Assembly (NCBI RefSeq): GCF_003614435.1
Contig: NZ_CP025546.1
Span: forward strand, 992,001-1,056,000
DNA: 64,000 nt
From: Mycobacterium paragordonae
GTDB lineage: Bacteria > Actinomycetota > Actinomycetes > Mycobacteriales > Mycobacteriaceae
Direction of reading: 5' to 3'
Position numbers and translations under genes: made by a program. The stretch's first letter is position 1. The number at the start of each line of letters is the position of its first letter. The notes under the pieces are model-generated. The model was not told the DNA's origin, did not search any database, and was given only the letters and a program-made list of their open reading frames with translations. Below, in pieces: positions 1 through 64,000 of this stretch.

Positions 1-477
1 CTGGTGCCGACGATGTTCGGCCGCGACGCGCGGCTGCAGCTGCTGCACGAGCAGGATGCGCTTGGCGCGCTGGAACGCGCCGCGATGGCCGGCCGGGCCG
101 GCACCTTCAACATCGGCGCCGACGGAATCATCATGTTGTCCCAGGCAATTCGTCGTTCCGGACGAATTCCCTTGCCTGTCCCCGGATTTGGGGTGTGGGC
201 CCTCGATTCGCTGCGCCGTGCCAACCGTTATAACGAGATCAGCCGCGATCAGTTCGCGTACCTCAGCTATGGCCGCGTAATGGATACCACCAGAATGCGT
301 TCGGAGCTCGGCTACCAGCCGAAATGGTCCACCGCAGAGGCTTTCGACGACTACGTCCGCGGGCGCAACCTGACTCCCATAATCGACCCACATCGGGTAC
401 GCTCCTGGGAGGGTCGTGCCATAGCGGTGGCGCAGCGCTGGGGTAGCCGAAATCCCATTCCGTGGGCGGGGTCGTAG
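1..477 (+). CDS. galE2: NAD-dependent epimerase/dehydratase, C-terminal part (GalE2-like)
   Basis: The reading frame is open from the first base of the window to a TAG at 475-477, so only the C-terminal part (about 158 residues) of a longer gene is present. The text reads like the substrate-binding half of an extended short-chain dehydrogenase/epimerase, with a phrase on inherited 'FNIGADGI' type followed by helical segments ending in a Trp/Arg-rich tail. Together with the acyltransferase and cyclopropane synthase genes that follow, it matches the place of M. tuberculosis galE2 (Rv0501). The Rossmann nucleotide-binding motif and the Tyr-x3-Lys pair would lie upstream of the window and cannot be checked. 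The substrate is therefore inferred only; 'UDP-galactose epimerase' should be treated as a family label. Confidence 0.8.
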   Translation: MVPTMFGRDARLQLLHEQDALGALERAAMAGRAGTFNIGADGIIMLSQAIRRSGRIPLPVPGFGVWALDSLRRANRYNEISRDQFAYLSYGRVMDTTRMRSELGYQPKWSTAEAFDDYVRGRNLTPIIDPHRVRSWEGRAIAVAQRWGSRNPIPWAGS

Positions 478-496
478 ATAGATTTGGGTAGATAAC

Positions 497-1564
497 GTGG
501 CGGGTGAAACCAGAGCGAATGTTATTCCACTGCACAGTAATCGGGGTCGCGTAGCGGCGCGCCGCCGTGCCGATCAACGCACGGACGCCTCGCGTCAGCA
601 CCCCTCGCTCCTCTCCGATCCGAGCGGCCGCGCGTCGGCCGAAGAGATCGCCGCCGTCGTCCGCGAGATCGACGAGCACCGCCGCGCGGCCGGCGGGTCG
701 TCCACCGGTGAAGCGCCACTCAACGATGTCGCGCAGCGCGTCGCCGCTGTCGCCGGATTTTTCCGCCAAAGACTGCTCGGTGATTACAGCGTCGACGAAT
801 TCGGATTCGATCCGCACTTCAACGACGCGATCGTTCGGCCTTTGCTGAGATTCTTCTTCAACTCCTGGTTCCGGGTCGAAGTCAGCGGCATCGAGAACAT
901 CCCCAGCGATGGCGCGGCCCTGGTCGTGGCCAATCACGCCGGTGTGCTGCCGTTCGACGGTTTGATGCTCTCGGTCGCCGTGCACGACGAGCACCCCGCG
1001 GAGCGCGACCTGCGCCTGCTGGCCGCCGACATGGTCTTCGACCTGCCGGTGGTGGGGTCGGCGGCCCGCAAAGCGGGACACACCATGGCCTGCACGACCG
1101 ACGCGCACCGGTTGCTCGCTTCCGGCGAGCTCACCGCGGTGTTCCCGGAAGGCTACAAGGGTCTGGGTAAGCGCTTCGAGGATCGCTACCGGCTGCAGCG
1201 GTTCGGGCGGGGTGGCTTCGTCTCTGCCGCGCTGCGCACCAAGGCGCCGATCGTGCCCTGCTCGATCATCGGCTCCGAAGAGATCTACCCGATGCTGACC
1301 GACGTGAAGTTGCTGGCGCGGCTGTTCGGGCTGCCCTACTTCCCGGTGACGCCACTGTTCCCGTTGGCCGGTCCCGCGGGCCTGGTGCCGCTGCCGTCCA
1401 AGTGGCGGATCGCGTTCGGCGAGCCGATCCAGACCGCCGACTACGCGCCCAGCGACGCCGAGGACCCGATGGTCACCTTCGAGTTGACCGATCAGGTGCG
1501 CGAGACGATCCAGCAGACGCTGTACCGGCTGCTGGCCGGCCGGCGCAACATCTTCTTCGGCTAG
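497..1564 (+). CDS. PlsC-type acyltransferase (Rv0502 family)
   Basis: A 355-residue protein starting at GTG, 19 bases after the galE2-like stop. Its N-terminal 75 residues are charged and low in complexity. The rest is a lysophospholipid/glycerolipid acyltransferase domain. The catalytic His/Asp block appears as NHAGVLPFD (His147, Asp154); the usual spacing is H-x4-D, here it is H-x6-D. The second conserved block is FPEG at residues 216-219. Enzymes of this fold transfer an acyl chain from acyl-CoA or acyl-ACP to a hydroxyl acceptor at the inner membrane. The acceptor is not known for this mycobacterial branch. It ends at a strong bidirectional terminator shared with the convergent mycolate methyltransferase. 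Family is secure, substrate unknown. Confidence 0.85.
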   Translation: MAGETRANVIPLHSNRGRVAARRRADQRTDASRQHPSLLSDPSGRASAEEIAAVVREIDEHRRAAGGSSTGEAPLNDVAQRVAAVAGFFRQRLLGDYSVDEFGFDPHFNDAIVRPLLRFFFNSWFRVEVSGIENIPSDGAALVVANHAGVLPFDGLMLSVAVHDEHPAERDLRLLAADMVFDLPVVGSAARKAGHTMACTTDAHRLLASGELTAVFPEGYKGLGKRFEDRYRLQRFGRGGFVSAALRTKAPIVPCSIIGSEEIYPMLTDVKLLARLFGLPYFPVTPLFPLAGPAGLVPLPSKWRIAFGEPIQTADYAPSDAEDPMVTFELTDQVRETIQQTLYRLLAGRRNIFFG

Positions 1565-1587
1565 ATCTTTTCGGCCGGGCTCAGCGA

Positions 1588-1620
1588 AAAGCCCCGATTT
1601 CCTTGTGAAATCGGGGCTTT
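1588..1620. terminator. Bidirectional intrinsic terminator between Rv0502-like gene and cmaA2
   Basis: A perfect 13-bp inverted repeat (1588-1600 with 1608-1620) encloses a 7-base loop. The stem is GC-rich in the middle, with AAA at one edge and TTT at the other, so it can end transcription from both converging genes. Confidence 0.85.
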
Positions 1621-1632
1621 CGCGTCCGCTGG

Positions 1633-2559
1633 TTATTTGACCAGGGTGAACTGACACACGTTGGTGTAGCCGTCGCGGAACAGGTCCGAGCAGCCGCGCA
1701 GGTACTTGATGAAGGTCTCGTACTCCTGCTCGCCCTTGAGCTCGATGGCCTTCTCCTTGTTGGCTTCCAGCGCGTCGGCCCAGGTGTTCAGGGTGGGCAC
1801 GTAGTTCTTGCCGATGAAGTGGTGGCGCTCGATCTTGAAACCGGCCTCGGTCGAGTAACGGTCGACCTGCTCCACCTGCGGCAACTTACCGCCGGGGTAG
1901 ATCTCCCGGAGGATGAAGCTGATGAAGCGCAGCAGGGTCATCGTCGTCTTCAGCCCCATCGCCCTGCCCTCTTCGGCGGTGGGCACCACGATGGAGTGCA
2001 GCAAGAATCGGCCGTCGTCGGGCAGCAGGCTGTAGTACTTCTTGAAGAAGGTGGCGTACCGCTCGTAGCCCGCGTCGCCGGCTCCGTCGGCGAAGTGCTC
2101 GAACGCGCCCAGCGACACGATGCGGTCGACGGGTTCGTCGAACAGCTCCCAGCCCTGCAGCCGAACCTCTTTGCGGCGCGGGCTGTCCATCTCGTCGAAC
2201 TTCTGCCGGCAGTGGGCGAGCTGGTTCTCGCTGAGCGTCAGGCCGATGACGTTGACGTCGTAGTGCTCGACGGCGTGCCGCATGGTCGAACCCCAGCCAC
2301 TGCCGATGTCGAGCAGCGTCATACCGGGCTCGAGGTTCAGCTTGTCCAGCGCCAACTTGCGCTTGGCGAACTGCGCCTCCTCGAGGGTCTTGGTCTGCGG
2401 CGCATCGATGTCCGGGTTTTCATCGAAGTACGCGCAGCTGTAGGTCATCGACGGGTCGAGCCACAGCTTGAAGAATTCGTTGGAACGGTCGTAATGCGAT
2501 TGCACCGCCTCGACTGGCGGCTGCAACTGGGTACCACCCGTTGTGCCTTCTGATGTCAT
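1633..2559 (-). CDS. cmaA2: Cyclopropane mycolic acid synthase / mycolate methyltransferase
   Basis: A 308-residue S-adenosylmethionine-dependent methyltransferase of the cyclopropane-fatty-acid-synthase family. The early YSCAYF motif (residues 40-45), the SAM-binding loop [10 protein letters not shown] (82-91) and the FEHF segment (153-156) are all present. Members of this family modify double bonds in meromycolate chains while these are carried on acyl carrier protein, forming cyclopropanes or methyl branches; this sets the fluidity of the outer mycomembrane. Length (about 300 residues) and position next to the MaoC and SerB1 genes match M. tuberculosis cmaA2, which makes trans/distal cyclopropanes. 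Paralogues (mmaA1-4, pcaA) are very alike, so the precise reaction is inferred from synteny. The start is ATG, and it converges on the upstream acyltransferase. Confidence 0.85.
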
Positions 2560-2579
2560 TAATCCGACGCTACCTGCCG

Positions 2580-3083
2580 CTATCCGATGGATGCAATTGC
2601 AGCCACGGTCGCCTCGGTGTCCGCATCGTGCTGCGCCGCTTCACCCAACATGGTGACGACACTGGTGATCACCGGCTTACCTTCGCCGTCCGTCACCTCG
2701 CTGCGGATTTCGGCCAAGACCGTGCCGTGAGACTGGATCACCGAGTCGAGGTAGGTGTCGAAATGCAGCTCGTCACCGACCACGATCGGGCGGTGAAACT
2801 TGAACTTCTGGTCGCGGTGCATGACTCGGGCGATGTTGATCGGGATGCTGAACTTGGTGAAGATCTCGAGCTGGACGCGTCGTCCGGCGATGGCCAGGAA
2901 CGTCAGCGGGGCAGGCAGGGCGTCGTAGCCGGCCTCGGCGGCGACGGCTTCGTCGTGGTGGATCGGGTTGTCGTCTTTGACCGAAAGTGCGAATTCACGG
3001 ATCTTTTCGCGTCCGACCACGAAGTGGTCTTCCTGCCGGTAGTGCTTACCGATGATTCCTTCGGCTCCCTGGGGAACTGTCAT
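2580..3083 (-). CDS. MaoC/HadA-like (3R)-hydroxyacyl dehydratase subunit (Rv0504c family)
   Basis: A 167-residue hot-dog-fold protein. I chose the ATG at 3083 because the longer open frame has no family resemblance upstream and the length agrees with Rv0504c (about 166). It resembles the HadA/HadC subunits of the FAS-II dehydratase, which removes water from 3-hydroxyacyl-ACP during mycolic acid elongation. Unlike classical HadA, it keeps a hydratase-type motif, KDDNPIHH at residues 36-43, with Asp, Asn-Pro and His in the order used for catalysis by R-hydratases. It may therefore be catalytic by itself or with an unknown partner. It lies between cmaA2 (20 bases downstream) and serB1 (44 bases upstream), probably in one leftward unit with serB1. 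No separate HadB partner is visible here. Confidence 0.75.
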
Positions 3084-3127
3084 GACGCTGCTTTCCGATC
3101 GAAGAGTTAGCTCAGCGGCGCAGCTTA

Positions 3128-4030
3128 TCAGCGTGATTGACGCCGGGACGCCAACGCCGCAAGCGCGCCGCCCGCCGCTCCCAGCGCCAGCGCGGACGGC
3201 ACGCCGATGCGAGCGGCCTTGCGGGCGGTGCGGAAGTCGCGGATCTCCCAGCCCCGCTCGCGGGCCAGGCTGCGCAGGCGGGCGTCCGGGTTGATCGCGA
3301 CCGCGGTGCCCACCAGGGACAGCATGGGCACGTCGTTGTAGCTGTCGGAGTAGGCGGTGCAGCGCTTGAGGTTGAGGCCCTCCCGGATCGCCAGCGAGCG
3401 CACGGCGTGGGCCTTGCCGGGTCCGTGCAGGATGTCTCCGACCAGGCGGCCGGTGAAGATTCCGTCGACGGATTCGGCCACGGTGCCCAGGGCGCCGGTG
3501 AGGCCCAGGCGACGGGCGATTGTCGACGCCAGCTCGTAGGGAGTGGCGGTGATCAGCCACACCTGCTGGCCGGCGTCGAGGTGCATCTGGGTGAGTTCAC
3601 GGGTGCCGGGCCAGATCTTGTCGGCGATGATCTCGTCGTAGATCTCGTCGCCGAGCCGCACCAGTTCCTCGACCGACCGGCCCTCGATGAAGGCCAGCGC
3701 CTTGCGCCGGCCGGCCGCCACGTCGTCGCTGTTCTCCTTGCCGAGCACCTGAAACTTGGCCTGCGCGTAGACGAATCCGAGTACGTCCCGGTAGGTGAAG
3801 TAATCCCGGGCGGCCAGTCCGCGGCCGAAGTGCACGGCGGAGGAGCCCTGCACGAGCGTGTTGTCCACATCGAAGAACGCGGCGGCGGTCAGGTCGATGG
3901 GCGGCTGCGGACGCTCGCTTTCGGCGCTGGCGTGCAGGTCGCTCAGGGCCCGCTCGGCGCTGGCGTCGGCGGCCAGCGCCTCGAGGTCGACACGACCGCT
4001 CACGGGTTCAGAGGAAGCCATGGAAGACAT
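3128..4030 (-). CDS. serB1: HAD-family phosphatase SerB1 (phosphoserine phosphatase-like)
   Basis: A 300-residue haloacid-dehalogenase-superfamily phosphatase. Motif I is DVDNT (Asp54 nucleophile, Asp56 acid/base), motif II is the Thr in LITATPYE, and motif III is YSDSYND. These place it with SerB/HAD-IB enzymes that hydrolyse phosphoserine or related small phosphates; many actinobacterial members are generalist phosphatases. I place the start at ATG 4030 because a GGAGG lies 7 bases upstream; a TTG start 15 bases earlier would swallow that ribosome-binding site. The C-terminus ends in an Ala/Gly-rich hydrophobic stretch followed by Arg, possibly a membrane-touching tail. In M. tuberculosis mmpS2 and mmpL2 follow serB1; here the next gene is the glutaredoxin-like one. 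Confidence 0.82.
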
Positions 4031-4125
4031 GCGCCAAACCTCCAAGTCGCTGGTAGCTGCCGAGCCGACACCAACCCTATCCGGCCCTATCCGGCCGCAG
4101 CCGGGCGAATGCCAGACTGGTGGCC

Positions 4126-4398
4126 ATGGTCACGTCCGCAATCCGACCCCAGGTGCAACTGCTGACTCGCGCCGGTTGCGCGATCTGTGACCGGGTGCAC
4201 GCGCAGCTGGCCGAACTGGCCGGCGAGCTGGACTTCGATCTGGTCAGCACCGACGTGGACGTTGCGGCGCAGGCCGGAAATCCGCAGCTGCGGGCCGAAT
4301 TCGGGGATCGGCTGCCGGTGGTGCTGCTGGACGGTCGGGAGCACAGTTACTGGGAGGTCGACGAGCCGCGGTTGCGGGCCGACCTGTCGGCCCGGTGA
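4126..4398 (+). CDS. Glutaredoxin-like protein (DUF836, Rv0508 family)
   Basis: A small 90-residue thioredoxin-fold protein with a redox pair Cys-Ala-Ile-Cys (Cys18 and Cys21), the cis-Pro loop RLPVV and a final short helix. Proteins of this family are thought to act as glutaredoxin/mycoredoxin-like thiol-disulfide exchangers, but no substrate is established. ATG 4126 is used; a GTG at 4120 in frame is possible. It lies 100 bases upstream of hemA and reads the same way, as in M. tuberculosis, so it may share the haem transcript. It is divergent from serB1, with about 95 bases between them to hold both promoters. Confidence 0.75.
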
Positions 4399-4498
4399 CC
4401 GTAAGCGCTGGATATTTGGTAGCCCACCTGACAACCGTCTACCGTAGGTAGTAGTTCACTTTCCGACGCTGTAAGGGAGCGGGCCAGGAGATGCTGCC

Positions 4499-5860
4499 GT
4501 GAGCATCCTGCTCTTCGGGGTTTCGCACCGCAGTGCGCCGGTCTCCGTGCTGGAACAACTCAGTATCGACGAGTCCGATCAGATCAAGATCGTGGACTCC
4601 GTGCTGCAGTCGCCCCTGGTGAGCGAAGCCATGGTGCTGTCGACGTGCAACCGCGTCGAGGTCTACGCCGTCGTTGAGGCGTTCCACGGCGGCCTGTCGG
4701 TGATCGGCCAGGTGCTGGCCGAATACTCCGGTCTGCCGATGGGCGATCTGACCAAGCACGCCTATGTCCGCTACAGCGAGGCCGCCGTCGAGCACCTGTT
4801 CGCGGTGGCCAGCGGCCTGGATTCGGCGGTGGTCGGGGAGCAGCAGGTGCTGGGGCAGGTGCGCCGCGCCTACGCCTCCGCCGAAGCCAACAGCGCGGTC
4901 GGCCGGGTGCTGCACGAGCTGGCGCAGCGTGCGCTGTCGGTGGGCAAGCGGGTGCATTCCGAAACCGCGATCGACGCCGCCGGCGCCTCGGTGGTCTCGG
5001 TCGCCCTCGACATCGCCGACCGCAAGCTGGGCAGCCTGGAGGGCAAGACCGCCGCGGTGGTCGGCGCCGGGTCGATGGGTGCCCTCGCCGCGGCCCACCT
5101 GACCCGCGCGGGAATCGGCCGGGTGCACGTGCTGAACAGGTCGCTGGGCCGGGCCGCCCGGCTGGCGGACCGGATCGAGGCGTCGGGCATCCCCGCCGAG
5201 GCGCTGACACTGGACCGGCTGGCCGACGCGCTGGCCGACGCCGACGTGGTGGTCAGCTGCACCGGTGCGGTCAGCCCGGTGATCTCGCTGGCCGACGTGC
5301 ACCACGCGCTGGTCAACGCCCGGCGGGACGAGGCCGCGAAGCCATTGATCATCTGCGATCTCGGCATGCCGCGCGACGTCGACCCGGCGGTGGCGGGGCT
5401 GCCCGGTGTGTTGGTGGTCGACGTGGACCGGGTCCAACACGAACCGTCGGCGCACGCGGCGGCCGCCGACGTCGATGCGGCGCGTCACATCGTCGCCGCC
5501 GAGGTCGCGGCCTACCTGACCGGACAGCGGATGGCCGAGGTCACCCCGACCGTCACCGCGCTGCGCCAGCGCGCCGCCGACGTCGTCGAGGCGGAGTTGC
5601 TGCGCCTGGACAATCGGCTGCCCGGTCTGGACTCAGCCGAGCGCGAAGAGGTGGCCCGCACGGTGCGGCGCGTGGTCGACAAGCTGCTGCACGCACCCAC
5701 GGTGCGGATCAAGCAACTGGCCAGTGCCCCGGGCGGCGACAGTTACGCCGAAGCCCTGCGCGAGCTTTTCGAACTGGAACAAACCGCGGTCGACGCCGTT
5801 GCCACGGCTGGCGAGTTACAGGTTCTGGCAACGGAATTCGACAACCCTTCGGCCGAGTGA
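4499..5860 (+). CDS. hemA: Glutamyl-tRNA reductase
   Basis: First committed step of C5-pathway tetrapyrrole synthesis: reduces glutamyl-tRNA(Glu) with NADPH to glutamate-1-semialdehyde. The 453-residue protein shows the N-terminal catalytic domain with the thioester-forming Cys50 in STCNRVE, a Rossmann motif VGAGSMG around residues 190-196, and a C-terminal helical dimerisation domain. The start is GTG, preceded by a GGAG-type ribosome-binding site about ten bases upstream; no ATG in frame fits the conserved N-terminus. It heads the run hemA-hemC-hemD-hemB, with hemC 13 bases downstream, consistent with one operon. HemL, the next enzyme in the pathway, is encoded separately at 29399. Confidence 0.95.
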
Positions 5861-5873
5861 CCGATTGGCGCAC

Positions 5874-6821
5874 GTGATCCGGATAGGCACTCGGGGCAGC
5901 CTGCTGGCCACCACCCAGGCCGCGACCGTCAGGGACGCTCTGATCGCCAACGGCCATCCCGCCGAGTTGGTGACGATCAGCACCGTGGGCGATCGATCCT
6001 CGGCACCCATCGAAGAGCTCGGTGTGGGCGTCTTCACCACGGCCCTTCGGGAGGCGATGGAGCAGGGCCGCGTGGACGCGGCCGTGCACTCGCACAAGGA
6101 TTTGCCGACGGCGGTCGACCCGCGGTTCACCATCGCGGCGATACCGCCACGCAACGACCCCCGCGACGCACTGGTGGCCCGCGACGGGTTGGTGCTCGGG
6201 GAGTTGCCGGCCGGTTCGCTGGTGGGAACCTCCTCGCCGCGACGGGCCGCACAGCTTAGAGCATTGGGTCTCGGTTTGGAAATCCGCCCCCTACGAGGCA
6301 ACCTAGATACCAGGTTGAACAGGGTGAGTAGTGGTGATCTAGACGCCGTGGTGGTGGCCCGGGCCGGGTTGGCCCGACTGGGCCGTCTCGACGACGTCAC
6401 CGAGACGCTAGAGCCGGTGCAGATGTTGCCAGCACCTGCTCAGGGCGCTCTCGCAGTCGAATGCCGGGCCGACGACAGTCGCCTGGCGGCGGTGTTGGCG
6501 GAACTGGACGACGCCGACACACGTGCGGCGGTCACCGCGGAGCGTGCTCTGCTCGCCGAACTGGAGGCCGGTTGCTCGGCACCGGTGGGCGCGATCGCGG
6601 AAGTGGTCGAGTCCATCGATGAGGAGGGGCGGGTCTTCGAAGAGCTGTCGTTGCGCGGCTGCGTGGCGGCACTCGACGGATCCGATGTGATCCGCGCGTC
6701 CGGAATCGGCACCTCCGATCGGGCACGGGAGTTGGGCCTCTCGGTTGCCGCGGAGTTGTTCGAACTGGGCGCCGCAGAATTGATGTGGGGAGCGCGGGAA
6801 GACCCCGTTCGAGGAAGTTGA
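5874..6821 (+). CDS. hemC: Porphobilinogen deaminase (hydroxymethylbilane synthase)
   Basis: Joins four porphobilinogen units into hydroxymethylbilane. GTG 5874 gives the canonical beginning ([15 protein letters not shown]) and a length of 315 residues, near the 309 of M. tuberculosis; longer open reading upstream overlaps hemA and is not conserved. The dipyrromethane cofactor is attached to the Cys in EAGCSAP (Cys234). The arginine-rich substrate loops (SSPRR and RGNLDTRL) are intact. It follows hemA after 13 bases and precedes the hemD fusion by 22 bases. Confidence 0.94.
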
Positions 6822-6843
6822 AAGAGACTTGGGAGCGACAACG

Positions 6844-8508
6844 ATGACGCGAGGGCGTAAGCCGACACCGGGCCGCATCACTTTTGTGGGTTCTGGTCCA
6901 GGTGACCCCGGTCTACTGACCACTCGGGCCGCCACGGTGCTGGCGAATGCGGCCCTGGTATTCACCGACCCCGACGTGCCCGAGGCGGTGCTGGCGCTGA
7001 TCGGCAAGGATCTGCCGCCGGTTTCCGGTCCGGCCCCCGCTGAATCTGCGCCGGCCAGCTCCGATACCGCCGCCAGTTCGTCGAGCCCGGAAACCGTCGC
7101 CGCGGTGATTTCGGCAGGCCCCGACGTTCGTCCCGCGCTCGGCGATCCCGCCGAGGTCGCTAAAACGCTGACGGCAGAGGCCCGCTCGGGCGTCGACGTG
7201 GTGCGGTTGGTGGCCGGCGACCCGCTCTCGGTGGACGCGGTGATCACCGAGGTGAACGCCGTCGCCCGGGCGCACCTGCATGTCGAGATCGTGCCCGGCC
7301 TGGCCGCCAGCAGCGCGGTCCCGACCTACGCCGGGTTGCCGCTGGGTTCCTCGCACACCGTCGCCGACGTGCGTGGTGACGTCGACTGGGAGGCGCTGGC
7401 CGCCGCACCGGGGCCGCTGATCCTGCAGGCCACGGCGTCGCACCTGGCGGACGCCGCGCGCACCCTGATCGACCACGAGCTGTCCGACAGCACCCCTTGC
7501 GTGGTGACCGCGCAGGGCACCACCTGCCAGCAACGGTCGGTGGAGACCACGCTGCAGGGTCTGACCGACCCCGCCGTCCTGGGCGGCGGCACCGACCCGG
7601 CCGGCCCGTTGACTGGCCCGCTGGTGGTCACCATCGGCAAGACGGTGGCCAGCCGGGCGAAGCTGAACTGGTGGGAGAGCCGGGCGCTGTACGGCTGGAC
7701 CGTGTTGGTGCCCCGCACCAAGGACCAGGCCGGCGAGATGAGCGAGCGGCTGACGTCCTACGGCGCGCTGCCGATCGAGGTGCCGACCATCGCCGTCGAG
7801 CCGCCGCGCAGCCCCGCGCAGATGGAACGCGCGGTCAAGGGTCTGGTGGACGGCCGTTTCCAGTGGGTGGTGTTCACCTCGACCAACGCCGTGCGTGCGG
7901 TGTGGGAGAAGTTCGGCGAGTTCGGTCTGGACGCCCGGGCGTTCTCCGGGGTGAAGATCGCCTGCGTCGGCGAGGCGACGGCGGACCGGGTGCGGGCGTT
8001 CGGGATCAGCCCCGAACTGGTGCCGTCCGGCGAGCAGTCGTCGATGGGTCTGCTGGACGAATTCCCGCCCTACGACAGCATTTTCGACCCGGTGAACCGG
8101 GTGCTGCTGCCACGCGCGGACATCGCCACCGAGACGCTGGCCGAGGGCCTGCGTGAACGTGGGTGGGAGATCGAGGACGTCACCGCCTACCGGACCGTGC
8201 GGGCCGCCCCGCCGCCGGCGTCCACCCGGGAGATGATCAAGACCGGTGGCTTCGACGCGGTGTGCTTCACCTCCAGCTCGACCGTCCGGAATCTGGTCGG
8301 TATTGCCGGAAAGCCGCACGCGCGCACCATCATCGCCTGCATCGGCCCGAAGACCGCCGAGACCGCGGCCGAGTTCGGCCTGCGGGTGGATGTCCAGCCG
8401 GAGACCGCCGCGGTGGGTCCGTTGGTCGACGCGCTGGCCGAACACGCCGCCCGGTTGCGCGCCGAAGGCGCGTTGCCCCCGCCGCGCAAGAAGAGCCGCC
8501 GGCGATGA
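6844..8508 (+). CDS. hemD: Uroporphyrinogen-III synthase fused to a SUMT/CysG-like N-terminal domain
   Basis: A 554-residue two-domain protein. Residues about 11-275 resemble S-adenosylmethionine uroporphyrinogen-III methyltransferase: VGSGPGDPGLL at 15-25 and PGLAASSA at 151-158. About 285-530 is the cyclising uroporphyrinogen-III synthase, with FTSTNAVRAVW and a second FTSSSTVRN block, and the protein ends in a basic tail. The methyltransferase half looks altered: an Ala/Ser/Pro-rich insert lies at residues 58-85, and the usual GDP-Phe-x-Phe-Gly-Arg segment reads GDPLSV. Its methylating activity is therefore doubtful, whereas the synthase half supplies uroporphyrinogen III for haem. ATG 6844 has GGGAG 8 bases upstream; a TTG 15 bases earlier is less likely. 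The same fusion is annotated hemD/cysG (Rv0511) in M. tuberculosis. Confidence 0.88.
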   Translation: MTRGRKPTPGRITFVGSGPGDPGLLTTRAATVLANAALVFTDPDVPEAVLALIGKDLPPVSGPAPAESAPASSDTAASSSSPETVAAVISAGPDVRPALGDPAEVAKTLTAEARSGVDVVRLVAGDPLSVDAVITEVNAVARAHLHVEIVPGLAASSAVPTYAGLPLGSSHTVADVRGDVDWEALAAAPGPLILQATASHLADAARTLIDHELSDSTPCVVTAQGTTCQQRSVETTLQGLTDPAVLGGGTDPAGPLTGPLVVTIGKTVASRAKLNWWESRALYGWTVLVPRTKDQAGEMSERLTSYGALPIEVPTIAVEPPRSPAQMERAVKGLVDGRFQWVVFTSTNAVRAVWEKFGEFGLDARAFSGVKIACVGEATADRVRAFGISPELVPSGEQSSMGLLDEFPPYDSIFDPVNRVLLPRADIATETLAEGLRERGWEIEDVTAYRTVRAAPPPASTREMIKTGGFDAVCFTSSSTVRNLVGIAGKPHARTIIACIGPKTAETAAEFGLRVDVQPETAAVGPLVDALAEHAARLRAEGALPPPRKKSRRR

Positions 8509-8520
8509 CCTGTCTTGCGT

Positions 8521-8577
8521 TGACTCTGCGTGAGTGGCGCAAATGTGCGAGTGACCTTCGCCCGCAACGCAGAGTCA
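8521..8577. repeat. Inverted repeat in the hemD-hemB gap
   Basis: The 79-base space between hemD and hemB holds an 11-bp perfect inverted repeat, TGACTCTGCGT at 8521-8531 matched by 8567-8577, separated by 35 bases. A shorter CGCA-AATG-TGCG pair lies inside. There is no T-run, so it is not a classical terminator. It may be a degenerate dispersed palindrome or an mRNA processing/stability element within the hem operon. Confidence 0.55.
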
Positions 8578-8587
8578 CCGGCCAAGA

Positions 8588-9559
8588 ATGAGGCAGCGGC
8601 CGCGCCGGCTCCGCTCCACCCCGGCGATGCGTCGCCTGGTAGGTGAAACATCCTTGGAGCCAAGGCATTTGGTGCTGCCGATGTTCGTTGCTGACGGTAT
8701 ATCGGCATCGAGGCCCATCTCTTCGATGCCGGGCGTGGTGCAACATACCCGGGACTCGTTGCGCAGTGCCGCTGCCGACGCGGTCGCCGCGGGTGTCGGC
8801 GGGCTGATGATCTTCGGCGTCCCGCGCGAGCAGGACAAGGACCCGGCCGGCTCGGCCGGCACCGATCCCGACGGCATCCTCAACGTGGCATTGCGCGATC
8901 TGGCAAAGGATCTCGGCGACGCCACGGTGCTGATGGCCGATACGTGTCTGGACGAGTTCACCGACCACGGGCACTGCGGAGTCGTCGACGAGCGCGGCCG
9001 GGTGGACAACGATGCCACCCTGGACCGTTACGTGGAACTGGCTGTGGCGCAAGCGGAATCGGGTGCGCACGTGGTGGGCCCCAGCGGCATGATGGATGGC
9101 CAGGTGGGTGCGATCCGGGACGGTCTGGACGCGGCTGGCTATGCCGACGTCGCGATCCTCGCCTATGCCGCCAAGTTCGCCTCGGCGTTCTACGGCCCCT
9201 TTCGCGAGGCGGTGGCCTCGAGCCTGTCCAGTGACCGGCGCACCTACCAGCAGGAGCCGGGCAACGCCCGCGAGGCGATGCGCGAGGTTCAGCTGGACCT
9301 CGATGAGGGCGCCGACATCGTGATGGTCAAGCCCGCACTGGGGTATCTGGACGTGCTGGCGGCGGCAGCCGACATCTCCCCGGTTCCGGTGGCGGCCTAT
9401 CAAGTTTCGGGTGAGTACGCGATGATTTGTGCGGCGGCGGCCAACAACTGGATCGACGAACGGGCCGCGGCAATGGAGTCGTTGACCAGTATCCGGCGTG
9501 CGGGGGCAGATTTCGTGCTGACGTACTGGGCCGCCGAGGCGGCGGGGTGGCTTGCGTGA
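8588..9559 (+). CDS. hemB: Delta-aminolevulinic acid dehydratase (porphobilinogen synthase)
   Basis: Condenses two 5-aminolevulinate molecules to porphobilinogen. The 323-residue protein carries both active-site lysines, Lys196 (AAKFASAFYGP) and Lys248 (MVKPALGYLD), the second forming the Schiff base. The metal-site loop reads Cys120-Leu-Asp122 ... His-Gly-His-Cys130: two of the three cysteines of zinc enzymes are kept and the middle one is Asp, a mixed pattern. ATG start; 79 bases separate it from hemD, and the stop overlaps a possible GTG start of the next membrane-protein gene. Confidence 0.94.
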   Translation: MRQRPRRLRSTPAMRRLVGETSLEPRHLVLPMFVADGISASRPISSMPGVVQHTRDSLRSAAADAVAAGVGGLMIFGVPREQDKDPAGSAGTDPDGILNVALRDLAKDLGDATVLMADTCLDEFTDHGHCGVVDERGRVDNDATLDRYVELAVAQAESGAHVVGPSGMMDGQVGAIRDGLDAAGYADVAILAYAAKFASAFYGPFREAVASSLSSDRRTYQQEPGNAREAMREVQLDLDEGADIVMVKPALGYLDVLAAAADISPVPVAAYQVSGEYAMICAAAANNWIDERAAAMESLTSIRRAGADFVLTYWAAEAAGWLA

Positions 9560-9570
9560 CGGAGGCTCAC

Positions 9571-10140
9571 ATGGGATCTGCAGACGAGCGGCCGGACACG
9601 CCCGCCGACAAGCGACTGTTCTACGAATCCGGGGCGAGCTGGTACTGGGTGCTGGCGGGCCCGCTGTCGGCGGTGTCGCTGATCTACATCCAGCACGTCA
9701 ACCACGTCCCGATTTCATATCTGGTGCCATCGGTCTTCCTGGTGCTGGTGTCGGCGTTCGTGGCATTGCAGGTCAAGGCGGCGCGGATTCACACCTCGGT
9801 CGAGCTGACCGAAGATGCGCTGCGCCAGGGCACCGAGACCATCCTGGTGCGCGAGATCGTGAAGGTGTTCCCCGAAGCCGAGAACTCGGTGAAGTCCGAC
9901 AAGCCGCTGGCCCGGTGGCAGTCGGCGCGGGCGCTGGGCGAATTGGTGGGAGTTCCCCGAGGCCGGTACGGCATCGGGCTGAAGCTCACCGGTGGGCGCA
10001 CCGCGCAGGCCTGGGCTCGCCGTCATCGTCACCTGCGTGATGCCCTGACCCCGTTGGTGGAGCGGCGGATGGGCCCCTATGTCGCCGAGGTCGCCGACGA
10101 CATGGACCCGTTCGACGACGACAACGAGTCGATCCGGTGA
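9571..10140 (+). CDS. Membrane protein, DUF3093 type (Rv0513 family)
   Basis: A 189-residue protein with two predicted membrane helices near the N-terminus (about 24-41 and 48-68) and a soluble basic-then-acidic C-terminal half ending in an Asp-rich tail. The function of this actinobacterial family is unknown. I use ATG 9571 because GGAGG sits 5 bases upstream; an in-frame GTG at 9556 overlapping the hemB stop is an alternative. Its fixed position directly after hemB suggests cotranscription with the haem genes, though no link to haem is shown. Confidence 0.75.
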   Translation: MGSADERPDTPADKRLFYESGASWYWVLAGPLSAVSLIYIQHVNHVPISYLVPSVFLVLVSAFVALQVKAARIHTSVELTEDALRQGTETILVREIVKVFPEAENSVKSDKPLARWQSARALGELVGVPRGRYGIGLKLTGGRTAQAWARRHRHLRDALTPLVERRMGPYVAEVADDMDPFDDDNESIR

Positions 10141-10379
10141 CCGCCCGCGCGATAGTGGAGTTGGCGCTGGCCGCCGCCGCGCTGGTGGCGATGGCGTTCA
10201 GCTGGTTGCAGACCCGTTCGACGGTCGCGGTGGCCCCCGTCGCCGACGGGCAGCCGGCCACCATGTCGGTGGTCTACGACCCGCAGCAGCTGGTGCTGAC
10301 GCTGATGTTGGCGACGGTCGCCGGAATTTTCGCCGTGCTTGGCGTGGTCAGGATCCGGCGGGCTAAGCAGACTTCTTGA
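10137..10379 (+). CDS. Small two-helix membrane protein (Rv0514 family)
   Basis: An 80-residue protein made almost entirely of two hydrophobic helices (about 5-25 and 50-70) joined by a short outside loop, ending in a basic RIRRAK cluster that should face the cytoplasm. The GTG start overlaps the previous stop (GTGA), indicating translational coupling. Its last 17 bases overlap the convergent anti-anti-sigma gene. No known function. Confidence 0.72.
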   Translation: MTARAIVELALAAAALVAMAFSWLQTRSTVAVAPVADGQPATMSVVYDPQQLVLTLMLATVAGIFAVLGVVRIRRAKQTS

Positions 10380-10821
10380 CCAGCGGCAGAACCAGCTGGC
10401 GGCGCCAGTTGATGCCCTCGGCCAGGTAGCGCAGCGCCTCGTGGACCGAACGGGTCACCGGGAACAGGGTCTCGGCGGGGTCACTGCTGTCGCCGAGCAG
10501 CGCGTTGACGACAGGGTTGGCGACGATCATCCACTCCACGCCGGCGGCGCGGCATTCTTCGTCCAGCACGCAGAACAGCCCGACTCCGGCGGAGGAGAAA
10601 TGGGTGACCGCGCTCAGGTCGAGCACCACGGGATTGTCGCGCAGAACGAAACGGCGCACGTGCTCGCCGACCTGGTCGACGTTGACGGCGTCGATCTCCC
10701 CACGGATGGTCACCACGGTGGCCAGGTGCCGGCAGTGGGCCCGGATCTGGGCACCACTGAGGTCGATTGCACCCGAAAGGTCGGCGGCGCTCGAAACGCG
10801 TCGTGTGATCGCGGTAGTCAT
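10363..10821 (-). CDS. STAS-domain anti-anti-sigma factor (Rv0516c family)
   Basis: A 152-residue STAS-domain protein. The fold runs from about residue 35 to 130; the usual phosphoacceptor region reads HFSSAG (Ser76/Ser77). Such proteins bind anti-sigma kinases and free stress sigma factors. The M. tuberculosis homologue Rv0516c is reported to be phosphorylated by kinase PknD at Thr2, and Thr2-Thr3 are conserved here at the N-terminus. ATG 10821 is chosen; a TTG one codon earlier is possible. Given the SigF-type promoters at 17923-25961, a role in tuning SigF-family control is plausible but is inference. The upstream 259 bases contain a small GCACT/AGTGC hairpin but no clear promoter. Confidence 0.82.
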   Translation of the reverse strand: MTTAITRRVSSAADLSGAIDLSGAQIRAHCRHLATVVTIRGEIDAVNVDQVGEHVRRFVLRDNPVVLDLSAVTHFSSAGVGLFCVLDEECRAAGVEWMIVANPVVNALLGDSSDPAETLFPVTRSVHEALRYLAEGINWRRQLVLPLVKKSA

Positions 10822-11080
10822 CAAAGAGCCCCATTTCCCCTTGGTTAGTCGACGAGCGGGCCGACCAAACCCTGCACTCTAAAGTGCCCGCTAAACCTAA
10901 GGGGACGGGTAGCCGCGACTAACTCTTTGCTAAGAAGCGGCTCGTCGCCCGTCCCGATGGCTGCGCTGTTAGGCTGCCGGTGCTAGTCGGGGGGCTTGTG
11001 AGCGGGCGAGAACGCTTCGGTTGGCCGGTGAATTGACGCAACGAACAGCAGACAGCAAGAGTCCAGGCGGGAAGAAGCTC

Positions 11081-12325
11081 GTGCCCAGCGTAGAGATGAA
11101 GGCTGCGATCCGCGGGGAGATCAAGGCCCTCACCGGACTGCGCATCATCGCGGCGCTGTGGGTGGTGTTGTTCCACTTCCGCCCGATGCTCACCGATGTG
11201 TCGCCCGAGTTCCGCGAGAACCTGGCACCGGTGCTCAATTGCGGCGCCCAGGGCGTCGACCTGTTCTTCATTCTCAGCGGGTTCGTGCTGACCTGGAACT
11301 ACCTCGACCGGATGGGCGGGGAATGGTCGACGCGCGCCACCGTGCACTTCCTGTGGCTGCGGCTGGCCAGAGTCTGGCCGGTCTACCTGCTGACCATGCA
11401 CCTGGCCGCCCTGATCGTCATCCTCAGCCTGCACGTCGGGCACGTGCCGCTACCCGAGGTCAGGGATCTCACCGCGATCAGCTACGTGCGCCAGGTCCTG
11501 CTGGTCCAGTTGTGGTTCGAGCCGTTCTTCGACAACACCAGCTGGGACGGGCCGGCCTGGTCGATCAGCGCGGAATGGTTGGCCTATCTGCTGTTCGGCC
11601 TGATCGTGCTGGTGATTCTGCGGCTGGAACGCACCACCCGGGCGCGCAGCCTGATGGTGCTGTCCTTCGCGGCCTGCCTACCGCCGGTGGTGTTGCTGTT
11701 GGCCAGCGGCTATTTCTACACGCCGTGGAGCTGGCTGCCGCGCATCGTCACCCAGTTCATCGCCGGCGCGCTGGCGTGCGCCGCGGTGCGCAGGTTGCGG
11801 CTGAGCACCCGCGCGCGTCATGTCGCCGGGTATGTCTCGCTACTGCTCGTGGTCGCGATGGTGGGCATCCTCTACTGGTTCGACGCGCACCCGATCAGCG
11901 GCGTCGTGGACAGCGGCGGTGTGGTGGACGTGCTGTTCGTGCCGGTGGTGATCACGCTGGCGATCGGCCTGGGCAGTCTGCCGTGGGTGCTGTCGACGCG
12001 GCTGATGGTGTACGGCGGGGAGATCTCGTTCTGCCTGTACATGGTTCACGAGCTGGTGCACACCACGTGGGGCTGGGCGGTGCTGCAGTTCGAGCTCACG
12101 CCGCAGGACAACCCGTGGAAATGGAATGTCATCGGGCTGATCGTGATCGCGCTGCTGCTCTCGAGCCTCATGTATCACTTCGTCGAGGAGCCGGCCCGTC
12201 GGTGGATGCGCCGGATGATCGGCGCTCGGGCCGCGCCGGCGGGCACCCAGCCCGATGACTCGCCCATCACTAAACGGCATCCGATCGACGGCGCGCTGTC
12301 CGAGGTTTCCTCGCGGGCGGGGTGA
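11081..12325 (+). CDS. Acyltransferase-3 family membrane protein (Rv0517 family)
   Basis: A 414-residue polytopic protein of the OafA/acyltransferase-3 family, with about ten hydrophobic segments and the hallmark start ALTGLRIIAALWVVLFHF, whose His is thought to be catalytic. These proteins move acetyl or other acyl groups to extracytoplasmic sugars or glycolipids. GTG 11081 follows a GGGAAG ribosome-binding site; ATG 11096 in frame is the other choice and TTG codons lie upstream. The C-terminus is a short soluble tail. It is followed by a GDSL hydrolase on the same strand, as in M. tuberculosis (Rv0517-Rv0518), suggesting one envelope-acylation function. Confidence 0.8.
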   Translation: MPSVEMKAAIRGEIKALTGLRIIAALWVVLFHFRPMLTDVSPEFRENLAPVLNCGAQGVDLFFILSGFVLTWNYLDRMGGEWSTRATVHFLWLRLARVWPVYLLTMHLAALIVILSLHVGHVPLPEVRDLTAISYVRQVLLVQLWFEPFFDNTSWDGPAWSISAEWLAYLLFGLIVLVILRLERTTRARSLMVLSFAACLPPVVLLLASGYFYTPWSWLPRIVTQFIAGALACAAVRRLRLSTRARHVAGYVSLLLVVAMVGILYWFDAHPISGVVDSGGVVDVLFVPVVITLAIGLGSLPWVLSTRLMVYGGEISFCLYMVHELVHTTWGWAVLQFELTPQDNPWKWNVIGLIVIALLLSSLMYHFVEEPARRWMRRMIGARAAPAGTQPDDSPITKRHPIDGALSEVSSRAG

Positions 12326-12451
12326 GGGGCGGGCTGGTTGAGGGCGCCGGGGTGAGGCGGGCCCGGAAAAGCCGGGGCCGCAAGCGAGTTGACCGATGAT
12401 TCGGTTGGGCGCCTCGTACGATTTCAGGTAGATCCATTTCAGGAGGTCGCA

Positions 12452-13147
12452 GTGACCCGGCTGGCCGCCTTCGCCATCAGCCTTGCCGTGCTGGTGGGCG
12501 TGGCTTCGTCGGGCCTGGTCCATCCGGCTCAACAGCGGCCGTACCGGGCACTGACGCTGGATCTGCGGCTCAAACCCGTCGCCGTGATCGGCGATTCGTA
12601 CACCACCGGCACCAACGAGGGCGGGCTGGGATCCAACTCCTGGACCGCCCGGACCTGGCGGAGCCTGACCGCACCCGGGCTGCGTATCGCCAGTGACGTG
12701 GCTGCCGAGGGCAGAGCCGGATACGGGGCGATCGGCGACCACGGCGACATCTTCCAGGACCTGACCGCCAAAGCGGTCAAGCCGGAAGACGTACTGGTGG
12801 TGTTCTTCGGTTCCCGCAACGACCAGGACGTCGACCCGGTGCTGCTTGCGCAACGCGTCCACGCCACGTTCACGCTGGCCCGCCGGCTCGCGCCGTCGGC
12901 GCGATTCCTGGTGATCGGACCGCCGTGGCCGACAGCCGATGTGCCGGTGCCGGTGCTGGTGATTCGCGACGTCCTGGCCGCAGCGGCCTGGGCCGCGAGA
13001 GCGGATTTCGTCGACCCGATCGGGGACCGCTGGTTCGTGGACCGGCCAGATCTGATCGGGTCCGACGGCGTGCACCCCAACGACGCGGGGCATGCGTACA
13101 TATCGGAGAAGATGGTGCCGCTGATTCGCTGGCAACTGTCTAGGTGA
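12452..13147 (+). CDS. Secreted GDSL/SGNH hydrolase (Rv0518 family)
   Basis: A 231-residue exported protein, exactly the length of Rv0518 when started at GTG 12452, which has AGGAGG five bases upstream. An N-terminal signal peptide (about residues 1-25) precedes an SGNH hydrolase domain with Ser49 in VIGDSY and the Asp205-x-x-His208 pair in DGVHPND. Family members hydrolyse or transfer esters on lipids and carbohydrates; the substrate here is unknown. It stands 126 bases behind the acyltransferase-3 gene. Confidence 0.82.
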   Translation: MTRLAAFAISLAVLVGVASSGLVHPAQQRPYRALTLDLRLKPVAVIGDSYTTGTNEGGLGSNSWTARTWRSLTAPGLRIASDVAAEGRAGYGAIGDHGDIFQDLTAKAVKPEDVLVVFFGSRNDQDVDPVLLAQRVHATFTLARRLAPSARFLVIGPPWPTADVPVPVLVIRDVLAAAAWAARADFVDPIGDRWFVDRPDLIGSDGVHPNDAGHAYISEKMVPLIRWQLSR

Positions 13148-13209
13148 TTCGAGCTGAGACGCTTGGGCGCTCTCGCCGCTCGAACGTATTCAGTTGCGCC
13201 GCCGCAGCT

Positions 13210-13326
13210 TCAGTCTTCTGCGTGCCTTTCGTAATCCCAACGTTCAAGGCGCGCTTGCAATTGCAGTAGACCAAGCCCGGCGACCGGCGCGGCTGCTGAG
13301 AGCAGGACCACCAGCATCGGACTCAT
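13210..13326 (-). CDS. Small single-helix membrane protein, 38 residues
   Basis: A short gene with a strong ribosome-binding site (GGAGG 6 bases before ATG 13326). The product is one hydrophobic helix (about residues 4-22, Leu/Val/Ala-rich) followed by an amphipathic charged tail ending LERWDYERHAED. I recall similar tiny proteins with a tail of the WDYERH type in other mycobacteria, but their role is unknown. A longer open frame reaches upstream, but the ribosome-binding site points to this start. It lies downstream of the acyltransferase/SGNH gene on the same strand. Confidence 0.6.
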   Translation of the reverse strand: MSPMLVVLLSAAAPVAGLGLLQLQARLERWDYERHAED

Positions 13327-13405
13327 TTCAAACCTCCAAAACCCTTCTATTGGTATCACGTTCGCGGTCATCGCATGGTTCATTCGCTGATAATCCACCG
13401 TCGTG

Positions 13406-15538
13406 TCATTCATTTGTTATGGCTCGATCGGCCAATGCGCCGATGACGGGCGCCAGGAGCTGCGCGTACTCGGTGGTCACGTGGTTGTCGTCGCGGAACA
13501 CCAGGGTGTCTCCGACGATCAACGGGCAGCGCTGCGGGCTGCAGAACAGATCGGTCAGATCGGCATACGAGCCGCCGGCTGCGGTGGTCACCTGCTGTTC
13601 GGCCGCGATGCCGTCACCGTTGACCGCCGCTGACCGAGCCGGCGCGCAGGCGTCGGCGTCGTCCAGGTGGGCCGACAGGCAGGTCGGAGCTGAGGACTGC
13701 GGGTCGGCCACCGGACCGAGCACCAGAACCCGCGAGCCCATGCCGCGCAGCTGGGCCACCACCGTGGCCAGGGCGTGGATCCACGCCGGATCGTAGGAGG
13801 CGAAGCTGAAGTCGGCGTGATAGCGCCGGCTCATGCTCAGCACCACCAGCCGCGGCCGTTCCGCCGCCAGCCGGCTGACGATCTCCCCGCGCCACTGTTC
13901 GCACTCGGTGTACTTGCGGCCCAGGTAGGGGCTGACGATCGGGATGTCCAGGAACGGGCAGGTGACCTTGGCCATGGTCTCGAGCCGCCAGTGCCGCTGC
14001 TGGGCGACCTGCTGCAGGGCCGGGTCCCACACCGCGGCGTGGGAATCGCCGATCAGCGCCACGGTGGTGGGGGTCTCCCCGTCTTTCAAGTCCCCTTTCA
14101 CGGAAGCGCACTCGCTTTGACCGACGTCGCGCCAGGACCGCATGCAACCGTTGACGAACACCGCCGCCTTGTCAGCCGGCGCGGCCGCCAGGGACGGGTT
14201 CAGGTTGGACGGTACGGCGTGCTGTCCGGCGGCCGCGGCAAGCATCTCCCGCGCCTGGCTGAACGCCTGGCGCACCGCCGCTTCCTGCGGACTGACCTGC
14301 GGGTCGGGTGCGGGTGGCAGCGCGACGATCCTGGCCTGCGGGGCGGCGGCACCGTGTCCCACCGGGGCCGGCACGGCCGTCAGCAGAACCGCGCACGCGC
14401 ATGCCGCAACTCCGCTGGCGGCGCCGGCGACGGCCAGACTCGCCTTCGCCGAACGGCGCAGCCCCGCGGCGAAGCGGCCGGGGTTCTCGACGGCGTGCAT
14501 CGTGATCACGGCGAGACCCGCGGACACCGTCGTCGCCGCCAGCCGGCCCGGCAGCCCGCCGGGATCGCCGAGCAGCGGCGGCAGCAGCAGCAGCACCGGC
14601 CAGTGCCACAGGTACCAGGAGTAGGACACCCGGCCGATCGCCCGCATCACCGGCGGGCACAGCACCCGCCCGACGCCCATGCCGCCGGTGACGGAACCGG
14701 CGCCGATCACCAGGGCGGTGCCCAGCACCGGGAGCAGCGCCGAGGTGCCGGGGTAGGGCGTGTGGGGTCCCAGCTGGGTGCAGGTCAGCAGGATCAGCGC
14801 CAAACCGCCCCAGCCCGCCACGGTGGCCGGAAGCAGGGGTAGTCGCTTCCATTGGTCAATCGTGAGGGCGACCAGGGCACCGGCGGCCAGTTCCCAGGCC
14901 CGGGTGGGCAGCGAGAAGAACGCCCACGGTGGCGAGGTGTGGGTCCAGATCACGGCCGCCGCCAGTGATGCCGCGCCGACGAGCGTCACGACCACCAGGT
15001 ACGGCGCGTTGCGCGGTGTGTCGCCGCGGGCGATACGCCGTGCCAGCCACGCCGTGCCGATGATCAGGGCCGGCCACACCAGATAGAACTGTTCCTCCAC
15101 GCCCAGCGACCAGTAGTGCTGGAACGGCGACGGGGGGAGGTCGGAGATCATGTAGTCGGTGTTTTGGGCGGCGAACCGGTAATTGCCGACGTAGAGCATG
15201 CTGGCGATGCCGTCGATGAACACCCGCCGGGCTTGCAACGGCGGCAGCACCGCCGCCGCGACCAGCGCCGTGACGACTCCGACGGTCGCGGCCGCCGGCA
15301 GCAGGCGGCGGGCGCGGGCGGCGTAGAAACGGCCCAGCGCAACGGTTTTGGTGGCCTGTACCTCACGCCACAGCAGGCCGGTGATCAGGAAGCCGGAGAT
15401 GACGAAGAAGACGTCCACCCCGATGTAGCCACCGGCAATCCCGGGAATACCCGCGTGATAGAGAACGACGGCGACGACCGCGACGGCGCGTAGCCCCTCG
15501 ATGTCCGGACGGAACGGGGCGCGGTCCTGCTGGGTCAC
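13406..15538 (-). CDS. Acyltransferase-3 fused to SGNH hydrolase-like domain (OafA type)
   Basis: A 710-residue protein. The first ~380 residues are a polytopic acyltransferase-3 domain starting FRPDIEGLRAVAVVAVVLYH, with the catalytic-type His. The last ~250 are an extracytoplasmic SGNH domain with Ser499 in LIGDSH and a C-terminal Asp-x-His pair (DDNHVT). In characterised relatives the membrane half passes an acyl group across the membrane and the SGNH half transfers it to an O-antigen, peptidoglycan or other glycan. In mycobacteria such proteins acylate envelope glycans or glycolipids; the target is unknown. The GTG start lies 3 bases after the stop of the Tat-exported esterase, so the two are one operon. 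I do not recall this gene in the matching M. tuberculosis interval. Confidence 0.8.
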   Translation of the reverse strand: MTQQDRAPFRPDIEGLRAVAVVAVVLYHAGIPGIAGGYIGVDVFFVISGFLITGLLWREVQATKTVALGRFYAARARRLLPAAATVGVVTALVAAAVLPPLQARRVFIDGIASMLYVGNYRFAAQNTDYMISDLPPSPFQHYWSLGVEEQFYLVWPALIIGTAWLARRIARGDTPRNAPYLVVVTLVGAASLAAAVIWTHTSPPWAFFSLPTRAWELAAGALVALTIDQWKRLPLLPATVAGWGGLALILLTCTQLGPHTPYPGTSALLPVLGTALVIGAGSVTGGMGVGRVLCPPVMRAIGRVSYSWYLWHWPVLLLLPPLLGDPGGLPGRLAATTVSAGLAVITMHAVENPGRFAAGLRRSAKASLAVAGAASGVAACACAVLLTAVPAPVGHGAAAPQARIVALPPAPDPQVSPQEAAVRQAFSQAREMLAAAAGQHAVPSNLNPSLAAAPADKAAVFVNGCMRSWRDVGQSECASVKGDLKDGETPTTVALIGDSHAAVWDPALQQVAQQRHWRLETMAKVTCPFLDIPIVSPYLGRKYTECEQWRGEIVSRLAAERPRLVVLSMSRRYHADFSFASYDPAWIHALATVVAQLRGMGSRVLVLGPVADPQSSAPTCLSAHLDDADACAPARSAAVNGDGIAAEQQVTTAAGGSYADLTDLFCSPQRCPLIVGDTLVFRDDNHVTTEYAQLLAPVIGALADRAITNE

Positions 15539-15541
15539 GGG

Positions 15542-16402
15542 TCAGGTCGCCATCCAGGCGAGTTCACCGGGCAACTGCGCGCGCCAATAGTCGGCGTCGT
15601 GCCCGCCCGGCGAGAAGCTGCCGGCCGGCTTCTTCTTCAGCTGGCTGACGAATTGGCTTGAGGCGAAGAAGAAGCGGTCGCCGATGCCGCAGTCGACCCG
15701 GATGGGGATGGAGTTCAGCACCGGTAGGCCGAAGACGGTGTTGCGGTTCCAGTCGTCGATGCTGTCGAATGCGCCCGGGGCGCTGCCGATGTAGGACATG
15801 TACAGCGCCGGGCTGATCGCGCAGATGCCGGCGGTGCGGGCCGGTCCCAGCCGGGCCCCCAGCAGCAGCGCGCCGTAGCCGCCCATGGACCAGCCGAGGA
15901 ATCCGACGCGCGAGGTGTCCATGCCCATCGACGTCAGCATCGGCAGCAGCTCTTCGAGCACCATGGTGCCGGAGTCCTGGCCGTTGGCCCGCCGGTGCCA
16001 GTAGCTGTCGGGGCCGCCGTCCACCCCGACCACGGCGAACGGTGGCTTGCCCTCGCTCACCAGTTGCGCGAGCGCGTCCTCCACTCCGCAGTCCAGCATC
16101 ATGTTCGCGTCGCCGTCCTTGCCGTGCAGCGCGATGACGGGTCGCAGCATTTTGGTCTGGCCGGGCGGCATGGCGATCACCCAGTTGGTCTTGATGCCGC
16201 CACGGGCCGCGGAGACGAACGAGCCGGTCAGTTTGGTCGGCAGCGTCTTGCCCGCGGTCGGCGGGTCGAACGGCGCGGGCGCCGCGGGCGCGGCCAGGGT
16301 GGTGAGCGGGTCGATCAGAGCGCTGAGCGCCCAGACGCCGGCCGCTCCGGCACTGGCGCCGGCACCCATGCGCAGCACCGAGCGGCGGGTCAGGTCGGCC
16401 AC
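15542..16402 (-). CDS. Tat-exported alpha/beta-hydrolase esterase (Rv0519c family)
   Basis: A 286-residue secreted serine esterase. Its N-terminus is a twin-arginine signal (Thr-Arg-Arg-Ser, Arg6-Arg7) followed by an Ala/Gly hydrophobic core, then a mature alpha/beta-hydrolase of the esterase-D/antigen-85-like group. The nucleophile is in GWSMGG (Ser172); candidate acid and base are the Asp in CGIGDRF and the His in GGHDADYW near the C-terminus. GTG 16402 gives a tidy Tat signal; the open frame extends upstream to a TTG at 16498 but adds residues unlike a signal peptide. It is first in a two-gene unit with the acyltransferase/SGNH protein, so it may act on the same ester-bearing envelope molecule. 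Confidence 0.78.
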   Translation of the reverse strand: MADLTRRSVLRMGAGASAGAAGVWALSALIDPLTTLAAPAAPAPFDPPTAGKTLPTKLTGSFVSAARGGIKTNWVIAMPPGQTKMLRPVIALHGKDGDANMMLDCGVEDALAQLVSEGKPPFAVVGVDGGPDSYWHRRANGQDSGTMVLEELLPMLTSMGMDTSRVGFLGWSMGGYGALLLGARLGPARTAGICAISPALYMSYIGSAPGAFDSIDDWNRNTVFGLPVLNSIPIRVDCGIGDRFFFASSQFVSQLKKKPAGSFSPGGHDADYWRAQLPGELAWMAT

Positions 16403-16514
16403 GATCGTCAATAATGCCGCGCTGAAGGCGGTTTGACGCCCCTGCCACGCCGTATCGCAAGGGACTCGTAACGACGGCGTGATCCAGAGCCGGCTCAACT
16501 GCTAGCGTCCGGTG

Positions 16515-17915
16515 ATGCCGGACGACCGGGAAGACGGCCAAGAAGACGAAAAAGCCGCGCTGAAGCAAGGACTTTCGCAGCGGCAACTCAGCATGATCGC
16601 CATCGGCGGGGTGATCGGCGCCGGACTGTTCGTCGGCTCGGGCGTCGTGATCCAGGAGACCGGTCCGGCCGCGTTTCTGACCTATGCGATTTGCGGGCTG
16701 CTGATCGTCCTGGTGATGCGGATGCTGGGTGAGATGGCGGCGGCGAATCCGTCAACCGGGTCCTTCGCCGATTACGCCGGTGCGGCGCTGGGTGGTTGGG
16801 CCGGGTTCTCGGTGGGATGGCTGTACTGGTACTTCTGGGTCATCGTCGTCGGCTTCGAAGCGGTCGCCGGCGGGAAGGTGCTGAACTACTGGTTCCCGGC
16901 GCCGCTGTGGCTGTCCGCGTTGTGCCTGATGTTGCTGATGACCGCCACCAACCTGTTCTCGGTGTCGTCCTTCGGCGAATTCGAATTCTGGTTCGCCGGA
17001 ATCAAAGTCGCGACAATCGTGATCTTCCTCGGTGTGGGAACGGCTTTCGTTTTCGGGCTGCTGCCCGGCCGTCAGCTGGATTTCTCCAACCTGACCTCCC
17101 ACGGCGGCTTCTTCCCCAAGGGAGTGGCGGCGGTATTCGCCGCGATTGTGGTGGTGATCTTTTCCATGGTGGGGGCCGAAGTCGTCACCATCGCCGCCGC
17201 CGAGAGCCGCGATCCAGCGCGCGCGATCGCCAAGGCGACGAGGTCGGTGGTCGTCCGCATCGTCATCTTCTTCGTCGGTTCGGTCCTGCTCCTGGTGATC
17301 ATCATGCCGTGGAACTCGGTGGAACTCGGTGCCTCGCCGTACGTGGCCGCGTTGCGGCACATGGGTCTGCGCGGCGCCGATCAGATCATGAACGCGGTAG
17401 TGCTCACCGCGGTGCTGTCGTGTCTGAATTCGGGCCTGTACACCGCGTCCCGGATGTTGTTCGTCCTTGCGGGTCGCCGCGAGGCGCCGCAGCGACTGGT
17501 CCGACTCAGCAGTCGCGGTGTGCCGGCGGCCGCTATCGTGTGTTCTTCGCTGGTGGGCTTTCTCTGTGTGTTGATGGCCTGGCTATCGCCCAATACCGTG
17601 TTTCTCTTTCTGCTCAACTCTTCCGGCGCCGTCATCTTGTTCGTCTACCTGCTCATCGCGGTATCGCAGATTCGTCTGCGGCGCAGGACATCCGCGGAGC
17701 AGTTGCGGGTCAAAATGTGGCTTTTCCCAGTGCTTTCGATCCTGACAGCGGTGGGAATCGTTGCGGTCCTTGTGCAGATGGCCTTCGATCACGCCACTCG
17801 AAGCCAGCTGTGGCTGAGTCTGCTGTCCTGGGCCGTGGTGGTGGCGGTGTACTTTGTCACGCCGTACTTCCGACGAAATGCGCTGACGCGCAGTCGGATT
17901 CGCGAAAACCCCTGA
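16515..17915 (+). CDS. gabP: Amino-acid permease, APC family (GabP-like)
   Basis: A 466-residue integral membrane transporter with about twelve hydrophobic segments. It begins with the APC signature (IGGVIGAGLFVGSG) in the first helix and the GEMA segment after the second. The family imports amino acids with protons. Position and sequence match gabP (Rv0522), annotated as a GABA permease, but substrate choice cannot be read from sequence. ATG 16515 directly follows a GTG at 16512; no clear ribosome-binding site decides between them. It marks the end of conserved synteny on the left edge of the stress island. Confidence 0.82.
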   Translation: MPDDREDGQEDEKAALKQGLSQRQLSMIAIGGVIGAGLFVGSGVVIQETGPAAFLTYAICGLLIVLVMRMLGEMAAANPSTGSFADYAGAALGGWAGFSVGWLYWYFWVIVVGFEAVAGGKVLNYWFPAPLWLSALCLMLLMTATNLFSVSSFGEFEFWFAGIKVATIVIFLGVGTAFVFGLLPGRQLDFSNLTSHGGFFPKGVAAVFAAIVVVIFSMVGAEVVTIAAAESRDPARAIAKATRSVVVRIVIFFVGSVLLLVIIMPWNSVELGASPYVAALRHMGLRGADQIMNAVVLTAVLSCLNSGLYTASRMLFVLAGRREAPQRLVRLSSRGVPAAAIVCSSLVGFLCVLMAWLSPNTVFLFLLNSSGAVILFVYLLIAVSQIRLRRRTSAEQLRVKMWLFPVLSILTAVGIVAVLVQMAFDHATRSQLWLSLLSWAVVVAVYFVTPYFRRNALTRSRIRENP

Positions 17916-17922
17916 GACGGCC

Positions 17923-17947
17923 GTTTGGGTCACTGTTGCGCGGGTAA
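17923..17947 (+). promoter_or_regulatory. SigF-type promoter for manganese catalase
   Basis: GTTT at 17923-17926, 15 bases, then GGGTAA at 17942-17947. The mycobacterial SigF consensus is GTTT-N15-17-GGGTAT. It lies about 57 bases upstream of the catalase ATG, just after the permease stop. Confidence 0.75.
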
Positions 17948-18003
17948 CCGGCCAGATCGGGTCGAGACACATACGCAACAGTCGTGACAGTCGTGGGAGA
18001 AAT

Positions 18004-18897
18004 ATGTTCATTCACAATAAGGACCTGCAGTTCGAGGTGCGTGTCAGCCAGCCGGACCCCCGGTTCGCCTCGCTGTTGATGGAGCAGTTCGGTGGGGCCA
18101 ACGGCGAACTGACCGCCGCGCTCCAGTACTTCATTCAGGCCTTCGTGCTGCGGGAGAAGAATCCCAAAATGTACGACCTATTCATGGATATCGCCACGGA
18201 GGAACTGAGCCATCTGGAGATGGTCGGGTCGATGATCACCATGCTGCTGGACGGGCTGAACGATGATCTCAAGCTGGCCAATGACCGCTGCGACTGGATG
18301 CCGTTGGTGGCCAGTCGAGATGGTCGTCAGCAGGCCATCCACCAGGTCGCCGTCAATCCGATGTTCCTGGTGCTCAGCGGCGGTGGGCCGGATGCGAAAG
18401 ATTCCGCGGGCAACAACTGGACCGGGGCGTTCATCGATGCCAACGGCGACCCGACGGTGGACCTCCGCAATAATCTCGCCGCCGAGTCACGAGCGAAAGT
18501 CGTCTACGAGTACTTGAAGCAGTTCACCGACGACCCGGGCGTACAGGAAACCCTGACATTCCTCATGACTCGCGAAGTCGCCCACTATCAGCAGTTCACC
18601 GCCGCTCTCAATGAGCTGCCGGTGAACTTCCCGCCCGGCACTCTGGCAGGCGACGAACGGTTCCAGAACGTGGCCTTCAATATGTCGAACGGCAAAGGCT
18701 CGGTGCGCGGGCCGTGGAACCAGGGACAGGGTCCGTGGCCAGAGGGCACCGAATGGCAGTACGTGGAGGAGCCGACCACTGAATGGCTCGGCAGCACCCT
18801 GCGGCAGAACACCGGCGCCGCCACCAATCCTGAAGGCTCGCCGGCTGTTCCGAGTGACAAGCCGTTCACGCACGAACAGCGGACGCCCACCACTTAG
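18004..18897 (+). CDS. Manganese (non-haem) catalase
   Basis: A 297-residue ferritin-like dimanganese catalase that disproportionates hydrogen peroxide without haem. The ligand set is complete: Glu35 (GANGELT), Glu67 and His70 in TEELSH, Glu161 in AAESRA, and His194 in REVAHYQQF. This mirrors the Glu/Glu-x-x-His/Glu/His set of known manganese catalases. The C-terminal 80 residues are an extended Gly/Pro-rich tail typical of the family. The start has GGGAGAA just upstream and a SigF-type promoter further up. It converges on the hemerythrin-like gene across a shared terminator. Manganese catalases and hemerythrins are known members of SigF regulons in fast-growing mycobacteria, which agrees with the arrangement here. 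Confidence 0.92.
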   Translation: MFIHNKDLQFEVRVSQPDPRFASLLMEQFGGANGELTAALQYFIQAFVLREKNPKMYDLFMDIATEELSHLEMVGSMITMLLDGLNDDLKLANDRCDWMPLVASRDGRQQAIHQVAVNPMFLVLSGGGPDAKDSAGNNWTGAFIDANGDPTVDLRNNLAAESRAKVVYEYLKQFTDDPGVQETLTFLMTREVAHYQQFTAALNELPVNFPPGTLAGDERFQNVAFNMSNGKGSVRGPWNQGQGPWPEGTEWQYVEEPTTEWLGSTLRQNTGAATNPEGSPAVPSDKPFTHEQRTPTT

Positions 18898-18948
18898 GTC
18901 GGCCGTCTCAAGTCATCTCGGGTCGTCTCGGGGTGTCTCCGAAGCCGG

Positions 18949-18982
18949 AAAAGCCTGGCGCCATCGAGGGCGCCAGGCTTTT
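18949..18982. terminator. Bidirectional intrinsic terminator between catalase and hemerythrin genes
   Basis: A perfect 14-bp inverted repeat (18949-18962 with 18969-18982) around a 6-base loop; the stem starts AAAA and ends TTTT, so it serves both converging genes. Confidence 0.88.
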
Positions 18983-18994
18983 CTATCTTGCCGC

Positions 18995-19579
18995 TCAGTG
19001 CATCTGGGGATCGGGCGGGTTGTCGGCCGCCCGGCCGGTGACCGCGTCACGGACGTGGTCAACCACGGCAGCGCCCAAGCCCATCGTCTTCTGGGTCAAC
19101 GAGTCGGACGGCGTCTTCGGATGGGGCCGGGTCACCGCAACCTTTTTCGCGGTCTCCAGCTTTCCGCCGAGCTGTTCGAGTTCTTGCTGATCGACCGCCG
19201 CGGAAAAGCGCGGCCACACGACGTCCTGCTCGAACATGATGTGCTCGCGGCCGGCTTTGACGAACTCCTTGAGCGCCTCGTGATAGTCCGGGTCGCCCGG
19301 TGCACTGTCCTGGAGGCGTTGCAGCAACTTCTTGCCGGACCCTTCCTGTGCGATCGCTTGATCGGCCAGCTCGTCACCGCCTTCGACGGCGCGCCGGACC
19401 GCCGGCCAGAAGAACTGCTCTTCGACCGCTTCGTGCTGTGACTCGGAGATGATCAGGTTGTTCACCATCGTCTCGAGGCCGCTCAGTTGCGCGCCGTCGG
19501 ATTCGGGCGCCCCGTCCAGCACTTCCAGCATGCCCAGCACGCTCTTGTGGTCCTGGCGAAGAAATGTCAATGCATCCAT
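18995..19579 (-). CDS. Hemerythrin HHE-domain protein
   Basis: A 194-residue protein. Residues about 1-145 form a hemerythrin-like four-helix bundle with the expected His and Glu ligands spread over RQDHKS, SQHEAVEEQFFW and EHIMFEQDVVW; the last ~45 residues are a separate polar tail. These proteins bind a di-iron centre; in mycobacteria several are SigF-dependent and linked to peroxide or nitric-oxide stress. ATG 19579 is preferred, with an AAAGG element upstream; a TTG 24 bases earlier is possible. A SigF-type promoter lies 35 bases upstream, and the terminator is shared with the catalase gene. Confidence 0.85.
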   Translation of the reverse strand: MDALTFLRQDHKSVLGMLEVLDGAPESDGAQLSGLETMVNNLIISESQHEAVEEQFFWPAVRRAVEGGDELADQAIAQEGSGKKLLQRLQDSAPGDPDYHEALKEFVKAGREHIMFEQDVVWPRFSAAVDQQELEQLGGKLETAKKVAVTRPHPKTPSDSLTQKTMGLGAAVVDHVRDAVTGRAADNPPDPQMH

Positions 19580-19613
19580 GTGATGGCCTTTCGTCTGTGG
19601 CAATCAGCTGCGA

Positions 19614-19638
19614 GTACCCGCGTCGGCTCAGGCGAAAC
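19614..19638 (-). promoter_or_regulatory. SigF-type promoter for hemerythrin gene
   Basis: Read leftward: GTTT (19638-19635), 15 bases, GGGTAC (19619-19614). One base differs from the GGGTAT consensus. The start codon is 34 bases downstream. Confidence 0.68.
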
Positions 19639-19697
19639 GACGATTCGGCGGAAAGCTGTGCGGCGCAGCAGGATTCGCGGTCTGCGGCCGGAGGGTC

Positions 19698-19736
19698 AAA
19701 CGCCCCCGTCAGCGGAGGCCGCTGACAGGGGCGTTT
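19698..19736 (-). terminator. Stem-loop terminator after the WGxxGxxG gene
   Basis: Two stacked perfect arms (19698-19706 with 19728-19736, and 19708-19715 with 19719-19726) are broken by one C-A mismatch and closed by a 3-base loop. It lies ten bases past the stop of the small secreted protein gene. The outer edge is AAA/TTT. Confidence 0.7.
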
Positions 19737-19746
19737 GAGACCTGCG

Positions 19747-20022
19747 CTACGCGGTCGGCGGCCGGCGGGTGGCGGCCGGCGCAACGGTGGCGTCGTTGGC
19801 GTTGCGACGCTTCAGGCCTGCGAGCCCGGCCAGACCCAGGAGACCGGCGAGTCCCCACAGCCCAGTGTTGTCACTCTCGTGGTTGCTGTTGTTGTCGGTG
19901 TCGGCGAGCGTGGTGGTCGTCGAGGACGGAACCGGAGCCTGGTCGACGGCGGCGTTTGCGACGCCTGCCCCACCGAAGAGCAGTGCAGTGGCGGCGCAGC
20001 CGGCAGCGATGGTGTTACGCAT
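19747..20022 (-). CDS. Small secreted WGxxGxxG-motif protein
   Basis: A 91-residue exported protein. The signal peptide (residues 1-24, cut near Ala-Asn-Ala) precedes a short Thr/Asp/Asn-rich linker, then a hydrophobic WGLAGLLGLAGLAGL helix closed by KRR, and a Pro/Ala tail. This is the WGxxGxxG pattern seen in surface proteins of actinobacteria and cyanobacteria; it looks like a C-terminal membrane-retention or sorting segment. The ribosome-binding site AGGAG is 7 bases before the ATG. A SigF-type promoter lies 105 bases upstream and a stem-loop terminator follows. Function unknown. Confidence 0.75.
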   Translation of the reverse strand: MRNTIAAGCAATALLFGGAGVANAAVDQAPVPSSTTTTLADTDNNSNHESDNTGLWGLAGLLGLAGLAGLKRRNANDATVAPAATRRPPTA

Positions 20023-20127
20023 AGTGTTACTCCTTTCGGCCGCGAACGACCGGAAGCGGATTCGAACCAGTTTGATCTAGTTCTTTCGGATGACGACGCG
20101 GAGTGACTCCGGCGCCGCGGTGCATCT

Positions 20128-20152
20128 GTACCCGGGCATTCGGCGGCAAAAC
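20128..20152 (-). promoter_or_regulatory. SigF-type promoter for the WGxxGxxG gene
   Basis: Read leftward: GTTT (20152-20149), 15 bases, GGGTAC (20133-20128), followed by a leader of about 100 bases to ATG 20022. It is back-to-back with the oxidoreductase promoter at 20247. Confidence 0.6.
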
Positions 20153-20246
20153 CTTTTGCGACTCGAATTCGACCGACTGCGAAAAGCAATGCCGCACTGT
20201 GAAATAACCGACCACCGGTCATGCTCTCTAGGAGGCTTCGGTGGCC

Positions 20247-20271
20247 GTTTCGTTCCAGGGTGTCTGGGTAT
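20247..20271 (+). promoter_or_regulatory. SigF-type promoter for FAD/Rieske oxidoreductase
   Basis: GTTT (20247-20250), 15 bases, GGGTAT (20266-20271): exact match to the mycobacterial SigF consensus. Transcription should begin near 20278, only a few bases before ATG 20282, giving a leaderless or nearly leaderless mRNA. Confidence 0.78.
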
Positions 20272-20281
20272 GTCGTATGCC

Positions 20282-21817
20282 ATGGTGTCACTGTGGTTGG
20301 ACGACCGCGGCACAACGCCGTGGGCCGGCAGAACCTCCGGGAGCGTCGACGGGTCTGCCGATGTGGTGGTGGTCGGGGCGGGAATCACCGGCTTGATCAC
20401 CGCGGTGCTGCTCGCGCGCGCGGGCAAGGACGTACTAGTTCTGGAGGCCCGAACGGTGGGCGCCGGAGCCAGCGGGAACACGACCGCGAAACTGAGCCTG
20501 TTGCAGAGCACCCACCTGAGCAAAATCCTTGCGCGACACGGCAGAAGCACGGCCCGGGCGTACGTCGAGGGCAACCGCGAGGGGATGGAGTGGGTGCTGC
20601 ACCACTGCGACACGCACGGCATCGACGTACAGCGCGAAGACGCCTACACCTACGCGCAATCGGCCAGGGGGGTGCCGTCGGCGCGGGCGGAATGGTTGGC
20701 GTGCAGCGCCGTCGGACTGCCCGTGACGTGGGATAACCGCGCCGACGTGCCGTTCTCGTTCCATGGCGGGGTGCGGCTGCCCGATCAGGCGCAGTTCGAT
20801 CCGGTCCCCTTCCTGGACAGCCTGGTGGTCGAATTACTCGATCGCGGCGGCCGGCTCGTCGAGGGCGCGCGGGTCCGCAAGGTGGCCGGCGACGGAGACG
20901 GCCTGCGGTTGCACGTCAACACCGGTGGGGGAGAACAGGCGGCGGACGGCACCGAGGCCGACTCCGAGGTCTCCGCACGGCAACTGGTGCTGGCGACGGG
21001 CATCCCGATTCTGGACCGCGGCGGCTATTTCGCCAGGCTGAAACCGAGTCGCTCCTACTGCATGGCTTACCGGGTGCCGGGTCCGATCACCCGGGCGATG
21101 ATGATCTCCACCGACTCGCCGACCCGATCCGTGCGCTATGTCCCCACCGACGACGGGGAACTTCTGATCGTCGGCGGCGCGGGACATCCGGTGGGTCGCA
21201 AGAAAAGTCCCTCGAAAGCGCTCGCCGAGCTTGACGAGTGGACACGCGAGCACTTTCCCGGTGCGGAGCGGACACACTACTGGTCGGCGCAGGACTACAC
21301 ACCGATCGATCAGTTGCCGTATGTGGGACCGATCCTGCCGAACAACGAAAAGATCTTCGTGGCAACGGGTTTCAACAAGTGGGGAATGACCAACGGCCCG
21401 GCCGCGGCGCTGGCGCTGTCCAGTCGCATCCTGGGCGGCCGGATGGATTGGGCCGGGGCTTTCGCCAGCTGGAGTCCGCACGAATTGTCCGGCGTGACAA
21501 CCGCTCTGACTGCCAACATGGAGGTCGGCTTCAACCTGGCACGCGGTTGGGTCACGCCCGCAACGCGAATTGGGCGGCGTGACCCGAAGCCCGACGAGGG
21601 CGGAGTGGTAAGTGGGCCGCCGTGGGACCTGCAGGCGCGGTGCGTGGTCGACGGAGTCGAGCACGTGGTGTCGCCGGTGTGCACCCACCTGGGCGGCATC
21701 GTCAACTGGAACGACGCGGACAAGGCATGGGAGTGCCCGCTGCATGCGTCGCGGTTCGCGCCGGACGGGACGCTGCTGGAGGGGCCGGCCACCACGGACC
21801 TGACCCGGTCTAAGTGA
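20282..21817 (+). CDS. FAD-dependent oxidoreductase with C-terminal Rieske domain
   Basis: A 511-residue fusion. The first ~420 residues are a D-amino-acid-oxidase/DadA-type FAD domain, with VVVGAGITG at residues 29-37 and the acidic end of the second strand in LVLEA. The last ~70 are a Rieske [2Fe-2S] domain with Cys467-x-His469 and Cys485-x-x-His488. This is the YhfW-like architecture; substrates are generally unknown. The frame is open upstream to 20090, but the consensus SigF promoter at 20247-20271 lies inside that extension, so I start at ATG 20282. ATG 20270 would overlap the -10 element. Its stop overlaps by 8 bases the end of the convergent glycosyltransferase operon. It is probably a stress-induced redox enzyme. 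Confidence 0.85.
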   Translation: MVSLWLDDRGTTPWAGRTSGSVDGSADVVVVGAGITGLITAVLLARAGKDVLVLEARTVGAGASGNTTAKLSLLQSTHLSKILARHGRSTARAYVEGNREGMEWVLHHCDTHGIDVQREDAYTYAQSARGVPSARAEWLACSAVGLPVTWDNRADVPFSFHGGVRLPDQAQFDPVPFLDSLVVELLDRGGRLVEGARVRKVAGDGDGLRLHVNTGGGEQAADGTEADSEVSARQLVLATGIPILDRGGYFARLKPSRSYCMAYRVPGPITRAMMISTDSPTRSVRYVPTDDGELLIVGGAGHPVGRKKSPSKALAELDEWTREHFPGAERTHYWSAQDYTPIDQLPYVGPILPNNEKIFVATGFNKWGMTNGPAAALALSSRILGGRMDWAGAFASWSPHELSGVTTALTANMEVGFNLARGWVTPATRIGRRDPKPDEGGVVSGPPWDLQARCVVDGVEHVVSPVCTHLGGIVNWNDADKAWECPLHASRFAPDGTLLEGPATTDLTRSK

Positions 21818-22628
21818 TCTCCGTCCGGACGGGACGCCCGCCGGCCTCGCGGTAGATGAGTCCCGCGGTCTCGAAAGACGTCAGCCAACCCTCCATCGGC
21901 CACCAACCCCAGCGCCGGTGAAAGATCCCGGCGTTGCGCACGATGTCCTCCAGATGTCCGACCGGCGGGTCGGCCACCGGGTGGTACTGGTGAAACGCGT
22001 CGGCGCCACCGACCCAGCGCATCGGAACCTCAACTGCCGCAGCGCATTGCGCGAAGTCGGTGTCCTCGCCGCCGTAACCGCGGTATTCCTCGCAGAATCC
22101 GCCGATCCGGCGCCACGTTTCGGCGCGGACGGCGAAAGACAACGACCAGAACAGGGCATAGTCCGCGGTACCGATGACCGTCCCGGGCGCCGGCGCGGGC
22201 CGGGCGGGATGCGGATTGATCGGCAATTCGGACAGAACGTAGCCGTCCGGACCGGGCGGCGGGAGGTAGGTGACCGGACCGCACAACAGCGCATCGCGGT
22301 GTGCAGCCTGACCCGCCACAGTGTGGTAGCGCTCGATCAGGTCGGTGCCCGGGATGCAGTCGACGTCTAGAAAGACCAACAGCTCGGCCGACTTTCGCAG
22401 GGCGGCAGCCGCCCCCAGGTTTCGTCCCTGCGCGACCGGTAGCGGCTGTGACGCCGGATGGTGCAGCACCGTCGATTGGTGACCAGCTACCGCGTCGGCC
22501 ACGGCCGGGTCACCGAGCGCGACCACGATGTGCACGTCGGGCATCTGGGTGCCTTCGGTCAGGCCCCGGAGTTGGCGGACCAAGTGGGTGTGTCGCCCGT
22601 GCACGGTGGTGATCACTGCTGTCTTCAC
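21810..22628 (-). CDS. Family-2 type glycosyltransferase
   Basis: Last gene of the four-gene glycosyltransferase run. The 272-residue GT-A protein begins TAVITTVHGR, has the metal-binding FLDVD (Asp88-Val-Asp90) and a GGEDTDF motif at 186-192 like the catalytic-base motif of galactosyl/N-acetylgalactosaminyl transferases. No membrane helix, so it acts at the cytoplasmic face. GTG 22628 has GGAGG 6 bases upstream and overlaps the previous stop as GTGA; the frame extends further up but inside the preceding gene. Donor and acceptor are unknown. Confidence 0.8.
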   Translation of the reverse strand: MKTAVITTVHGRHTHLVRQLRGLTEGTQMPDVHIVVALGDPAVADAVAGHQSTVLHHPASQPLPVAQGRNLGAAAALRKSAELLVFLDVDCIPGTDLIERYHTVAGQAAHRDALLCGPVTYLPPPGPDGYVLSELPINPHPARPAPAPGTVIGTADYALFWSLSFAVRAETWRRIGGFCEEYRGYGGEDTDFAQCAAAVEVPMRWVGGADAFHQYHPVADPPVGHLEDIVRNAGIFHRRWGWWPMEGWLTSFETAGLIYREAGGRPVRTEIT

Positions 22629-23635
22629 GATGCGCCTCCCCGGCACAGCCGCGCGGTCGCTTCGATCGCTTCGGCGGCGCGCCGGGCAGCCCCGTCCACG
22701 GCCCATCGTTGCCAACGCTGTGGATCGAAAGCGTCGGCGTGGGCCAACAAAGCCGGCCAGGCGCGCTGATCCGGCCAGTCCTGCGCGACGATGGCCAGCC
22801 GATGCTGCCGGAGCATCAACCCGGTCGCTGTCTGCTCACCGAACGGGCGAGGCTGCGGGATCACGATCGCGGGCCGTTGCGCCGCAGCCACATCGGCGAT
22901 GCAGCCTTGTCCCGCGTGCGTGACGACGACGTCCGCACCGCAGATCTGAGCCCAGGGATCTGCCTGCCACGAACCGGCACCCCCCAGTGTCATCCAGTTG
23001 GGCCCGGAATCGTCTGTGGCACAGAGGCTGATCTCAGGCGTGATCTCGGCGCCGAACGCACCGTCGGAGCCGCTCAGCACGAGTACCTGGTTGGCGCCGC
23101 CGGTGTGACGGTCGGTACGGTGCCTGCCCTCGAAGCGGCTGATGCCCCCGACGTAGCTGGTCTTGTGATCGTATCGCCGGAGCCACGTGGGTACGCACAA
23201 CGCCTTCGGCCATGCCGCCACAATATGGTCGGCGGTGCGGTGCACCAGGAGATGTGGCGCGTCGATCCGCCTTCCGGGCAACGCGACAACTATCACCGGT
23301 ATGCCGAGCAGCCGAACGAACAGAGCGACTTCCACTGAGACATCGACGACGAAAGCTTCCGGTTCGGCATCGCGGACCCAGTCCGCGATCCGGCTCATCC
23401 GGGCGCTCAGGCCCGGGTCGTGGTGCGGCGCCCAATGCAGCGCGCCGTGCGCGGTCGGCTCGGCAGCGCGTGGTCCCTGATCGTCACGCGGCAGTGTGAC
23501 CACTGCCGAAAATGGATGGGGGTCAGGGATGTCCAGTGAAGTCAACGCCGTTACGGGCCGGTGCATCCGTGCGCAGACGGTGGCGGCGCGGGCCAGGTGC
23601 CCGAAGCCGTGGTGGTGAATGTAGTAACCGATCAT
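22625..23635 (-). CDS. MurG-like (GT28-type) glycosyltransferase
   Basis: A 336-residue GT-B-fold protein. The N-terminus GYYIHHHGFGHLARA is the classic His-Gly-x-Gly-His loop of MurG-like enzymes, and residues about 239-270 (THAGQGCIADV then RPAIVIPQPRPFGEQ) form the nucleotide-sugar site. Such enzymes use UDP-sugars and often lipid acceptors. ATG 23635 is well supported by the conserved beginning. However, the upstream gene's frame stays open 113 bases into this gene, an unusually long overlap. The stop overlaps the GTG of the downstream family-2 transferase by 4 bases. Confidence 0.78.
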   Translation of the reverse strand: MIGYYIHHHGFGHLARAATVCARMHRPVTALTSLDIPDPHPFSAVVTLPRDDQGPRAAEPTAHGALHWAPHHDPGLSARMSRIADWVRDAEPEAFVVDVSVEVALFVRLLGIPVIVVALPGRRIDAPHLLVHRTADHIVAAWPKALCVPTWLRRYDHKTSYVGGISRFEGRHRTDRHTGGANQVLVLSGSDGAFGAEITPEISLCATDDSGPNWMTLGGAGSWQADPWAQICGADVVVTHAGQGCIADVAAAQRPAIVIPQPRPFGEQTATGLMLRQHRLAIVAQDWPDQRAWPALLAHADAFDPQRWQRWAVDGAARRAAEAIEATARLCRGGAS

Positions 23636-24722
23636 CTGTCCTGTCCGTCACATCGTCGGCCATTTGCCGGTACAAGCCGGAATAGGCGGTGAGCATCGCC
23701 GCCGCCGAGCAGCGCCGTATCGCGTTTTCGCGCACCGCGTCTCGCGGCAGCCGGGTCGCGGCGGGGATAGCGTCGGCCATGCCGGCGACATCGCCGGCAG
23801 GCACCAGCCGTCCTGCGGCGTCGTCGACGAGCTCAGGGATGCCGCCTCGGGCGAAGGCGACCACAGGTGTGCCGCACGACATCGCCTCGGCGACAACCAG
23901 ACCGTAAGGCTCGTCCCATGTCGGGGTGACCAGCGCAACACCGGACGCCCCCACCAGTCGGGCCAGCTGGGTCTGATCGAGATGTCCCGCATAGCGGATG
24001 GCGTCGTCCAACTCCGGTGACACGTGCTCGGCGAAGTAACGCTCATCGGAGATGGGCCCGGCGAGAATCAGTGCTCTGCCGGCTCGCCGGGCCGCCGCGA
24101 TCGCCAGGTGTGGCGCCTTTTCCGGAGTCATCCGGCCGAACCACACCAGGGCATTTCCGCCCGGACCCGGCGGCCACGCCGTGGTGTCCACCCCGTTGCG
24201 CACCACCGTGATTCCGCCCGCCACCTGCCGCCACGCGGCAGCGGTGTGCTCCGAGACGGCGCTGAATCGGGTGCCTGCGCCGCCGGAGGCATCGACGGCC
24301 GACTCCAGCCACGGCGTCGGCGGCGTGTGCACCGTCGTGAGCATCGGCGTCGACAGCATCGGAGCCATCGCCACTGGAAGGTAATGCAGGCTGTGATTGT
24401 GGATGACGTCGAACTGATCAGCTCCCGGCCCGCCAAGCCAGAGCATCAGCGACAGATACGCGTGGTGGTCAGCCATGAAATCCGCTGCGGGCATGGACAC
24501 GTCGCGCCGGGCCGATTCCGACAGGTTGAGGTACCGGACCACCAGCGGCTGACATCGCGGTCCGGGTGTGGAGCCCGCGGCGGCGAAGAGCGAGACTCGA
24601 TGTCCCTGGGAGGCTAGTGCGCGGGCGAGGTGCCACACGTGCGCTTCCAAGCCGCCCGCGAAGGGTTCGCGGATGGGATACCGGTTCGAGGCGATGAGTG
24701 CCACCCGCAGTTCACCGGTCAT
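23523..24722 (-). CDS. Family-4 glycosyltransferase
   Basis: A 399-residue GT-B retaining glycosyltransferase. It has FAGGLEAHVWHL at residues 21-32, the donor-domain GRMTPEK at 196-202, and the E-x7-E signature EPYGLVVAE (Glu271 and Glu279). The fold appears complete by about residue 358. The last ~40 residues are Arg/Pro-rich and read in another frame over the start of the next gene, so the natural stop may have been lost or shifted. ATG 24722 overlaps the previous stop as ATGA. Probably adds a hexose to a growing glycan or glycolipid in the cytoplasm; donor unknown. Confidence 0.82.
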   Translation of the reverse strand: MTGELRVALIASNRYPIREPFAGGLEAHVWHLARALASQGHRVSLFAAAGSTPGPRCQPLVVRYLNLSESARRDVSMPAADFMADHHAYLSLMLWLGGPGADQFDVIHNHSLHYLPVAMAPMLSTPMLTTVHTPPTPWLESAVDASGGAGTRFSAVSEHTAAAWRQVAGGITVVRNGVDTTAWPPGPGGNALVWFGRMTPEKAPHLAIAAARRAGRALILAGPISDERYFAEHVSPELDDAIRYAGHLDQTQLARLVGASGVALVTPTWDEPYGLVVAEAMSCGTPVVAFARGGIPELVDDAAGRLVPAGDVAGMADAIPAATRLPRDAVRENAIRRCSAAAMLTAYSGLYRQMADDVTDRTDDRLLHSPPRLRAPGPRRHRLRTDAPARNGVDFTGHP

Positions 24723-25780
24723 GCCAGCGCCTTGTGGTAGATCTGCCGATGCGCCGCGGCTATCGCCCGTCGCTCATCGAGTCGGTGTTCCCATCGCGCC
24801 CGCGGAGCGGGATCCCCTGCCGCCCAACGCTCGTAGGCCCGACGCAGCGCGGTGGCCAGCGACTCCTCGTCGAATCCGTCTTCGTCGAAGCCGAAGCTCT
24901 CGCAGGGACGTTGCTGCCCGTAGTAGCCGCAGCCCGGCGCCACCACCGCGGTGCCCAGGTCGAAACAGGCTTCGAGCCAACCGGAGTGGGTGCCGAAGCG
25001 ATAGGGCAGCACCGACACGGTGAGCGACGCCAGGTAGTCCCAGAGTTGGTCATCTGAGAAGTACGGATGGGCCCTGACGTCGACGTGCTGGTAGCGCTCG
25101 TATTCCAGCAACGCCACGGCAGTCTCGGGTGCGAACCAGTGGTTTGCGGGATCGAAGATCTCGTCGTGGAAGTCAATCTGCAGCACCGCGCCGGGCAGCG
25201 AGGCCGAGATCTCGGTGAGCGCCTCTACTACGGGCAACGGATCCATGTTGGCGCGCAGGCTCTTCGCGTGCACACCGACCACGAAGTGTTCGTCCTCGCG
25301 CGGGCGTTCGATGAGGTCCCTGCCGAGGACATGGGGATGTGGCAACACGTGAGTGTGTCGTTGCCAGCGCCGCCAGATCGCCTGCGCGGCACCGGGGGTC
25401 AAGGTGATCAGCTCAACGGCCGCGGCGACCAGGACCTCCTGTTGGCCTGCGTGGTCCTCCGGCTCGGGGTGATGTGGATTGCGCAGGTCGTGCACGGTGT
25501 AGACGAGCGGCTTGTCATGCATCTTCAGTTCCTGGACCACGTCGCTCAACGCCTCGGGCCCGATCGCGTCGAAACCGAAATGAAGGTGGAAAACCTCGAA
25601 TTCGGTGTGGTGGGCGGAGACCCAACCCGGCTCCAGCATCAGCGGCGGCCACCAGCCCCCCGGCACGATGCGGCCGTCGGCCGGGATCGGATCATCCAGG
25701 CGCACAACGCAATCGCCGTCCGGATCGGCCAGATGGCGGACGTAGACGTGGGATGCCGGTACCGAGGCGACACGCAGCAA
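24719..25780 (-). CDS. GT4-like glycosyltransferase, first gene of the cassette
   Basis: A 353-residue protein resembling GT-B glycosyltransferases: a divergent N-terminal half with FHLHFGFD and VYTVHDLRN, and a C-terminal half with VGVHAKSLRANMD and THSGWLEACFDLGTAVV, matching the donor-site helix region. The E-x7-E pair is not obvious, so it is a remote member. The start is TTG 25780, supported by GGAGG 7 bases upstream; no in-frame ATG fits. The leader is about 115 bases long from a consensus SigF-type promoter. It is followed by three further glycosyltransferases with overlapping stops and starts, so the four are translated as one unit. Confidence 0.72.
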   Translation of the reverse strand: MLRVASVPASHVYVRHLADPDGDCVVRLDDPIPADGRIVPGGWWPPLMLEPGWVSAHHTEFEVFHLHFGFDAIGPEALSDVVQELKMHDKPLVYTVHDLRNPHHPEPEDHAGQQEVLVAAAVELITLTPGAAQAIWRRWQRHTHVLPHPHVLGRDLIERPREDEHFVVGVHAKSLRANMDPLPVVEALTEISASLPGAVLQIDFHDEIFDPANHWFAPETAVALLEYERYQHVDVRAHPYFSDDQLWDYLASLTVSVLPYRFGTHSGWLEACFDLGTAVVAPGCGYYGQQRPCESFGFDEDGFDEESLATALRRAYERWAAGDPAPRARWEHRLDERRAIAAAHRQIYHKALA

Positions 25781-25896
25781 TGACGTTCCTCCATGGTTGT
25801 CGAGCTATGCACCGGTTCGACGGACCATGCTTCGAGGAAGGCGTCGACGAGGCGCGGAAACCCGTTCCTGTTGGTTGAAGAACGCGCGGACTGCGG

Positions 25897-25921
25897 ATAC
25901 CCGCGAGCCTCCGGGTCAAAC
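25897..25921 (-). promoter_or_regulatory. SigF-type promoter for the glycosyltransferase operon
   Basis: Read leftward: GTTT (25921-25918), 15 bases, GGGTAT (25902-25897): exact consensus. It is 15 bases from the divergent promoter-like site at 25937. Confidence 0.78.
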
Positions 25922-25936
25922 GGACGACGTCGGTGG

Positions 25937-25961
25937 GTTTATCGCTGCCGGGACCGGCTAC
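25937..25961 (+). promoter_or_regulatory. Weaker SigF-type promoter for the short-chain dehydrogenase
   Basis: GTTT (25937-25940), 15 bases, GGCTAC (25956-25961). Two bases differ from GGGTAT, so alone it would be weak evidence; its spacing and location 39 bases before the GTG start make it plausible. Confidence 0.45.
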
Positions 25962-26000
25962 CCAGCCACGCCTGTAGTGCGTTCGAGAGAGGAACCTTTC

Positions 26001-26840
26001 GTGGGATTTGCCGAACAACAACAACCGGTGCCGGGCGTTCAAGGGCAGATGGATCCCGTACCCGACTGCGGCGAGAACAGCTACTCCGGTTCCGGGAAGC
26101 TGACCGGCAAGAGAGCGATCATCACCGGAGGAGACAGCGGGATCGGTCGCGCCGTCGCGATCGCGTTCGCCCGCGAGGGCGCGGACGTGTTGCTGGCGTA
26201 TCTGAGCGAGGACGAAGACGCGCGGGACACCGCCCGCTACGTCGAGGACGCGGGACGTAAATGCGTGCTGGTGTCCGGCGATCTGTCCGACCCGCAGCAT
26301 TGTCGCGCTGTCGTGGACCGGGCCGTCTCGGAGTTCGGTCGCATCGACGTGCTGGTGAACAACGCCGCCTATCAGATGACACACGAGACCCTCGAAGAGA
26401 TCTCCGACGAGGAGTGGGACCACACCTTCCGGCTCAACGTGGGGGCTTACTTCTACCTGGCCAAAGCCGCTCTGCCGCATATGGGTTCCGGCTCCTCGAT
26501 CATCGGGAGTTCGTCAGTCAACTCCGACTCGCCGAATCCGACTCTGGCACCCTATGCGGCAACTAAGGCGGCCATCGCCAACCTGTCCGCCAGCCTCGCC
26601 CAGATGTTGGGGCCCAAAGGTATCCGGGTCAACAGTGTGGCGCCCGGCCCGATCTGGACGCCGCTGATTCCCGCGACCATGCCCGCCGAGAAGGTGAAGT
26701 CGTTCGGCGACAACGTACCGCTGGGCCGAGCCGGGCAGCCGGCCGAACTGGCTCCGGTGTACGTGCTGCTGGCCTCCGACGACGCCAGTTACATCTCCGG
26801 CGCGCGGGTCGCAGTCACCGGGGGGCGGCCGATTCTGTAG
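26001..26840 (+). CDS. Stress-type short-chain dehydrogenase (GSP39/YdaD-like)
   Basis: A 279-residue NAD(P)-dependent classical short-chain dehydrogenase. The leader of about 35 residues (SYSGSGKLTGKRAIITGG) is typical of the YdaD/YghA/general-stress-protein-39 subgroup. The cofactor motif TGGDSGIG is at 42-49, the NNAAYQ motif and catalytic Tyr-x3-Lys (YAATK) follow. In Bacillus subtilis the related protein is under the general stress sigma factor SigB, the counterpart of SigF. GTG 26001 is preceded by GAGAGGA; the frame runs open upstream but through the promoter region. It is divergent from the glycosyltransferase operon and ends 1 base before the convergent PanE-like gene. Confidence 0.84.
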   Translation: MGFAEQQQPVPGVQGQMDPVPDCGENSYSGSGKLTGKRAIITGGDSGIGRAVAIAFAREGADVLLAYLSEDEDARDTARYVEDAGRKCVLVSGDLSDPQHCRAVVDRAVSEFGRIDVLVNNAAYQMTHETLEEISDEEWDHTFRLNVGAYFYLAKAALPHMGSGSSIIGSSSVNSDSPNPTLAPYAATKAAIANLSASLAQMLGPKGIRVNSVAPGPIWTPLIPATMPAEKVKSFGDNVPLGRAGQPAELAPVYVLLASDDASYISGARVAVTGGRPIL

Positions 26841-26841
26841 G

Positions 26842-27768
26842 TCAAGACGTTGTTTCCCAACGGTTTTCGATAGCCTTGACCAACGCGGTGAGCGTGGCGT
26901 TCACCGGGGCGTCCACGCCCACGCGAGCGCCCTGGCGCGGTACGGCGCCGTTGATGACGTCGATCTCGCTGACGCGTCGGGCTTCGTGATCCAGTAGCGC
27001 CGATGGTTTGGCGTCCGGCATTCCGGCGCCGAAGGCGCGCACGTGTTCGACCGGATCGGGGACATCGATGTTGATGTCGGAGGCGAAGGCCACCCGCCAC
27101 GCTTCCTTGGCCGCGGCCCGGCTGACCGGGCCCATGTCCGGGTCGTCCATCACCTGGCCGACCGTCATCCCGGTCAGCGCGCACGGCGCGCTGTAGGCGA
27201 CGTTGCAGATCAGTTTCTCCCACTGCATGGCGGCGATGTCGGGCACCGCCGCGGCGTCGAAGCCGGCATCGGCCCACACTTGCGCGATCGACTCGACCGT
27301 CGACCGGTCCAGCTCCGAATAGGCGCCGAAACGCATGGCGCGCATGGCGTTGTGGTGGACATGTCCGGGCGCCAGGCGGGCAGCGCCGAACCCGCTCGCG
27401 ATGCCGACGGCGAGCCGCTCGTCGCCGACGATGCCGGCAACAGTCTCCGCGGAGCCCAGGCCGTTCTGGATAGTCAGCACCGAGGTGCCCTCGCCCAGCA
27501 TCGGAAGTGCTTGCTGCGCAGCGGCGCTCACGTCAGCGGCCTTGACGGCCAGCACGATCAGATCCATGGTCTCGGCCGGTGCGACGGTGTCGGCCCGAAG
27601 CTGCACCGTCTGGTCGTAGCCCGGCCCGCTGACCCGCAGCCCGTGCCGCGCAATCTGGTCGATGCCGGGCTGGTACCGGTCGACCACCAGCACCTCGTTG
27701 CCCGCACCGGCCAGCCGCGCGGCATAAATGGAACCCATCGCGCCACAACCGATTACGGCAATCTTCAT
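26842..27768 (-). CDS. Ketopantoate reductase-like protein (PanE/ApbA family)
   Basis: A 308-residue NADP-dependent reductase of the 2-dehydropantoate 2-reductase family. The Rossmann motif is GCGAMGS (7-13); conserved internal points are AVKAADV, IQNGLG and the WEKLICN segment with the catalytic-type Lys. True PanE makes pantoate for coenzyme A, but many actinobacterial paralogues act on other 2-keto acids, and its place after a tartrate-dehydratase-like gene suggests such a role. A good AGGAG lies 8 bases before the ATG. Last gene of a three-gene leftward operon. Confidence 0.75.
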   Translation of the reverse strand: MKIAVIGCGAMGSIYAARLAGAGNEVLVVDRYQPGIDQIARHGLRVSGPGYDQTVQLRADTVAPAETMDLIVLAVKAADVSAAAQQALPMLGEGTSVLTIQNGLGSAETVAGIVGDERLAVGIASGFGAARLAPGHVHHNAMRAMRFGAYSELDRSTVESIAQVWADAGFDAAAVPDIAAMQWEKLICNVAYSAPCALTGMTVGQVMDDPDMGPVSRAAAKEAWRVAFASDINIDVPDPVEHVRAFGAGMPDAKPSALLDHEARRVSEIDVINGAVPRQGARVGVDAPVNATLTALVKAIENRWETTS

Positions 27769-27778
27769 CGCTACACTC

Positions 27779-28948
27779 CTAAGCCGTCAGGTCGACGATC
27801 GCCTCGGCCAGGCCGCTCTTGCGCTCCAGCCCGAAGCCCGGTGCGTCCGTCGGCGCGATCCTGCCATCGGACAGTGCGCAGCCGTCGGAATACCCCCCGA
27901 ACGGCTGAAAGACGCCGGGGTAGGACTCGCAGCCACCCAAGCCCAGTCCGGCCGCGATGTGCAGGTTGATCAGATGCCCGCCGTGCGGGAAGGCGAAGCG
28001 GCGGTCGAAGCCATGTGATTCGAGCACCTCGAGCATGCGAGCGTATTCAACCAGTCCGTAGCTCAGTCCGGCGTCCATCTGGAAGATGTCGCGGTCTGGC
28101 CGCATGCCGCCGTACCGGACCAGGTTGACGACGTCGGGCACCGAGAACAGGTTCTCCCCGGTGGCGATCGCGCCGTCGTAGCAGTCCGCCACCGCGTGGT
28201 TCAATTCGAAATCCAGCGGGTCGCCCGGTTCCTCGTACCAGCGCAGCCGATGCCCGGCCAGCGCCCGGGCCCACTCGACAGCCGCCGATCGGTCGAACCT
28301 GCCGTTGGCGTCCACCGCGACGCGGCCGCCCTCGCCGACCACGTCGATGACGGCCTCCACCCGGGCCAGATCCTCCGGCATCGGCGCCCCGCCGATCTTC
28401 ATCTTGACCGCGCCGTAGCCCAGGTCGAGGTAGGACTTCATCTCATCGCGCAATGTGTCCAGGCCGGCGCCCGGGTAGTAGTACCCGCCGGCGGCGTACA
28501 CCGGAACCGAACCCAGGGGCTCACGCCCGAACCGGCGTGCGATCGTCTCGTAGGCGGGTTCGTCGTCGAGTTTGGCGTTCAGATCCCAGCACGCCAGTTC
28601 CAGCGCGGCGGCCGCGGCGGCCCGGTCGCCGTGTCCGCCCGGTTTCTCGTCGCGCAACGCGCAGGCCAGCAAGGCCGCCGGATCGAGCCGTCCCGAGTCG
28701 TCCAGCAGCGTGTCCGGATCCGCGGCAAGCACCCGGGGAATCATTCGGTCCCGCAGAATCCCGCTCTGGGCGAACCTGCCGATCGAATCGAAGGCGACAC
28801 CGGTCACGCGCCTGCCGTTTCGGACGCCGACCAGCGCCACCAGCGAGACGGTGTGGCCGGCGAAATTGACCCGGGAATTTGCCGGCGTTTTGCCGGCAGC
28901 GCCCTGCAACGCGACCGCCCGCTCCCGGATCTCGGTGAGTTGCGTCAC
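27779..28948 (-). CDS. D-tartrate dehydratase-like enolase-superfamily enzyme
   Basis: A 389-residue mandelate-racemase-subgroup enolase-superfamily protein. The catalytic set is Lys182-x-Lys184 (VKMKIGG), metal ligands Asp213, Glu239 and Glu265, and His322 in FPHGGH; Lys102 is also present. As I recall, these are the very positions in Bradyrhizobium D-tartrate dehydratase, where Lys184 and His322 start and finish the removal of water to give oxaloacetate. The C-terminal GLGLGG...SYPGVFQPFGG region also resembles that enzyme. This is stronger evidence than a generic family call, but neighbouring subgroups (other sugar-acid dehydratases) remain possible. The GTG start overlaps the previous stop (GTGA). 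Confidence 0.78.
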   Translation of the reverse strand: MTQLTEIRERAVALQGAAGKTPANSRVNFAGHTVSLVALVGVRNGRRVTGVAFDSIGRFAQSGILRDRMIPRVLAADPDTLLDDSGRLDPAALLACALRDEKPGGHGDRAAAAAALELACWDLNAKLDDEPAYETIARRFGREPLGSVPVYAAGGYYYPGAGLDTLRDEMKSYLDLGYGAVKMKIGGAPMPEDLARVEAVIDVVGEGGRVAVDANGRFDRSAAVEWARALAGHRLRWYEEPGDPLDFELNHAVADCYDGAIATGENLFSVPDVVNLVRYGGMRPDRDIFQMDAGLSYGLVEYARMLEVLESHGFDRRFAFPHGGHLINLHIAAGLGLGGCESYPGVFQPFGGYSDGCALSDGRIAPTDAPGFGLERKSGLAEAIVDLTA

Positions 28949-29340
28949 TCGCTTTTCCGCAGCAGCACTGCTTGTTCGAACGGCAGGTTGGCGAACAGCG
29001 GACGCAACCCCCGGGTGACGTAGGGCACCGCTTCCTTCTTGGTCATCACCCGCGGGTCGGTGACGCCGAAGGTCCTGCCGTAACGCTGCAGACGGCCACC
29101 ACCGGCCGCTTTGAGGTTCTTCAGCCAGTCCCGGTCGGGCCCGTAGGTCAGCATGATCACCACCCCCGGCCGTCCGTCGTCAACAGCGGTGAACACGACC
29201 AGCGGAGTGCGGTACGGCTTGCCGGAGCGGCGCCCGACGTGCGCGAGGATGCCGTGCAACGGGATCCAGCCTGCCCACACACGCTGGATGGGATTGGTGA
29301 CATAGCGGTTGAACCGCGCCAGCCATTGGGGGAGTTGCAT
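28945..29340 (-). CDS. Deazaflavin (F420)-dependent nitroreductase-family protein (Rv0523c family)
   Basis: A 131-residue protein, the same length as Rv0523c when started at ATG 29340. It has the split-barrel DUF385/Ddn-like layout: an amphipathic N-terminus, GRRSGKPYRTPLVVF, then YGPDRDWLKNLKAAG. Proteins of this family bind coenzyme F420 or related flavins; members reduce quinones or nitro compounds, though many have no known substrate. The open frame extends upstream over the divergent hemL, which I reject. First gene of the leftward operon with the tartrate-dehydratase-like and PanE-like genes. Confidence 0.75.
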   Translation of the reverse strand: MQLPQWLARFNRYVTNPIQRVWAGWIPLHGILAHVGRRSGKPYRTPLVVFTAVDDGRPGVVIMLTYGPDRDWLKNLKAAGGGRLQRYGRTFGVTDPRVMTKKEAVPYVTRGLRPLFANLPFEQAVLLRKSE

Positions 29341-29398
29341 GACGTAACTCTTACACCCTGTAGTTGAACCTGTCGGCACGGCTGGGACACTGGTCGGC

Positions 29399-30715
29399 AT
29401 GGGGATCGACCAGGCAACCGCGCAGGTGCGCGCCTCGGCGCAGCTGTTCTCCGATGCCTGCGAGGTGATACCCGGTGGGGTGAACTCGCCGGTGCGGGCG
29501 TTCACCGCGGTGGGCGGCACTCCGCGGTTCATCACCGAGGCCCATGGCTGCCGGCTCACCGACGCCGACGGCAACACCTACGTCGACCTGGTCTGCTCCT
29601 GGGGCCCGATGATCCTGGGTCATGCACACCCGGCCGTCGTCGACGCCGTCAGCAGGGCGGCGGCCCACGGACTGTCGTTCGGAGCCCCGACGCCCGCCGA
29701 GACCGAACTGGCCACCGAAATCATCGGGCGGGTCGCACCCGTCGAGCGGATCCGGCTGGTGAACTCCGGCACCGAAGCCACCATGAGCGCGATCCGGCTG
29801 GCGCGCGGGTTCACCGGCCGGTCCAAGATCGTCAAGTTCTCCGGGTGCTATCACGGGCACGCGGACGCGCTGCTCGCGGACGCGGGCTCGGGGGTGGCCA
29901 CCCTGGGGCTGCCGTCCTCGCCCGGCGTCACCGGCGCGGCTGCGGCCGACACGATTGTGCTGCCCTACAACGACATCGACGCTGTCCGGGAGACGTTCGC
30001 CCGGTTCGGTGAACAGATCGCGGCGGTGATCACCGAGGCCAGCCCCGGCAACATGGGTGTCGTCCCGCCGGCGCCGGGTTACAACGCGGGACTGCGGTCG
30101 ATCACCGCCGAACACGGTGCGCTGCTGATCTCCGACGAGGTGATGACCGGGTTCCGGGTGAGCCGAAGTGGTTGGTACGGAATCGATCCCGTCGACGCGG
30201 ACCTGTTCACCTTCGGCAAGGTGATGAGCGGCGGCCTGCCCGCCGCGGCGTTCGGCGGCCGGGTCGAGGTGATGGAGCGACTGGCCCCGCTCGGACCGGT
30301 TTATCAGGCCGGCACGCTGTCGGGTAACCCGGTGGCGATGGCGGCCGGGCTGGCCACCCTGCGGGCCGCGGACGACTCCGTGTACGGCGCGCTGGACGCC
30401 AACGCCGACCGGCTGACTGCGCTGTTGACCGACGCTTTGACGAAGGCCGGTGTGGCGCATCAGATTCCGCGCGCCGGCAACATGTTCAGCGTGTTCTTCA
30501 CCGACACACCGGTGACCGACTTCGCGTCCGCGCGGGCCAGCCAGACCTGGCGTTACGCGCCGTTCTTTCATGCCCTGCTCGACGCCGGCGTCTACCCGCC
30601 GTGCAGCGCGTTCGAGGCGTGGTTCGTCTCGGCCGCTCTCGACGACAGCGCCTTCGAACGGATCGCTGACGCGCTACCCGCCGCGGCCGCCGCGGCACAG
30701 GAGGAACGACCCTGA
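29399..30715 (+). CDS. hemL: Glutamate-1-semialdehyde 2,1-aminomutase
   Basis: Second step of C5 haem synthesis: converts glutamate-1-semialdehyde to 5-aminolevulinate using pyridoxamine/pyridoxal phosphate. The 438-residue class-III aminotransferase has the PLP-binding Lys274 in [10 protein letters not shown], the NSGTEA phosphate-binding loop and the [10 protein letters not shown] segment. It starts the rightward run leading to the cytochrome c maturation genes, tying haem supply to cytochrome assembly; the phosphatase gene begins inside its stop codon. Confidence 0.94.
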
Positions 30716-31323
30716 TGGCCGAACAAACCCGGGTGCACGTGATTCGGCACGGCGAGGTGCACAACCCCGGCGGCGTCCTCTACGGCCGGCTGCCCGGTTT
30801 CCGCCTGTCGGAGAACGGCGCCGCGCAGGCCGCCGCCGTCGCTGACTTTCTCGCGGACCGCGACATCGTGGCGGTGGTCGCATCGCCGTTGCAGCGGGCA
30901 CAGGAGACCGCCGCCCCCATCGCCGCCCGGCACAACCTGCCGGTGGACACCGATCCCGACCTGATCGAGTCGGCCAACTTCTTCGAAGGCCGCAAGGTGG
31001 GTCCGGGTGACGGCGCCTGGCGCGACCCGCGGGTGTGGTGGCAGCTGCGTAATCCGTTCACCCCGTCCTGGGGCGAGCCGTACAGCGAGATCGCCGCCCG
31101 GATGGCGGCGGCGGCAGACAAGGCCCGGGCGCGTGCCGCCGGCCACGAGGTGGTGTGCGTCAGTCACCAGCTGCCGGTGTGGACGCTGCGCATGCACGTG
31201 ACGGGCCGCCGGCTCTGGCACGACCCGCGGCGGCGAGAGTGTGGGTTGGCGTCGGTGACCTCGCTGGTCTACGAGGACGATCGGTTGGTCACGGTCGAAT
31301 ATGCAGAACCGGCGGCCGGATGA
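30715..31323 (+). CDS. Histidine phosphatase (phosphoglycerate-mutase family, Rv0525)
   Basis: A 202-residue histidine-phosphatase-superfamily protein with the RHG motif (Arg11-His12-Gly13) at the N-terminus, the second catalytic His in CVSHQLPVW and the SPLQRAQET segment. Family members remove phosphate from many small molecules; the substrate here is not known. It overlaps hemL by one base (TGATG) and the thioredoxin-like gene by four, so it belongs to the hemL-ccs operon. Length equals that of Rv0525. Confidence 0.82.
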   Translation: MAEQTRVHVIRHGEVHNPGGVLYGRLPGFRLSENGAAQAAAVADFLADRDIVAVVASPLQRAQETAAPIAARHNLPVDTDPDLIESANFFEGRKVGPGDGAWRDPRVWWQLRNPFTPSWGEPYSEIAARMAAAADKARARAAGHEVVCVSHQLPVWTLRMHVTGRRLWHDPRRRECGLASVTSLVYEDDRLVTVEYAEPAAG

Positions 31324-31934
31324 CGGTTCGGCGCTGGGTGCTCGCCGCGGCGGTGGTGACGGGGCTGTTGACGGGCTGCTCCGGGCGCGACGCTGTTGCG
31401 CAGGGCGGCACCTTCGAGTTCGTCTCCCCGGGGGGCAAGACCGACATCTTCTACGACCCGCCGGACAGCCGAGGTCGCCCCGGCCCGCTGTCGGGGCCGA
31501 GTCTGACCGACCCGGCGCGGACCCTGTCGCTGAACGACTTCGCCAGTCAGGTCGTCGTCATCAATGTGTGGGGCCAGTGGTGCGGCCCGTGCCGGGCCGA
31601 GATCGGGCAGTTGCAGCGGGTGTATGACGCGACCCGCGATTCCGGCGTCTCGTTCCTCGGGATCGACGTCCGGGACAACAGCCGCGAAGCGGCCCAGGAC
31701 TTCGTCAACGACCGGCACGTGACGTTTCCGTCGATCTACGACCCGCCGATGCGCACCCTGATCGCCTTCGGCGGCAAGTATCCGACCACCGTCATTCCGT
31801 CGACGCTGGTGCTGGACCGGCAACACCGGGTGGCCGCGGTGTTCCTGCGTGAACTGCTCGCCGAGGACCTGCAACCGGTGGTTCAGCGGGTCGCCGCGGA
31901 GTCCCCGGCCAAAGCGAGTTCGGGGTCGCAGTGA
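31320..31934 (+). CDS. Thioredoxin-like lipoprotein for cytochrome c maturation (Rv0526/CcsX type)
   Basis: A 204-residue exported thioredoxin-fold protein. It has a lipoprotein signal (LLTGC, Cys near residue 20) and a redox centre Trp-Cys88-Gly-Pro-Cys91. It should sit outside the membrane and reduce apocytochrome c haem-binding cysteines, taking electrons from CcdA encoded next. ATG 31320 overlaps the previous stop; an open frame extends upstream but has no signal. It belongs to the System II cytochrome c set. Confidence 0.86.
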   Translation: MTVRRWVLAAAVVTGLLTGCSGRDAVAQGGTFEFVSPGGKTDIFYDPPDSRGRPGPLSGPSLTDPARTLSLNDFASQVVVINVWGQWCGPCRAEIGQLQRVYDATRDSGVSFLGIDVRDNSREAAQDFVNDRHVTFPSIYDPPMRTLIAFGGKYPTTVIPSTLVLDRQHRVAAVFLRELLAEDLQPVVQRVAAESPAKASSGSQ

Positions 31935-32722
31935 CCGGTTTCGCCCACATCGCCTCCGCCGGGCCACTGGTGGTGGCGCTCGGGGTGTGTCTGCTGGCCG
32001 GGCTGGTGTCGTTCGCGTCGCCGTGTGTGGTGCCGCTGGTGCCCGGTTACCTGTCCTATCTGGCGGCGGTGGTGGGCGTCGAGGAGGGCGAGCCGGCCGG
32101 AAACGGCGCCGGGACCCTGAAGGCGCCGCCCGCCGCGCGCTGGCGGATCGCCGGATCGGCGGCGCTGTTCGTCGCCGGGTTCACCGCGGTGTTCGTGCTG
32201 GGCACCGTGGTCGTGCTCGGCATGACGACCACGCTGATCACCAACCAGCTGCTGCTGCAGCGAGTCGGCGGTGTGCTGACCATCGTCATGGGACTGGTGT
32301 TCGTCGGGCTCGTCCCGGCGCTGCAGCGCCAGGCCCGGTTCAGTCCCCGGCAATGGACCTCGGTCGCCGGGGCCCCGCTGTTGGGTGCGGTGTTCGCGCT
32401 GGGCTGGACTCCGTGCCTGGGGCCGACGCTGACCGGGGTGATCACGGTGGCCTCGGCCACCGACGGCGCGAACGTGGCCCGCGGGATCGCGCTGGTGATC
32501 GCGTACTGCCTGGGGCTGGGCATTCCGTTCGTGTTGCTGGCGTTCGGCTCGGCCAGTGCGATGGCGGGATTGGGCTGGTTGCGCCGGCATACCCGGGCGA
32601 TCCAGGTGTTCGGCGGTGTGCTCTTGATCGCGGTCGGCACCGCGCTGGTCACCGGGGTGTGGAACGACTTCGTGTCTTGGCTGCGTGATGCCTTCGTCTC
32701 CGATGTCAGGCTGCCGATCTGA
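31931..32722 (+). CDS. ccdA: CcdA thiol-disulfide electron carrier (DsbD family)
   Basis: A 263-residue membrane protein with six hydrophobic segments and two buried cysteines in the expected places, Cys32 (ASPCVVP) and Cys162 (TPCLGP). It carries reducing equivalents across the membrane from cytoplasmic thioredoxin to the extracytoplasmic thioredoxin-like protein. GTG start overlaps the previous stop; its own stop overlaps the resB ATG. Confidence 0.9.
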   Translation: MTGFAHIASAGPLVVALGVCLLAGLVSFASPCVVPLVPGYLSYLAAVVGVEEGEPAGNGAGTLKAPPAARWRIAGSAALFVAGFTAVFVLGTVVVLGMTTTLITNQLLLQRVGGVLTIVMGLVFVGLVPALQRQARFSPRQWTSVAGAPLLGAVFALGWTPCLGPTLTGVITVASATDGANVARGIALVIAYCLGLGIPFVLLAFGSASAMAGLGWLRRHTRAIQVFGGVLLIAVGTALVTGVWNDFVSWLRDAFVSDVRLPI

Positions 32723-34389
32723 TGGGGCGAGCAGACGCAAAATCGCACAAAACCGGGGGTTTTGATGCGATTTTGCGTCTGCTCGCGCCCAGAGCGCTCG
32801 CGGGGAGGGTGCGCAACACCTGGCGGTCGCTGACGTCCATGGGCACCGCGCTGGTGCTGCTGTTCCTGCTGGCGCTCGGCGCGATTCCCGGCGCACTGTT
32901 GCCGCAGCGCAGCCTCAACGCCGGCAAGGTCGACGAATACCTGCACACCCACCCGATGATCGGGCCGTGGCTCAACGAGCTGCAGGCCTTCGACGTCTTC
33001 TCCAGCTTCTGGTTCACCGCCATCTACGTGCTGCTGTTCGTGTCGCTGGTCGGCTGCCTGACCCCGCGGATCTTCGAGCACGCCCGCAGCCTGCGGGCCA
33101 AGCCGGTGGCCGCGCCGCGCAACCTGTCCAGGCTGCCCAAGCACGCCGAAGCCCGGGCGACCGGCGACGCCGAGGCCCTGGCCACCACCGTCACCGACCG
33201 GCTGCGGGGCTGGCGCACCACCACCCGTCGCACCGGCGACACCGTCGAGGTCTCTGCCGAGAAGGGCTACCTGCGGGAGTTCGGCAACCTCGTCTTCCAC
33301 TTCTCGCTGCTGGGTTTGCTGGTCGCCGTCGCCGCCGGCAAGCTGTTCGGCTACGAGGGCAACGTCATCGTCATCGCCGACGGCGGACCGGGATTCTGCT
33401 CGGCGTCGCCGGCGGTGTTCGACTCGTTCCGCGCCGGCAACACCGTCGACGGCACGTCGTTGCACCCGATCTGCTTGCGGGTCAACAACTTCCAGGCCAA
33501 CTACCTGCCCTCGGGACAGGCCACCTCGTTCGCCGCCGACATCGCCTACCAGGCCGGGGACGACCTGACGTCCAACACCTGGCGGCCCTACCGGCTGGAG
33601 GTCAACCACCCGCTGCGCATCGGCGGCAACCGGGTGTACCTACAGGGGCACGGCTATGCCCCCACCTTCACCGTCACGTTCCCCAACGGCCAGACCCGCA
33701 CCTCGACCGTGCAGTGGCGGCCCGACAATCCGCAGACGCTGCTGTCCTCCGGCGTGGCGCGCATCGACCCGCCGGCCGGGAGCTACCCCACCGCCGAGGA
33801 GCGCCGGCAACACGAGATCGCCATCCAGGGCCTGCTGGCGCCCACCGAGCAACTCGACGGCACCCTGCTGTCGTCGCAGTTCCCGGCGCTCAACGACCCG
33901 GCCGTGGCCATCGACATCTACCGCGGCGACACCGGCCTGGACACCGGACGGCCCCAGTCGCTGTTCAACCTCGATCCGCGGCTGATCGAACAGGGCCGGC
34001 TGACCAAGGAGAAGCGGGTCAATCTGCGCGTCGGCGACCAGGTGCGTATCGACCAGGGTCCCGCGGCCGGCACGACGGTCCGCTTCGACGGCGCGGTGCC
34101 GTTCGTCAACCTGCAGGTCTCGCACGACCCCGGGCAGATCTGGGTGCTGGTGTTCGCGATCTCGATGATGGCGGGGCTGTTGGTGTCACTGCTGGTGCGC
34201 CGGCGCCGGGTCTGGGTTCGCCTGACGCCCACAACCGGTACTCCAGCTACGGTTGACGTCGAATTGGGCGGTCTGGCGCGCACCGACAACTCCGGATGGG
34301 GCGACGAGTTCGAACGGCTGACCGAGCGGTTGGTGGCCGGGTTCGGCAAAGTCCCCGAGCAAGCCGAAACGAAAGTGGACGTCACATGA
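32722..34389 (+). CDS. resB: ResB-like cytochrome c biogenesis protein (CcsB/Rv0528)
   Basis: A 555-residue membrane protein of System II cytochrome c maturation: three N-terminal membrane helices, a large extracytoplasmic domain (about 230-460) and a fourth helix near 475-495. With the CcsA-type protein encoded next it exports haem and attaches it to apocytochrome c. The ATG at 32722 overlaps the ccdA stop, but residues 3-21 are encoded by a 58-bp palindrome. The conserved part seems to begin near residue 29 (RNTWRSLTSMGTALV), so the N-terminus may be an in-frame insertion or the true start may be a later GTG/ATG. Confidence 0.87.
   Translation: MGRADAKSHKTGGFDAILRLLAPRALAGRVRNTWRSLTSMGTALVLLFLLALGAIPGALLPQRSLNAGKVDEYLHTHPMIGPWLNELQAFDVFSSFWFTAIYVLLFVSLVGCLTPRIFEHARSLRAKPVAAPRNLSRLPKHAEARATGDAEALATTVTDRLRGWRTTTRRTGDTVEVSAEKGYLREFGNLVFHFSLLGLLVAVAAGKLFGYEGNVIVIADGGPGFCSASPAVFDSFRAGNTVDGTSLHPICLRVNNFQANYLPSGQATSFAADIAYQAGDDLTSNTWRPYRLEVNHPLRIGGNRVYLQGHGYAPTFTVTFPNGQTRTSTVQWRPDNPQTLLSSGVARIDPPAGSYPTAEERRQHEIAIQGLLAPTEQLDGTLLSSQFPALNDPAVAIDIYRGDTGLDTGRPQSLFNLDPRLIEQGRLTKEKRVNLRVGDQVRIDQGPAAGTTVRFDGAVPFVNLQVSHDPGQIWVLVFAISMMAGLLVSLLVRRRRVWVRLTPTTGTPATVDVELGGLARTDNSGWGDEFERLTERLVAGFGKVPEQAETKVDVT
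32728..32785. repeat. 58-bp near-perfect palindrome inside the resB start
   Basis: Perfect 20-bp arms at 32728-32747 and 32766-32785; inside, a further perfect 7-bp pair (32748-32754 with 32758-32764) around GGG, with only one unpaired A. It can form an almost uninterrupted hairpin. It begins 6 bases after the resB ATG and is translated in frame. It looks like an insertable palindromic repeat; I believe similar sequences occur dispersed in mycobacterial genomes but cannot check. Confidence 0.85.
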
Positions 34390-35360
34390 ACACCCAGCAC
34401 ATCAACATCGGCCTGGCCCGGTACTCCGACTGGGCGTTCACGTCGGCGGTGGTGGCGCTGGTGGTGGCACTGCTGCTGCTGGCCTACGAGCTCGCCTACG
34501 TCCGCGCGCGCAAGCTCGAACCGGTGGCCGTGGCCGCCGGGACGGTGACCACCGACAGCGTCGCGCCCGGGATCGTGGCCGAGACGCAGCAGCGGCCGCT
34601 CGACGAACGTGTCGGCCGGGCCGGCCTGGCCGTGCTCTACCTCGGCATCGGTCTGCTGTTCGCCTGCATCGTGTTGCGGGGACTGGCCACCATGCGGGTG
34701 CCCTGGGGCAACATGTACGAGTTCATCAACCTGACCTGCATGTCCGGGTTGATCGCCGGCGCGGTCGTGCTGCGCCGCCCGCAGTACCGGCCGCTGTGGG
34801 TATTCCTATTGCTGCCGATCCTCATCCTGCTGACCGTCTCCGGCCGCTGGCTCTACGCCAACGCCGCGCCGGTGATGCCGGCCCTGCAGTCCTACTGGCT
34901 GCCCATCCACGTGTCGGTGGTCAGTCTCGGCTCGGGGGTCTTCATGGTCGCCGGTATCGCCAGCATCCTGTTCCTGCTGCGCACGTCGCGGTTCGGCGAG
35001 CCGGACGCCCGAGGCCGGCTACCGCGGCTGGTGCAGCGGTTCCCGGATGCCCAGACGCTGGACCGGATCGCGTACCGCACCACGATCTTCGCCTTCCCGG
35101 TGTTCGGATTCGGGGTCATCTTCGGGGCGATCTGGGCGGAGGAGGCGTGGGGCCGCTACTGGGGATGGGACCCCAAGGAAACCGTGTCCTTCATCGCATG
35201 GGTGGTGTACGCCGCCTACCTCCATGCCAGGTCAACCGCGGGTTGGCGGGATCGCAAGGCCGCCTGGATCAACGTCGTGGGATTCGTCGCCATGGTCTTC
35301 AACCTGTTCTTCGTTAACCTGGTGACGGTCGGCCTGCACTCCTACGCGGGCGTTGGCTGA
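34386..35360 (+). CDS. ccsA: CcsA-type haem exporter/ligase for cytochrome c (Rv0529)
   Basis: A 324-residue membrane protein of the haem-handling family. The tryptophan-rich haem-binding motif WGRYWGWDPKE lies between hydrophobic helices near residues 255-265, and conserved histidines flank it. With the ResB-like protein it forms the System II cytochrome c synthetase. ATG 34386 overlaps the previous stop; length equals that of Rv0529. It closes the hemL-to-ccs operon. Confidence 0.9.
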   Translation: MNTQHINIGLARYSDWAFTSAVVALVVALLLLAYELAYVRARKLEPVAVAAGTVTTDSVAPGIVAETQQRPLDERVGRAGLAVLYLGIGLLFACIVLRGLATMRVPWGNMYEFINLTCMSGLIAGAVVLRRPQYRPLWVFLLLPILILLTVSGRWLYANAAPVMPALQSYWLPIHVSVVSLGSGVFMVAGIASILFLLRTSRFGEPDARGRLPRLVQRFPDAQTLDRIAYRTTIFAFPVFGFGVIFGAIWAEEAWGRYWGWDPKETVSFIAWVVYAAYLHARSTAGWRDRKAAWINVVGFVAMVFNLFFVNLVTVGLHSYAGVG

Positions 35361-35398
35361 CCCACGCGAGACAGGCCACGCGAGAGAGGGGGAGTGGA

Positions 35399-36724
35399 GT
35401 GTCAGAGCATCCGACGCCGGGCGCGGGGGCGCCGCGGGTTCACCCGGGCAATGGAGAAGGCACGGGCAGCCCGAACGTCAGTCCGGATCAGCCGACCACG
35501 GAGTTCAAGCCGGCCGCCGACGCCGTCGGCGAGGCGCCCACCCGGGCGTTCAGCGGGTTCCGCACCGAGCGGCGTAACACCCCCGCCGAGCCCGGCCCGG
35601 CACCGCACCAGACCGCCGAGCTGGAGCGTCCCCAGTGGGATGCCGGCCCGACGACCGGTCCGGTGACCGGTGTCACCCGAGTGGACCCGACCGCCTACGG
35701 CGCGTACTACCCCGGGCCACCGGAAACCCCCAGCACCCCGGAGCGGCCCCAGTTCCGTCCGGAACCGTTACCGCACGCGCCGTACCCCGAGCTGTCCACG
35801 ACCGTGCTGCTGCGCCCGGTCAAGCCGCCGCCATCGGAGGGCTGGCGCCGGGCCCTCTACGTGATGTCGGGTCAGCTGATCAACCTGGGTGAGGGCCCGC
35901 GCGCGATGCGGCACAACAACCTGGTCGCCCAGATCAACCGGCCGTTGCGCGGCTGCTACCGCATCGCGGTGCTGTCGCTGAAGGGCGGGGTCGGCAAGAC
36001 GACCATCACCGCGTCACTAGGGTCCACCTTTGCGTCCGTGCGGGGTGACCGGGTGGTCGCGGTGGACGCCAACCCGGACCGCGGAACGCTGAGCCAGAAG
36101 GTTCCGCTCGAGACGCCGGCGACGGTGCGGCACCTGCTGCGCGACGCGGACAGCATCGACCGGTACAGCGACGTTCGCAGCTACACCTCGCAGAACGCGG
36201 ACGGCCTGGAAATCCTGGCCTCCGAAAGCGACCCGGCCGTATCGGAGGCCTTCAACGGCGACGACTACACCCGGGCCCTCGACATCCTCGAGCGGTTCTA
36301 CGGCCTGGTCCTCACCGACTGCGGCACGGGCCTGCTCCATTCGACGATGTCGGCCGTCCTGGCGAAGTCCGACGTGCTGATCGTGGTCGCCTCCGGCTCC
36401 ATCGACGGTGCCCGCAGCGCCTCGGCGACTCTGGACTGGTTGGAAGCCCACGGCTACGAAGACCTGGTGCGCAACTCCGTCGCGGTGATCAACGCGGTGC
36501 GGTCGCGCTCCGGCAAGGTCGACATGGACAAGGTGATCGACCACTTCGCGCGGCGGTGCCGGGCGGTCCGGGTGGTGCCCTTCGATGCCCACCTCGAGGA
36601 AGGCGCCGAAATCAGCCTGGACCGGTTGAAGCGGGACACTCGCGAGGCCGTCGCCGAGTTGGCTGCGGTGGTCGCCGACGGGTTCCCGGCCGACCAGCGG
36701 CGGGCCAACCCGAACTTCGTCTAG
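35399..36724 (+). CDS. MinD/ParA-like ATPase with proline-rich N-terminus (Rv0530)
   Basis: A 441-residue protein. Residues 1-150 are Pro/Thr/Gly-rich and probably disordered; 195 onwards is a deviant-Walker P-loop ATPase with LSLKGGVGKTT and an aspartate-rich VVAVDANPD strand. The architecture is the same as that of ATPases linked to type VII secretion (EspI-like) and other mycobacterial partition-like proteins; its role is unknown. GTG 35399 follows a GGGGAGTGGA purine stretch. It lies 38 bases after the ccsA stop. Confidence 0.75.
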   Translation: MSEHPTPGAGAPRVHPGNGEGTGSPNVSPDQPTTEFKPAADAVGEAPTRAFSGFRTERRNTPAEPGPAPHQTAELERPQWDAGPTTGPVTGVTRVDPTAYGAYYPGPPETPSTPERPQFRPEPLPHAPYPELSTTVLLRPVKPPPSEGWRRALYVMSGQLINLGEGPRAMRHNNLVAQINRPLRGCYRIAVLSLKGGVGKTTITASLGSTFASVRGDRVVAVDANPDRGTLSQKVPLETPATVRHLLRDADSIDRYSDVRSYTSQNADGLEILASESDPAVSEAFNGDDYTRALDILERFYGLVLTDCGTGLLHSTMSAVLAKSDVLIVVASGSIDGARSASATLDWLEAHGYEDLVRNSVAVINAVRSRSGKVDMDKVIDHFARRCRAVRVVPFDAHLEEGAEISLDRLKRDTREAVAELAAVVADGFPADQRRANPNFV

Positions 36725-36876
36725 CGCGGCTTGTTGTCGCCCAATCGGCGCAAGAACTCCGGATCGTCGTCGGGCCCGATGACGCGGGTCTTCGGCGGGC
36801 TGGTCTGCGACCGCGCCGCGCGCCAGCCGAGATAGATCAACGTCCCCAGAACAAGGACGACGAGCAGGTAAAGCAC
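36721..36876 (-). CDS. Small membrane-anchored protein, 51 residues (Rv0530A-like)
   Basis: An easily missed gene. GTG 36876 has a strong GGAGG 6 bases upstream. The product is one N-terminal hydrophobic helix (about residues 2-17, Leu/Val-rich) followed by a polar tail, with RVIGPDDDPEFLRRLG near the end. Its stop codon shares bases with the stop of the convergent MinD-like gene. It fits the place and type of the small annotated gene Rv0530A. Function unknown. Confidence 0.68.
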   Translation of the reverse strand: MLYLLVVLVLGTLIYLGWRAARSQTSPPKTRVIGPDDDPEFLRRLGDNKPR

Positions 36877-36922
36877 TCGACACCTCCTTTGGGCAAATAT
36901 ACCTGCGCCGTAGGCTCAGGTT

Positions 36923-37267
36923 GTGCCAGAAGCGCTTAACGACAAGACCGGTGACGGTAGTGCCGCTGCCCGGGGCGTCGTCGCAGTCCTGCTGTACGTG
37001 GCGGCCAGGTTGCTGCTGTTCGTCGTCGTCACCGCCGGAATCTACGGGTTCGCGCGCCTGCTCGGCGTGGCTGACTTTCCGCTGTTCGTGGCCGCCCTCG
37101 GCGGTCTGATCATTTCGATGCCGCTGGGCATGTGGGTGTTCAGTCCCTTGCGGCGCCGCGCGACCGCCACGCTCGCGGTGTCCGGAGAGCGCCGGCGCCG
37201 GGAACGTGAGCAGTTGCAGGCCCGGTTGCGCGGTGAGGCCCACACCCCCGACAGACCCGAGGAATAG
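36923..37267 (+). CDS. DUF4229 small membrane protein (Rv0531 family)
   Basis: A 114-residue protein with two membrane helices (about 20-42 and 52-75), then a strongly basic, coiled-coil-like C-terminus rich in Arg and Glu. The start is GTG 36923; an AT-rich AAATATACC about 25 bases upstream could be a -10 element. No known function. It converges on fabH with six bases between the stops. In M. tuberculosis PE_PGRS6 follows; it is absent here. Confidence 0.7.
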   Translation: MPEALNDKTGDGSAAARGVVAVLLYVAARLLLFVVVTAGIYGFARLLGVADFPLFVAALGGLIISMPLGMWVFSPLRRRATATLAVSGERRRREREQLQARLRGEAHTPDRPEE

Positions 37268-37273
37268 AGCGGA

Positions 37274-38287
37274 TCAGTCGCTGTGCAGCGGCATCCGCAC
37301 GACCTGTGCGGCGTAGGTGAGGCCAGCGCCGTAGCCGATCAGCAGGGCCAGGTCGCCCGGTTTGGCCGCCCCGGTGTCCATGAGTTCGGCGATCGCCAGC
37401 GGTATGGAGGCGGCCGAGGTGTTCCCGGCATGCTCGATGTCGTTGGCGACGACGGTGTCCGGACGTAGCTGCAGGTTCTTCACGAGCAGGTCGTTGATCC
37501 GGGTATTGGCCTGGTGCGGCACGAACACGTCGATCTGGTCGGGTCCGACCCCGGCGGCCTCCAGCGCACGGCGCCCGACGTCGCCCATCTTGAAGGCCGC
37601 CCAGCGGAACACCGCCGGACCTTCCAGCCGCACGAACGGTCGCGGGCCACTGGGGTTCTGCGCGAACGTGATCCAGTCGATGTCCTGCCGGATCGCGCTG
37701 GACTGCTCGCCGTCGCTGCCCGCGATGGTCGGTCCGACGCCTTGGAACGGTGTCTCGCCTACCACCACCGCGGCGGCGCCGTCAGCGAAGATGAAGCAGT
37801 TGCCGCGGTCGTACATGTCGATCGTCGGCGACAGTTTCTCAGTGCCGACCACCAGCATCTTGCGGGCGCCGCCGCCGCGGATCAGGTTGGTCGCCGTGCT
37901 CAACGCGTAGCCGAACCCGGCACACCCGGCCGAGATGTCAAAGCCGAGAACATCTTTGGCGCCCAGGGCGGCCGCGACCATCGGGGCGGCCGGCGGGGTC
38001 TGCAAGAAGTGGGTGTTGGTGGTGACGATCACGCCGTCGACGTCGGAGGCCGACAGCGAGGCGTTCTTCAGGGCGCGCCGGCAGGCCTCGGCCGCCATCG
38101 AGGCGGCGGACTCGTCGTCGGCGGCGAACCGGCGGGTCTTGATTCCGGTGCGTGAGTAGATCCATTCGTCCGACGAGTCGATGTTCTGGCATATCTCTTC
38201 GTTGGTGACGACGCGCTCGGGACGGTATGCCCCGACGCTGAGCAGTCCGATATTCGTGGGGCCACTGACCGTGGCGATCTCCGTCAT
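37274..38287 (-). CDS. fabH: 3-oxoacyl-ACP synthase III
   Basis: A 337-residue thiolase-fold condensing enzyme. The catalytic triad is Cys122 (SAGCAGF), His258 (VPHQAN) and Asn289 (HAGNTSA). In mycobacteria FabH links the two fatty-acid systems by condensing long acyl-CoA made by FAS-I with malonyl-AcpM, beginning meromycolate growth in FAS-II. ATG start. It is the leftward neighbour of menA, as in M. tuberculosis, with a gap of about 60 bases. Confidence 0.93.
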
Positions 38288-38347
38288 TACCCGCGTCCTT
38301 CCCGCCGCCGCAGCATCTTCCCTGATGCCGCCGGGGCGTGATCGACT

Positions 38348-39229
38348 CTAGGCGTGCCCGCTGTACGCCAGCGCGGCAGCCACCGCAATCGACCACACCA
38401 CCATGGTGAGGCCGGTGTCACGCAGCACCGGGATCAGCTCCGGGCCGCCGCGGCCGGACCGGACCGGCCGGTCGGCGCGCAGGGCCAGCGGCGCCGCCAC
38501 CAGACCCGCGGCGCACCACGGCGTCGCCAGCATCAGCACCGGTGTCAGCAGACCCGGGACGACCAGCAGCGTGTGATAGAGCACCCGGGTGCGGCCGTCG
38601 CCCAGTCGCACCGCCAGGGTGATCTTTCCGGACTGCGCGTCGGTCGGGATGTCGCGCAGGTTGTTGGCGACCAGCACCGAGGACGACAGCGCCCCGATGC
38701 CCACCGCCAGCACCAGGCCCACCCAGTCGATCCGCAGGGCCTGTGTGTACTGCGTGCCCAGCACCGCGATCAGGCCGAAGAACACGAACACCGCGACCTC
38801 GCCCAGTCCCGAGTAGCCGTACGGCCGCGACCCGCCGGTGTACAGCCAGGCCCCCAGCACCGACACCGCGCCCACCGCGATCAACCACGGCGCGCTGACC
38901 AGCGCCAGCGCCAGCCCCGCCACGCAACCGACGAACAGGCTCACCAGCGCCGCCGTCAGGACCGCTCGCGGGGCCGCCAGCCGCGAACCCACCAACCGCA
39001 CCGGGCCGGCGCGTTCGTCGTCGGTGCCGCGGATTCCGTCGGAGTAGTCGTTGGCGTAGTTGACGCCGACGATGAACGACAGCGCCACAGCGAGCGCCAA
39101 CAGCGCCTTCCACCACACCGCACCGTGCAGCCAGGCCGCTGCGCCGGTGCCCGCGATCACGGGGGCTACCGCGTTCGGCAGCGTGCGCGGGCGCGCTCCG
39201 GAGATCCACTGGGCAAAACTGGCCACCAC
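38348..39229 (-). CDS. menA: 1,4-dihydroxy-2-naphthoate polyprenyltransferase
   Basis: A 293-residue UbiA-family membrane enzyme that attaches the isoprenoid chain to 1,4-dihydroxy-2-naphthoate, giving demethylmenaquinone. The prenyl-diphosphate/Mg motif [12 protein letters not shown] occupies residues 60-71; eight to nine hydrophobic segments follow. Two tandem GTG codons (39229, 39226) are the candidate starts. It is divergent from the phosphorylase gene, whose ATG is only 13 bases away, so promoters must overlap coding DNA or be leaderless. Confidence 0.92.
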
Positions 39230-39242
39230 CGCATCCTGCCCT

Positions 39243-40037
39243 ATGCATAAGATTGCGCGGGTGCTCGGAGTGATTGGCGGTACCGGCTTCTATACGTTCT
39301 TCGATTCAGACACCCGAACCGTCCACCCGGACACCCCGTGGGGTGAACCCAGTGCCCCGATCACGATCGGCGCGGTCGGCGACCATGAGGTCGCCTTTCT
39401 GCCCCGCCACGGCGCCAAACACGAGTATTCGGCGCACACCGTCCCGTACCGGGCGAACATGTGGGCGCTGCGCGCGCTGGGTGTCCGGCGGGTGTTCGCG
39501 CCCTGTGCGGTGGGCAGTCTGAATCCCGCGATCGAGCGGGGCGCGGTGGTGGTGCCCGACCAACTCGTCGACCGCACCAGCGGCCGGGCGGACACCTACT
39601 TCGATACCGGCGGGGTGCACACCAGCTTCGCCGACCCGTACTGCCCGACGTTGCGCACCGCGGCCACCGTCCTGCCCGACGTGGTGGACGGCGGCACCAT
39701 GGTGGTGATCCAGGGCCCCCGCTTTTCCACCCGGGCCGAGAGTCAGTGGTTCGCCGCGGCCGGGTTCAGCCTGGTCAACATGACCGGATATCCGGAGGCC
39801 ATCCTCGCTCGTGAGCTTGAATTATGTTATGCGGCAATAGCTTTGATCACTGACGTGGATGCCGGGGTGGCCGTCGGCGAAGGCGTGAAGGGTGTCGACG
39901 TGTTCGCCGAGTTCGGGCAGAACATCGAGATGTTCAAGCAGCTGGTGCGCTCCGCGATCGGTGGCGTCGCGGCCGAGCGCACCTGCACGCACTGCCTCCA
40001 GCACGCCGGGGTTCCGTTGCCTTTCGAGCTGCCATGA
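39243..40037 (+). CDS. pnp: S-methyl-5'-thioadenosine phosphorylase
   Basis: A 264-residue nucleoside phosphorylase of the MTAP/PNP-II family, the same length as Rv0535 when started at ATG 39243. It has GVIGGTGFY (9-17), the phosphate-site RHG (PRHGAKHEY), the GPRFSTRAE segment and the NMTGYPE nucleoside loop. It splits methylthioadenosine from polyamine or quorum-type metabolism to adenine and methylthioribose phosphate. M. tuberculosis calls it pnp, but the sequence is MTAP-like. Its stop overlaps the start of the epimerase gene. Confidence 0.87.
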
Positions 40038-41065
40038 GGGTGCTGCTGACCGGAGCGGCCGGATTCATCGGCTCCCGGGTCGAGGCGGCGCTAACGGCCG
40101 CCGGTCATGAAGTGGTCGGCGTCGATGTCCTGCTGCCCGCTGCGCACGGTCCGGACGCCGTCCTCCCGGAGGGGTGTCACCGGGTCGACGTCCGCGACGC
40201 CGAGGCCCTCGCCCCCCTGCTGGCCGGAGTGGACCTGGTGTGTCATCAGGCCGCGATGGTGGGCGCCGGGGTGAACGCCGCCGACGCCCCCGAGTACGGC
40301 GGCCACAACGATTTCGGCACGACGGTGCTGCTGGCGCAGATGTTCGCCGCCGGCGTCTCGCGGCTGGTGCTGGCGTCGTCGATGGTGGTCTACGGGCAGG
40401 GCCGCTATCGGTGCGGTGAGCACGGACTGGTGGACCCGCAGCCACGGCGGCGCAGCGACTTGGACGCCGGAAACTTCGAGCACCGCTGCCCGCACTGCGG
40501 TGAACCGGTCGGCTGGCAGTTGGTGGACGAGGACGCGGCGCTGCGGCCCCGCAGCCTCTACGCAGCCAGCAAGACCGCCCAGGAGCACTACGCGCTGGCG
40601 TGGACGGAGGCCACCGGCGGTTCGGTGGTCGCGCTGCGCTACCACAACGTGTACGGGCCGGGCATGCCGCGCGACACGCCCTATTCCGGGGTGGCGGCCA
40701 TCTTCCGGTCGTCACTGGAAAAGGGCGAGCCGCCGCGGGTTTTCGAGGACGGTGGTCAGATGCGGGACTTCGTGCACGTCGACGACATCGCCGCGGCCAA
40801 CCTCGCCGCGATGAACACGGATCCGGCCGGGTTCACCGCGGCCAATGTCTGCTCCGGGCGCCCGATCGCGATCCGGGAGGTGGCCGACGCATTGTGCCGC
40901 GCGCGGGGCGGCGACTTGTCACCGGTCGTCACCGGGCAGTACCGCAGCGGGGACGTGCGACACATCGTCGCCGATCCCGCCCGCGCGGCAGAGGTCCTGG
41001 GTTTCCGGGCGGCAGTGGAACCGATGGCGGGGTTGCGCGAGTTCGCGTTCGCTCCGCTGCGGTAG
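40034..41065 (+). CDS. galE3: NAD-dependent epimerase/dehydratase with putative zinc knuckle (GalE3)
   Basis: A 343-residue extended short-chain dehydrogenase. The Rossmann motif is GAAGFIGS (7-14) and the catalytic pair Tyr176/Lys180 is in YAASK. Between the active-site Ser region and Tyr176 is an insertion holding Cys127, His130, Cys152 and Cys155 (the last two as CPHC), which could bind zinc. Family members interconvert UDP- or GDP-sugars. ATG overlaps the preceding stop by 4 bases. Synteny supports galE3 (Rv0536); the sugar is not determined. Confidence 0.82.
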   Translation: MRVLLTGAAGFIGSRVEAALTAAGHEVVGVDVLLPAAHGPDAVLPEGCHRVDVRDAEALAPLLAGVDLVCHQAAMVGAGVNAADAPEYGGHNDFGTTVLLAQMFAAGVSRLVLASSMVVYGQGRYRCGEHGLVDPQPRRRSDLDAGNFEHRCPHCGEPVGWQLVDEDAALRPRSLYAASKTAQEHYALAWTEATGGSVVALRYHNVYGPGMPRDTPYSGVAAIFRSSLEKGEPPRVFEDGGQMRDFVHVDDIAAANLAAMNTDPAGFTAANVCSGRPIAIREVADALCRARGGDLSPVVTGQYRSGDVRHIVADPARAAEVLGFRAAVEPMAGLREFAFAPLR

Positions 41066-41070
41066 CCGGC

Positions 41071-42726
41071 CTACCGAGGGTTGTTCGGGGGCCGGAAGAT
41101 CTTCGGGCGCACTGGCCCGGTGGTTTCGCTGGACCGGAAGATCCGCGGCGCGGGACCCGGCGCGGACAGCACCGACGTCGGGGCGTCGTGCTCGGTCCGG
41201 GGGGCGCCGAACCGCGTCGTACTGGCTTCCGACGGCCGCGGGGGAGCGCCGGGACGGGTCGGGATCGGGGCCGGGGGCCGCGTCCTGGCGACTGGACGCT
41301 GCTGAACCGGCCGACGCCGGCGCCGCGGCTTACGGATCTGGCCCGCGACGATGACGGCCGCGAGGATGAACAGCGCCAGACCGGACAGCGTCACGTCGAA
41401 GGTGCTGGTGATCTGCTGGGCGAGGTCGTTGCCGTAGACCGGGCTGACCGACGCCGCCTGCTCGAAGCGCGGCGCCAGCACGACGCCCAGGATGATCCGG
41501 GACACCGCGAGAGTGAACACCAGCCCGGCGAGCCACGTGATCAGCCGCGACCGCAATGCCCCGGACGCCAGTTTGACGCGTAGCCACAGCGCCAGCACCG
41601 CGGTCAATACGTCGAAGGCGGCCAGCGTGAGGGAGTTGTACGGGAACGAGGGGTAGTTCAGCATCACCGCGACCAGCAGATCGGTGATCCGCATCAGCGC
41701 CGAACCGAAGCACCAGACGACGATCAGCGTCAGGCCCTTGCGGATCGCGTTGCGCCACACCTCCCGGTCCCGGTACACCTCCGGGCCGCTGAACAGAGTC
41801 AGCGGCACGAACAGAGCCGCGGCCGCCGCCCAGGCGAGGTAGCCCTCGTAGCCGACGCCCGCCGTCGAGGTGTTCTGCTCGATGCCGTGGAAAGCGTCGA
41901 TCTCGCGGCCGGCCGGAAGAGCCCACACCAGCATCCCGGCCAGCAGCGACGAGACGCCCAGGGCGAAGATGGCGAATCGGGACGCCGGGGTGTTGCGCAG
42001 GATCCAGCGCGAGGCCACCAGCACCGCCGTCAGCGCGACCACGCCGTACACCACCGCGCTGAGAATGACCGTGGTGTTGCGGGTGCCGAACGCCTCCGAG
42101 CCGCCGGCGTTCTGCAGCGCATAACGCACCCGCCAGCACAGGTTGAATCCGGCGCTCAGGGAAGCGCCGAACATCGAGACGTAGCCGAGCAGCCGGGCGC
42201 CGCGCAACCACCGTTCGTAGCGTTGCTCTTCGGTGGTGGGGCTGGTGAGCGTGGGCTGCGCCGCCAGCAGCGCTCCGGCGGCACCCAGCCATCCGCCCGG
42301 TCCGACGCCACCCGGCACGTGCACGGTGCCACCCGAGAGGATCGATTCGAAGACGTCGTAGCCGACGAAACCGGCGATCAGCACCAGGTAGGGAATGTTG
42401 AGGATGAGCCGGAGCCGCGCGCCCGAACCCGCGTCAGATGCGCGGCGTGCCACCACCAGCGACAGCAGGGACAGCACCGTCACCAGCGCGAGCAGTCCCC
42501 ACCACACCAAGCTGCTGTCGGGGATTCCCAGGCCGAAGTACAGATTCCACGGGAACGCCAGGGCCAGCAACAGCAGGAGCAAGGCGGCGATGTCGCGGAA
42601 GAGGTTGCGTCGCTGGGTGAGGGAACCGGGAGGTCGGGGGCCGGGGCCGGGACGATTGGCGCTCGGCGGAGCTTGCCGGGCGCCCACGATCGGGCCCGTC
42701 GGCGTGTCGTCGGTGTTCAGGCTCAC
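41071..42726 (-). CDS. Polytopic membrane protein with Pro-rich tails (Rv0537c family)
   Basis: A 551-residue integral membrane protein with about ten to twelve hydrophobic helices between residues 45 and 450. A Pro-rich N-terminus precedes them and a long basic, Pro/Arg-rich cytoplasmic tail follows (RKPRRRRRPVQQR, then a low-complexity end with repeated GAP and IFR motifs). I start it at GTG 42726, behind a G-rich ribosome-binding site; the frame is open further to 42897 but that part reads like non-coding DNA. Function unknown. It faces the divergent repeat-rich membrane protein gene across 323 bases and converges on galE3. Confidence 0.68.
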   Translation of the reverse strand: MSLNTDDTPTGPIVGARQAPPSANRPGPGPRPPGSLTQRRNLFRDIAALLLLLLALAFPWNLYFGLGIPDSSLVWWGLLALVTVLSLLSLVVARRASDAGSGARLRLILNIPYLVLIAGFVGYDVFESILSGGTVHVPGGVGPGGWLGAAGALLAAQPTLTSPTTEEQRYERWLRGARLLGYVSMFGASLSAGFNLCWRVRYALQNAGGSEAFGTRNTTVILSAVVYGVVALTAVLVASRWILRNTPASRFAIFALGVSSLLAGMLVWALPAGREIDAFHGIEQNTSTAGVGYEGYLAWAAAAALFVPLTLFSGPEVYRDREVWRNAIRKGLTLIVVWCFGSALMRITDLLVAVMLNYPSFPYNSLTLAAFDVLTAVLALWLRVKLASGALRSRLITWLAGLVFTLAVSRIILGVVLAPRFEQAASVSPVYGNDLAQQITSTFDVTLSGLALFILAAVIVAGQIRKPRRRRRPVQQRPVARTRPPAPIPTRPGAPPRPSEASTTRFGAPRTEHDAPTSVLSAPGPAPRIFRSSETTGPVRPKIFRPPNNPR

Positions 42727-43049
42727 GATGCCCCCCAGGGATCGAGGTCGGGTACTGCCGGGGCAGGTTCGGTAGTGTCGCAAGGGAACCCCCTGCCAGG
42801 CCCACTGCGTTGTTCCCTTGCGAACATATTCTCCATTCGGATGTGGGGCAGTGGCTGTGAACAGGTTATGAAGGTGGACGGGATCGTTGGTGAGCATCCC
42901 TAGGGGGTGGGAATCCGATTACGCTGCGCTCATGGGGCTTGCCTCCAAGATTTCTCCAAGCCCGAATAACGAATATTGCCGACGGTACAAAGTGTAGTGA
43001 CGCCGGGACATAGCTGGTTCTGGGGTAGCCGGCCGAAGGGGAGCCTTAA
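42727..43049. other. 323-bp divergent intergenic region with two inverted repeats
   Basis: Lies between the outward-facing membrane-protein genes at 42726 and 43050. It is AT-richer than its flanks. An 11-bp perfect inverted repeat (42779-42789 with 42812-42822) and a 7-bp one (42935-42941 with 42957-42963) followed by an AATAACGAATATT stretch look like operator or hairpin material. I see no gene and no consensus promoter I can assign. Confidence 0.5.
42779..42822. repeat. Inverted repeat upstream of Rv0537c-like gene
   Basis: CGCAAGGGAAC at 42779-42789 is matched exactly by its reverse complement at 42812-42822, 22 bases apart; similarity extends a few bases outward with one gap. Candidate regulator site or mRNA hairpin in the leader of the leftward membrane-protein gene. 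Confidence 0.55.
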
Positions 43050-45272
43050 ATGGATGTCGTGTTGGGGGTGGCCGTCACCGGCCAGGTCGCACGCCTGGCT
43101 CTGGTTGAGGCGTCCGCTCGCGGTAACCAGACACTTGACCAGTCCACGGTCGAGCTGTCGGGGGACCCGGTCGCGGACCTGACCGAAACCGTGGTCGGCA
43201 CCAATCGTCTGCTGGCCGACGAAGGCCACCGGCTGGTGGCCACCCGCCTGGTCTGGTCGGACCCTTACCGTGCCGACCAACTGCGCCAGGCGCTGGACTA
43301 TGCCCGCGTTCCCAACGTGCAGGTGGTTTCGGAGTCGAAAGCGGCCGGCGCGCTGCTGGGGCCCGGGCGGGGCGCTGCGGCGGTGCTGCTGATCGGCAAC
43401 GAAACGGCGAGCCTGGCGGTGTCGGGGGATCCGGACGCGCCGCCGACGATCCTGGCGTCGACCCCGGTGGAGAACGATCCGGGGGCAACGTTCGACACCT
43501 TGATGTCCCAGATTCCCGGTCAGGCCGGCAGCCCCAACGACGTCCTCGTGGTAGGCAGCTCGGCCGAGCAGACCGCGATGTTCGCCGACCACCTGCAGTC
43601 CGCCTCGACCATGGGCGTGCAGATCCCGCCGGACGCCAACTTCGCGCTGGCGCAGGGCGCTGCGGCCGACGCGACGATGGCGGCCCCGGTGATCCCTGCC
43701 GACGGGGCGGCGGGCGTTGCCGGTTCGTCGCTCGATGCTCCGATGGGGCACCAGGGATTCGCCGGCGGAGGGCCCGGTGGCGCCCCCACGTCGTCCCCGG
43801 ATGCGTCGGGGTTGTCGGCCGGTGGGCCGGGTGGCACACCCACGTCGTCCCCGGATGCGTCGGGTCTGTCGGCCGGTGGTCCCGGTGGTGGTCCCACGTC
43901 GTCCCCGGACGCCTCGGGGTGGGCCGCGACGATGGCGCAACCCTCTTTATCCGGCAGTGGACCGGGCGGCGGTCCCTCGTCGTCCCCGGACGCGCCGGGT
44001 CTGTCGGCCGGCGGTCCCGGTGGTGGCCCTACCTCGTCTCCGGACGCATCGGGGCTGGGTGCGACGATGGCGCACCCGGGCCTGGCCAATCAGGCACATG
44101 GTCACCAGGGGTTTGCCGGCGACGCGACGATGGCCGCCCCGACCGCTTCCCCGGACGCCACCATGGCGGCGCAGATACCGGGCGACGCGACCGCCCATGT
44201 CTCGTCGCCGGACGCGGGACAACCCGGCGGCGGGGACGAACAGCTGGCGTATTCGCAGGCCAGTGAATACGACATTCTTCCGGTCGACACCGACGGCCTC
44301 AGTGATTACGGCGATGAATACGACGAATACGACGAATTCGATGACGGATTCGACGAGGACGACCCCGAAGCGGGCGGCGGAAAGCCGCACAATCTCAAGC
44401 GGTTGCTGATCAGCAACGCGGTGATGGGGTTTGCTGTCCTCGGGTTCGCGTCGCTGGCCGTCGCGGTGGCGGTCACCGTCCGCCCGACCGCGTCCACGCT
44501 GCCCGTCGAAGGCCACCAGAACGCGCAGCCGGGCAAGTTCATGCCGCTGTTGCCGACCGAGCAGCAAGCACCCGTTCCGCCGCCGCCGCCCGACCTGCCC
44601 ACCGCGGGCTTCCAGGGCGGCAGCATCCCCGCCGTGCAGAACATTCCCCGTCAGGTGCCGGCCGCTCCCGTCCCCGCTCCCGAGCCGGTCGCCCCGGTTC
44701 CGGTTCCGGTGCCGGCGCCCGTGCCGATCTTCATTCCGCCGTACCCGGGCTGGCAGCCGGGCATGCCGACCTGGCCGATCGTGACGCCGCCGACCACCCC
44801 GCCGACGACGGAGTACACGACCCCGCCGACCACACCACCCACCACACCGCCGACGACACCACCCACCACGCCGCCGACCACACCGCCGACGACGCCGCCC
44901 ACCACTCCGCCGACGACACCACCGACCACGCCGCCGACGACTGCTGCGACGACGCCGCCGACGACCGCGGCGGTGACCACTCCGCCTACGACGTACGCGC
45001 CGCAGCCGACTACCGCGGCTCCCGCGCCCACCACCTACGCGCCGCAACCCACCACTGCGGCCCCGCAGCCGACGCAGGCACCGCAGCCGACGTATGCGCC
45101 GCAGCCGACGCAGGCGCCACAGCCGACGCAGGCGCCGCAGCCCAGGACTCAGGCACCGCAAACCCAGGCGCCGCAGACCGTCGCCCCGAAGCCGCCGACC
45201 CAGCAGGCGCCCAAGCCGCCGTCCGGCGGAAGCGGCGGCAGCGGGGGCAGCGGCGGCAGCGGTCCCCGGTGA
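43050..45272 (+). CDS. Large membrane protein with Gly/Ser/Pro and PPTT repeats (Rv0538 family)
   Basis: A 740-residue protein in clear blocks. Residues 1-205 are a conserved globular domain that begins VVLGVAVTGQVARLALVE and looks actin/hexokinase-like (mycobacterial DUF7159). 238-345 hold five Gly/Pro/Ser/Asp-rich repeats; 414-448 are strongly acidic. One membrane helix sits at about 453-478. 510-730 are an extracytoplasmic Pro/Thr/Gln-rich stalk with PPTT repeats from 579. The end is GGSG repeats. The Thr-rich stalk suits O-mannosylation. ATG 43050 has GGGGAG 7 bases upstream. Rv0538 in M. tuberculosis is shorter (548), so the repeats are expanded here. Function unknown. Confidence 0.8.
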   Translation: MDVVLGVAVTGQVARLALVEASARGNQTLDQSTVELSGDPVADLTETVVGTNRLLADEGHRLVATRLVWSDPYRADQLRQALDYARVPNVQVVSESKAAGALLGPGRGAAAVLLIGNETASLAVSGDPDAPPTILASTPVENDPGATFDTLMSQIPGQAGSPNDVLVVGSSAEQTAMFADHLQSASTMGVQIPPDANFALAQGAAADATMAAPVIPADGAAGVAGSSLDAPMGHQGFAGGGPGGAPTSSPDASGLSAGGPGGTPTSSPDASGLSAGGPGGGPTSSPDASGWAATMAQPSLSGSGPGGGPSSSPDAPGLSAGGPGGGPTSSPDASGLGATMAHPGLANQAHGHQGFAGDATMAAPTASPDATMAAQIPGDATAHVSSPDAGQPGGGDEQLAYSQASEYDILPVDTDGLSDYGDEYDEYDEFDDGFDEDDPEAGGGKPHNLKRLLISNAVMGFAVLGFASLAVAVAVTVRPTASTLPVEGHQNAQPGKFMPLLPTEQQAPVPPPPPDLPTAGFQGGSIPAVQNIPRQVPAAPVPAPEPVAPVPVPVPAPVPIFIPPYPGWQPGMPTWPIVTPPTTPPTTEYTTPPTTPPTTPPTTPPTTPPTTPPTTPPTTPPTTPPTTPPTTAATTPPTTAAVTTPPTTYAPQPTTAAPAPTTYAPQPTTAAPQPTQAPQPTYAPQPTQAPQPTQAPQPRTQAPQTQAPQTVAPKPPTQQAPKPPSGGSGGSGGSGGSGPR
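43764..44085 (+). repeat. Tandem coding repeats, about five units of 18-26 residues
   Basis: Within the large membrane protein, units of the form GGPGGxPTSSPDASGLSA recur five times with small changes (Ala, Thr or Gly at x), the third and fifth extended by an ATMA-type segment. The DNA of successive units is nearly identical, indicating recent duplication. Confidence 0.8.
44783..45000 (+). repeat. PPTT-encoding tandem repeat
   Basis: DNA built of repeated ACGCCGCCGACC-like 12-base units coding Pro-Pro-Thr-Thr about a dozen times in the extracytoplasmic stalk, passing into Thr/Ala and Pro/Gln repeats. Copy number is likely to vary between strains. Confidence 0.82.
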
Positions 45273-45299
45273 GCTGACCTCGCGGCGTCAGGGTTCTCC

Positions 45300-45950
45300 A
45301 TGTCCGAGGTGACCGTCGTGCTGCCCTGTCTCAACGAGGAAGAGTCGTTGCCGGGCGTGCTCGCCGCCATCCCGCCCGGTTACCAGGCGCTCGTGGTCGA
45401 CAACAACAGCACCGACGGCACCGCCGCGGTGGCGGCCCGCCACGGTGCCCGGGTGGTGGCCGAGTCCAGGCCGGGATACGGCGCGGCGGTGCACGCGGGT
45501 GTGGTCGCCGCGACCACGCCGATCGTGGCGGTGATCGATGCCGACGGCTCGATGGACCCCGGCGACCTGCCCAGACTGGTCGCCGAGCTGGAGCGCGGCG
45601 CCGACATGGTGACCGGACGGCGACGCCCGGTCGCCGGCCTGCACTGGCCGTGGGTGGCCCGGGTGGGCACCGTCGTGATGAGCTGGCGGCTTCGTACCCG
45701 GCACCGGTTACCGGTCCACGACATCGCGCCCATGCGGGTGGCCCGGCGCGAGGCGCTGCTCGATCTGGGCGTCGCGGACCGACGATCGGGCTATCCGCTG
45801 GAACTGCTGGTTCGCGCCGCCGCAGCGGGCTGGCGGGTAGTCGAACTCGATATCAGCTACGGCCCACGGACCGGCGGCAAATCCAAGGTCAGCGGATCGC
45901 TGCGGGGCAGCGTCACCGCCATTCTGGACTTCTGGAAGGTGATCTCGTGA
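45300..45950 (+). CDS. Family-2 glycosyltransferase, polyprenyl-phosphate-sugar synthase-like (Rv0539)
   Basis: A 216-residue GT-A glycosyltransferase: VVLPCLNEEESL at the N-terminus, the metal-binding DADGS, then the GRR and late KSKVSGS segments typical of dolichol/polyprenyl-phosphate sugar synthases. There is no membrane helix. It probably moves a sugar from a nucleotide carrier to polyprenyl phosphate or a similar lipid. ATG 45300, 27 bases after the large repeat-rich protein; the next gene overlaps its stop, so they are coupled. Confidence 0.82.
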   Translation: MSEVTVVLPCLNEEESLPGVLAAIPPGYQALVVDNNSTDGTAAVAARHGARVVAESRPGYGAAVHAGVVAATTPIVAVIDADGSMDPGDLPRLVAELERGADMVTGRRRPVAGLHWPWVARVGTVVMSWRLRTRHRLPVHDIAPMRVARREALLDLGVADRRSGYPLELLVRAAAAGWRVVELDISYGPRTGGKSKVSGSLRGSVTAILDFWKVIS

Positions 45951-46615
45951 CGTTGCCGGTCACGCTGCTGGTGGTGGCCAAAGCGCCCGAGCCCGGGCTG
46001 GCCAAGACCCGGCTGGCCGCGACGGTCGGAAACCGCGTTGCCGCCGAGATCGCCGCCGCCGCGCTGCTCGACACGCTGGATGCGGTGGCCGCGGCCCCGG
46101 TTGCCGCACGCGTGATCGCCCTGACCGGAAACCTGGACAACGCCGCCGGCGCGGCTGAGATCCGGGAACTGCTCGGCGCGTTCACCGTCGTCGAACAGCG
46201 CGGCGACGACTTCGCCGACCGCCTGGCCAACGCGCACGCCGACGCGGCGAGCGCGGGCTACCCGGTGCTGCAGATCGGGATGGACACGCCGCAAGTCACC
46301 GTCGAACTGCTGTCCGTCTGCGCGCGCCGGTTGCTGGAGACCCCGGCCGTGCTCGGAATGGCGCAGGACGGTGGCTGGTGGATTCTGGGAGTACGTGATC
46401 CGGCCGACGCTCAGTGCCTGCGCGGCGTCCCGATGTCGCAGTCCGACACCGGCGATCTGACGCGTAAAGCGTTGCAGGACAATGGTCTTGATGTTGCTCT
46501 GGTGCAAGAGCTGGCCGACATCGACGTCATCGCCGATGTCGCGGGGGTGCGTCAGGCATGCGGGCACACCAGTCGCTTCGCCCGGGCCACCGCAGGCGTC
46601 GCTACCAGTTCGTAA
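45947..46615 (+). CDS. DUF2064 / TIGR04282-type nucleotidyl-glycosyltransferase-like protein (Rv0540)
   Basis: A 222-residue GT-A-like protein. It starts TLLVVAKAPEPGLAKTRL, the usual opening of this family, resembling nucleotidyltransferases, and has LQIGMDTPQV (in place of a DxD) and AQDGGWWILG. Function is unknown; the constant pairing with the family-2 transferase before it suggests one sugar-transfer pathway. GTG 45947 overlaps the previous stop; the end overlaps the convergent membrane-protein gene by 14 bases. Confidence 0.78.
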   Translation: MTLPVTLLVVAKAPEPGLAKTRLAATVGNRVAAEIAAAALLDTLDAVAAAPVAARVIALTGNLDNAAGAAEIRELLGAFTVVEQRGDDFADRLANAHADAASAGYPVLQIGMDTPQVTVELLSVCARRLLETPAVLGMAQDGGWWILGVRDPADAQCLRGVPMSQSDTGDLTRKALQDNGLDVALVQELADIDVIADVAGVRQACGHTSRFARATAGVATSS

Positions 46616-47954
46616 AGATCACGCTGTTCAGCAGCAGCGCCCCGGCGGCGTTGACCGCCAGCCACACCCGGTGCGAGCGCACCGGAAGCAACGCCGGCGC
46701 CGCCGTGAGCCACACGGTGAACGGCAGCCAGATCCGCTCGGTCTCGGCCTTGCTCAGCATGCTCAGGTCGGCGCAGACGATCGCGGCCAGGGCGGCCAGC
46801 AGCAACAGGTGCAGGCCGCTGCGCCGGCGGATGGCGGCGCGGTCGAAGACCCGGCTGATGCCCGCTACCGAACCGAACCCGATCGAGCACACCACACACG
46901 CCAGGTTGGCCCAGCTCCAGTACTGGAAGGGCCGGTCCTTGGCGATGCCCTGCCAATAGCGTTGCTGCACCAGGTCATAGCCGTCGAACCAGTAGAACCC
47001 CGCGACCGCGAACGTCGCCGCCACCGCCACCGCTGCCAGCACGGCCGGACCGAGTGCTCGCAACACCGCCCGCCAGTCGGCGGCCGAGATGAGGACGGCC
47101 AACGCCGGCAGCCCGATCAGCACCAGGCCGTAACTCAGAAAGACGCCCCAGCCCAGCACCAGCCCCGCGCCCGCACCGGCCAGCGCCGGGAACCGGACAC
47201 CGCCGTGTACCGCCACCGCCAGCAGCGCGATGCCCCAGGCCGCCACGCCGGCGAAATAACCGTCGGCCGACACCGCGACCCAGATCGCCGTGGGTGCCAC
47301 CGCGACGAACGGGGCCGCCCGGCGCGCCATCTCCTCGCCGGCCAGCGCGCGGACGGCGACCAGCACGGCCGCGGCCGCGCTGGAACCCATCAGCAGGCAC
47401 CACAGTCCGGCCCAGGCGCCGCCGTGCAGGCCGATCCGGTCCAGCCACACGAACGTCAGCAGTGCGCCCGGTGGATGGCCGGACACGTGGGTAGTCCATG
47501 AGTGCGGCTGGAAGTCGACGATCCGGCTCGCGAAGGTGCGCAGCGTCGCCGGGATGTCGGTGATGCCGGGCACCTCATACAGGTATTCGTCGCGGGTAGT
47601 CAGCCGGCCCGCGAAGCCGCGCTGCCAACCGTCGATCAGCGCCAGCGACAACGCCCACGCGGCCGACGTGGCCCAGCTGCCCAGCAGCAGCGTCCGCCAG
47701 GAAAGTCGTTGCGCCACAGCGGGACCCCACAACACCGCGGCCGCCGCGATGACGATCGCCGCCGCGGTGCCCCAGCTGAAGTGGATGTCCCAGTAGCCGA
47801 AGATCGGAGCGGCGCCGGCGCGCATGGCGAACCGCTCCAGCCCGATGTCCGACCGCGGCTTGACGCCGACGTTCATCCGCGGCAGCACGAACGCCGCAGC
47901 CACCAGCACGGCCGCGGTCGCCACCGCCAAGGTTTCCCGGCGCGCGATCTTCAC
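46602..47954 (-). CDS. Polytopic membrane protein, possible GT-C glycosyltransferase (Rv0541c)
   Basis: A 450-residue membrane protein with about eleven hydrophobic helices. An extracytoplasmic first loop (RSDIGLERFAMR) and the HVSGHPPGALL segment resemble GT-C enzymes, which take sugars from polyprenyl-phosphate donors; a neighbouring gene may make such donors. The acidic catalytic residue cannot be fixed by eye. GTG 47954 is the start. Length matches Rv0541c (449). Function is inferred only. Confidence 0.68.
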   Translation of the reverse strand: MKIARRETLAVATAAVLVAAAFVLPRMNVGVKPRSDIGLERFAMRAGAAPIFGYWDIHFSWGTAAAIVIAAAAVLWGPAVAQRLSWRTLLLGSWATSAAWALSLALIDGWQRGFAGRLTTRDEYLYEVPGITDIPATLRTFASRIVDFQPHSWTTHVSGHPPGALLTFVWLDRIGLHGGAWAGLWCLLMGSSAAAAVLVAVRALAGEEMARRAAPFVAVAPTAIWVAVSADGYFAGVAAWGIALLAVAVHGGVRFPALAGAGAGLVLGWGVFLSYGLVLIGLPALAVLISAADWRAVLRALGPAVLAAVAVAATFAVAGFYWFDGYDLVQQRYWQGIAKDRPFQYWSWANLACVVCSIGFGSVAGISRVFDRAAIRRRSGLHLLLLAALAAIVCADLSMLSKAETERIWLPFTVWLTAAPALLPVRSHRVWLAVNAAGALLLNSVIFTNW

Positions 47955-47981
47955 ATCAGCAGCCTATTGAAAGGAAGCAGC

Positions 47982-49073
47982 CTATTGACCGAACTGCTGT
48001 GCCAACGCCCGGCGGTCGACCTTGCCGATGCCGCGGCGCGGCAGCTCGGAGACCACATGCAACTCCCGGGGCGCGGCGGTGGCGTCCAGGGTGCGCGCGA
48101 TATGGGACCGCAGCTCCTGCAGGGTCGGCGCCGCGGATCCGGCATGCAGCACCACCGCGGCAACCACCCGCTGGCCCAGCCGTACGTCGGAAACCCCGAA
48201 AACCGCACAGTCCGCCACGGCGGGATGGGTGAACAGCGCCGCCTCGACGGGACCCGGGAACACCGTCAGGCCGCCGGTGCTGATCGCGTCGTCGACGCGG
48301 CCCAGCACCGTCAGGACGCCCGAATCATCAACGGCGCCAAGATCATCGGTGAGAAACCAGCCATCTTCGAACGGATCCGGATCGACCGGGTTGCGATAGC
48401 CCTTGGCCAGGGTTGCGCCACCGAGCGCGATGCGGCCGCCGTCGCGGATCCGCAGTTGAACTCCGTCCAGCGGAACGCCGTCGTAGACGCAGCCCCCCGC
48501 GGTCTCGCTCATTCCGTAGGTGCGTACCACCGTGACACCGGCGGCGGCCGCGGCCTCGAGCACCGGTCGTGGCGCGGGCCCGCCGCCCAGCAGGACGGCG
48601 TCCAGCTCGGCGAGTGCGGCCGTGGCAGCGGGATCGGTCAGCGCCTTGGCCAGCTGGGCGGCGACCAGTGACGTGTACCGCCGCCCGGAGCCCAAACGGT
48701 CTATCGCGCTGGGCAATTCACCGATATCGAAGCCGGCCGAGACATCCAGCTCGACCGGTTCCGACCCCGCCAGCAGACTGCGGATCAGCACCTGCAGCCC
48801 GGCGATGTGGTAGGGCGGTATGGCCAGCAGCCAGCGCCCCGGTCCGCCGAGATGCTGGTGGGTGGCCGTCGCGCTCGCCCGCAGCGCGGCGGCGGTCAGC
48901 AACGCGCCCTTGGGAGCGCCGGTGGTTCCCGACGTCGTCACCACCAGGGCGACGTCGTCGTCGATCTCTTCACCGACGCGCAGGCCGCGCACCGTGGCGT
49001 CGATGTCGTGTGCCGGCGCGGCCACCAGCGCTGAGTCCGCGCCGTCGAGCACCCGGCCCAGGGCGGGTAGCAA
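47982..49073 (-). CDS. menE: O-succinylbenzoate-CoA ligase
   Basis: An acyl-adenylate-forming enzyme that activates o-succinylbenzoate to its CoA ester for menaquinone. The P-loop TTSGTTGAPKG, the YGMSETAGG motif, the GRVDD hinge and C-terminal GIGKVDR with the catalytic Lys are all present. A TTG start at 49073 gives 363 residues, close to the M. tuberculosis enzyme. Family-like sequence (AVLRALGVAPGS) continues 17 codons upstream with no ATG, GTG or TTG; an ATA at 49124 there overlaps the stop of the upstream gene (ATAG). The true start is therefore uncertain. Confidence 0.88.
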   Translation of the reverse strand: MLPALGRVLDGADSALVAAPAHDIDATVRGLRVGEEIDDDVALVVTTSGTTGAPKGALLTAAALRASATATHQHLGGPGRWLLAIPPYHIAGLQVLIRSLLAGSEPVELDVSAGFDIGELPSAIDRLGSGRRYTSLVAAQLAKALTDPAATAALAELDAVLLGGGPAPRPVLEAAAAAGVTVVRTYGMSETAGGCVYDGVPLDGVQLRIRDGGRIALGGATLAKGYRNPVDPDPFEDGWFLTDDLGAVDDSGVLTVLGRVDDAISTGGLTVFPGPVEAALFTHPAVADCAVFGVSDVRLGQRVVAAVVLHAGSAAPTLQELRSHIARTLDATAAPRELHVVSELPRRGIGKVDRRALAQQFGQ

Positions 49074-49120
49074 CTGCCGGGTCGCCGAGCCCGGTGCGAC
49101 ACCCAGTGCCCGCAGGACGG

Positions 49121-49429
49121 CTATGCGTGGTCTCCGTTGTCGCGCGCGTCATCGAGGGGCCAGCCCTGGGCGGCGAGTCGCTTGCGGACGCGCTCGACGT
49201 CATCGGGCGACGGCAGTTCGTCGGTGAGTTGCGTTATCGCGACGCCGATGTCGATCTTGTCGATGTTGAGTTCGCCGCGCTGCATCAATTCGTTGGCCAC
49301 CGTGACGATCTCGTCGTTGGTCAGGCGGCGGGCCAGCAACGCCAGCACGGCAAAGGAATCCGTCGGCGGAATGCCGTCCGGATATCCCGCGCGCAGCCAC
49401 GAGACGATCGAACTGAGAAAACGGTTCAT
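49121..49429 (-). CDS. DUF3349 small helical protein (Rv0543c)
   Basis: A 102-residue soluble protein with an all-helical pattern and the acidic LTDELPSPDDVERVRKRL segment of the DUF3349 family; a structure exists for the M. tuberculosis homologue but no function. Its stop overlaps or abuts menE, so the two are probably cotranscribed. ATG start. Confidence 0.78.
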   Translation of the reverse strand: MNRFLSSIVSWLRAGYPDGIPPTDSFAVLALLARRLTNDEIVTVANELMQRGELNIDKIDIGVAITQLTDELPSPDDVERVRKRLAAQGWPLDDARDNGDHA

Positions 49430-49488
49430 TGTGCGATCAACTTACCCCCCGGGCCAGCGCCGAAACGCGGTTGACGAGGAACTCCGCG

Positions 49489-49776
49489 TTACGGTTTCGC
49501 GCCCAGGAACGGGTAGTGGGTGTGGTGGGCGATGAAGTCTCTGGCGATGTAGAGCACGCCCAGGACGACCACCACGAGAACCACGGCATAGATGAGCCAG
49601 GCGATGCCGGTCAGCAGCGGGCGAGGTCTCCCGGCGATACCGCTCGAGTTGAGAGTGCCGCCGCCGGCGGCCTGAAGCCGCACGCCCAGGGCGAACAAGC
49701 CCGGTAGCGCCGCGCCGGCCAGCAGGCTGAAGAGCAGGATCTTCAGCGTGGCTTCGTAGTTGAACCAGCCGTTCAT
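49489..49776 (-). CDS. Small two-helix membrane protein (Rv0544c family)
   Basis: A 95-residue protein with hydrophobic helices at about 11-31 and 51-75. ATG 49776 overlaps the pitA stop as ATGA; a much longer open frame through pitA is a shadow. The coupling to pitA suggests a partner of the phosphate transporter, unproven. Confidence 0.72.
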   Translation of the reverse strand: MNGWFNYEATLKILLFSLLAGAALPGLFALGVRLQAAGGGTLNSSGIAGRPRPLLTGIAWLIYAVVLVVVVLGVLYIARDFIAHHTHYPFLGAKP

Positions 49777-51035
49777 GACGCGTTCCGTGCGGGGATCTGG
49801 CCGTCGGACCCGTACTGACGTGCCGGCGGACTCGGCGGACTCGGCGGCGCGGGGCTCGGTGGGGGTGGCGGCGACGGCAGTTCGTGTTCCTCGGCGGCGT
49901 CCAGACCGGCCGTCAGGTGGCCCTCCCAGTCGGCGTTGACGTTCTTGTGGTCGACCTTCACCCGCCGCGAGCGCAGGTAGATGGTGGCCGCCACCGCGAT
50001 CAACAGCGAGAACCCGACAATGGCGCCGGGATAGCCACCGATGAGGTGCACGATCCAGTAGGTGACCGCGCCGACGAGGCCGGAGAGCGGCAGCGTCACC
50101 AGCCACGCGGTCGCCATCCGGCCCGCCACTCCCCAGCGGACCTCGGCGCCGGGCTTGCCGACCCCGCTGCCCAGCACCGAGCCGGTGCAGACCTGCGTGG
50201 TGGACAGTGCGTAGCCGAAGTGGGCCGACAGCAGAATGACTGCGGCCGAAGAGGATTCGGCGGCCATGCCTTGCGGCGACTTGATCTCCACCAGCCCCTT
50301 GCCCAGGGTGCGGATGATTCGCCAGCCACCCAGGTAGGTGCCGCCCGCCATGGCCAGGGCGCAGCACACGATGACCCACAGCGGCGGCATCGACGACGTC
50401 TTGCTGACCGACCCGTAGGACATCAGAGCCAGGAAGATCACGCCCATGGTCTTCTGGGCGTCGTTGGTGCCGTGTGCCAGCGAGACCAGTGACGCCGACC
50501 CGATCTGCCCGCGCCGGAACCCGGCCTCGGTGCGTTCGTCCGAGGTGCCGCGGGTGATCCGGTAGACCAGCCAGGTGGCTGCCGCGCCGACGACGATCGC
50601 CAGCAGCGCCGCGATGACGGCGGGGATGAGGACCTTGGAGATCACGCCCTTCCAGATCACCCCGTGTCCGCCGACGGCAGCGATGGTCGCACCGACGATG
50701 CCGCCGATCAGTGCGTGCGAGGAGCTCGAGGGTATGCCGAGCAGCCAGGTGAGCAAATTCCAGACGATGCCACCCACCAGGCCGGCGAACACCAGCTCCA
50801 GGGTCACCAGGTTGGCGTCGATCAACCCCTTGGCGATGGTTGCCGCCACCGCCGTGGACAGGAAGGCGCCGATCAGGTTCAGCACCGCCGACAGCGCGAC
50901 CGCGACTTTCGGCGCCAGAGCGCCGCTGGCGATGGAGGTCGCCATGGCGTTTCCGGTGTCGTGGAAGCCGTTGGTGAAGTCGAATGCGAGTGCGGTGATC
51001 ACGACGATGATCAAGAGGAACAGCTGAATGTTCAC
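49773..51035 (-). CDS. pitA: Low-affinity inorganic phosphate transporter
   Basis: A 420-residue PiT-family secondary transporter that brings in metal-phosphate with protons. The two inverted-repeat signature motifs are present: DFTNGFHDTGNA near residue 19 and AHGTNDAQKTMGV near 187, each opening a half of about five helices. The C-terminal tail of ~50 residues is Pro/Ser-rich and cytoplasmic. Start GTG 51035. It heads a two-gene unit with the small membrane protein. Confidence 0.92.
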   Translation of the reverse strand: MNIQLFLLIIVVITALAFDFTNGFHDTGNAMATSIASGALAPKVAVALSAVLNLIGAFLSTAVAATIAKGLIDANLVTLELVFAGLVGGIVWNLLTWLLGIPSSSSHALIGGIVGATIAAVGGHGVIWKGVISKVLIPAVIAALLAIVVGAAATWLVYRITRGTSDERTEAGFRRGQIGSASLVSLAHGTNDAQKTMGVIFLALMSYGSVSKTSSMPPLWVIVCCALAMAGGTYLGGWRIIRTLGKGLVEIKSPQGMAAESSSAAVILLSAHFGYALSTTQVCTGSVLGSGVGKPGAEVRWGVAGRMATAWLVTLPLSGLVGAVTYWIVHLIGGYPGAIVGFSLLIAVAATIYLRSRRVKVDHKNVNADWEGHLTAGLDAAEEHELPSPPPPPSPAPPSPPSPPARQYGSDGQIPARNAS

Positions 51036-51153
51036 AGGCCCTGATTCTGGTGGTCGGAGTAACCCTTGTCGAACGGATGACGAGGGGAAATGCAGGAATA
51101 TCGCGAGTCGTCGCCAGATGTTACCTAGCAGTTCATCTTCGGTTCGTCCCCAC

Positions 51154-51540
51154 TCACTGCCGGGTGTCGGTACGCAACGGATGACCTCGCGGAACCTGGA
51201 TGAAAATCAGCGTGACGCCGTCGGGATCGGTCACGTGCATCTCGTGCAGACCCCACGGTTCCTGCCGGGCCTCGCGGGCGATCGGCACGCCCCGGCCCCG
51301 CAGCTCGTCCTGGGTTGCCGCCAGGTCGCGCACCTGTAGCCACAGCGCGCCGGGAAAGGGTCCCCGGGAATGGTCCGGCTCGTCGTAGCCGGTCAGTTCC
51401 AGCAACGACTGGCCGGCGAAAAACACTGTGCCCGCGCCGTACTCGCGGGCGATCGCCAAGCCGATCTCGTCGCGGTAGAAGGCCAGCGAGCGTTGATAGT
51501 CCGCCGGTCGGAGCAGCATGCGGCTCGCCAGGATCTCCAT
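51154..51540 (-). CDS. VOC/glyoxalase-fold protein (Rv0546c)
   Basis: A 128-residue single vicinal-oxygen-chelate domain with the two beta-alpha-beta modules (opening EILASRMLLRPADYQRSLAFY; closing HVTDPDGVTLIFIQ). Members bind a metal and act as dioxygenases, glyoxalases or resistance binders; residues alone do not tell which. It lies 10 bases after the mycothiol-type gene and reads the same way. Confidence 0.8.
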   Translation of the reverse strand: MEILASRMLLRPADYQRSLAFYRDEIGLAIAREYGAGTVFFAGQSLLELTGYDEPDHSRGPFPGALWLQVRDLAATQDELRGRGVPIAREARQEPWGLHEMHVTDPDGVTLIFIQVPRGHPLRTDTRQ

Positions 51541-51550
51541 GTGTTCGTGT

Positions 51551-52171
51551 CTAGCACCGGTTGCGCAACGTCGCCACGCCCGGGCCGGTCAGATCGTCGC
51601 AGGCCGCGGCCCGGCCGGTCATGGCAAGCAGCAGCGACAGCAGCGGCCCCTCGACCGGCTCGCCCTGTCCGTGCTGCCAGTCGTCGTCGGTGGCGCGCAG
51701 CGACAGACCGGCGATCCGTGTCTTGGCGCCGCTGAGCATGTTGGAGCCCTTGTAGAAGTCGATCACCTGGCGGACCGCTTCCGGCGGGTAGGTGTGCGGG
51801 ATGCCCAGTGGACGCCGGATGTCGGCGCCGTGGATGACGATCTCGCCCAGCCAGGAGACCTTGGGGCCCGGCGGCGCTGAGGTGGAGCGCACCAGGCCGC
51901 GGAAGTCGGCCAGCGTGGCGGCCGGGTCGGGGCCGCGGTGCTTGTCGAGCTGCCCCCTGGAGAACTTTGAGAAGCTGAAACCCGCCCTGGCCATGCCGGC
52001 GAAGAACTTCACCGGGGTCATCGACGCGGTGGCGGACAGGTGGGCGACGACATCGCGGACCGTCCACTTGGCGCACAGGGAGGGTGTGTCCCACTGCGCC
52101 GGGGTAAGCGCGGTCAGGTCATCGGCGAGGGCGCCCCGCTCGGCGGCGATGGTGGTCCAGATGTCTGTCAC
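51551..52171 (-). CDS. Maleylpyruvate-isomerase-family (mycothiol-dependent type, TIGR03083) protein
   Basis: A 206-residue DinB-like four-helix protein. The N-terminal LTPAQWDTPSLCAKWTVRDVVAHLSA and the mid VIHGADIRR supply the His and Asp/His residues expected for the metal site. Family members are mycothiol-linked transferases or isomerases, the reaction here unknown. The start is GTG 52171, preceded by GGAGG. I do not recall it between Rv0546c and Rv0547c of M. tuberculosis, so it is probably an addition in this lineage. Confidence 0.75.
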   Translation of the reverse strand: MTDIWTTIAAERGALADDLTALTPAQWDTPSLCAKWTVRDVVAHLSATASMTPVKFFAGMARAGFSFSKFSRGQLDKHRGPDPAATLADFRGLVRSTSAPPGPKVSWLGEIVIHGADIRRPLGIPHTYPPEAVRQVIDFYKGSNMLSGAKTRIAGLSLRATDDDWQHGQGEPVEGPLLSLLLAMTGRAAACDDLTGPGVATLRNRC

Positions 52172-52186
52172 GGCACCCTCCTCGGC

Positions 52187-53068
52187 TCAGCCGTGTTGGT
52201 TGTTGCGGGCCTGCATCAAGGTGTTGACCCAGCGGGGGCCGACGGTGTTCAGCGCCTTCGCCGCGATCGCCATCCGGGGCGCGATCTGTACCGGGCGGGT
52301 GCGGGCCGCGGTGATCATCCACTCGCCGGCCTCTTCGGACGTCAATGCGGGCATTCCCTCGTAGGCTTTGGTCGGCGCGATCATCGGGGTGGCCACCAGC
52401 GGGTAGTAGAGAGCCGTGGAGTGCACACCCTTTGGGCCCCACTCCGTTTCGGCGATCCGGGTGACCGAGGTCAACGCCGCCTTGGACGCGTTGTAGACCG
52501 CGAACAGCGGAGCGGCCTCGTTGAGCACACCCCAGGTGGAGACGTTGATGATGTGGCCGTCGCCGCGCTCGATCATGCCGGGCGCCAGCCCGCGCATCAG
52601 GCGCAGCGGGGCATAGTAGTTGAGCACCATGGTGCGTTCGACGTCGTGCCAGCGTTCCAGCGATTCGGCCAGCGGCCGGCGGATGGACCGGCCGGCGTTG
52701 TTGATCAGGATGTCGATGCCGCCGATGCGCTGCTCGACCTCGGCGACCAGGCTGTCGATGGCCTCCATGTCGGAGCAGTCGCAGGGGATGGACATCGCGG
52801 TGCCGCCCGCGGTGGTGATTCGGTGGGCGAGTTCGTCCAGCAGGTCCCGACGCCGGGCGACGACGACGACGGTGGCACCGCGCTCGGCGAACTGCTCGGC
52901 CGCTGCCTCCCCGATGCCCGACGAGGCGCCGGTGAGCAGGACGCGCTTGCCGCGCAGGTCGACGGGTTTGATCGCCGGCCGGTTGAGCAGCACTTGGGGC
53001 GTCACCGGCGGGCGCATGCTGGCCAGCACGATCTGATCGGTCAACCGGCGCAGCGGACTCTTGCTCAC
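52187..53068 (-). CDS. Short-chain dehydrogenase/reductase (Rv0547c)
   Basis: A 293-residue classical short-chain dehydrogenase with an N-terminal lead of ~40 residues, TGASSGIG, NNAG, the catalytic Tyr-x3-Lys in YNASK and a C-terminal segment rich in aromatic and basic residues, as in enzymes acting on acyl chains at membranes. Substrate unknown. GTG start. Followed by the mycothiol-type and VOC genes in the same direction. Confidence 0.84.
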   Translation of the reverse strand: MSKSPLRRLTDQIVLASMRPPVTPQVLLNRPAIKPVDLRGKRVLLTGASSGIGEAAAEQFAERGATVVVVARRRDLLDELAHRITTAGGTAMSIPCDCSDMEAIDSLVAEVEQRIGGIDILINNAGRSIRRPLAESLERWHDVERTMVLNYYAPLRLMRGLAPGMIERGDGHIINVSTWGVLNEAAPLFAVYNASKAALTSVTRIAETEWGPKGVHSTALYYPLVATPMIAPTKAYEGMPALTSEEAGEWMITAARTRPVQIAPRMAIAAKALNTVGPRWVNTLMQARNNQHG

Positions 53069-53246
53069 GGTGGGAGTCTAGGCGGGGCATCTCTGGCTGT
53101 GCGCCGCCGAGTCGGGGGCCGGGTGGCCTTGTCCGCCGGTGAGGCTCGCCCGACAGGAACGCATCAACGCGAAATAGCCTGTGCTGCTGTTGGTTCAGAA
53201 GTTTCCGGACGCCGACTTGTCAGTGCCTCTTCGTAGAATTGGGGGC

Positions 53247-54620
53247 ATGTCATCGAGCATGTGCGAGGAGATCGCCGAGGTTCTCGGCGGGCTCGAGGCA
53301 TGCGCGGAACGCTTGTGCGAGTTGACGTTCGAGGCACCGGACACCGCGGGACTGTTGGGGATCATCGACGCCATGTCCCGGGTGGTGCGCACGTTGCGCG
53401 TACCCGGGCATGCGGTCATCAACCAACTGGACACCCGGGCCACCAACGCGGAGTTGGGCGGCTCCCTGGGCCAGGCATTGGCCGACCGGCTGCGGATCAC
53501 CAAAACCGACGCCCACCGGCTCATCGCCGAGGCCGCCGACCTGGGCCCGCGCCGCGCCCTGACCGGCCAACCCCTGACCCCGGTGCTACCCGCCACCGCC
53601 GCCGCCCAACGCCGCGGACACCTCAGCGACGCCAACCTCACGGTCATCCGCAAATTCTTCGCCAAGCTGCCCGACACCGTCGATGCCGCCACCCGCGCCT
53701 ACGCCGAAGACAAACTCGCCCTGGCCGCCACCGGATTCCGCCCCGACGAACTCAGCGAATACGCCCAGGTGCTCAAAGACTGCCTCAAACCCGACGGCGA
53801 CTTCTCACCCGACGAACCCGAACCCACCCGCACCCGCGGCATCACCCTGGGCCGCCAACAACCCGACGGCATGTCCCAGATCCGCGGACTGATCACCCCA
53901 GAACTCCGCGCCACCCTCGAACCCGTGATCGCCAAACTCGCCGCCCCCGGCATGTGCAACCCCGACGACCCCACCCCCGTCATCGACGGACGCGCCCCCG
54001 CCGAAGCCGTCGACCGCGACACCCGCACCCCCGCCCAACGCACCCACGACGCCCTGCAAACCGCGCTGCGCACCCTGCTGAAATCCGGCAAACTCGGCCA
54101 ACACCACGGCCTGCCCACCACCATCATCATCACCACCACCCTGGCCGAACTCGAAGCCGGCGCCGGACGCGCCCTGACCGCCGGCGGCACCCTGCTGCCC
54201 ATGTCCGACGTCCTCCGGCTGGCCTCCCCAGCCCACCACTACTTGACGATCTTCCACAAAGACAAAACCCTGGCCCTCTACCACGGCAAACGCCTGGCCA
54301 ACCCCGAACAACGCCTGGCCCTGCTCGGCCGAGACCGCGGCTGCACCCGCCCCGGCTGCACCGTGCCCGGCTACTGGACCCAGGCCCACCACCTCGAAGG
54401 CTGGATGAACACCCGCCGCACCCACATCGACGAACTCGGCCTGGCCTGCCCACCCGACAACCGACTCGTCGAACTCCACAAATACACCACCCGCCGCAAC
54501 ATCAACGGCATCGTCGAATGGCGCCCACCCAAACACTTGGACGTCGGACGACCCCGCACCAACTGCATGCACCACCCCGAACGACCGCTGGCATCTGATG
54601 AGGATGACGAGGCGCCGTAG
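53247..54620 (+). CDS. DUF222/HNH endonuclease-type protein of the 13E12 repeat family
   Basis: A 457-residue protein with a DUF222 domain (about 20-300) and a C-terminal HNH nuclease-like domain (DRGCTRPGCTVPGYWTQAHH, then LACPPDNRLVELH). These are the mycobacterial 13E12 family, present in many copies per genome and thought to be linked to mobility, though no transposition is proven. Codon use is strikingly uniform and C-ending across most of its length (long runs of CCC, ACC and GCC), giving a C-over-G skew unlike both neighbours. M. tuberculosis has a 13E12 gene at Rv0515; here one sits between the short-chain dehydrogenase and menB. No flanking repeats or target duplication seen. Confidence 0.85.
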   Translation: MSSSMCEEIAEVLGGLEACAERLCELTFEAPDTAGLLGIIDAMSRVVRTLRVPGHAVINQLDTRATNAELGGSLGQALADRLRITKTDAHRLIAEAADLGPRRALTGQPLTPVLPATAAAQRRGHLSDANLTVIRKFFAKLPDTVDAATRAYAEDKLALAATGFRPDELSEYAQVLKDCLKPDGDFSPDEPEPTRTRGITLGRQQPDGMSQIRGLITPELRATLEPVIAKLAAPGMCNPDDPTPVIDGRAPAEAVDRDTRTPAQRTHDALQTALRTLLKSGKLGQHHGLPTTIIITTTLAELEAGAGRALTAGGTLLPMSDVLRLASPAHHYLTIFHKDKTLALYHGKRLANPEQRLALLGRDRGCTRPGCTVPGYWTQAHHLEGWMNTRRTHIDELGLACPPDNRLVELHKYTTRRNINGIVEWRPPKHLDVGRPRTNCMHHPERPLASDEDDEAP

Positions 54621-54631
54621 CGCACCCTTGC

Positions 54632-55534
54632 TCAGAAATATCGGGGGAAGGGGCTCCAGTCCGGCGGCCGCTTCTCCAGGAACGCGTCGCGACCCTCGAC
54701 GGCCTCGTCGGTCATGTACGCCAACCGGGTGGCCTCGCCGGCGAACAGCTGCTGACCCACCAGGCCGTCGTCGAGCAGGTTGAACGCAAACTTCAGCATC
54801 CGTTGTGCCTGAGGCGATTTCGCGTTGATCTCAGCGGCCCACTGGATGGCAACCGTTTCCAGCTCGGCGTGGTCGACGACCTCGTTGACGGCACCCATAT
54901 GGTGCATCTGCTCCGCGGTGTACGGGCGGCCGAGAAAGAAGATCTCGCGGGCGAACTTCTGTCCCACCTGACGCGCCAGATACGCACTGCCATAACCACC
55001 GTCGAAGCTGCCGACGTCGGCGTCGGTCTGCTTGAAACGCGCGTGTTCGCGACTGGCCAGGGTGAGGTCACAGACAACGTGCAGGCTGTGCCCGCCGCCG
55101 GCCGCCCACCCGTTGACCACGCAGATGACCACCTTCGGCATGAACCGGATGAGCCGCTGCACCTCGAGGATGTGCAACCTGCCGGCCCGGGCCGCGTCCA
55201 CCGTGTCGGCGGTCTCGCCGCTGGCGTACTGATAGCCGCTGCGCCCGCGGATGCGCTGGTCTCCGCCGGAGCAGAACGCCCAGCCGCCGTCCTTGGGTGA
55301 GGGCCCGTTGCCGGTCAACAACACCACCCCGACGTCCGGCGACATCCGTGCGTGGTCGAGCACCCGGTACAACTCGTCGACCGTATGCGGCCGAAACGCG
55401 TTACGCACCTCGGGACGGTCGAACGCCACCCGCACCGTCGCGTCGCGCACATGCCGGTGGTAGGTGATGTCGGTCAGATCGTCGAAGCCGTCGACGAGTC
55501 GCCACTGCGTACTGTCAAAAGGATTGTCACTCAA
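54632..55534 (-). CDS. menB: 1,4-dihydroxy-2-naphthoyl-CoA synthase
   Basis: A crotonase-fold enzyme closing the naphthoate ring from o-succinylbenzoyl-CoA. The product matches M. tuberculosis MenB closely: FCSGGDQRIRG oxyanion region, GGGHSLHVVCDLTLAS, DADVGSFDGGYG and the ending PFPRYF. A TTG start at 55534 opens just at the conserved SDNPFD and overlaps the previous gene's stop (TTGA), giving 300 residues; M. tuberculosis has ~13 more at the N-terminus. The frame extends upstream without conserved sequence. Confidence 0.94.
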   Translation of the reverse strand: MSDNPFDSTQWRLVDGFDDLTDITYHRHVRDATVRVAFDRPEVRNAFRPHTVDELYRVLDHARMSPDVGVVLLTGNGPSPKDGGWAFCSGGDQRIRGRSGYQYASGETADTVDAARAGRLHILEVQRLIRFMPKVVICVVNGWAAGGGHSLHVVCDLTLASREHARFKQTDADVGSFDGGYGSAYLARQVGQKFAREIFFLGRPYTAEQMHHMGAVNEVVDHAELETVAIQWAAEINAKSPQAQRMLKFAFNLLDDGLVGQQLFAGEATRLAYMTDEAVEGRDAFLEKRPPDWSPFPRYF

Positions 55535-56214
55535 GGCTCTTGGACTCCATCCTGGTCGATGGTGCGCTCGCCGCAACTGATCGTCTGGGCGGTCGTCACC
55601 GCGGGGTCCTGCGCGGACGTGGCCGTCAGGGTATCGGAGGTTCCGGTAGTGGCCCGGAGCCCGTTCAGGTCGATCTCGGTGCGCCGCACGGTCCACTGAT
55701 CGCCGCTGCCCAGCGCCTGCAGTGCGACCAGGTTGCGTCCGCCGCCGATCTCGCTGCACCCCACGCCGGTGCCGCTGCCCGCCAAGTTCTCCAGATCGAA
55801 TACGAACGGCCTGCCGTAGTGACTGTCTACGACGGTTTGCAACCGGCAGTCGGCGAAGGCGTACAGCGGCGCGCTGCGGCCCACGCTGGCAATCACCTGA
55901 TGGCCGTCCTGGACCTCGATTGCCAAGGCGCGCAGTGGTATTGGGCTGGCCGACACAACCGGAACGTCGCTGTCCGCCCCGCTGGCGGTGGCGATGCCGA
56001 CGGCGCGTGTCATGGCACCGTCCGGACTTTGCCACTTGCCGACCCATAAGGTGTCGGGCCGGCGGTCCCCGTCGACGTCGCCGATCTGCCGGGTCGCGGA
56101 GCCGGGTGGTACCGGGGTGCCGCCGGGCGGGCACCCGGGCGCGGCCGCGGTCGCGCGCGGCACCCCCACCAGACAAGCCGCAACCGCGACGGCGATCAGC
56201 AACCGCAGCATCAT
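55531..56214 (-). CDS. Secreted protein with one FG-GAP-like calcium motif
   Basis: A 227-residue exported protein. The signal peptide (about 1-24, ending ATAAA) precedes a single DVDGDRRPD loop at about residue 45-54, which resembles a calcium-binding FG-GAP or VCBS element, and two pairs of cysteines. No enzyme family recognised. In M. tuberculosis this interval holds the vapBC3 toxin pair; here it holds this gene and a deazaflavin-type gene, with menB translated straight after it (TTGA overlap). Role unknown. Confidence 0.65.
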   Translation of the reverse strand: MMLRLLIAVAVAACLVGVPRATAAAPGCPPGGTPVPPGSATRQIGDVDGDRRPDTLWVGKWQSPDGAMTRAVGIATASGADSDVPVVSASPIPLRALAIEVQDGHQVIASVGRSAPLYAFADCRLQTVVDSHYGRPFVFDLENLAGSGTGVGCSEIGGGRNLVALQALGSGDQWTVRRTEIDLNGLRATTGTSDTLTATSAQDPAVTTAQTISCGERTIDQDGVQEP

Positions 56215-56669
56215 GTGTCGAAACGAAAAACCGCACAGCGCCCGGCGAGCGCTTCGAATTCTTCGGGACGCCCGTCCTCGACGAGGCCGGAACGCTTCAT
56301 GAAACCCACACCGGTCGGCACCTCGGTGGGAAACGCCCGCAGCACCGGTCTGGCGTCGGCCGCCGAGAGTTCCACCAACCGGACGCGTTCGCTCTTGCGC
56401 CCGCGAGTCAGCGTGACTTCGCCTGCGGCCCTGACGTTTTTGACCCAGTCGGCACCCGGGAAGCCGGCCACGACGTACTGCTTACCGTCCAACGTCATCG
56501 GTGTCACCGGCGTAGACCGAGGCTTGCCGGATTTGCGGCCCGGCACCGTCAACACCACCGGGCTCTCGCCGCCGAAGTTCATGCCCAGCTTCGACATCTG
56601 GATGAAGACCTTGTTCATGGGCTTGAGCCACCAGGGCGGTCTTACCGGCGGCTGACTGCGCTCACTCAT
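56211..56669 (-). CDS. Deazaflavin/nitroreductase-family protein (DUF385)
   Basis: A 152-residue split-barrel protein with the features of F420-dependent Ddn-like enzymes: WWLKPMNKVFIQMSKLG, then LTVPGRKSGKPRSTPV and FPGADWVKNVRAAG. A second such protein is encoded at 28945. ATG 56669 is used; a GTG 18 bases upstream is possible. Its stop overlaps the ATG of the secreted protein. Substrate unknown. Confidence 0.76.
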   Translation of the reverse strand: MSERSQPPVRPPWWLKPMNKVFIQMSKLGMNFGGESPVVLTVPGRKSGKPRSTPVTPMTLDGKQYVVAGFPGADWVKNVRAAGEVTLTRGRKSERVRLVELSAADARPVLRAFPTEVPTGVGFMKRSGLVEDGRPEEFEALAGRCAVFRFDT

Positions 56670-56699
56670 GCCCGCCAGCGTAGCCACCGTGGCGTCGCC

Positions 56700-56756
56700 G
56701 AATGTGCGGCCAGCTTCACACTCGGCAGCGAATGTGCGGCCAGCTTCACGCTCGGC
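56700..56756. repeat. Direct repeat, two 27-bp units
   Basis: GAATGTGCGGCCAGCTTCAC-type units at 56700-56726 and 56730-56756 differ at one base and are spaced 3 bases apart. They fill the gap between the deazaflavin-type gene and the fadD8-like gene. I think this short motif is scattered in mycobacterial genomes, but this cannot be checked here. Confidence 0.65.
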
Positions 56757-56763
56757 GCACCGA

Positions 56764-58365
56764 TCAGCCCACCGCGCGGCCGGCGCCCTCCCAGAACTGC
56801 GCGCGCACCGCCTTCTTGTCGGGCTTGCCCAGCCCGGTCAACGGCAGCGCGTCGACAACCACCACCCGCTTGGGTGACTGCACCGAGCCTTTGCGCTCTT
56901 TGACCGCGGCCTGGATCTCGGTGATCATCACCTCGATCGCCGCCTCGTCGCGGGCCGCGTCGGAGCGCAACACCACCACCGCGGTGACGGCCTCGCCCCA
57001 CTTCTCGTCGGGTGTCCCGACCACGCAGGTCTGCGCGACGGCCGGGTGCTCGGCGATCACGTCCTCCACTTCGCGGGGGAACACGTTGAAGCCACCGGTC
57101 ACGATCATGTCCTTGACCCGGTCGACGATGAAGTAGAAGCCGTCCTCGTCCTCGCGGGCCATGTCGCCGGTGTGTAGCCAGCCGTCCTTGAACGCTTCGG
57201 CTGTTGCCTCGGGCTTGTTCCAGTAGCCGGCCGCCAAAAGTGGCCCGCTGACGCAGATTTCGCCCGGCTCACCCTGCGGCACCGGCTGGCCGTCCTCGCC
57301 CAACAGTGCCACCCGCGCGAACAGCGTCGGGCGTCCACACGAGGTCAGCCGCTTCTCGTCGTGATCGGCCTTGGCCAGGTAGGTGATCACCATCGGCGCC
57401 TCGGACTGGCCGTAGTACTGGGCGAAGATCGGGCCGAAGCGGCGGATCGCCTCGGCCAGGCGCACCGGGTTGATCGCCGAGGCACCGTAGTAGACCGTCT
57501 CCAGCGAGGACAGGTCCCGGGTGTGCGAATCCGGGTGGTCCATCAGCGCGTACAGCATCGACGGCACCAGCATGGTGGCCGTAATGCGTTGTTCCTCAAT
57601 GACTCTCAGTACCTCGGCCGGATCGAACTTGGCCAGTACCACCATCTCGCCACCCTTGACGACGGTGGGAGTGAAGAACGCCGCACCCGCATGCGACAGC
57701 GGCGTGCACATCAGGAACCGCGGGTGTTCCGGCCATTCCCATTCCGCCAGCTGGATCTGGGTCATGGCGGCGATATTGCCCGTGGTGCCGATGACACCCT
57801 TGGGCTTGCCGGTGGTGCCGCCGGTGTAGGCCATGCCGCCGATGTTGTCCGGCGGCAGGTCGGCGACCACCAACGGCTTGGGCTCGAACTTGGCCGCCTC
57901 GGCGGACAGGTCGACCGCCACGCCGCGCAACGCTTCCGGCACCGGGCCGATGGTCAGGATCTGCTTGAGCGAGTCCACCTTCTCCAGCAGTCCCAGCGCG
58001 CGCTCGACGAACATCGGGTTGGGGTCGATGATCAGCGCGCTGGCGCCGGAATCGTTGAGCACGTAGGCGTGGTCATCCAGTGAGCCGAGCGGGTGCAGGG
58101 CGGTGCGCCGGTAACCCTGCGTCTGACTTGCTCCGAGGATCATCAGGACCTCGGGCCGGTTCAGCGACAGCAGGCCGACCATGACGCCGGAACCGGCGCC
58201 GAGGGCCTCGAATGCCTGGACGTACTGGCTGATCCGCTCGGCGAGCTGACCACCGGTCAGGGTGGTGTCGCCGAGGAAGAGCACCGGGCGGTTCTTGTGG
58301 CGCTTGAGTGCGCCCGCCAGCAGGTGGCCGTTGTGGGTCGGGTTGCGCAACAAATCGACACTCAT
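56764..58365 (-). CDS. fadD8: Long-chain acyl-CoA synthetase/ligase (FadD8-like)
   Basis: A 533-residue acyl-adenylate-forming enzyme with YTGGTTGKPKG (ATP loop), YYGQSEAPM, GRVKDM-type hinge (VDRVKDMIVTGG) and C-terminal TGLGKPDKK with catalytic Lys. It activates a carboxylic acid as its AMP and then CoA ester; the acid is not known. ATG 58365 has GAGGAGG about 9 bases upstream; the frame is open 33 bases further. Divergent from the amidohydrolase gene; same place as fadD8 (Rv0551c). Confidence 0.87.
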   Translation of the reverse strand: MSVDLLRNPTHNGHLLAGALKRHKNRPVLFLGDTTLTGGQLAERISQYVQAFEALGAGSGVMVGLLSLNRPEVLMILGASQTQGYRRTALHPLGSLDDHAYVLNDSGASALIIDPNPMFVERALGLLEKVDSLKQILTIGPVPEALRGVAVDLSAEAAKFEPKPLVVADLPPDNIGGMAYTGGTTGKPKGVIGTTGNIAAMTQIQLAEWEWPEHPRFLMCTPLSHAGAAFFTPTVVKGGEMVVLAKFDPAEVLRVIEEQRITATMLVPSMLYALMDHPDSHTRDLSSLETVYYGASAINPVRLAEAIRRFGPIFAQYYGQSEAPMVITYLAKADHDEKRLTSCGRPTLFARVALLGEDGQPVPQGEPGEICVSGPLLAAGYWNKPEATAEAFKDGWLHTGDMAREDEDGFYFIVDRVKDMIVTGGFNVFPREVEDVIAEHPAVAQTCVVGTPDEKWGEAVTAVVVLRSDAARDEAAIEVMITEIQAAVKERKGSVQSPKRVVVVDALPLTGLGKPDKKAVRAQFWEGAGRAVG

Positions 58366-58482
58366 GGCGCCGCTCCTCCTCATCGCTTCGCTCTGCATCG
58401 TCGCTGGCGCGACTCATGATCCAAGACTAGAACGTGTTGCAATTCGGCTTTTTCGCGCCCTCGGTCAGTAGGATTTGCCCAC

Positions 58483-60087
58483 ATGAGCGCCGCTGACACC
58501 GTCTTCACCGGAACCGTACTGACCGTTGACGAAAGCCGCCCGACGGCAGAGGCGCTCGCCATCGCGGACGGCCGGATCATCGCCGTCGGCGACCGCGCCG
58601 ACATCGAGCAGTACCTGGGACCGGACACGCAGACCATCGACCTCGGCGACGGCTGCGTGATGCCCGGTTTCATCGAGGCGCACGGTCACCCCCTGATGGA
58701 GGCGATCGCGCTGTCGGACCGGATCGTCGACATCCGGCCGGTCACCGTCCGCGACCCGGACGATGTGGTCGAGACGATCCGGCGCGAGGCCGCGCGTCGT
58801 GGTGCCGAAGGCGCTTACCTCAACGGCTGGGACGCGCTGCTGCAACCCGGGTTGCCCGACCCGACGCTGAGCTGGCTGGACGACATCGCACCGGACGGGC
58901 CGCTGGTCATCATCCACAACTCCGGCCACAAGGCGTTCTTCAACTCGCGCGCCGCGGAACTCAACGGCCTGACGCGCGATACCGAAGACCCCAAGGGCGC
59001 CAAGTACGGCCGCACGGCCGACGGCGAACTCGACGGCACCGCCGAGGAGATCGGCGCGGTCTTCCCATTGCTGGGCGGCGCGATCCAGGCGGGCAACTAC
59101 CCGGACATGTTGCGTGCGGAGTGTGGGCGCCTGAACCGCGCAGGCCTGACGACGTGCTCGGAGATGGCCTTCGACCCGACGTTCAAGCCCATGGTGGAGC
59201 AGCTGCGCAACGACCTCACCGTGCGGCTGCGCACCTACGAGGTCTCCAACGCGCGGATGGCCACCGACGCCACCCCGGGCGAGGGCGACGACATGCTGCG
59301 CCAGGTCGGCATCAAGATCTGGGTGGACGGCTCGCCGTGGATCGGCAACATCGCGCTGTCGTTCCCCTACCTGGACACCGCCGCCACCCGGTCGGCCGGC
59401 ATCACACCCGGTTCCTGCGGCTGCGCCAACTACACCAAGGAGCAGCTGACCGAGATCGTGGGCGCATACCTGCCGATGGGCTGGCAGATGGCCTGCCACG
59501 TCCAAGGCGACGCGGGCGTCGACACCATCCTCGACGTCTACGAAGAAGCCCTGCGCCAGCACCCGCGCGAAGACCACCGGCTGCGGCTCGAGCACGTCGG
59601 CGCCATCCGGCCCGAGCAGCTGCAGCGCGCCGCCGCGCTCGGGGTCACCTGCAGCATCTTCGTCGACCAGATCCACTACTGGGGTGACGTCATCGTCGAC
59701 GGGCTGTTCGGGCCCGAACGCGGCTCCCGCTGGATGCCGGCCGGCTCCGCCGTGGCCACCGGCATGCGCATCTCGCTGCACAACGACCCGCCCGTGACGC
59801 CCGAGGAGCCGCTGCGCAACATCAGCGTGGCCGCGACCAGGGTGGCCCCCAGCGGACGGGTGCTGGCGCCCGAGGAGCGGCTGACCGTCGAGCAGGCGAT
59901 CCGGGCGCAGACCATCGACGCCGCCTGGCAGTTGTTCGCCGACGACGTCACCGGCTCGCTGGAGGTCGGCAAGTACGCGGACCTGGTGGTGTTGTCTGCC
60001 GACCCGCGGGCGGTGCCGCCCGAGCAGATCGCCGACCTCGAGGTGCGGGCGACGTTCCTGGCCGGTAGGCAGGTCTACGGGCAGTGA
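58483..60087 (+). CDS. Amidohydrolase, YtcJ/exoenzyme-regulator type (Rv0552)
   Basis: A 534-residue metal-dependent amidohydrolase. The metal-binding His67-x-His69 is in FIEAHGHP, further His residues occur in CHVQGDA and LEHVGAI, and the Asp in LHNDPP is the late metal/catalytic acid. The N- and C-terminal strands form the small beta domain (ADTVFTGTVLT; DLVVLSADP). Substrate unknown; relatives include N-acyl deacylases. It runs into menC, which starts within its stop codon, so they are probably cotranscribed. Confidence 0.85.
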   Translation: MSAADTVFTGTVLTVDESRPTAEALAIADGRIIAVGDRADIEQYLGPDTQTIDLGDGCVMPGFIEAHGHPLMEAIALSDRIVDIRPVTVRDPDDVVETIRREAARRGAEGAYLNGWDALLQPGLPDPTLSWLDDIAPDGPLVIIHNSGHKAFFNSRAAELNGLTRDTEDPKGAKYGRTADGELDGTAEEIGAVFPLLGGAIQAGNYPDMLRAECGRLNRAGLTTCSEMAFDPTFKPMVEQLRNDLTVRLRTYEVSNARMATDATPGEGDDMLRQVGIKIWVDGSPWIGNIALSFPYLDTAATRSAGITPGSCGCANYTKEQLTEIVGAYLPMGWQMACHVQGDAGVDTILDVYEEALRQHPREDHRLRLEHVGAIRPEQLQRAAALGVTCSIFVDQIHYWGDVIVDGLFGPERGSRWMPAGSAVATGMRISLHNDPPVTPEEPLRNISVAATRVAPSGRVLAPEERLTVEQAIRAQTIDAAWQLFADDVTGSLEVGKYADLVVLSADPRAVPPEQIADLEVRATFLAGRQVYGQ

Positions 60088-61055
60088 TGCCGCCGTTGCA
60101 GGACCTGTTGGACCGCCTGCACGTGGTGGCGCTGCCCATGCGGGTGCGGTTCCGCGGCATCACCACCCGGGAACTGGCGTTGATCGAGGGCCCGGCCGGC
60201 TGGGGTGAGTTCGGCGCGTTCGTCGAATACGAACCGCCCGAGGCCGCGCACTGGCTGGCATCCGGGATCGAGGCCGCCTACGCCGAGTCGCCGCCGGCGC
60301 GACGCGACCGCATCCCGATCAACGCGACGGTGCCGGCCGTCGAGGCCGCCGAGGTGCCCGCCGTGCTGGCCCGATTTCCCGGGGCCCGCACCGCCAAGGT
60401 GAAGGTCGCCGAGCCGGGACAGCGCCTGGCCGACGACGTCGACCGGGTCAATGCGGTCCGGGAGTTGGTCCCGACGGTCCGGGTGGACGCCAACGGCGGC
60501 TGGAGCGTCGAGGAAGCGGTTAAGGCCACCTCGGCGCTGACCGCTGACGGCCCGCTGGAATACGTCGAACAGCCCTGCGCCACGGTCGCCGAACTCGCCG
60601 AGCTGCGCCGCCGAGTCGACGTGCTCATCGCCGCCGACGAAAGCATCCGCAAGGCCGAGGACCCGCTGGCGGTGGTCCGGGCCGGCGCCGCCGACGTCGC
60701 GGTGCTCAAAGTTGCTCCGCTGGGCGGTATTTCGGCCATGCTGCGGGTCGCCGCGCAGATCGACATCCCGATCGTGGTGTCCAGCGCGCTGGACTCCGCC
60801 GTCGGGATCGGCCATGGTCTGGCGGCCGCGGCTGCCCTGCCGGAGCTGCGGCACGCCTGCGGACTGGGTACCGGCCGGCTCTTCGTCGACGACGTCGCCG
60901 ATCCGGTCGCGCCCGTCGACGGGTTTCTTCCGGTGGGTCCGGTGACACCCGATCCCGCCCGGCTCGAAGCGTTGCGGGCGCCGGCGGATCGGCGACAGTG
61001 GTGGATCGACCGGGTCAAGACCTGCTACCCGTTGCTTGTACCGTCGATCGGGTGA
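60087..61055 (+). CDS. menC: o-Succinylbenzoate synthase
   Basis: An enolase-superfamily enzyme, 322 residues, that dehydrates SHCHC in the menaquinone pathway. Expected residues: Lys104/Lys106 (AKVKVAE), metal ligands Asp134 (VDANGG), Glu161 (EQP) and Asp184 (ADES), and Lys208 (VLKVAPLGG). ATG 60087 overlaps the previous stop (TGATG); a GTG one codon earlier is possible. Sequence resembles the M. tuberculosis enzyme throughout. bpoC starts within its stop. Confidence 0.93.
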   Translation: MPPLQDLLDRLHVVALPMRVRFRGITTRELALIEGPAGWGEFGAFVEYEPPEAAHWLASGIEAAYAESPPARRDRIPINATVPAVEAAEVPAVLARFPGARTAKVKVAEPGQRLADDVDRVNAVRELVPTVRVDANGGWSVEEAVKATSALTADGPLEYVEQPCATVAELAELRRRVDVLIAADESIRKAEDPLAVVRAGAADVAVLKVAPLGGISAMLRVAAQIDIPIVVSSALDSAVGIGHGLAAAAALPELRHACGLGTGRLFVDDVADPVAPVDGFLPVGPVTPDPARLEALRAPADRRQWWIDRVKTCYPLLVPSIG

Positions 61056-61840
61056 TCAACCTGGCTTTCGACGACAAGGGGACCGGTGAGCCGGTTGTCT
61101 TCATTTCCGGCCGCGGCGGTGCCGGACGCACCTGGCACCTGCACCAGGTCCCGGCGTTCCTGGCGGCCGGGTATCGCTGTGTCACCTTCGACAATCGCGG
61201 GATCGGCGCCACCGAGAACGCCGAAGGCTTCACCACCCAGACCGTGGTGAACGACACCGCGGCCGTGATCGAATCCCTCGGCGTCGGTCCGGTGCGAATC
61301 GTCGCGGTGTCGATGGGCTCCTACATCGCACAGGAACTCATGGTGGTCCGCTCCGAACTGGTCAGCTCGGCCGTGCTGATGGCCACCCGCGGCCGGCTGG
61401 ACCGCACCCGCCAGTTCTTTCACCAGGCCGAGGCCGACCTCGATGCCGCCGGTCACGGACTGCCCGCCACATACGACGCGAAAACCCGCTTGGTGGAGAA
61501 CTTCTCCCGCAAGACCCTGAACGACGACGCGGCCATCGCCGACTGGATCGCCATGTTCAGCATGTGGCCGACCAAGCTCACTCCCGGCTACCGCTGCCAG
61601 CTGGACATCGCCCCGCAGACCAACCGGTTGCCCGCCTACCGCAACATCGCCGCGCCGGTGCTGGTGATCGGGTTCTCCGACGACGTGATTACGCCGCCCT
61701 ACCTGGGCCGCGAGGTCGCCGACGCGCTGCCCAACGGCCGCTACCTGCAGGTCCCGGACACCGGGCACCTAGGGTTCCTGGAGCGGCCGGAGGCGGTCAA
61801 TGCCGCGATGCTGAAATTCTTCGCCGGCACGAAGGCATAG
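61052..61840 (+). CDS. bpoC: Alpha/beta hydrolase, non-haem-peroxidase-like (BpoC)
   Basis: A 262-residue alpha/beta hydrolase, same length as M. tuberculosis BpoC. The nucleophile Ser87 is in AVSMGS, the acid in GFSDDVITPP and the base in TGHLGFLE. It is annotated as a bromoperoxidase but lies among menaquinone genes, between menC and menD in M. tuberculosis, and may instead do the MenH-type step; that is inference. GTG 61052 overlaps the previous stop. menD is separated from it here by two genes on the other strand. Confidence 0.85.
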   Translation: MINLAFDDKGTGEPVVFISGRGGAGRTWHLHQVPAFLAAGYRCVTFDNRGIGATENAEGFTTQTVVNDTAAVIESLGVGPVRIVAVSMGSYIAQELMVVRSELVSSAVLMATRGRLDRTRQFFHQAEADLDAAGHGLPATYDAKTRLVENFSRKTLNDDAAIADWIAMFSMWPTKLTPGYRCQLDIAPQTNRLPAYRNIAAPVLVIGFSDDVITPPYLGREVADALPNGRYLQVPDTGHLGFLERPEAVNAAMLKFFAGTKA

Positions 61841-61855
61841 AAAGACAAAGCCTGA

Positions 61856-62362
61856 TCAGACCGGGTCGAAACGGTCGATCAGCCAGCTGCCCCGCACCTT
61901 GGTCAATCCGACGCGCACCGAACTGGCGGTCAGGGTCGGCTCCGTCCGGTCGTTGCCGGTCGTCTTCTGGTCGACGAACACCAGGATCGTCGCGGAGTCG
62001 TCGTCCAGGCTTTCCACCCCGGCCTGCGCGACGGTGGCGTTGCTGGTGATCCGCTGCGCACGCGCGCCGGGGATGACGGTCTGGCTGGTCAACTGGTCAT
62101 AACTTTTCAGGAAATCGCCGGTCAGCAGGGCCTTGGCGGCATTGACGTCGTCCTCGACGGTGTCGGGCGTGTAGCTCAGCACCCTGACCGCCCCGGTGGT
62201 CGCGGCCACCATCGCCGCCTGGCGAGCGGAAGCCTTGTCGGCCACCGGCACCGTCGGCCGGCTCTTGGCCACCAGCTGCCAAGCCCCCACCGACGCCGCG
62301 GCGATGGTTGCGGCGCTCAACGCGACGATGAGCAGCCACCAGGTGACGCGTCGGGCGGTCAT
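61856..62362 (-). CDS. Mce-associated-type membrane protein
   Basis: A 168-residue protein with one N-terminal membrane helix (about 6-30) and an extracytoplasmic domain resembling the Mce-associated / NTF2-like fold: LLTGDFLKSYDQL, then ITSNATVAQAGVESLDDDSATILVFVDQ and a final WLIDRFDPV. ATG 62362 overlaps the kinase stop as ATGA, so both are translated together. Its outer domain is visibly similar to the outer domain of that kinase. Not present in the corresponding M. tuberculosis interval as I remember it. Confidence 0.78.
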   Translation of the reverse strand: MTARRVTWWLLIVALSAATIAAASVGAWQLVAKSRPTVPVADKASARQAAMVAATTGAVRVLSYTPDTVEDDVNAAKALLTGDFLKSYDQLTSQTVIPGARAQRITSNATVAQAGVESLDDDSATILVFVDQKTTGNDRTEPTLTASSVRVGLTKVRGSWLIDRFDPV

Positions 62363-63771
62363 GGGACGAACTCCACCTTGGACACCTTGTAATCGTTGGA
62401 CACCCGGTAATCGCTGCCCGACTTCTCGACCCGCAGTAGCAAACGCCAGCTCCGCGGTTCCTGGCTGGGCTGGCTGTTCGTCGAACTCGTCGAGCTCGCG
62501 GCGACCAGCACAGTGGCTGTCGTGCCGGTAAGTGACTGCAGGCCGGCGGATTTCACCGACCCGGTGGTGACGGTGTTCGCCTGCACCAGCACTTCGGTGA
62601 AATTGGCGCTGTTCTTCGCGAAATCATCGTGGAATTCACCGGTCGACCCGTCCAGCAGCCGTTGCACGTCGCTCTTCGCCGACTTCGCGCTGACAGTGGT
62701 CAGCCACAGCGCGAACTGCTTGCCGTAGTCGACATACGGTTGCCACTGCGGCGCCGCGGTGGATCTGGGTTCCGGCCGCAGCAGCTGCGTCGCGGCGAAG
62801 CCGGCGGCGCCGAGCAGCAGCACCACCAGGACCAACGGGACCACGATCGCCGGCCAGCGCGGCCGCGCGGGCATGGGTTGCGCGGGGGGCCAGGGCATCG
62901 CGGGCTGGGTCGGGTACTGATAGACAGCCGGCCCGATGACCGCCGCGCGAAGTGCCTGCGCGAAATCCGAACAGCGCGCGAAGCGCTGCCCGGGATCTTT
63001 CGACATCGCTTTGGCCAGAACGGGATCCAACCGCGCCAGCTCGGGTCGGCGCTGCGATACCAGTGGTGGCGGCGCGGTGAGATGCTTGCCGATCACCGCC
63101 GCCGCATTGGAGTGCTCGAATGGCGGCACGCCGGTCAACAGGTGAAAAGCCGTGGCGGCCAACGCATATTGATCGGCACGTCCGTCCAACGGCTCGGCCA
63201 TCAGCTGCTCGGGCGCCGCGTAGGCGATCGAACCGACCGTCGCATTCGTCGTCGTCAGCCCGCCGATGTCATCCGTCCTACGGGCAATACCGAAGTCTGC
63301 CAACAGAATTCGCTGCCGGTCCGGCCCGGGGTGGGTGAGCAGGATGTTGGCGGGCTTGACGTCGCGGTGCAGCAGGTTGCGCTGGTGGGCGTAGTCCAGC
63401 GCGTCGGCGACGGCCGTGACGATGTCCAGCACAAGATGCTCGGGCATGCCGGACGGGAAGTCCTCCCGCAGCGCCCGAGCCGCGTCGGTGCCGTCGACGA
63501 AGTCCATGGTGATCCACAGCTGACCGTCGAACTCGCCGCGGTCGTGCAGGCCGACGATGTTGGGGTGCCACATGCCGGCCGCCAGGTCGGCCTCCCGGTT
63601 GAAGCGCTGCCGGAAGTCGGCATCGTCGGTGAGCGCGGCGGGCAGGATTTTCAGCGCGTCCCAGCGCGGCAGCCTGGGATGTTGAGCCAGGTAAACCTCG
63701 CCCATCCCCCCGGAGCCGAGCAGTCGCGCGATGGTGAAACCGGCAAAGACGTCGCCATCGGCCAGCGGCAT
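62359..63771 (-). CDS. Transmembrane Ser/Thr protein kinase, PknF-like, with Mce-associated-like sensor
   Basis: A 470-residue eukaryotic-type kinase. Catalytic elements: GSGGMG (19-24), Lys41, Glu60, HRD (135-137), DFG (159-161), and Thr-rich activation loop around 171-178. A Pro-rich linker leads to one membrane helix (about 309-331). The outer domain (332-470) has the same LLDGSTGEFHDDF ... ATVLVAAS pattern as the Mce-associated protein encoded next. The kinase domain closely resembles PknF. ATG 63771 gives the PknF-like beginning MPLADG; the frame is open upstream to 63840. It is divergent from menD with 78 bases between. Confidence 0.88.
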   Translation of the reverse strand: MPLADGDVFAGFTIARLLGSGGMGEVYLAQHPRLPRWDALKILPAALTDDADFRQRFNREADLAAGMWHPNIVGLHDRGEFDGQLWITMDFVDGTDAARALREDFPSGMPEHLVLDIVTAVADALDYAHQRNLLHRDVKPANILLTHPGPDRQRILLADFGIARRTDDIGGLTTTNATVGSIAYAAPEQLMAEPLDGRADQYALAATAFHLLTGVPPFEHSNAAAVIGKHLTAPPPLVSQRRPELARLDPVLAKAMSKDPGQRFARCSDFAQALRAAVIGPAVYQYPTQPAMPWPPAQPMPARPRWPAIVVPLVLVVLLLGAAGFAATQLLRPEPRSTAAPQWQPYVDYGKQFALWLTTVSAKSAKSDVQRLLDGSTGEFHDDFAKNSANFTEVLVQANTVTTGSVKSAGLQSLTGTTATVLVAASSTSSTNSQPSQEPRSWRLLLRVEKSGSDYRVSNDYKVSKVEFVP

Positions 63772-63837
63772 AACAGCAAATCCTACTGATCGGCTCGATC
63801 GACGAGCGGTGGCCGGTTGTGACAAGGCCGGTTGTGA

Positions 63838-64000
<163 letters not shown>

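Follow-up and report, generated by a model that had tools for sequence, protein, structure and literature searches.

A described example of SigF control is the regulon of Mycobacterium smegmatis. In the published regulon table, deletion of sigF lowered expression of the Mn catalase MSMEG_6213, the hemerythrin MSMEG_6212, the hypothetical protein MSMEG_6211 and the FAD dependent oxidoreductase MSMEG_0670 (PMC4694148). As in the locus described here, sites of the same promoter type accompany these genes, at 40, 51 and 9 nt for MSMEG_6213, 6212 and 6211, and at 9 nt for MSMEG_0670 (PMC4694148). The consensus has been printed as GTTT-N14-19-GGGTA (PMC4694148) and as GGWWT-N16-17-GGGTAY (PMC7693655), and a GGCTA −10 element is listed for MSMEG_5342/5343 (PMC4694148). 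Exact GTTT-N15-GGGTAT sites are printed for MSMEG_6212 and 6213, and the MSMEG_0670 site as printed has GTTC, not GTTT (PMC5445863). Since the number of MSMEG_0670 is far from 6211-6213, these units appear to be dispersed in M. smegmatis.

We analyzed a 64-kb stretch of Mycobacterium paragordonae DNA (the window), in which an initial annotation had proposed six SigF-type promoters serving the units of a stress region. All six sites were confirmed in position and strand, and each lies 5′ of a gene or operon start in the sense direction (6/6 by position). Compared with the mycobacterial SigF consensus, five are exact with N15 spacing and the sixth is the GGCTA form. The Mn catalase gene (PF05067; 18004..18897, + strand) is preceded by GTTT-N15-GGGTAA at 17923..17947 (+), from which transcription would be expected to start near 17954. 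GTTT-N15-GGGTAC is present upstream of both the hemerythrin HHE protein gene (PF01814; 18995..19579, −) and the WGxxGxxG family small protein gene (NF041742; 19747..20022, −), at 19614..19638 (−) and 20128..20152 (−), respectively. The gene for an FAD-dependent oxidoreductase (DAO) with a C-terminal Rieske domain (20282..21817, +) and a four-gene glycosyltransferase run (21810..25780, −) have GTTT-N15-GGGTAT at 20247..20271 (+) and 25897..25921 (−); these are the two sites that end in GGGTAT. The variant GTTT-N15-GGCTAC at 25937..25961 (+) precedes a short-chain dehydrogenase (SDR) gene (26001..26840, +). An Rfam scan of the window detected nothing at the gathering threshold.

The glycosyltransferase and SDR promoters are arranged back to back, with −35 boxes 15 bp apart. 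Among 20 pairs of back-to-back SigF promoters, present in 19 of 80 loci, the gap varied between 5 and 52 bp, and the idea of a fixed spacing was therefore rejected. The statement that the window contains no other such pair was wrong: a seventh exact site is present at 49442..49466 (−), ahead of a DUF3349 ORF (49121-49429, −), its GGGTA ending 13 nt 5′ of the ORF start. A longer + strand ORF (48569-49474) overlaps the DUF3349 ORF.

Exact GTTT-N15-GGGTA was found six times in the window, whereas 100 whole-window shuffles gave a mean of 0.14 and never more than one. Genome-wide, 31 exact sites were detected versus 13 for the reversed pattern used as a control, and when 31 sites were placed at random 20,000 times, five of them never fell within 8.1 kb, as they do here. 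Yet the cluster is not unique, given the site at 49466 in the window and a second, looser genomic cluster of five exact sites in 18 kb. The weight-matrix scan suggested in the initial annotation, which used a matrix built from 59 published M. smegmatis SigF sites and 18 stretches as background, bore out the enrichment: at a score of at least 13, the island had seven scored positions (six sites, one counted in two registers) against 0.56 expected per 8.1 kb, and the remaining 55.9 kb of the window had four. This excess shrinks at a low threshold (20 versus 10.9 expected at a score of at least 8). When one mismatch was allowed, 498 genome matches were found versus 567 for the control, i.e., no enrichment, and a spacing of N14-17 gave a modest excess in the genome (68 versus 46). 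Because of these two results, evidence beyond the pattern itself is needed for the GGCTA site and other variants; sequence by itself gives the GGCTA site no significance, and its candidacy as a promoter draws on its position and its conservation in M. asiaticum.

Comparison among relatives showed conservation footprints; sites were kept more than their surroundings, though less clearly for SDR. Many loci are related and some probably represent one species sampled twice, so none of the orthologue counts given here is a count of independent observations. Of 80 Mn catalase relatives, 78 kept the exact N15 site upstream, and the other two had one mismatch with N16; coding controls for these loci yielded nothing better than two mismatches (0/80). 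For hemerythrin, nature itself supplies a test of promoter function. Where the gene was not directly downstream of the catalase gene on the same strand, an exact site of its own was present in 60 of 62 loci; where it was, in none of 14 (Fisher p 1.7e-13, a value that ignores relatedness of loci). The WGxxGxxG site was exact in all four linked orthologues.

For the FAD/Rieske gene, 28 usable loci (own included) had 17 exact sites and seven with one mismatch, and the distance from site to start was 9-10 nt in 21 of 23 same-genus loci; one same-genus locus (L152) had no site. When 24 upstream sequences of 70 nt were anchored on the start, without motif selection, the only columns conserved in at least 70% were −34 to −32 (TTT), −16 to −14 and −12 (GGG.A), and −1. 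The start at 20282 is a chosen one, the first in-frame start being further upstream; with this start, the promoter would be expected to give a near-leaderless mRNA. The site, about 10 nt from the ATG, is retained even where the gene is unlinked from catalase and hemerythrin, and in all 20 loci from L138 to L157 the flanks of about 1.5 kb contained neither of these two genes. From gene description and site distance, our guesses are that MSMEG_0670 is the FAD/Rieske orthologue and MSMEG_6211 the WGxxGxxG gene. Neighboring genes gave no support for the former identity, because those of unlinked FAD/Rieske genes varied in the loci inspected. The FAD/Rieske protein had no match among PDB sequences (E ≤ 1e-10). 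As judged from sequence comparison, these conservation footprints support a promoter function for the putative sites.

The glycosyltransferase run comprises a first gene with no Pfam match (24719-25780), whose product also had no match among PDB sequences (E ≤ 0.01), followed on the − strand by GT4 (23523-24722), GT28-C-like (22625-23635) and Glyco_transf_7C-like (21810 to about 22625) genes. Its site was exact in all four orthologues near a Mn catalase gene, one of them with N14, and in five of the six closest loci (own included); outside these six, it was exact in one of 13. Among 26 usable loci of SDR orthologues, six had an exact site and 15 more had one mismatch, and no SDR site was found in M. 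gordonae DSM 44160. SDR is the weakest of the six proposed units. A narrower reading is that some sites are chance or idle and that the true SigF targets are only catalase, hemerythrin and perhaps FAD/Rieske. The SDR site belongs to the one-mismatch class, which is not enriched genome-wide, and it is missing in locus L031. However, the glycosyltransferase and WGxxGxxG sites are each conserved in 4/4 linked orthologues, and GTTT-N15-GGCTA of SDR is kept in all three M. asiaticum loci (L032-L034). Moreover, in L031 the glycosyltransferase operon is absent and SDR starts 17 nt past the end of the FAD/Rieske match, and could therefore be read from the FAD/Rieske promoter. We consider this narrower reading unlikely.

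The region had also been described as an inserted general-stress island between gabP and a tartrate-dehydratase operon. The name of general-stress island is fair, and the gene called gabP does encode an amino-acid permease, but one whose score of 550 bits does not reach the GABA-permease cut-off of 678. The genes after the island encode a PanE/ApbA-type reductase and an enolase-superfamily protein. Two observations speak for insertion of the whole gabP-panE interval as one recent mobile element: the glycosyltransferase operon and SDR gene are present or absent among close relatives, and the operon has homologues on Rhodococcus plasmids. No empty gabP-panE site was found among the relatives examined, and insertion is no more than a possible reading. 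In G010, G016 and G022, which have the panE-enolase pair, the flank compared lacked the island genes but also gabP, so these three genomes do not bear on the question. The arrangement is shared by M. asiaticum and is therefore not very recent, and such a single recent insertion appears quite improbable.

The genome encodes one SigBFG-family protein above the family cut-off, which is also above the cut-off of the SigF model; two exact N16 sites are present upstream of its gene, separated from it by an ORF with weak RsbA/RsbW similarity. It is very improbable that promoters of this type are read mainly by another sigma factor, either a plasmid-borne SigF paralogue or a cross-reading stress sigma, since, although SigB/SigF/SigG paralogues do occur on actinobacterial plasmids, including one of M. 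gordonae (NZ_CP070974.1), the three further matches to the family in this genome fall below the cut-off and the chromosomal sigF gene itself has same-type sites upstream.

The six sites are thus very probably promoters read by SigF-carrying RNA polymerase, in a cluster of gene-plus-promoter units. The SigF-type reading is well supported by conservation, by a single SigF over the cut-off and by the published sigF-deletion data for genes of like description in M. smegmatis, where a Mn catalase and a hemerythrin are, as had been claimed, SigF-dependent (PMC4694148). Where transcription starts, whether it depends on SigF in this organism, which stress signal acts and what the products do physiologically are inferences. 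In the proposed scheme, anti-sigma control would be released in stationary phase or under oxidative or respiratory stress, and SigF would then initiate at all six sites on both strands, so that a single signal could turn on Mn catalase, hemerythrin, the WGxxGxxG protein, the FAD/Rieske oxidoreductase, the four-gene glycosyltransferase operon and SDR. The cluster is made up of gene-plus-promoter units, and in other mycobacteria several of these are found separately, sites included.

These results define a small group of probable SigF targets, open to testing, in a slow-growing non-tuberculous mycobacterium (M. gordonae-like), in which the likely regulon gains an operon of four glycosyltransferase genes and, with less certainty, SDR. 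Such units also suggest how the genes of a stress regulon can become grouped and be transmitted, possibly by way of Rhodococcus plasmids. Among the titles listed for SigF promoters in gordonae, SigF and general stress on Rhodococcus plasmids, and SigF gene clusters or stress islands in mycobacteria, drawn mostly from outside subscription journals, none describes this cluster.

Megablast of the region against plasmids returned only three partial matches, the best covering 9%. Three Rhodococcus plasmid regions (L221-L223) contain a homologous four-gene glycosyltransferase run, and each of them also has SigF-type sites upstream of genes. A homologous FAD/Rieske gene is present in L221, is in two pieces in L223, and in the L222 record is located 12 kb from the glycosyltransferase gene, beyond the compared stretch. 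These regions differ from the island in carrying SigB/SigF/SigG sigma genes and anti-sigma-like genes of their own, and in having other gene content, xanthine dehydrogenase-type genes among it. The stretches compared contain no close Mn catalase (a 34% match in L222), and the first glycosyltransferase gene is not directly preceded by a site. Tentatively, the glycosyltransferase operon and FAD/Rieske gene, set among SigF-type promoters, might be a mobile general-stress unit exchanged between chromosomes and megaplasmids of actinobacteria. On Rhodococcus plasmids it would travel with its own SigF-type sigma and anti-sigma genes, whereas in the M. gordonae-M. asiaticum group it would have become part of a chromosomal cluster that host SigF reads.

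Within M. smegmatis, the published regulon table differs from the island in having no recognisable four-glycosyltransferase operon (PMC4694148). The MSMEG_1766-1804 region resembles the island in that many SigF-dependent genes follow one another and their sites are listed individually, but it includes sigF itself (MSMEG_1804), and most gene descriptions differ (PMC4694148). The present cluster is a dense case of known SigF-type control, whose units are also found apart elsewhere and partly together on Rhodococcus plasmids.

All six SigF-type sites placed by the initial annotation in the island (about 8 kb, window 17923-25961) were found in the window. Five are exact GTTT-N15-GGGTA sequences, and the one at 25937 (+) carries GGCTA. 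By family, the genes served were Mn_catalase, Hemerythrin, WGxxGxxG, DAO plus Rieske (FAD/Rieske), a four-gene glycosyltransferase (GT) run, whose first gene had no Pfam match, and SDR. The window (C1:992001-1056000 of the 7.22-Mb genome) contained six exact matches, compared to 0.14 expected from shuffles. Genome-wide, 31 exact sites were detected versus 13 for the reversed (control) pattern; thus, approximately 40% of the genome's exact sites could be background. Five of the 31 fell in the island, and none of 20,000 random placements brought five sites within 8.1 kb. Spacers of 14-17 gave 68 genome matches (46 in the control), and no genome-wide excess was seen when one mismatch was allowed (498 vs 567). 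Using a matrix built from 59 published M. smegmatis SigF sites, the proposed enrichment of the island was evident at scores of at least 13, with 7 scored positions (the six sites, one counted in two registers) versus 4 in the window's other 55.9 kb and 25 across 360 kb of background sequence, but the contrast was weak at scores of at least 8 (20 vs 10.9 expected).

Uniqueness of the island was not supported. An exact site at 49442-49466 (-), with 13 nt between the GGGTA end and a DUF3349 ORF start, had been overlooked when the window was said to hold no other such pair, and a second, looser cluster of five exact sites extends over 18 kb elsewhere in the genome (C1:6,384,867-6,402,890). This cluster opens with a back-to-back site pair. 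A tRNA-Arg (cct) gene is present at window 43416-43510 (+). By eye, at least 12 of 30 exact sites in this genome are followed by a probable start codon at a distance of 7-11 nt, which suggests near-leaderless SigF transcripts.

The window's Mn catalase shares 97% identity with its counterpart in M. gordonae DSM 44160 and 91-93% with those in five M. asiaticum records, which suggests a member of the M. gordonae group. Among the best 80 of 142 candidate Mn catalase loci, 78 carried an exact N15 site no more than 250 nt upstream and the other two a one-mismatch N16 site, whereas all 80 coding controls had two or more mismatches. A hemerythrin gene occurred in 77 of these loci, of which 76 were used (L035 was left out for its short upstream sequence). 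Where hemerythrin did not immediately follow catalase in the same orientation, it had an exact site in 60 of 62 cases (convergent, 57/59; divergent, 3/3); when it followed catalase by 18-96 nt, none of 14 had one, as would be expected if the catalase promoter drove both genes. In 19 of the 80 loci, SigF-type sites form back-to-back pairs whose -35 boxes are 5-52 bp apart, often beside hemerythrin.

Loci for FAD/Rieske, the first GT gene and SDR were drawn from 61 genomes, our own included. The counts are not independent, as some loci probably represent the same species twice (G007 and the M. asiaticum locus L034 have identical site sequences). FAD/Rieske gave 28 usable loci of 30 (17 exact, 7 with one mismatch, 2 with two, 2 with three); the 23 same-genus loci comprised 17 exact, 5 with one mismatch and one without a site (L152). 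In 21 of these 23, as in the window, the -10 element lies 9-10 nt from the start, so a leader of only a few nt is predicted; leaderless mRNAs are described as common in mycobacteria (PMC6448022). A start-anchored alignment made without motif selection (24 FAD/Rieske sequences, 70 nt) reached at least 70% only at the -35 T-run, the -10 GGG.A and the base preceding the start. Catalase and hemerythrin were absent from the flanks (about 1.5 kb) of 20 FAD/Rieske loci (L138-L157), and an SDR of 52-53% was present in two. At one of these loci (G022, L148 3560-4390 (-)), a SigF gene lies at most 0.6 kb downstream of FAD/Rieske on the opposite strand.

The WGxxGxxG gene had an exact site in 4/4 linked orthologues; its coding control was also exact in 4/4, because the control stretch runs past this short gene into the hemerythrin promoter. 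Near Mn catalase, the first GT gene had an exact site in 4/4 loci, one with N14. Across genomes, 19 of 20 GT loci were usable (6 exact, 5 with one mismatch, 6 with two, 2 with three; of the six closest, five were exact and one had a single mismatch), and one coding control reached one mismatch. For SDR, 26 of 30 were usable (6 exact, 15 with one mismatch, 4 with two, 1 with three), and reversed-motif and coding controls had at best two mismatches. In the window, 15 bp separate the -35 boxes of the back-to-back GT and SDR promoters, compared to 3 bp in M. asiaticum; polymerases at the two promoters may therefore compete.

It is possible, though we consider it somewhat doubtful, that the GT operon and FAD/Rieske form a portable stress module moving between actinobacterial chromosomes and megaplasmids. 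The first GT protein matched 7 plasmid records, all Rhodococcus (57-61%), and all four GT genes were present in each of the regions examined from five of these records. Six of the seven records were among the FAD/Rieske matches listed (one in two pieces), at about 4.5-5 kb from GT in four, 12 kb in one and 51 kb in one; the seventh, NZ_CP089607.1, had a 58-residue match near the GT gene. A SigF-type sigma factor was encoded on at least six of the seven, approximately 43 kb from GT in NZ_CP089607.1 and, in L221, L222 and L223, within the 25 kb examined, adjoining an ATP-binding, anti-sigma-like gene. The five 25-kb regions held 15 exact sites (5, 2, 3, 1, 4) versus no reversed-pattern matches, and 15 of 20 G[AT]TT sites in four annotated regions preceded an annotated gene in sense orientation by 11-74 nt. 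Against such a module, no site directly preceded the first GT gene in any of the five regions, a small gene intervening in L221 and L223 (which are near copies); the plasmid FAD/Rieske gene likewise had no site directly before it, and L224 had a single exact site. A xanthine dehydrogenase-type gene run in L221, L222, L223 and L225 has a site 11-26 nt ahead. The M. gordonae plasmid NZ_CP070974.1 carries a SigB/SigF/SigG-family sigma gene (L226 12025-12774 (+)) near a SpoIIE-type phosphatase gene.

The description of the region as inserted was not supported. Relatives (at least 50%) of FAD/Rieske, WGxxGxxG, SDR and panE occurred near Mn catalase in only 4 of 80 loci, one from M. gordonae and three from M. 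asiaticum; contig ends interrupted two further loci of the latter species. The GT operon is present in the three M. asiaticum loci and absent in M. gordonae DSM 44160, where SDR starts 17 nt after the FAD/Rieske match end and has no site of its own; in G006, FAD/Rieske adjoins panE without GT or SDR between. Since all of these units are present in M. asiaticum, loss would be the simpler explanation. Within available flanks, panE loci of G010, G016 and G022 contained neither island genes nor gabP.

Promoter positions and their conservation support the main interpretation, that SigF-type promoters serve these stress units. One protein in the genome scored above the SigBFG family cut-off (three more matches fell below), and also above that of SigF model NF005514 (496.9 bits vs 372). 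The preceding ORF had weak RsbA/RsbW matches, and two exact N16 sites lie upstream of sigF (C1:1500146 and 1501153), as expected for self-regulation. If SigF acts here as we infer, its release from its anti-sigma factor would start all island units together. The putative outputs are removal of peroxide, a sensor or carrier of the O2/iron type, an oxidoreductase activity and the glycosylation of some acceptor.

Known systems offer close parallels. The SigF consensus has been given as GGWWT-N16-17-GGGTAY (PMC7693655). In accord with the earlier claim that Mn catalases and hemerythrins are SigF targets, MSMEG_6213 and 6212, along with 6211, are reported as down in delta-sigF M. smegmatis, with sites at 40, 51 and 9 nt, respectively; the same source places a site at 9 nt for MSMEG_0670 ("FAD dependent oxidoreductase"), gives the GGCTA form for MSMEG_5342/5343 and describes many separate SigF sites from MSMEG_1766 to 1804 (PMC4694148). 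MSMEG_2415 is a different hemerythrin (PMC4295536). In spray-dried M. smegmatis, 6211, 6212, 6213 and 0670 were differentially expressed, and the printed sites are exact N15 for 6212 and 6213 and a GTTC form for 0670 (PMC5445863).
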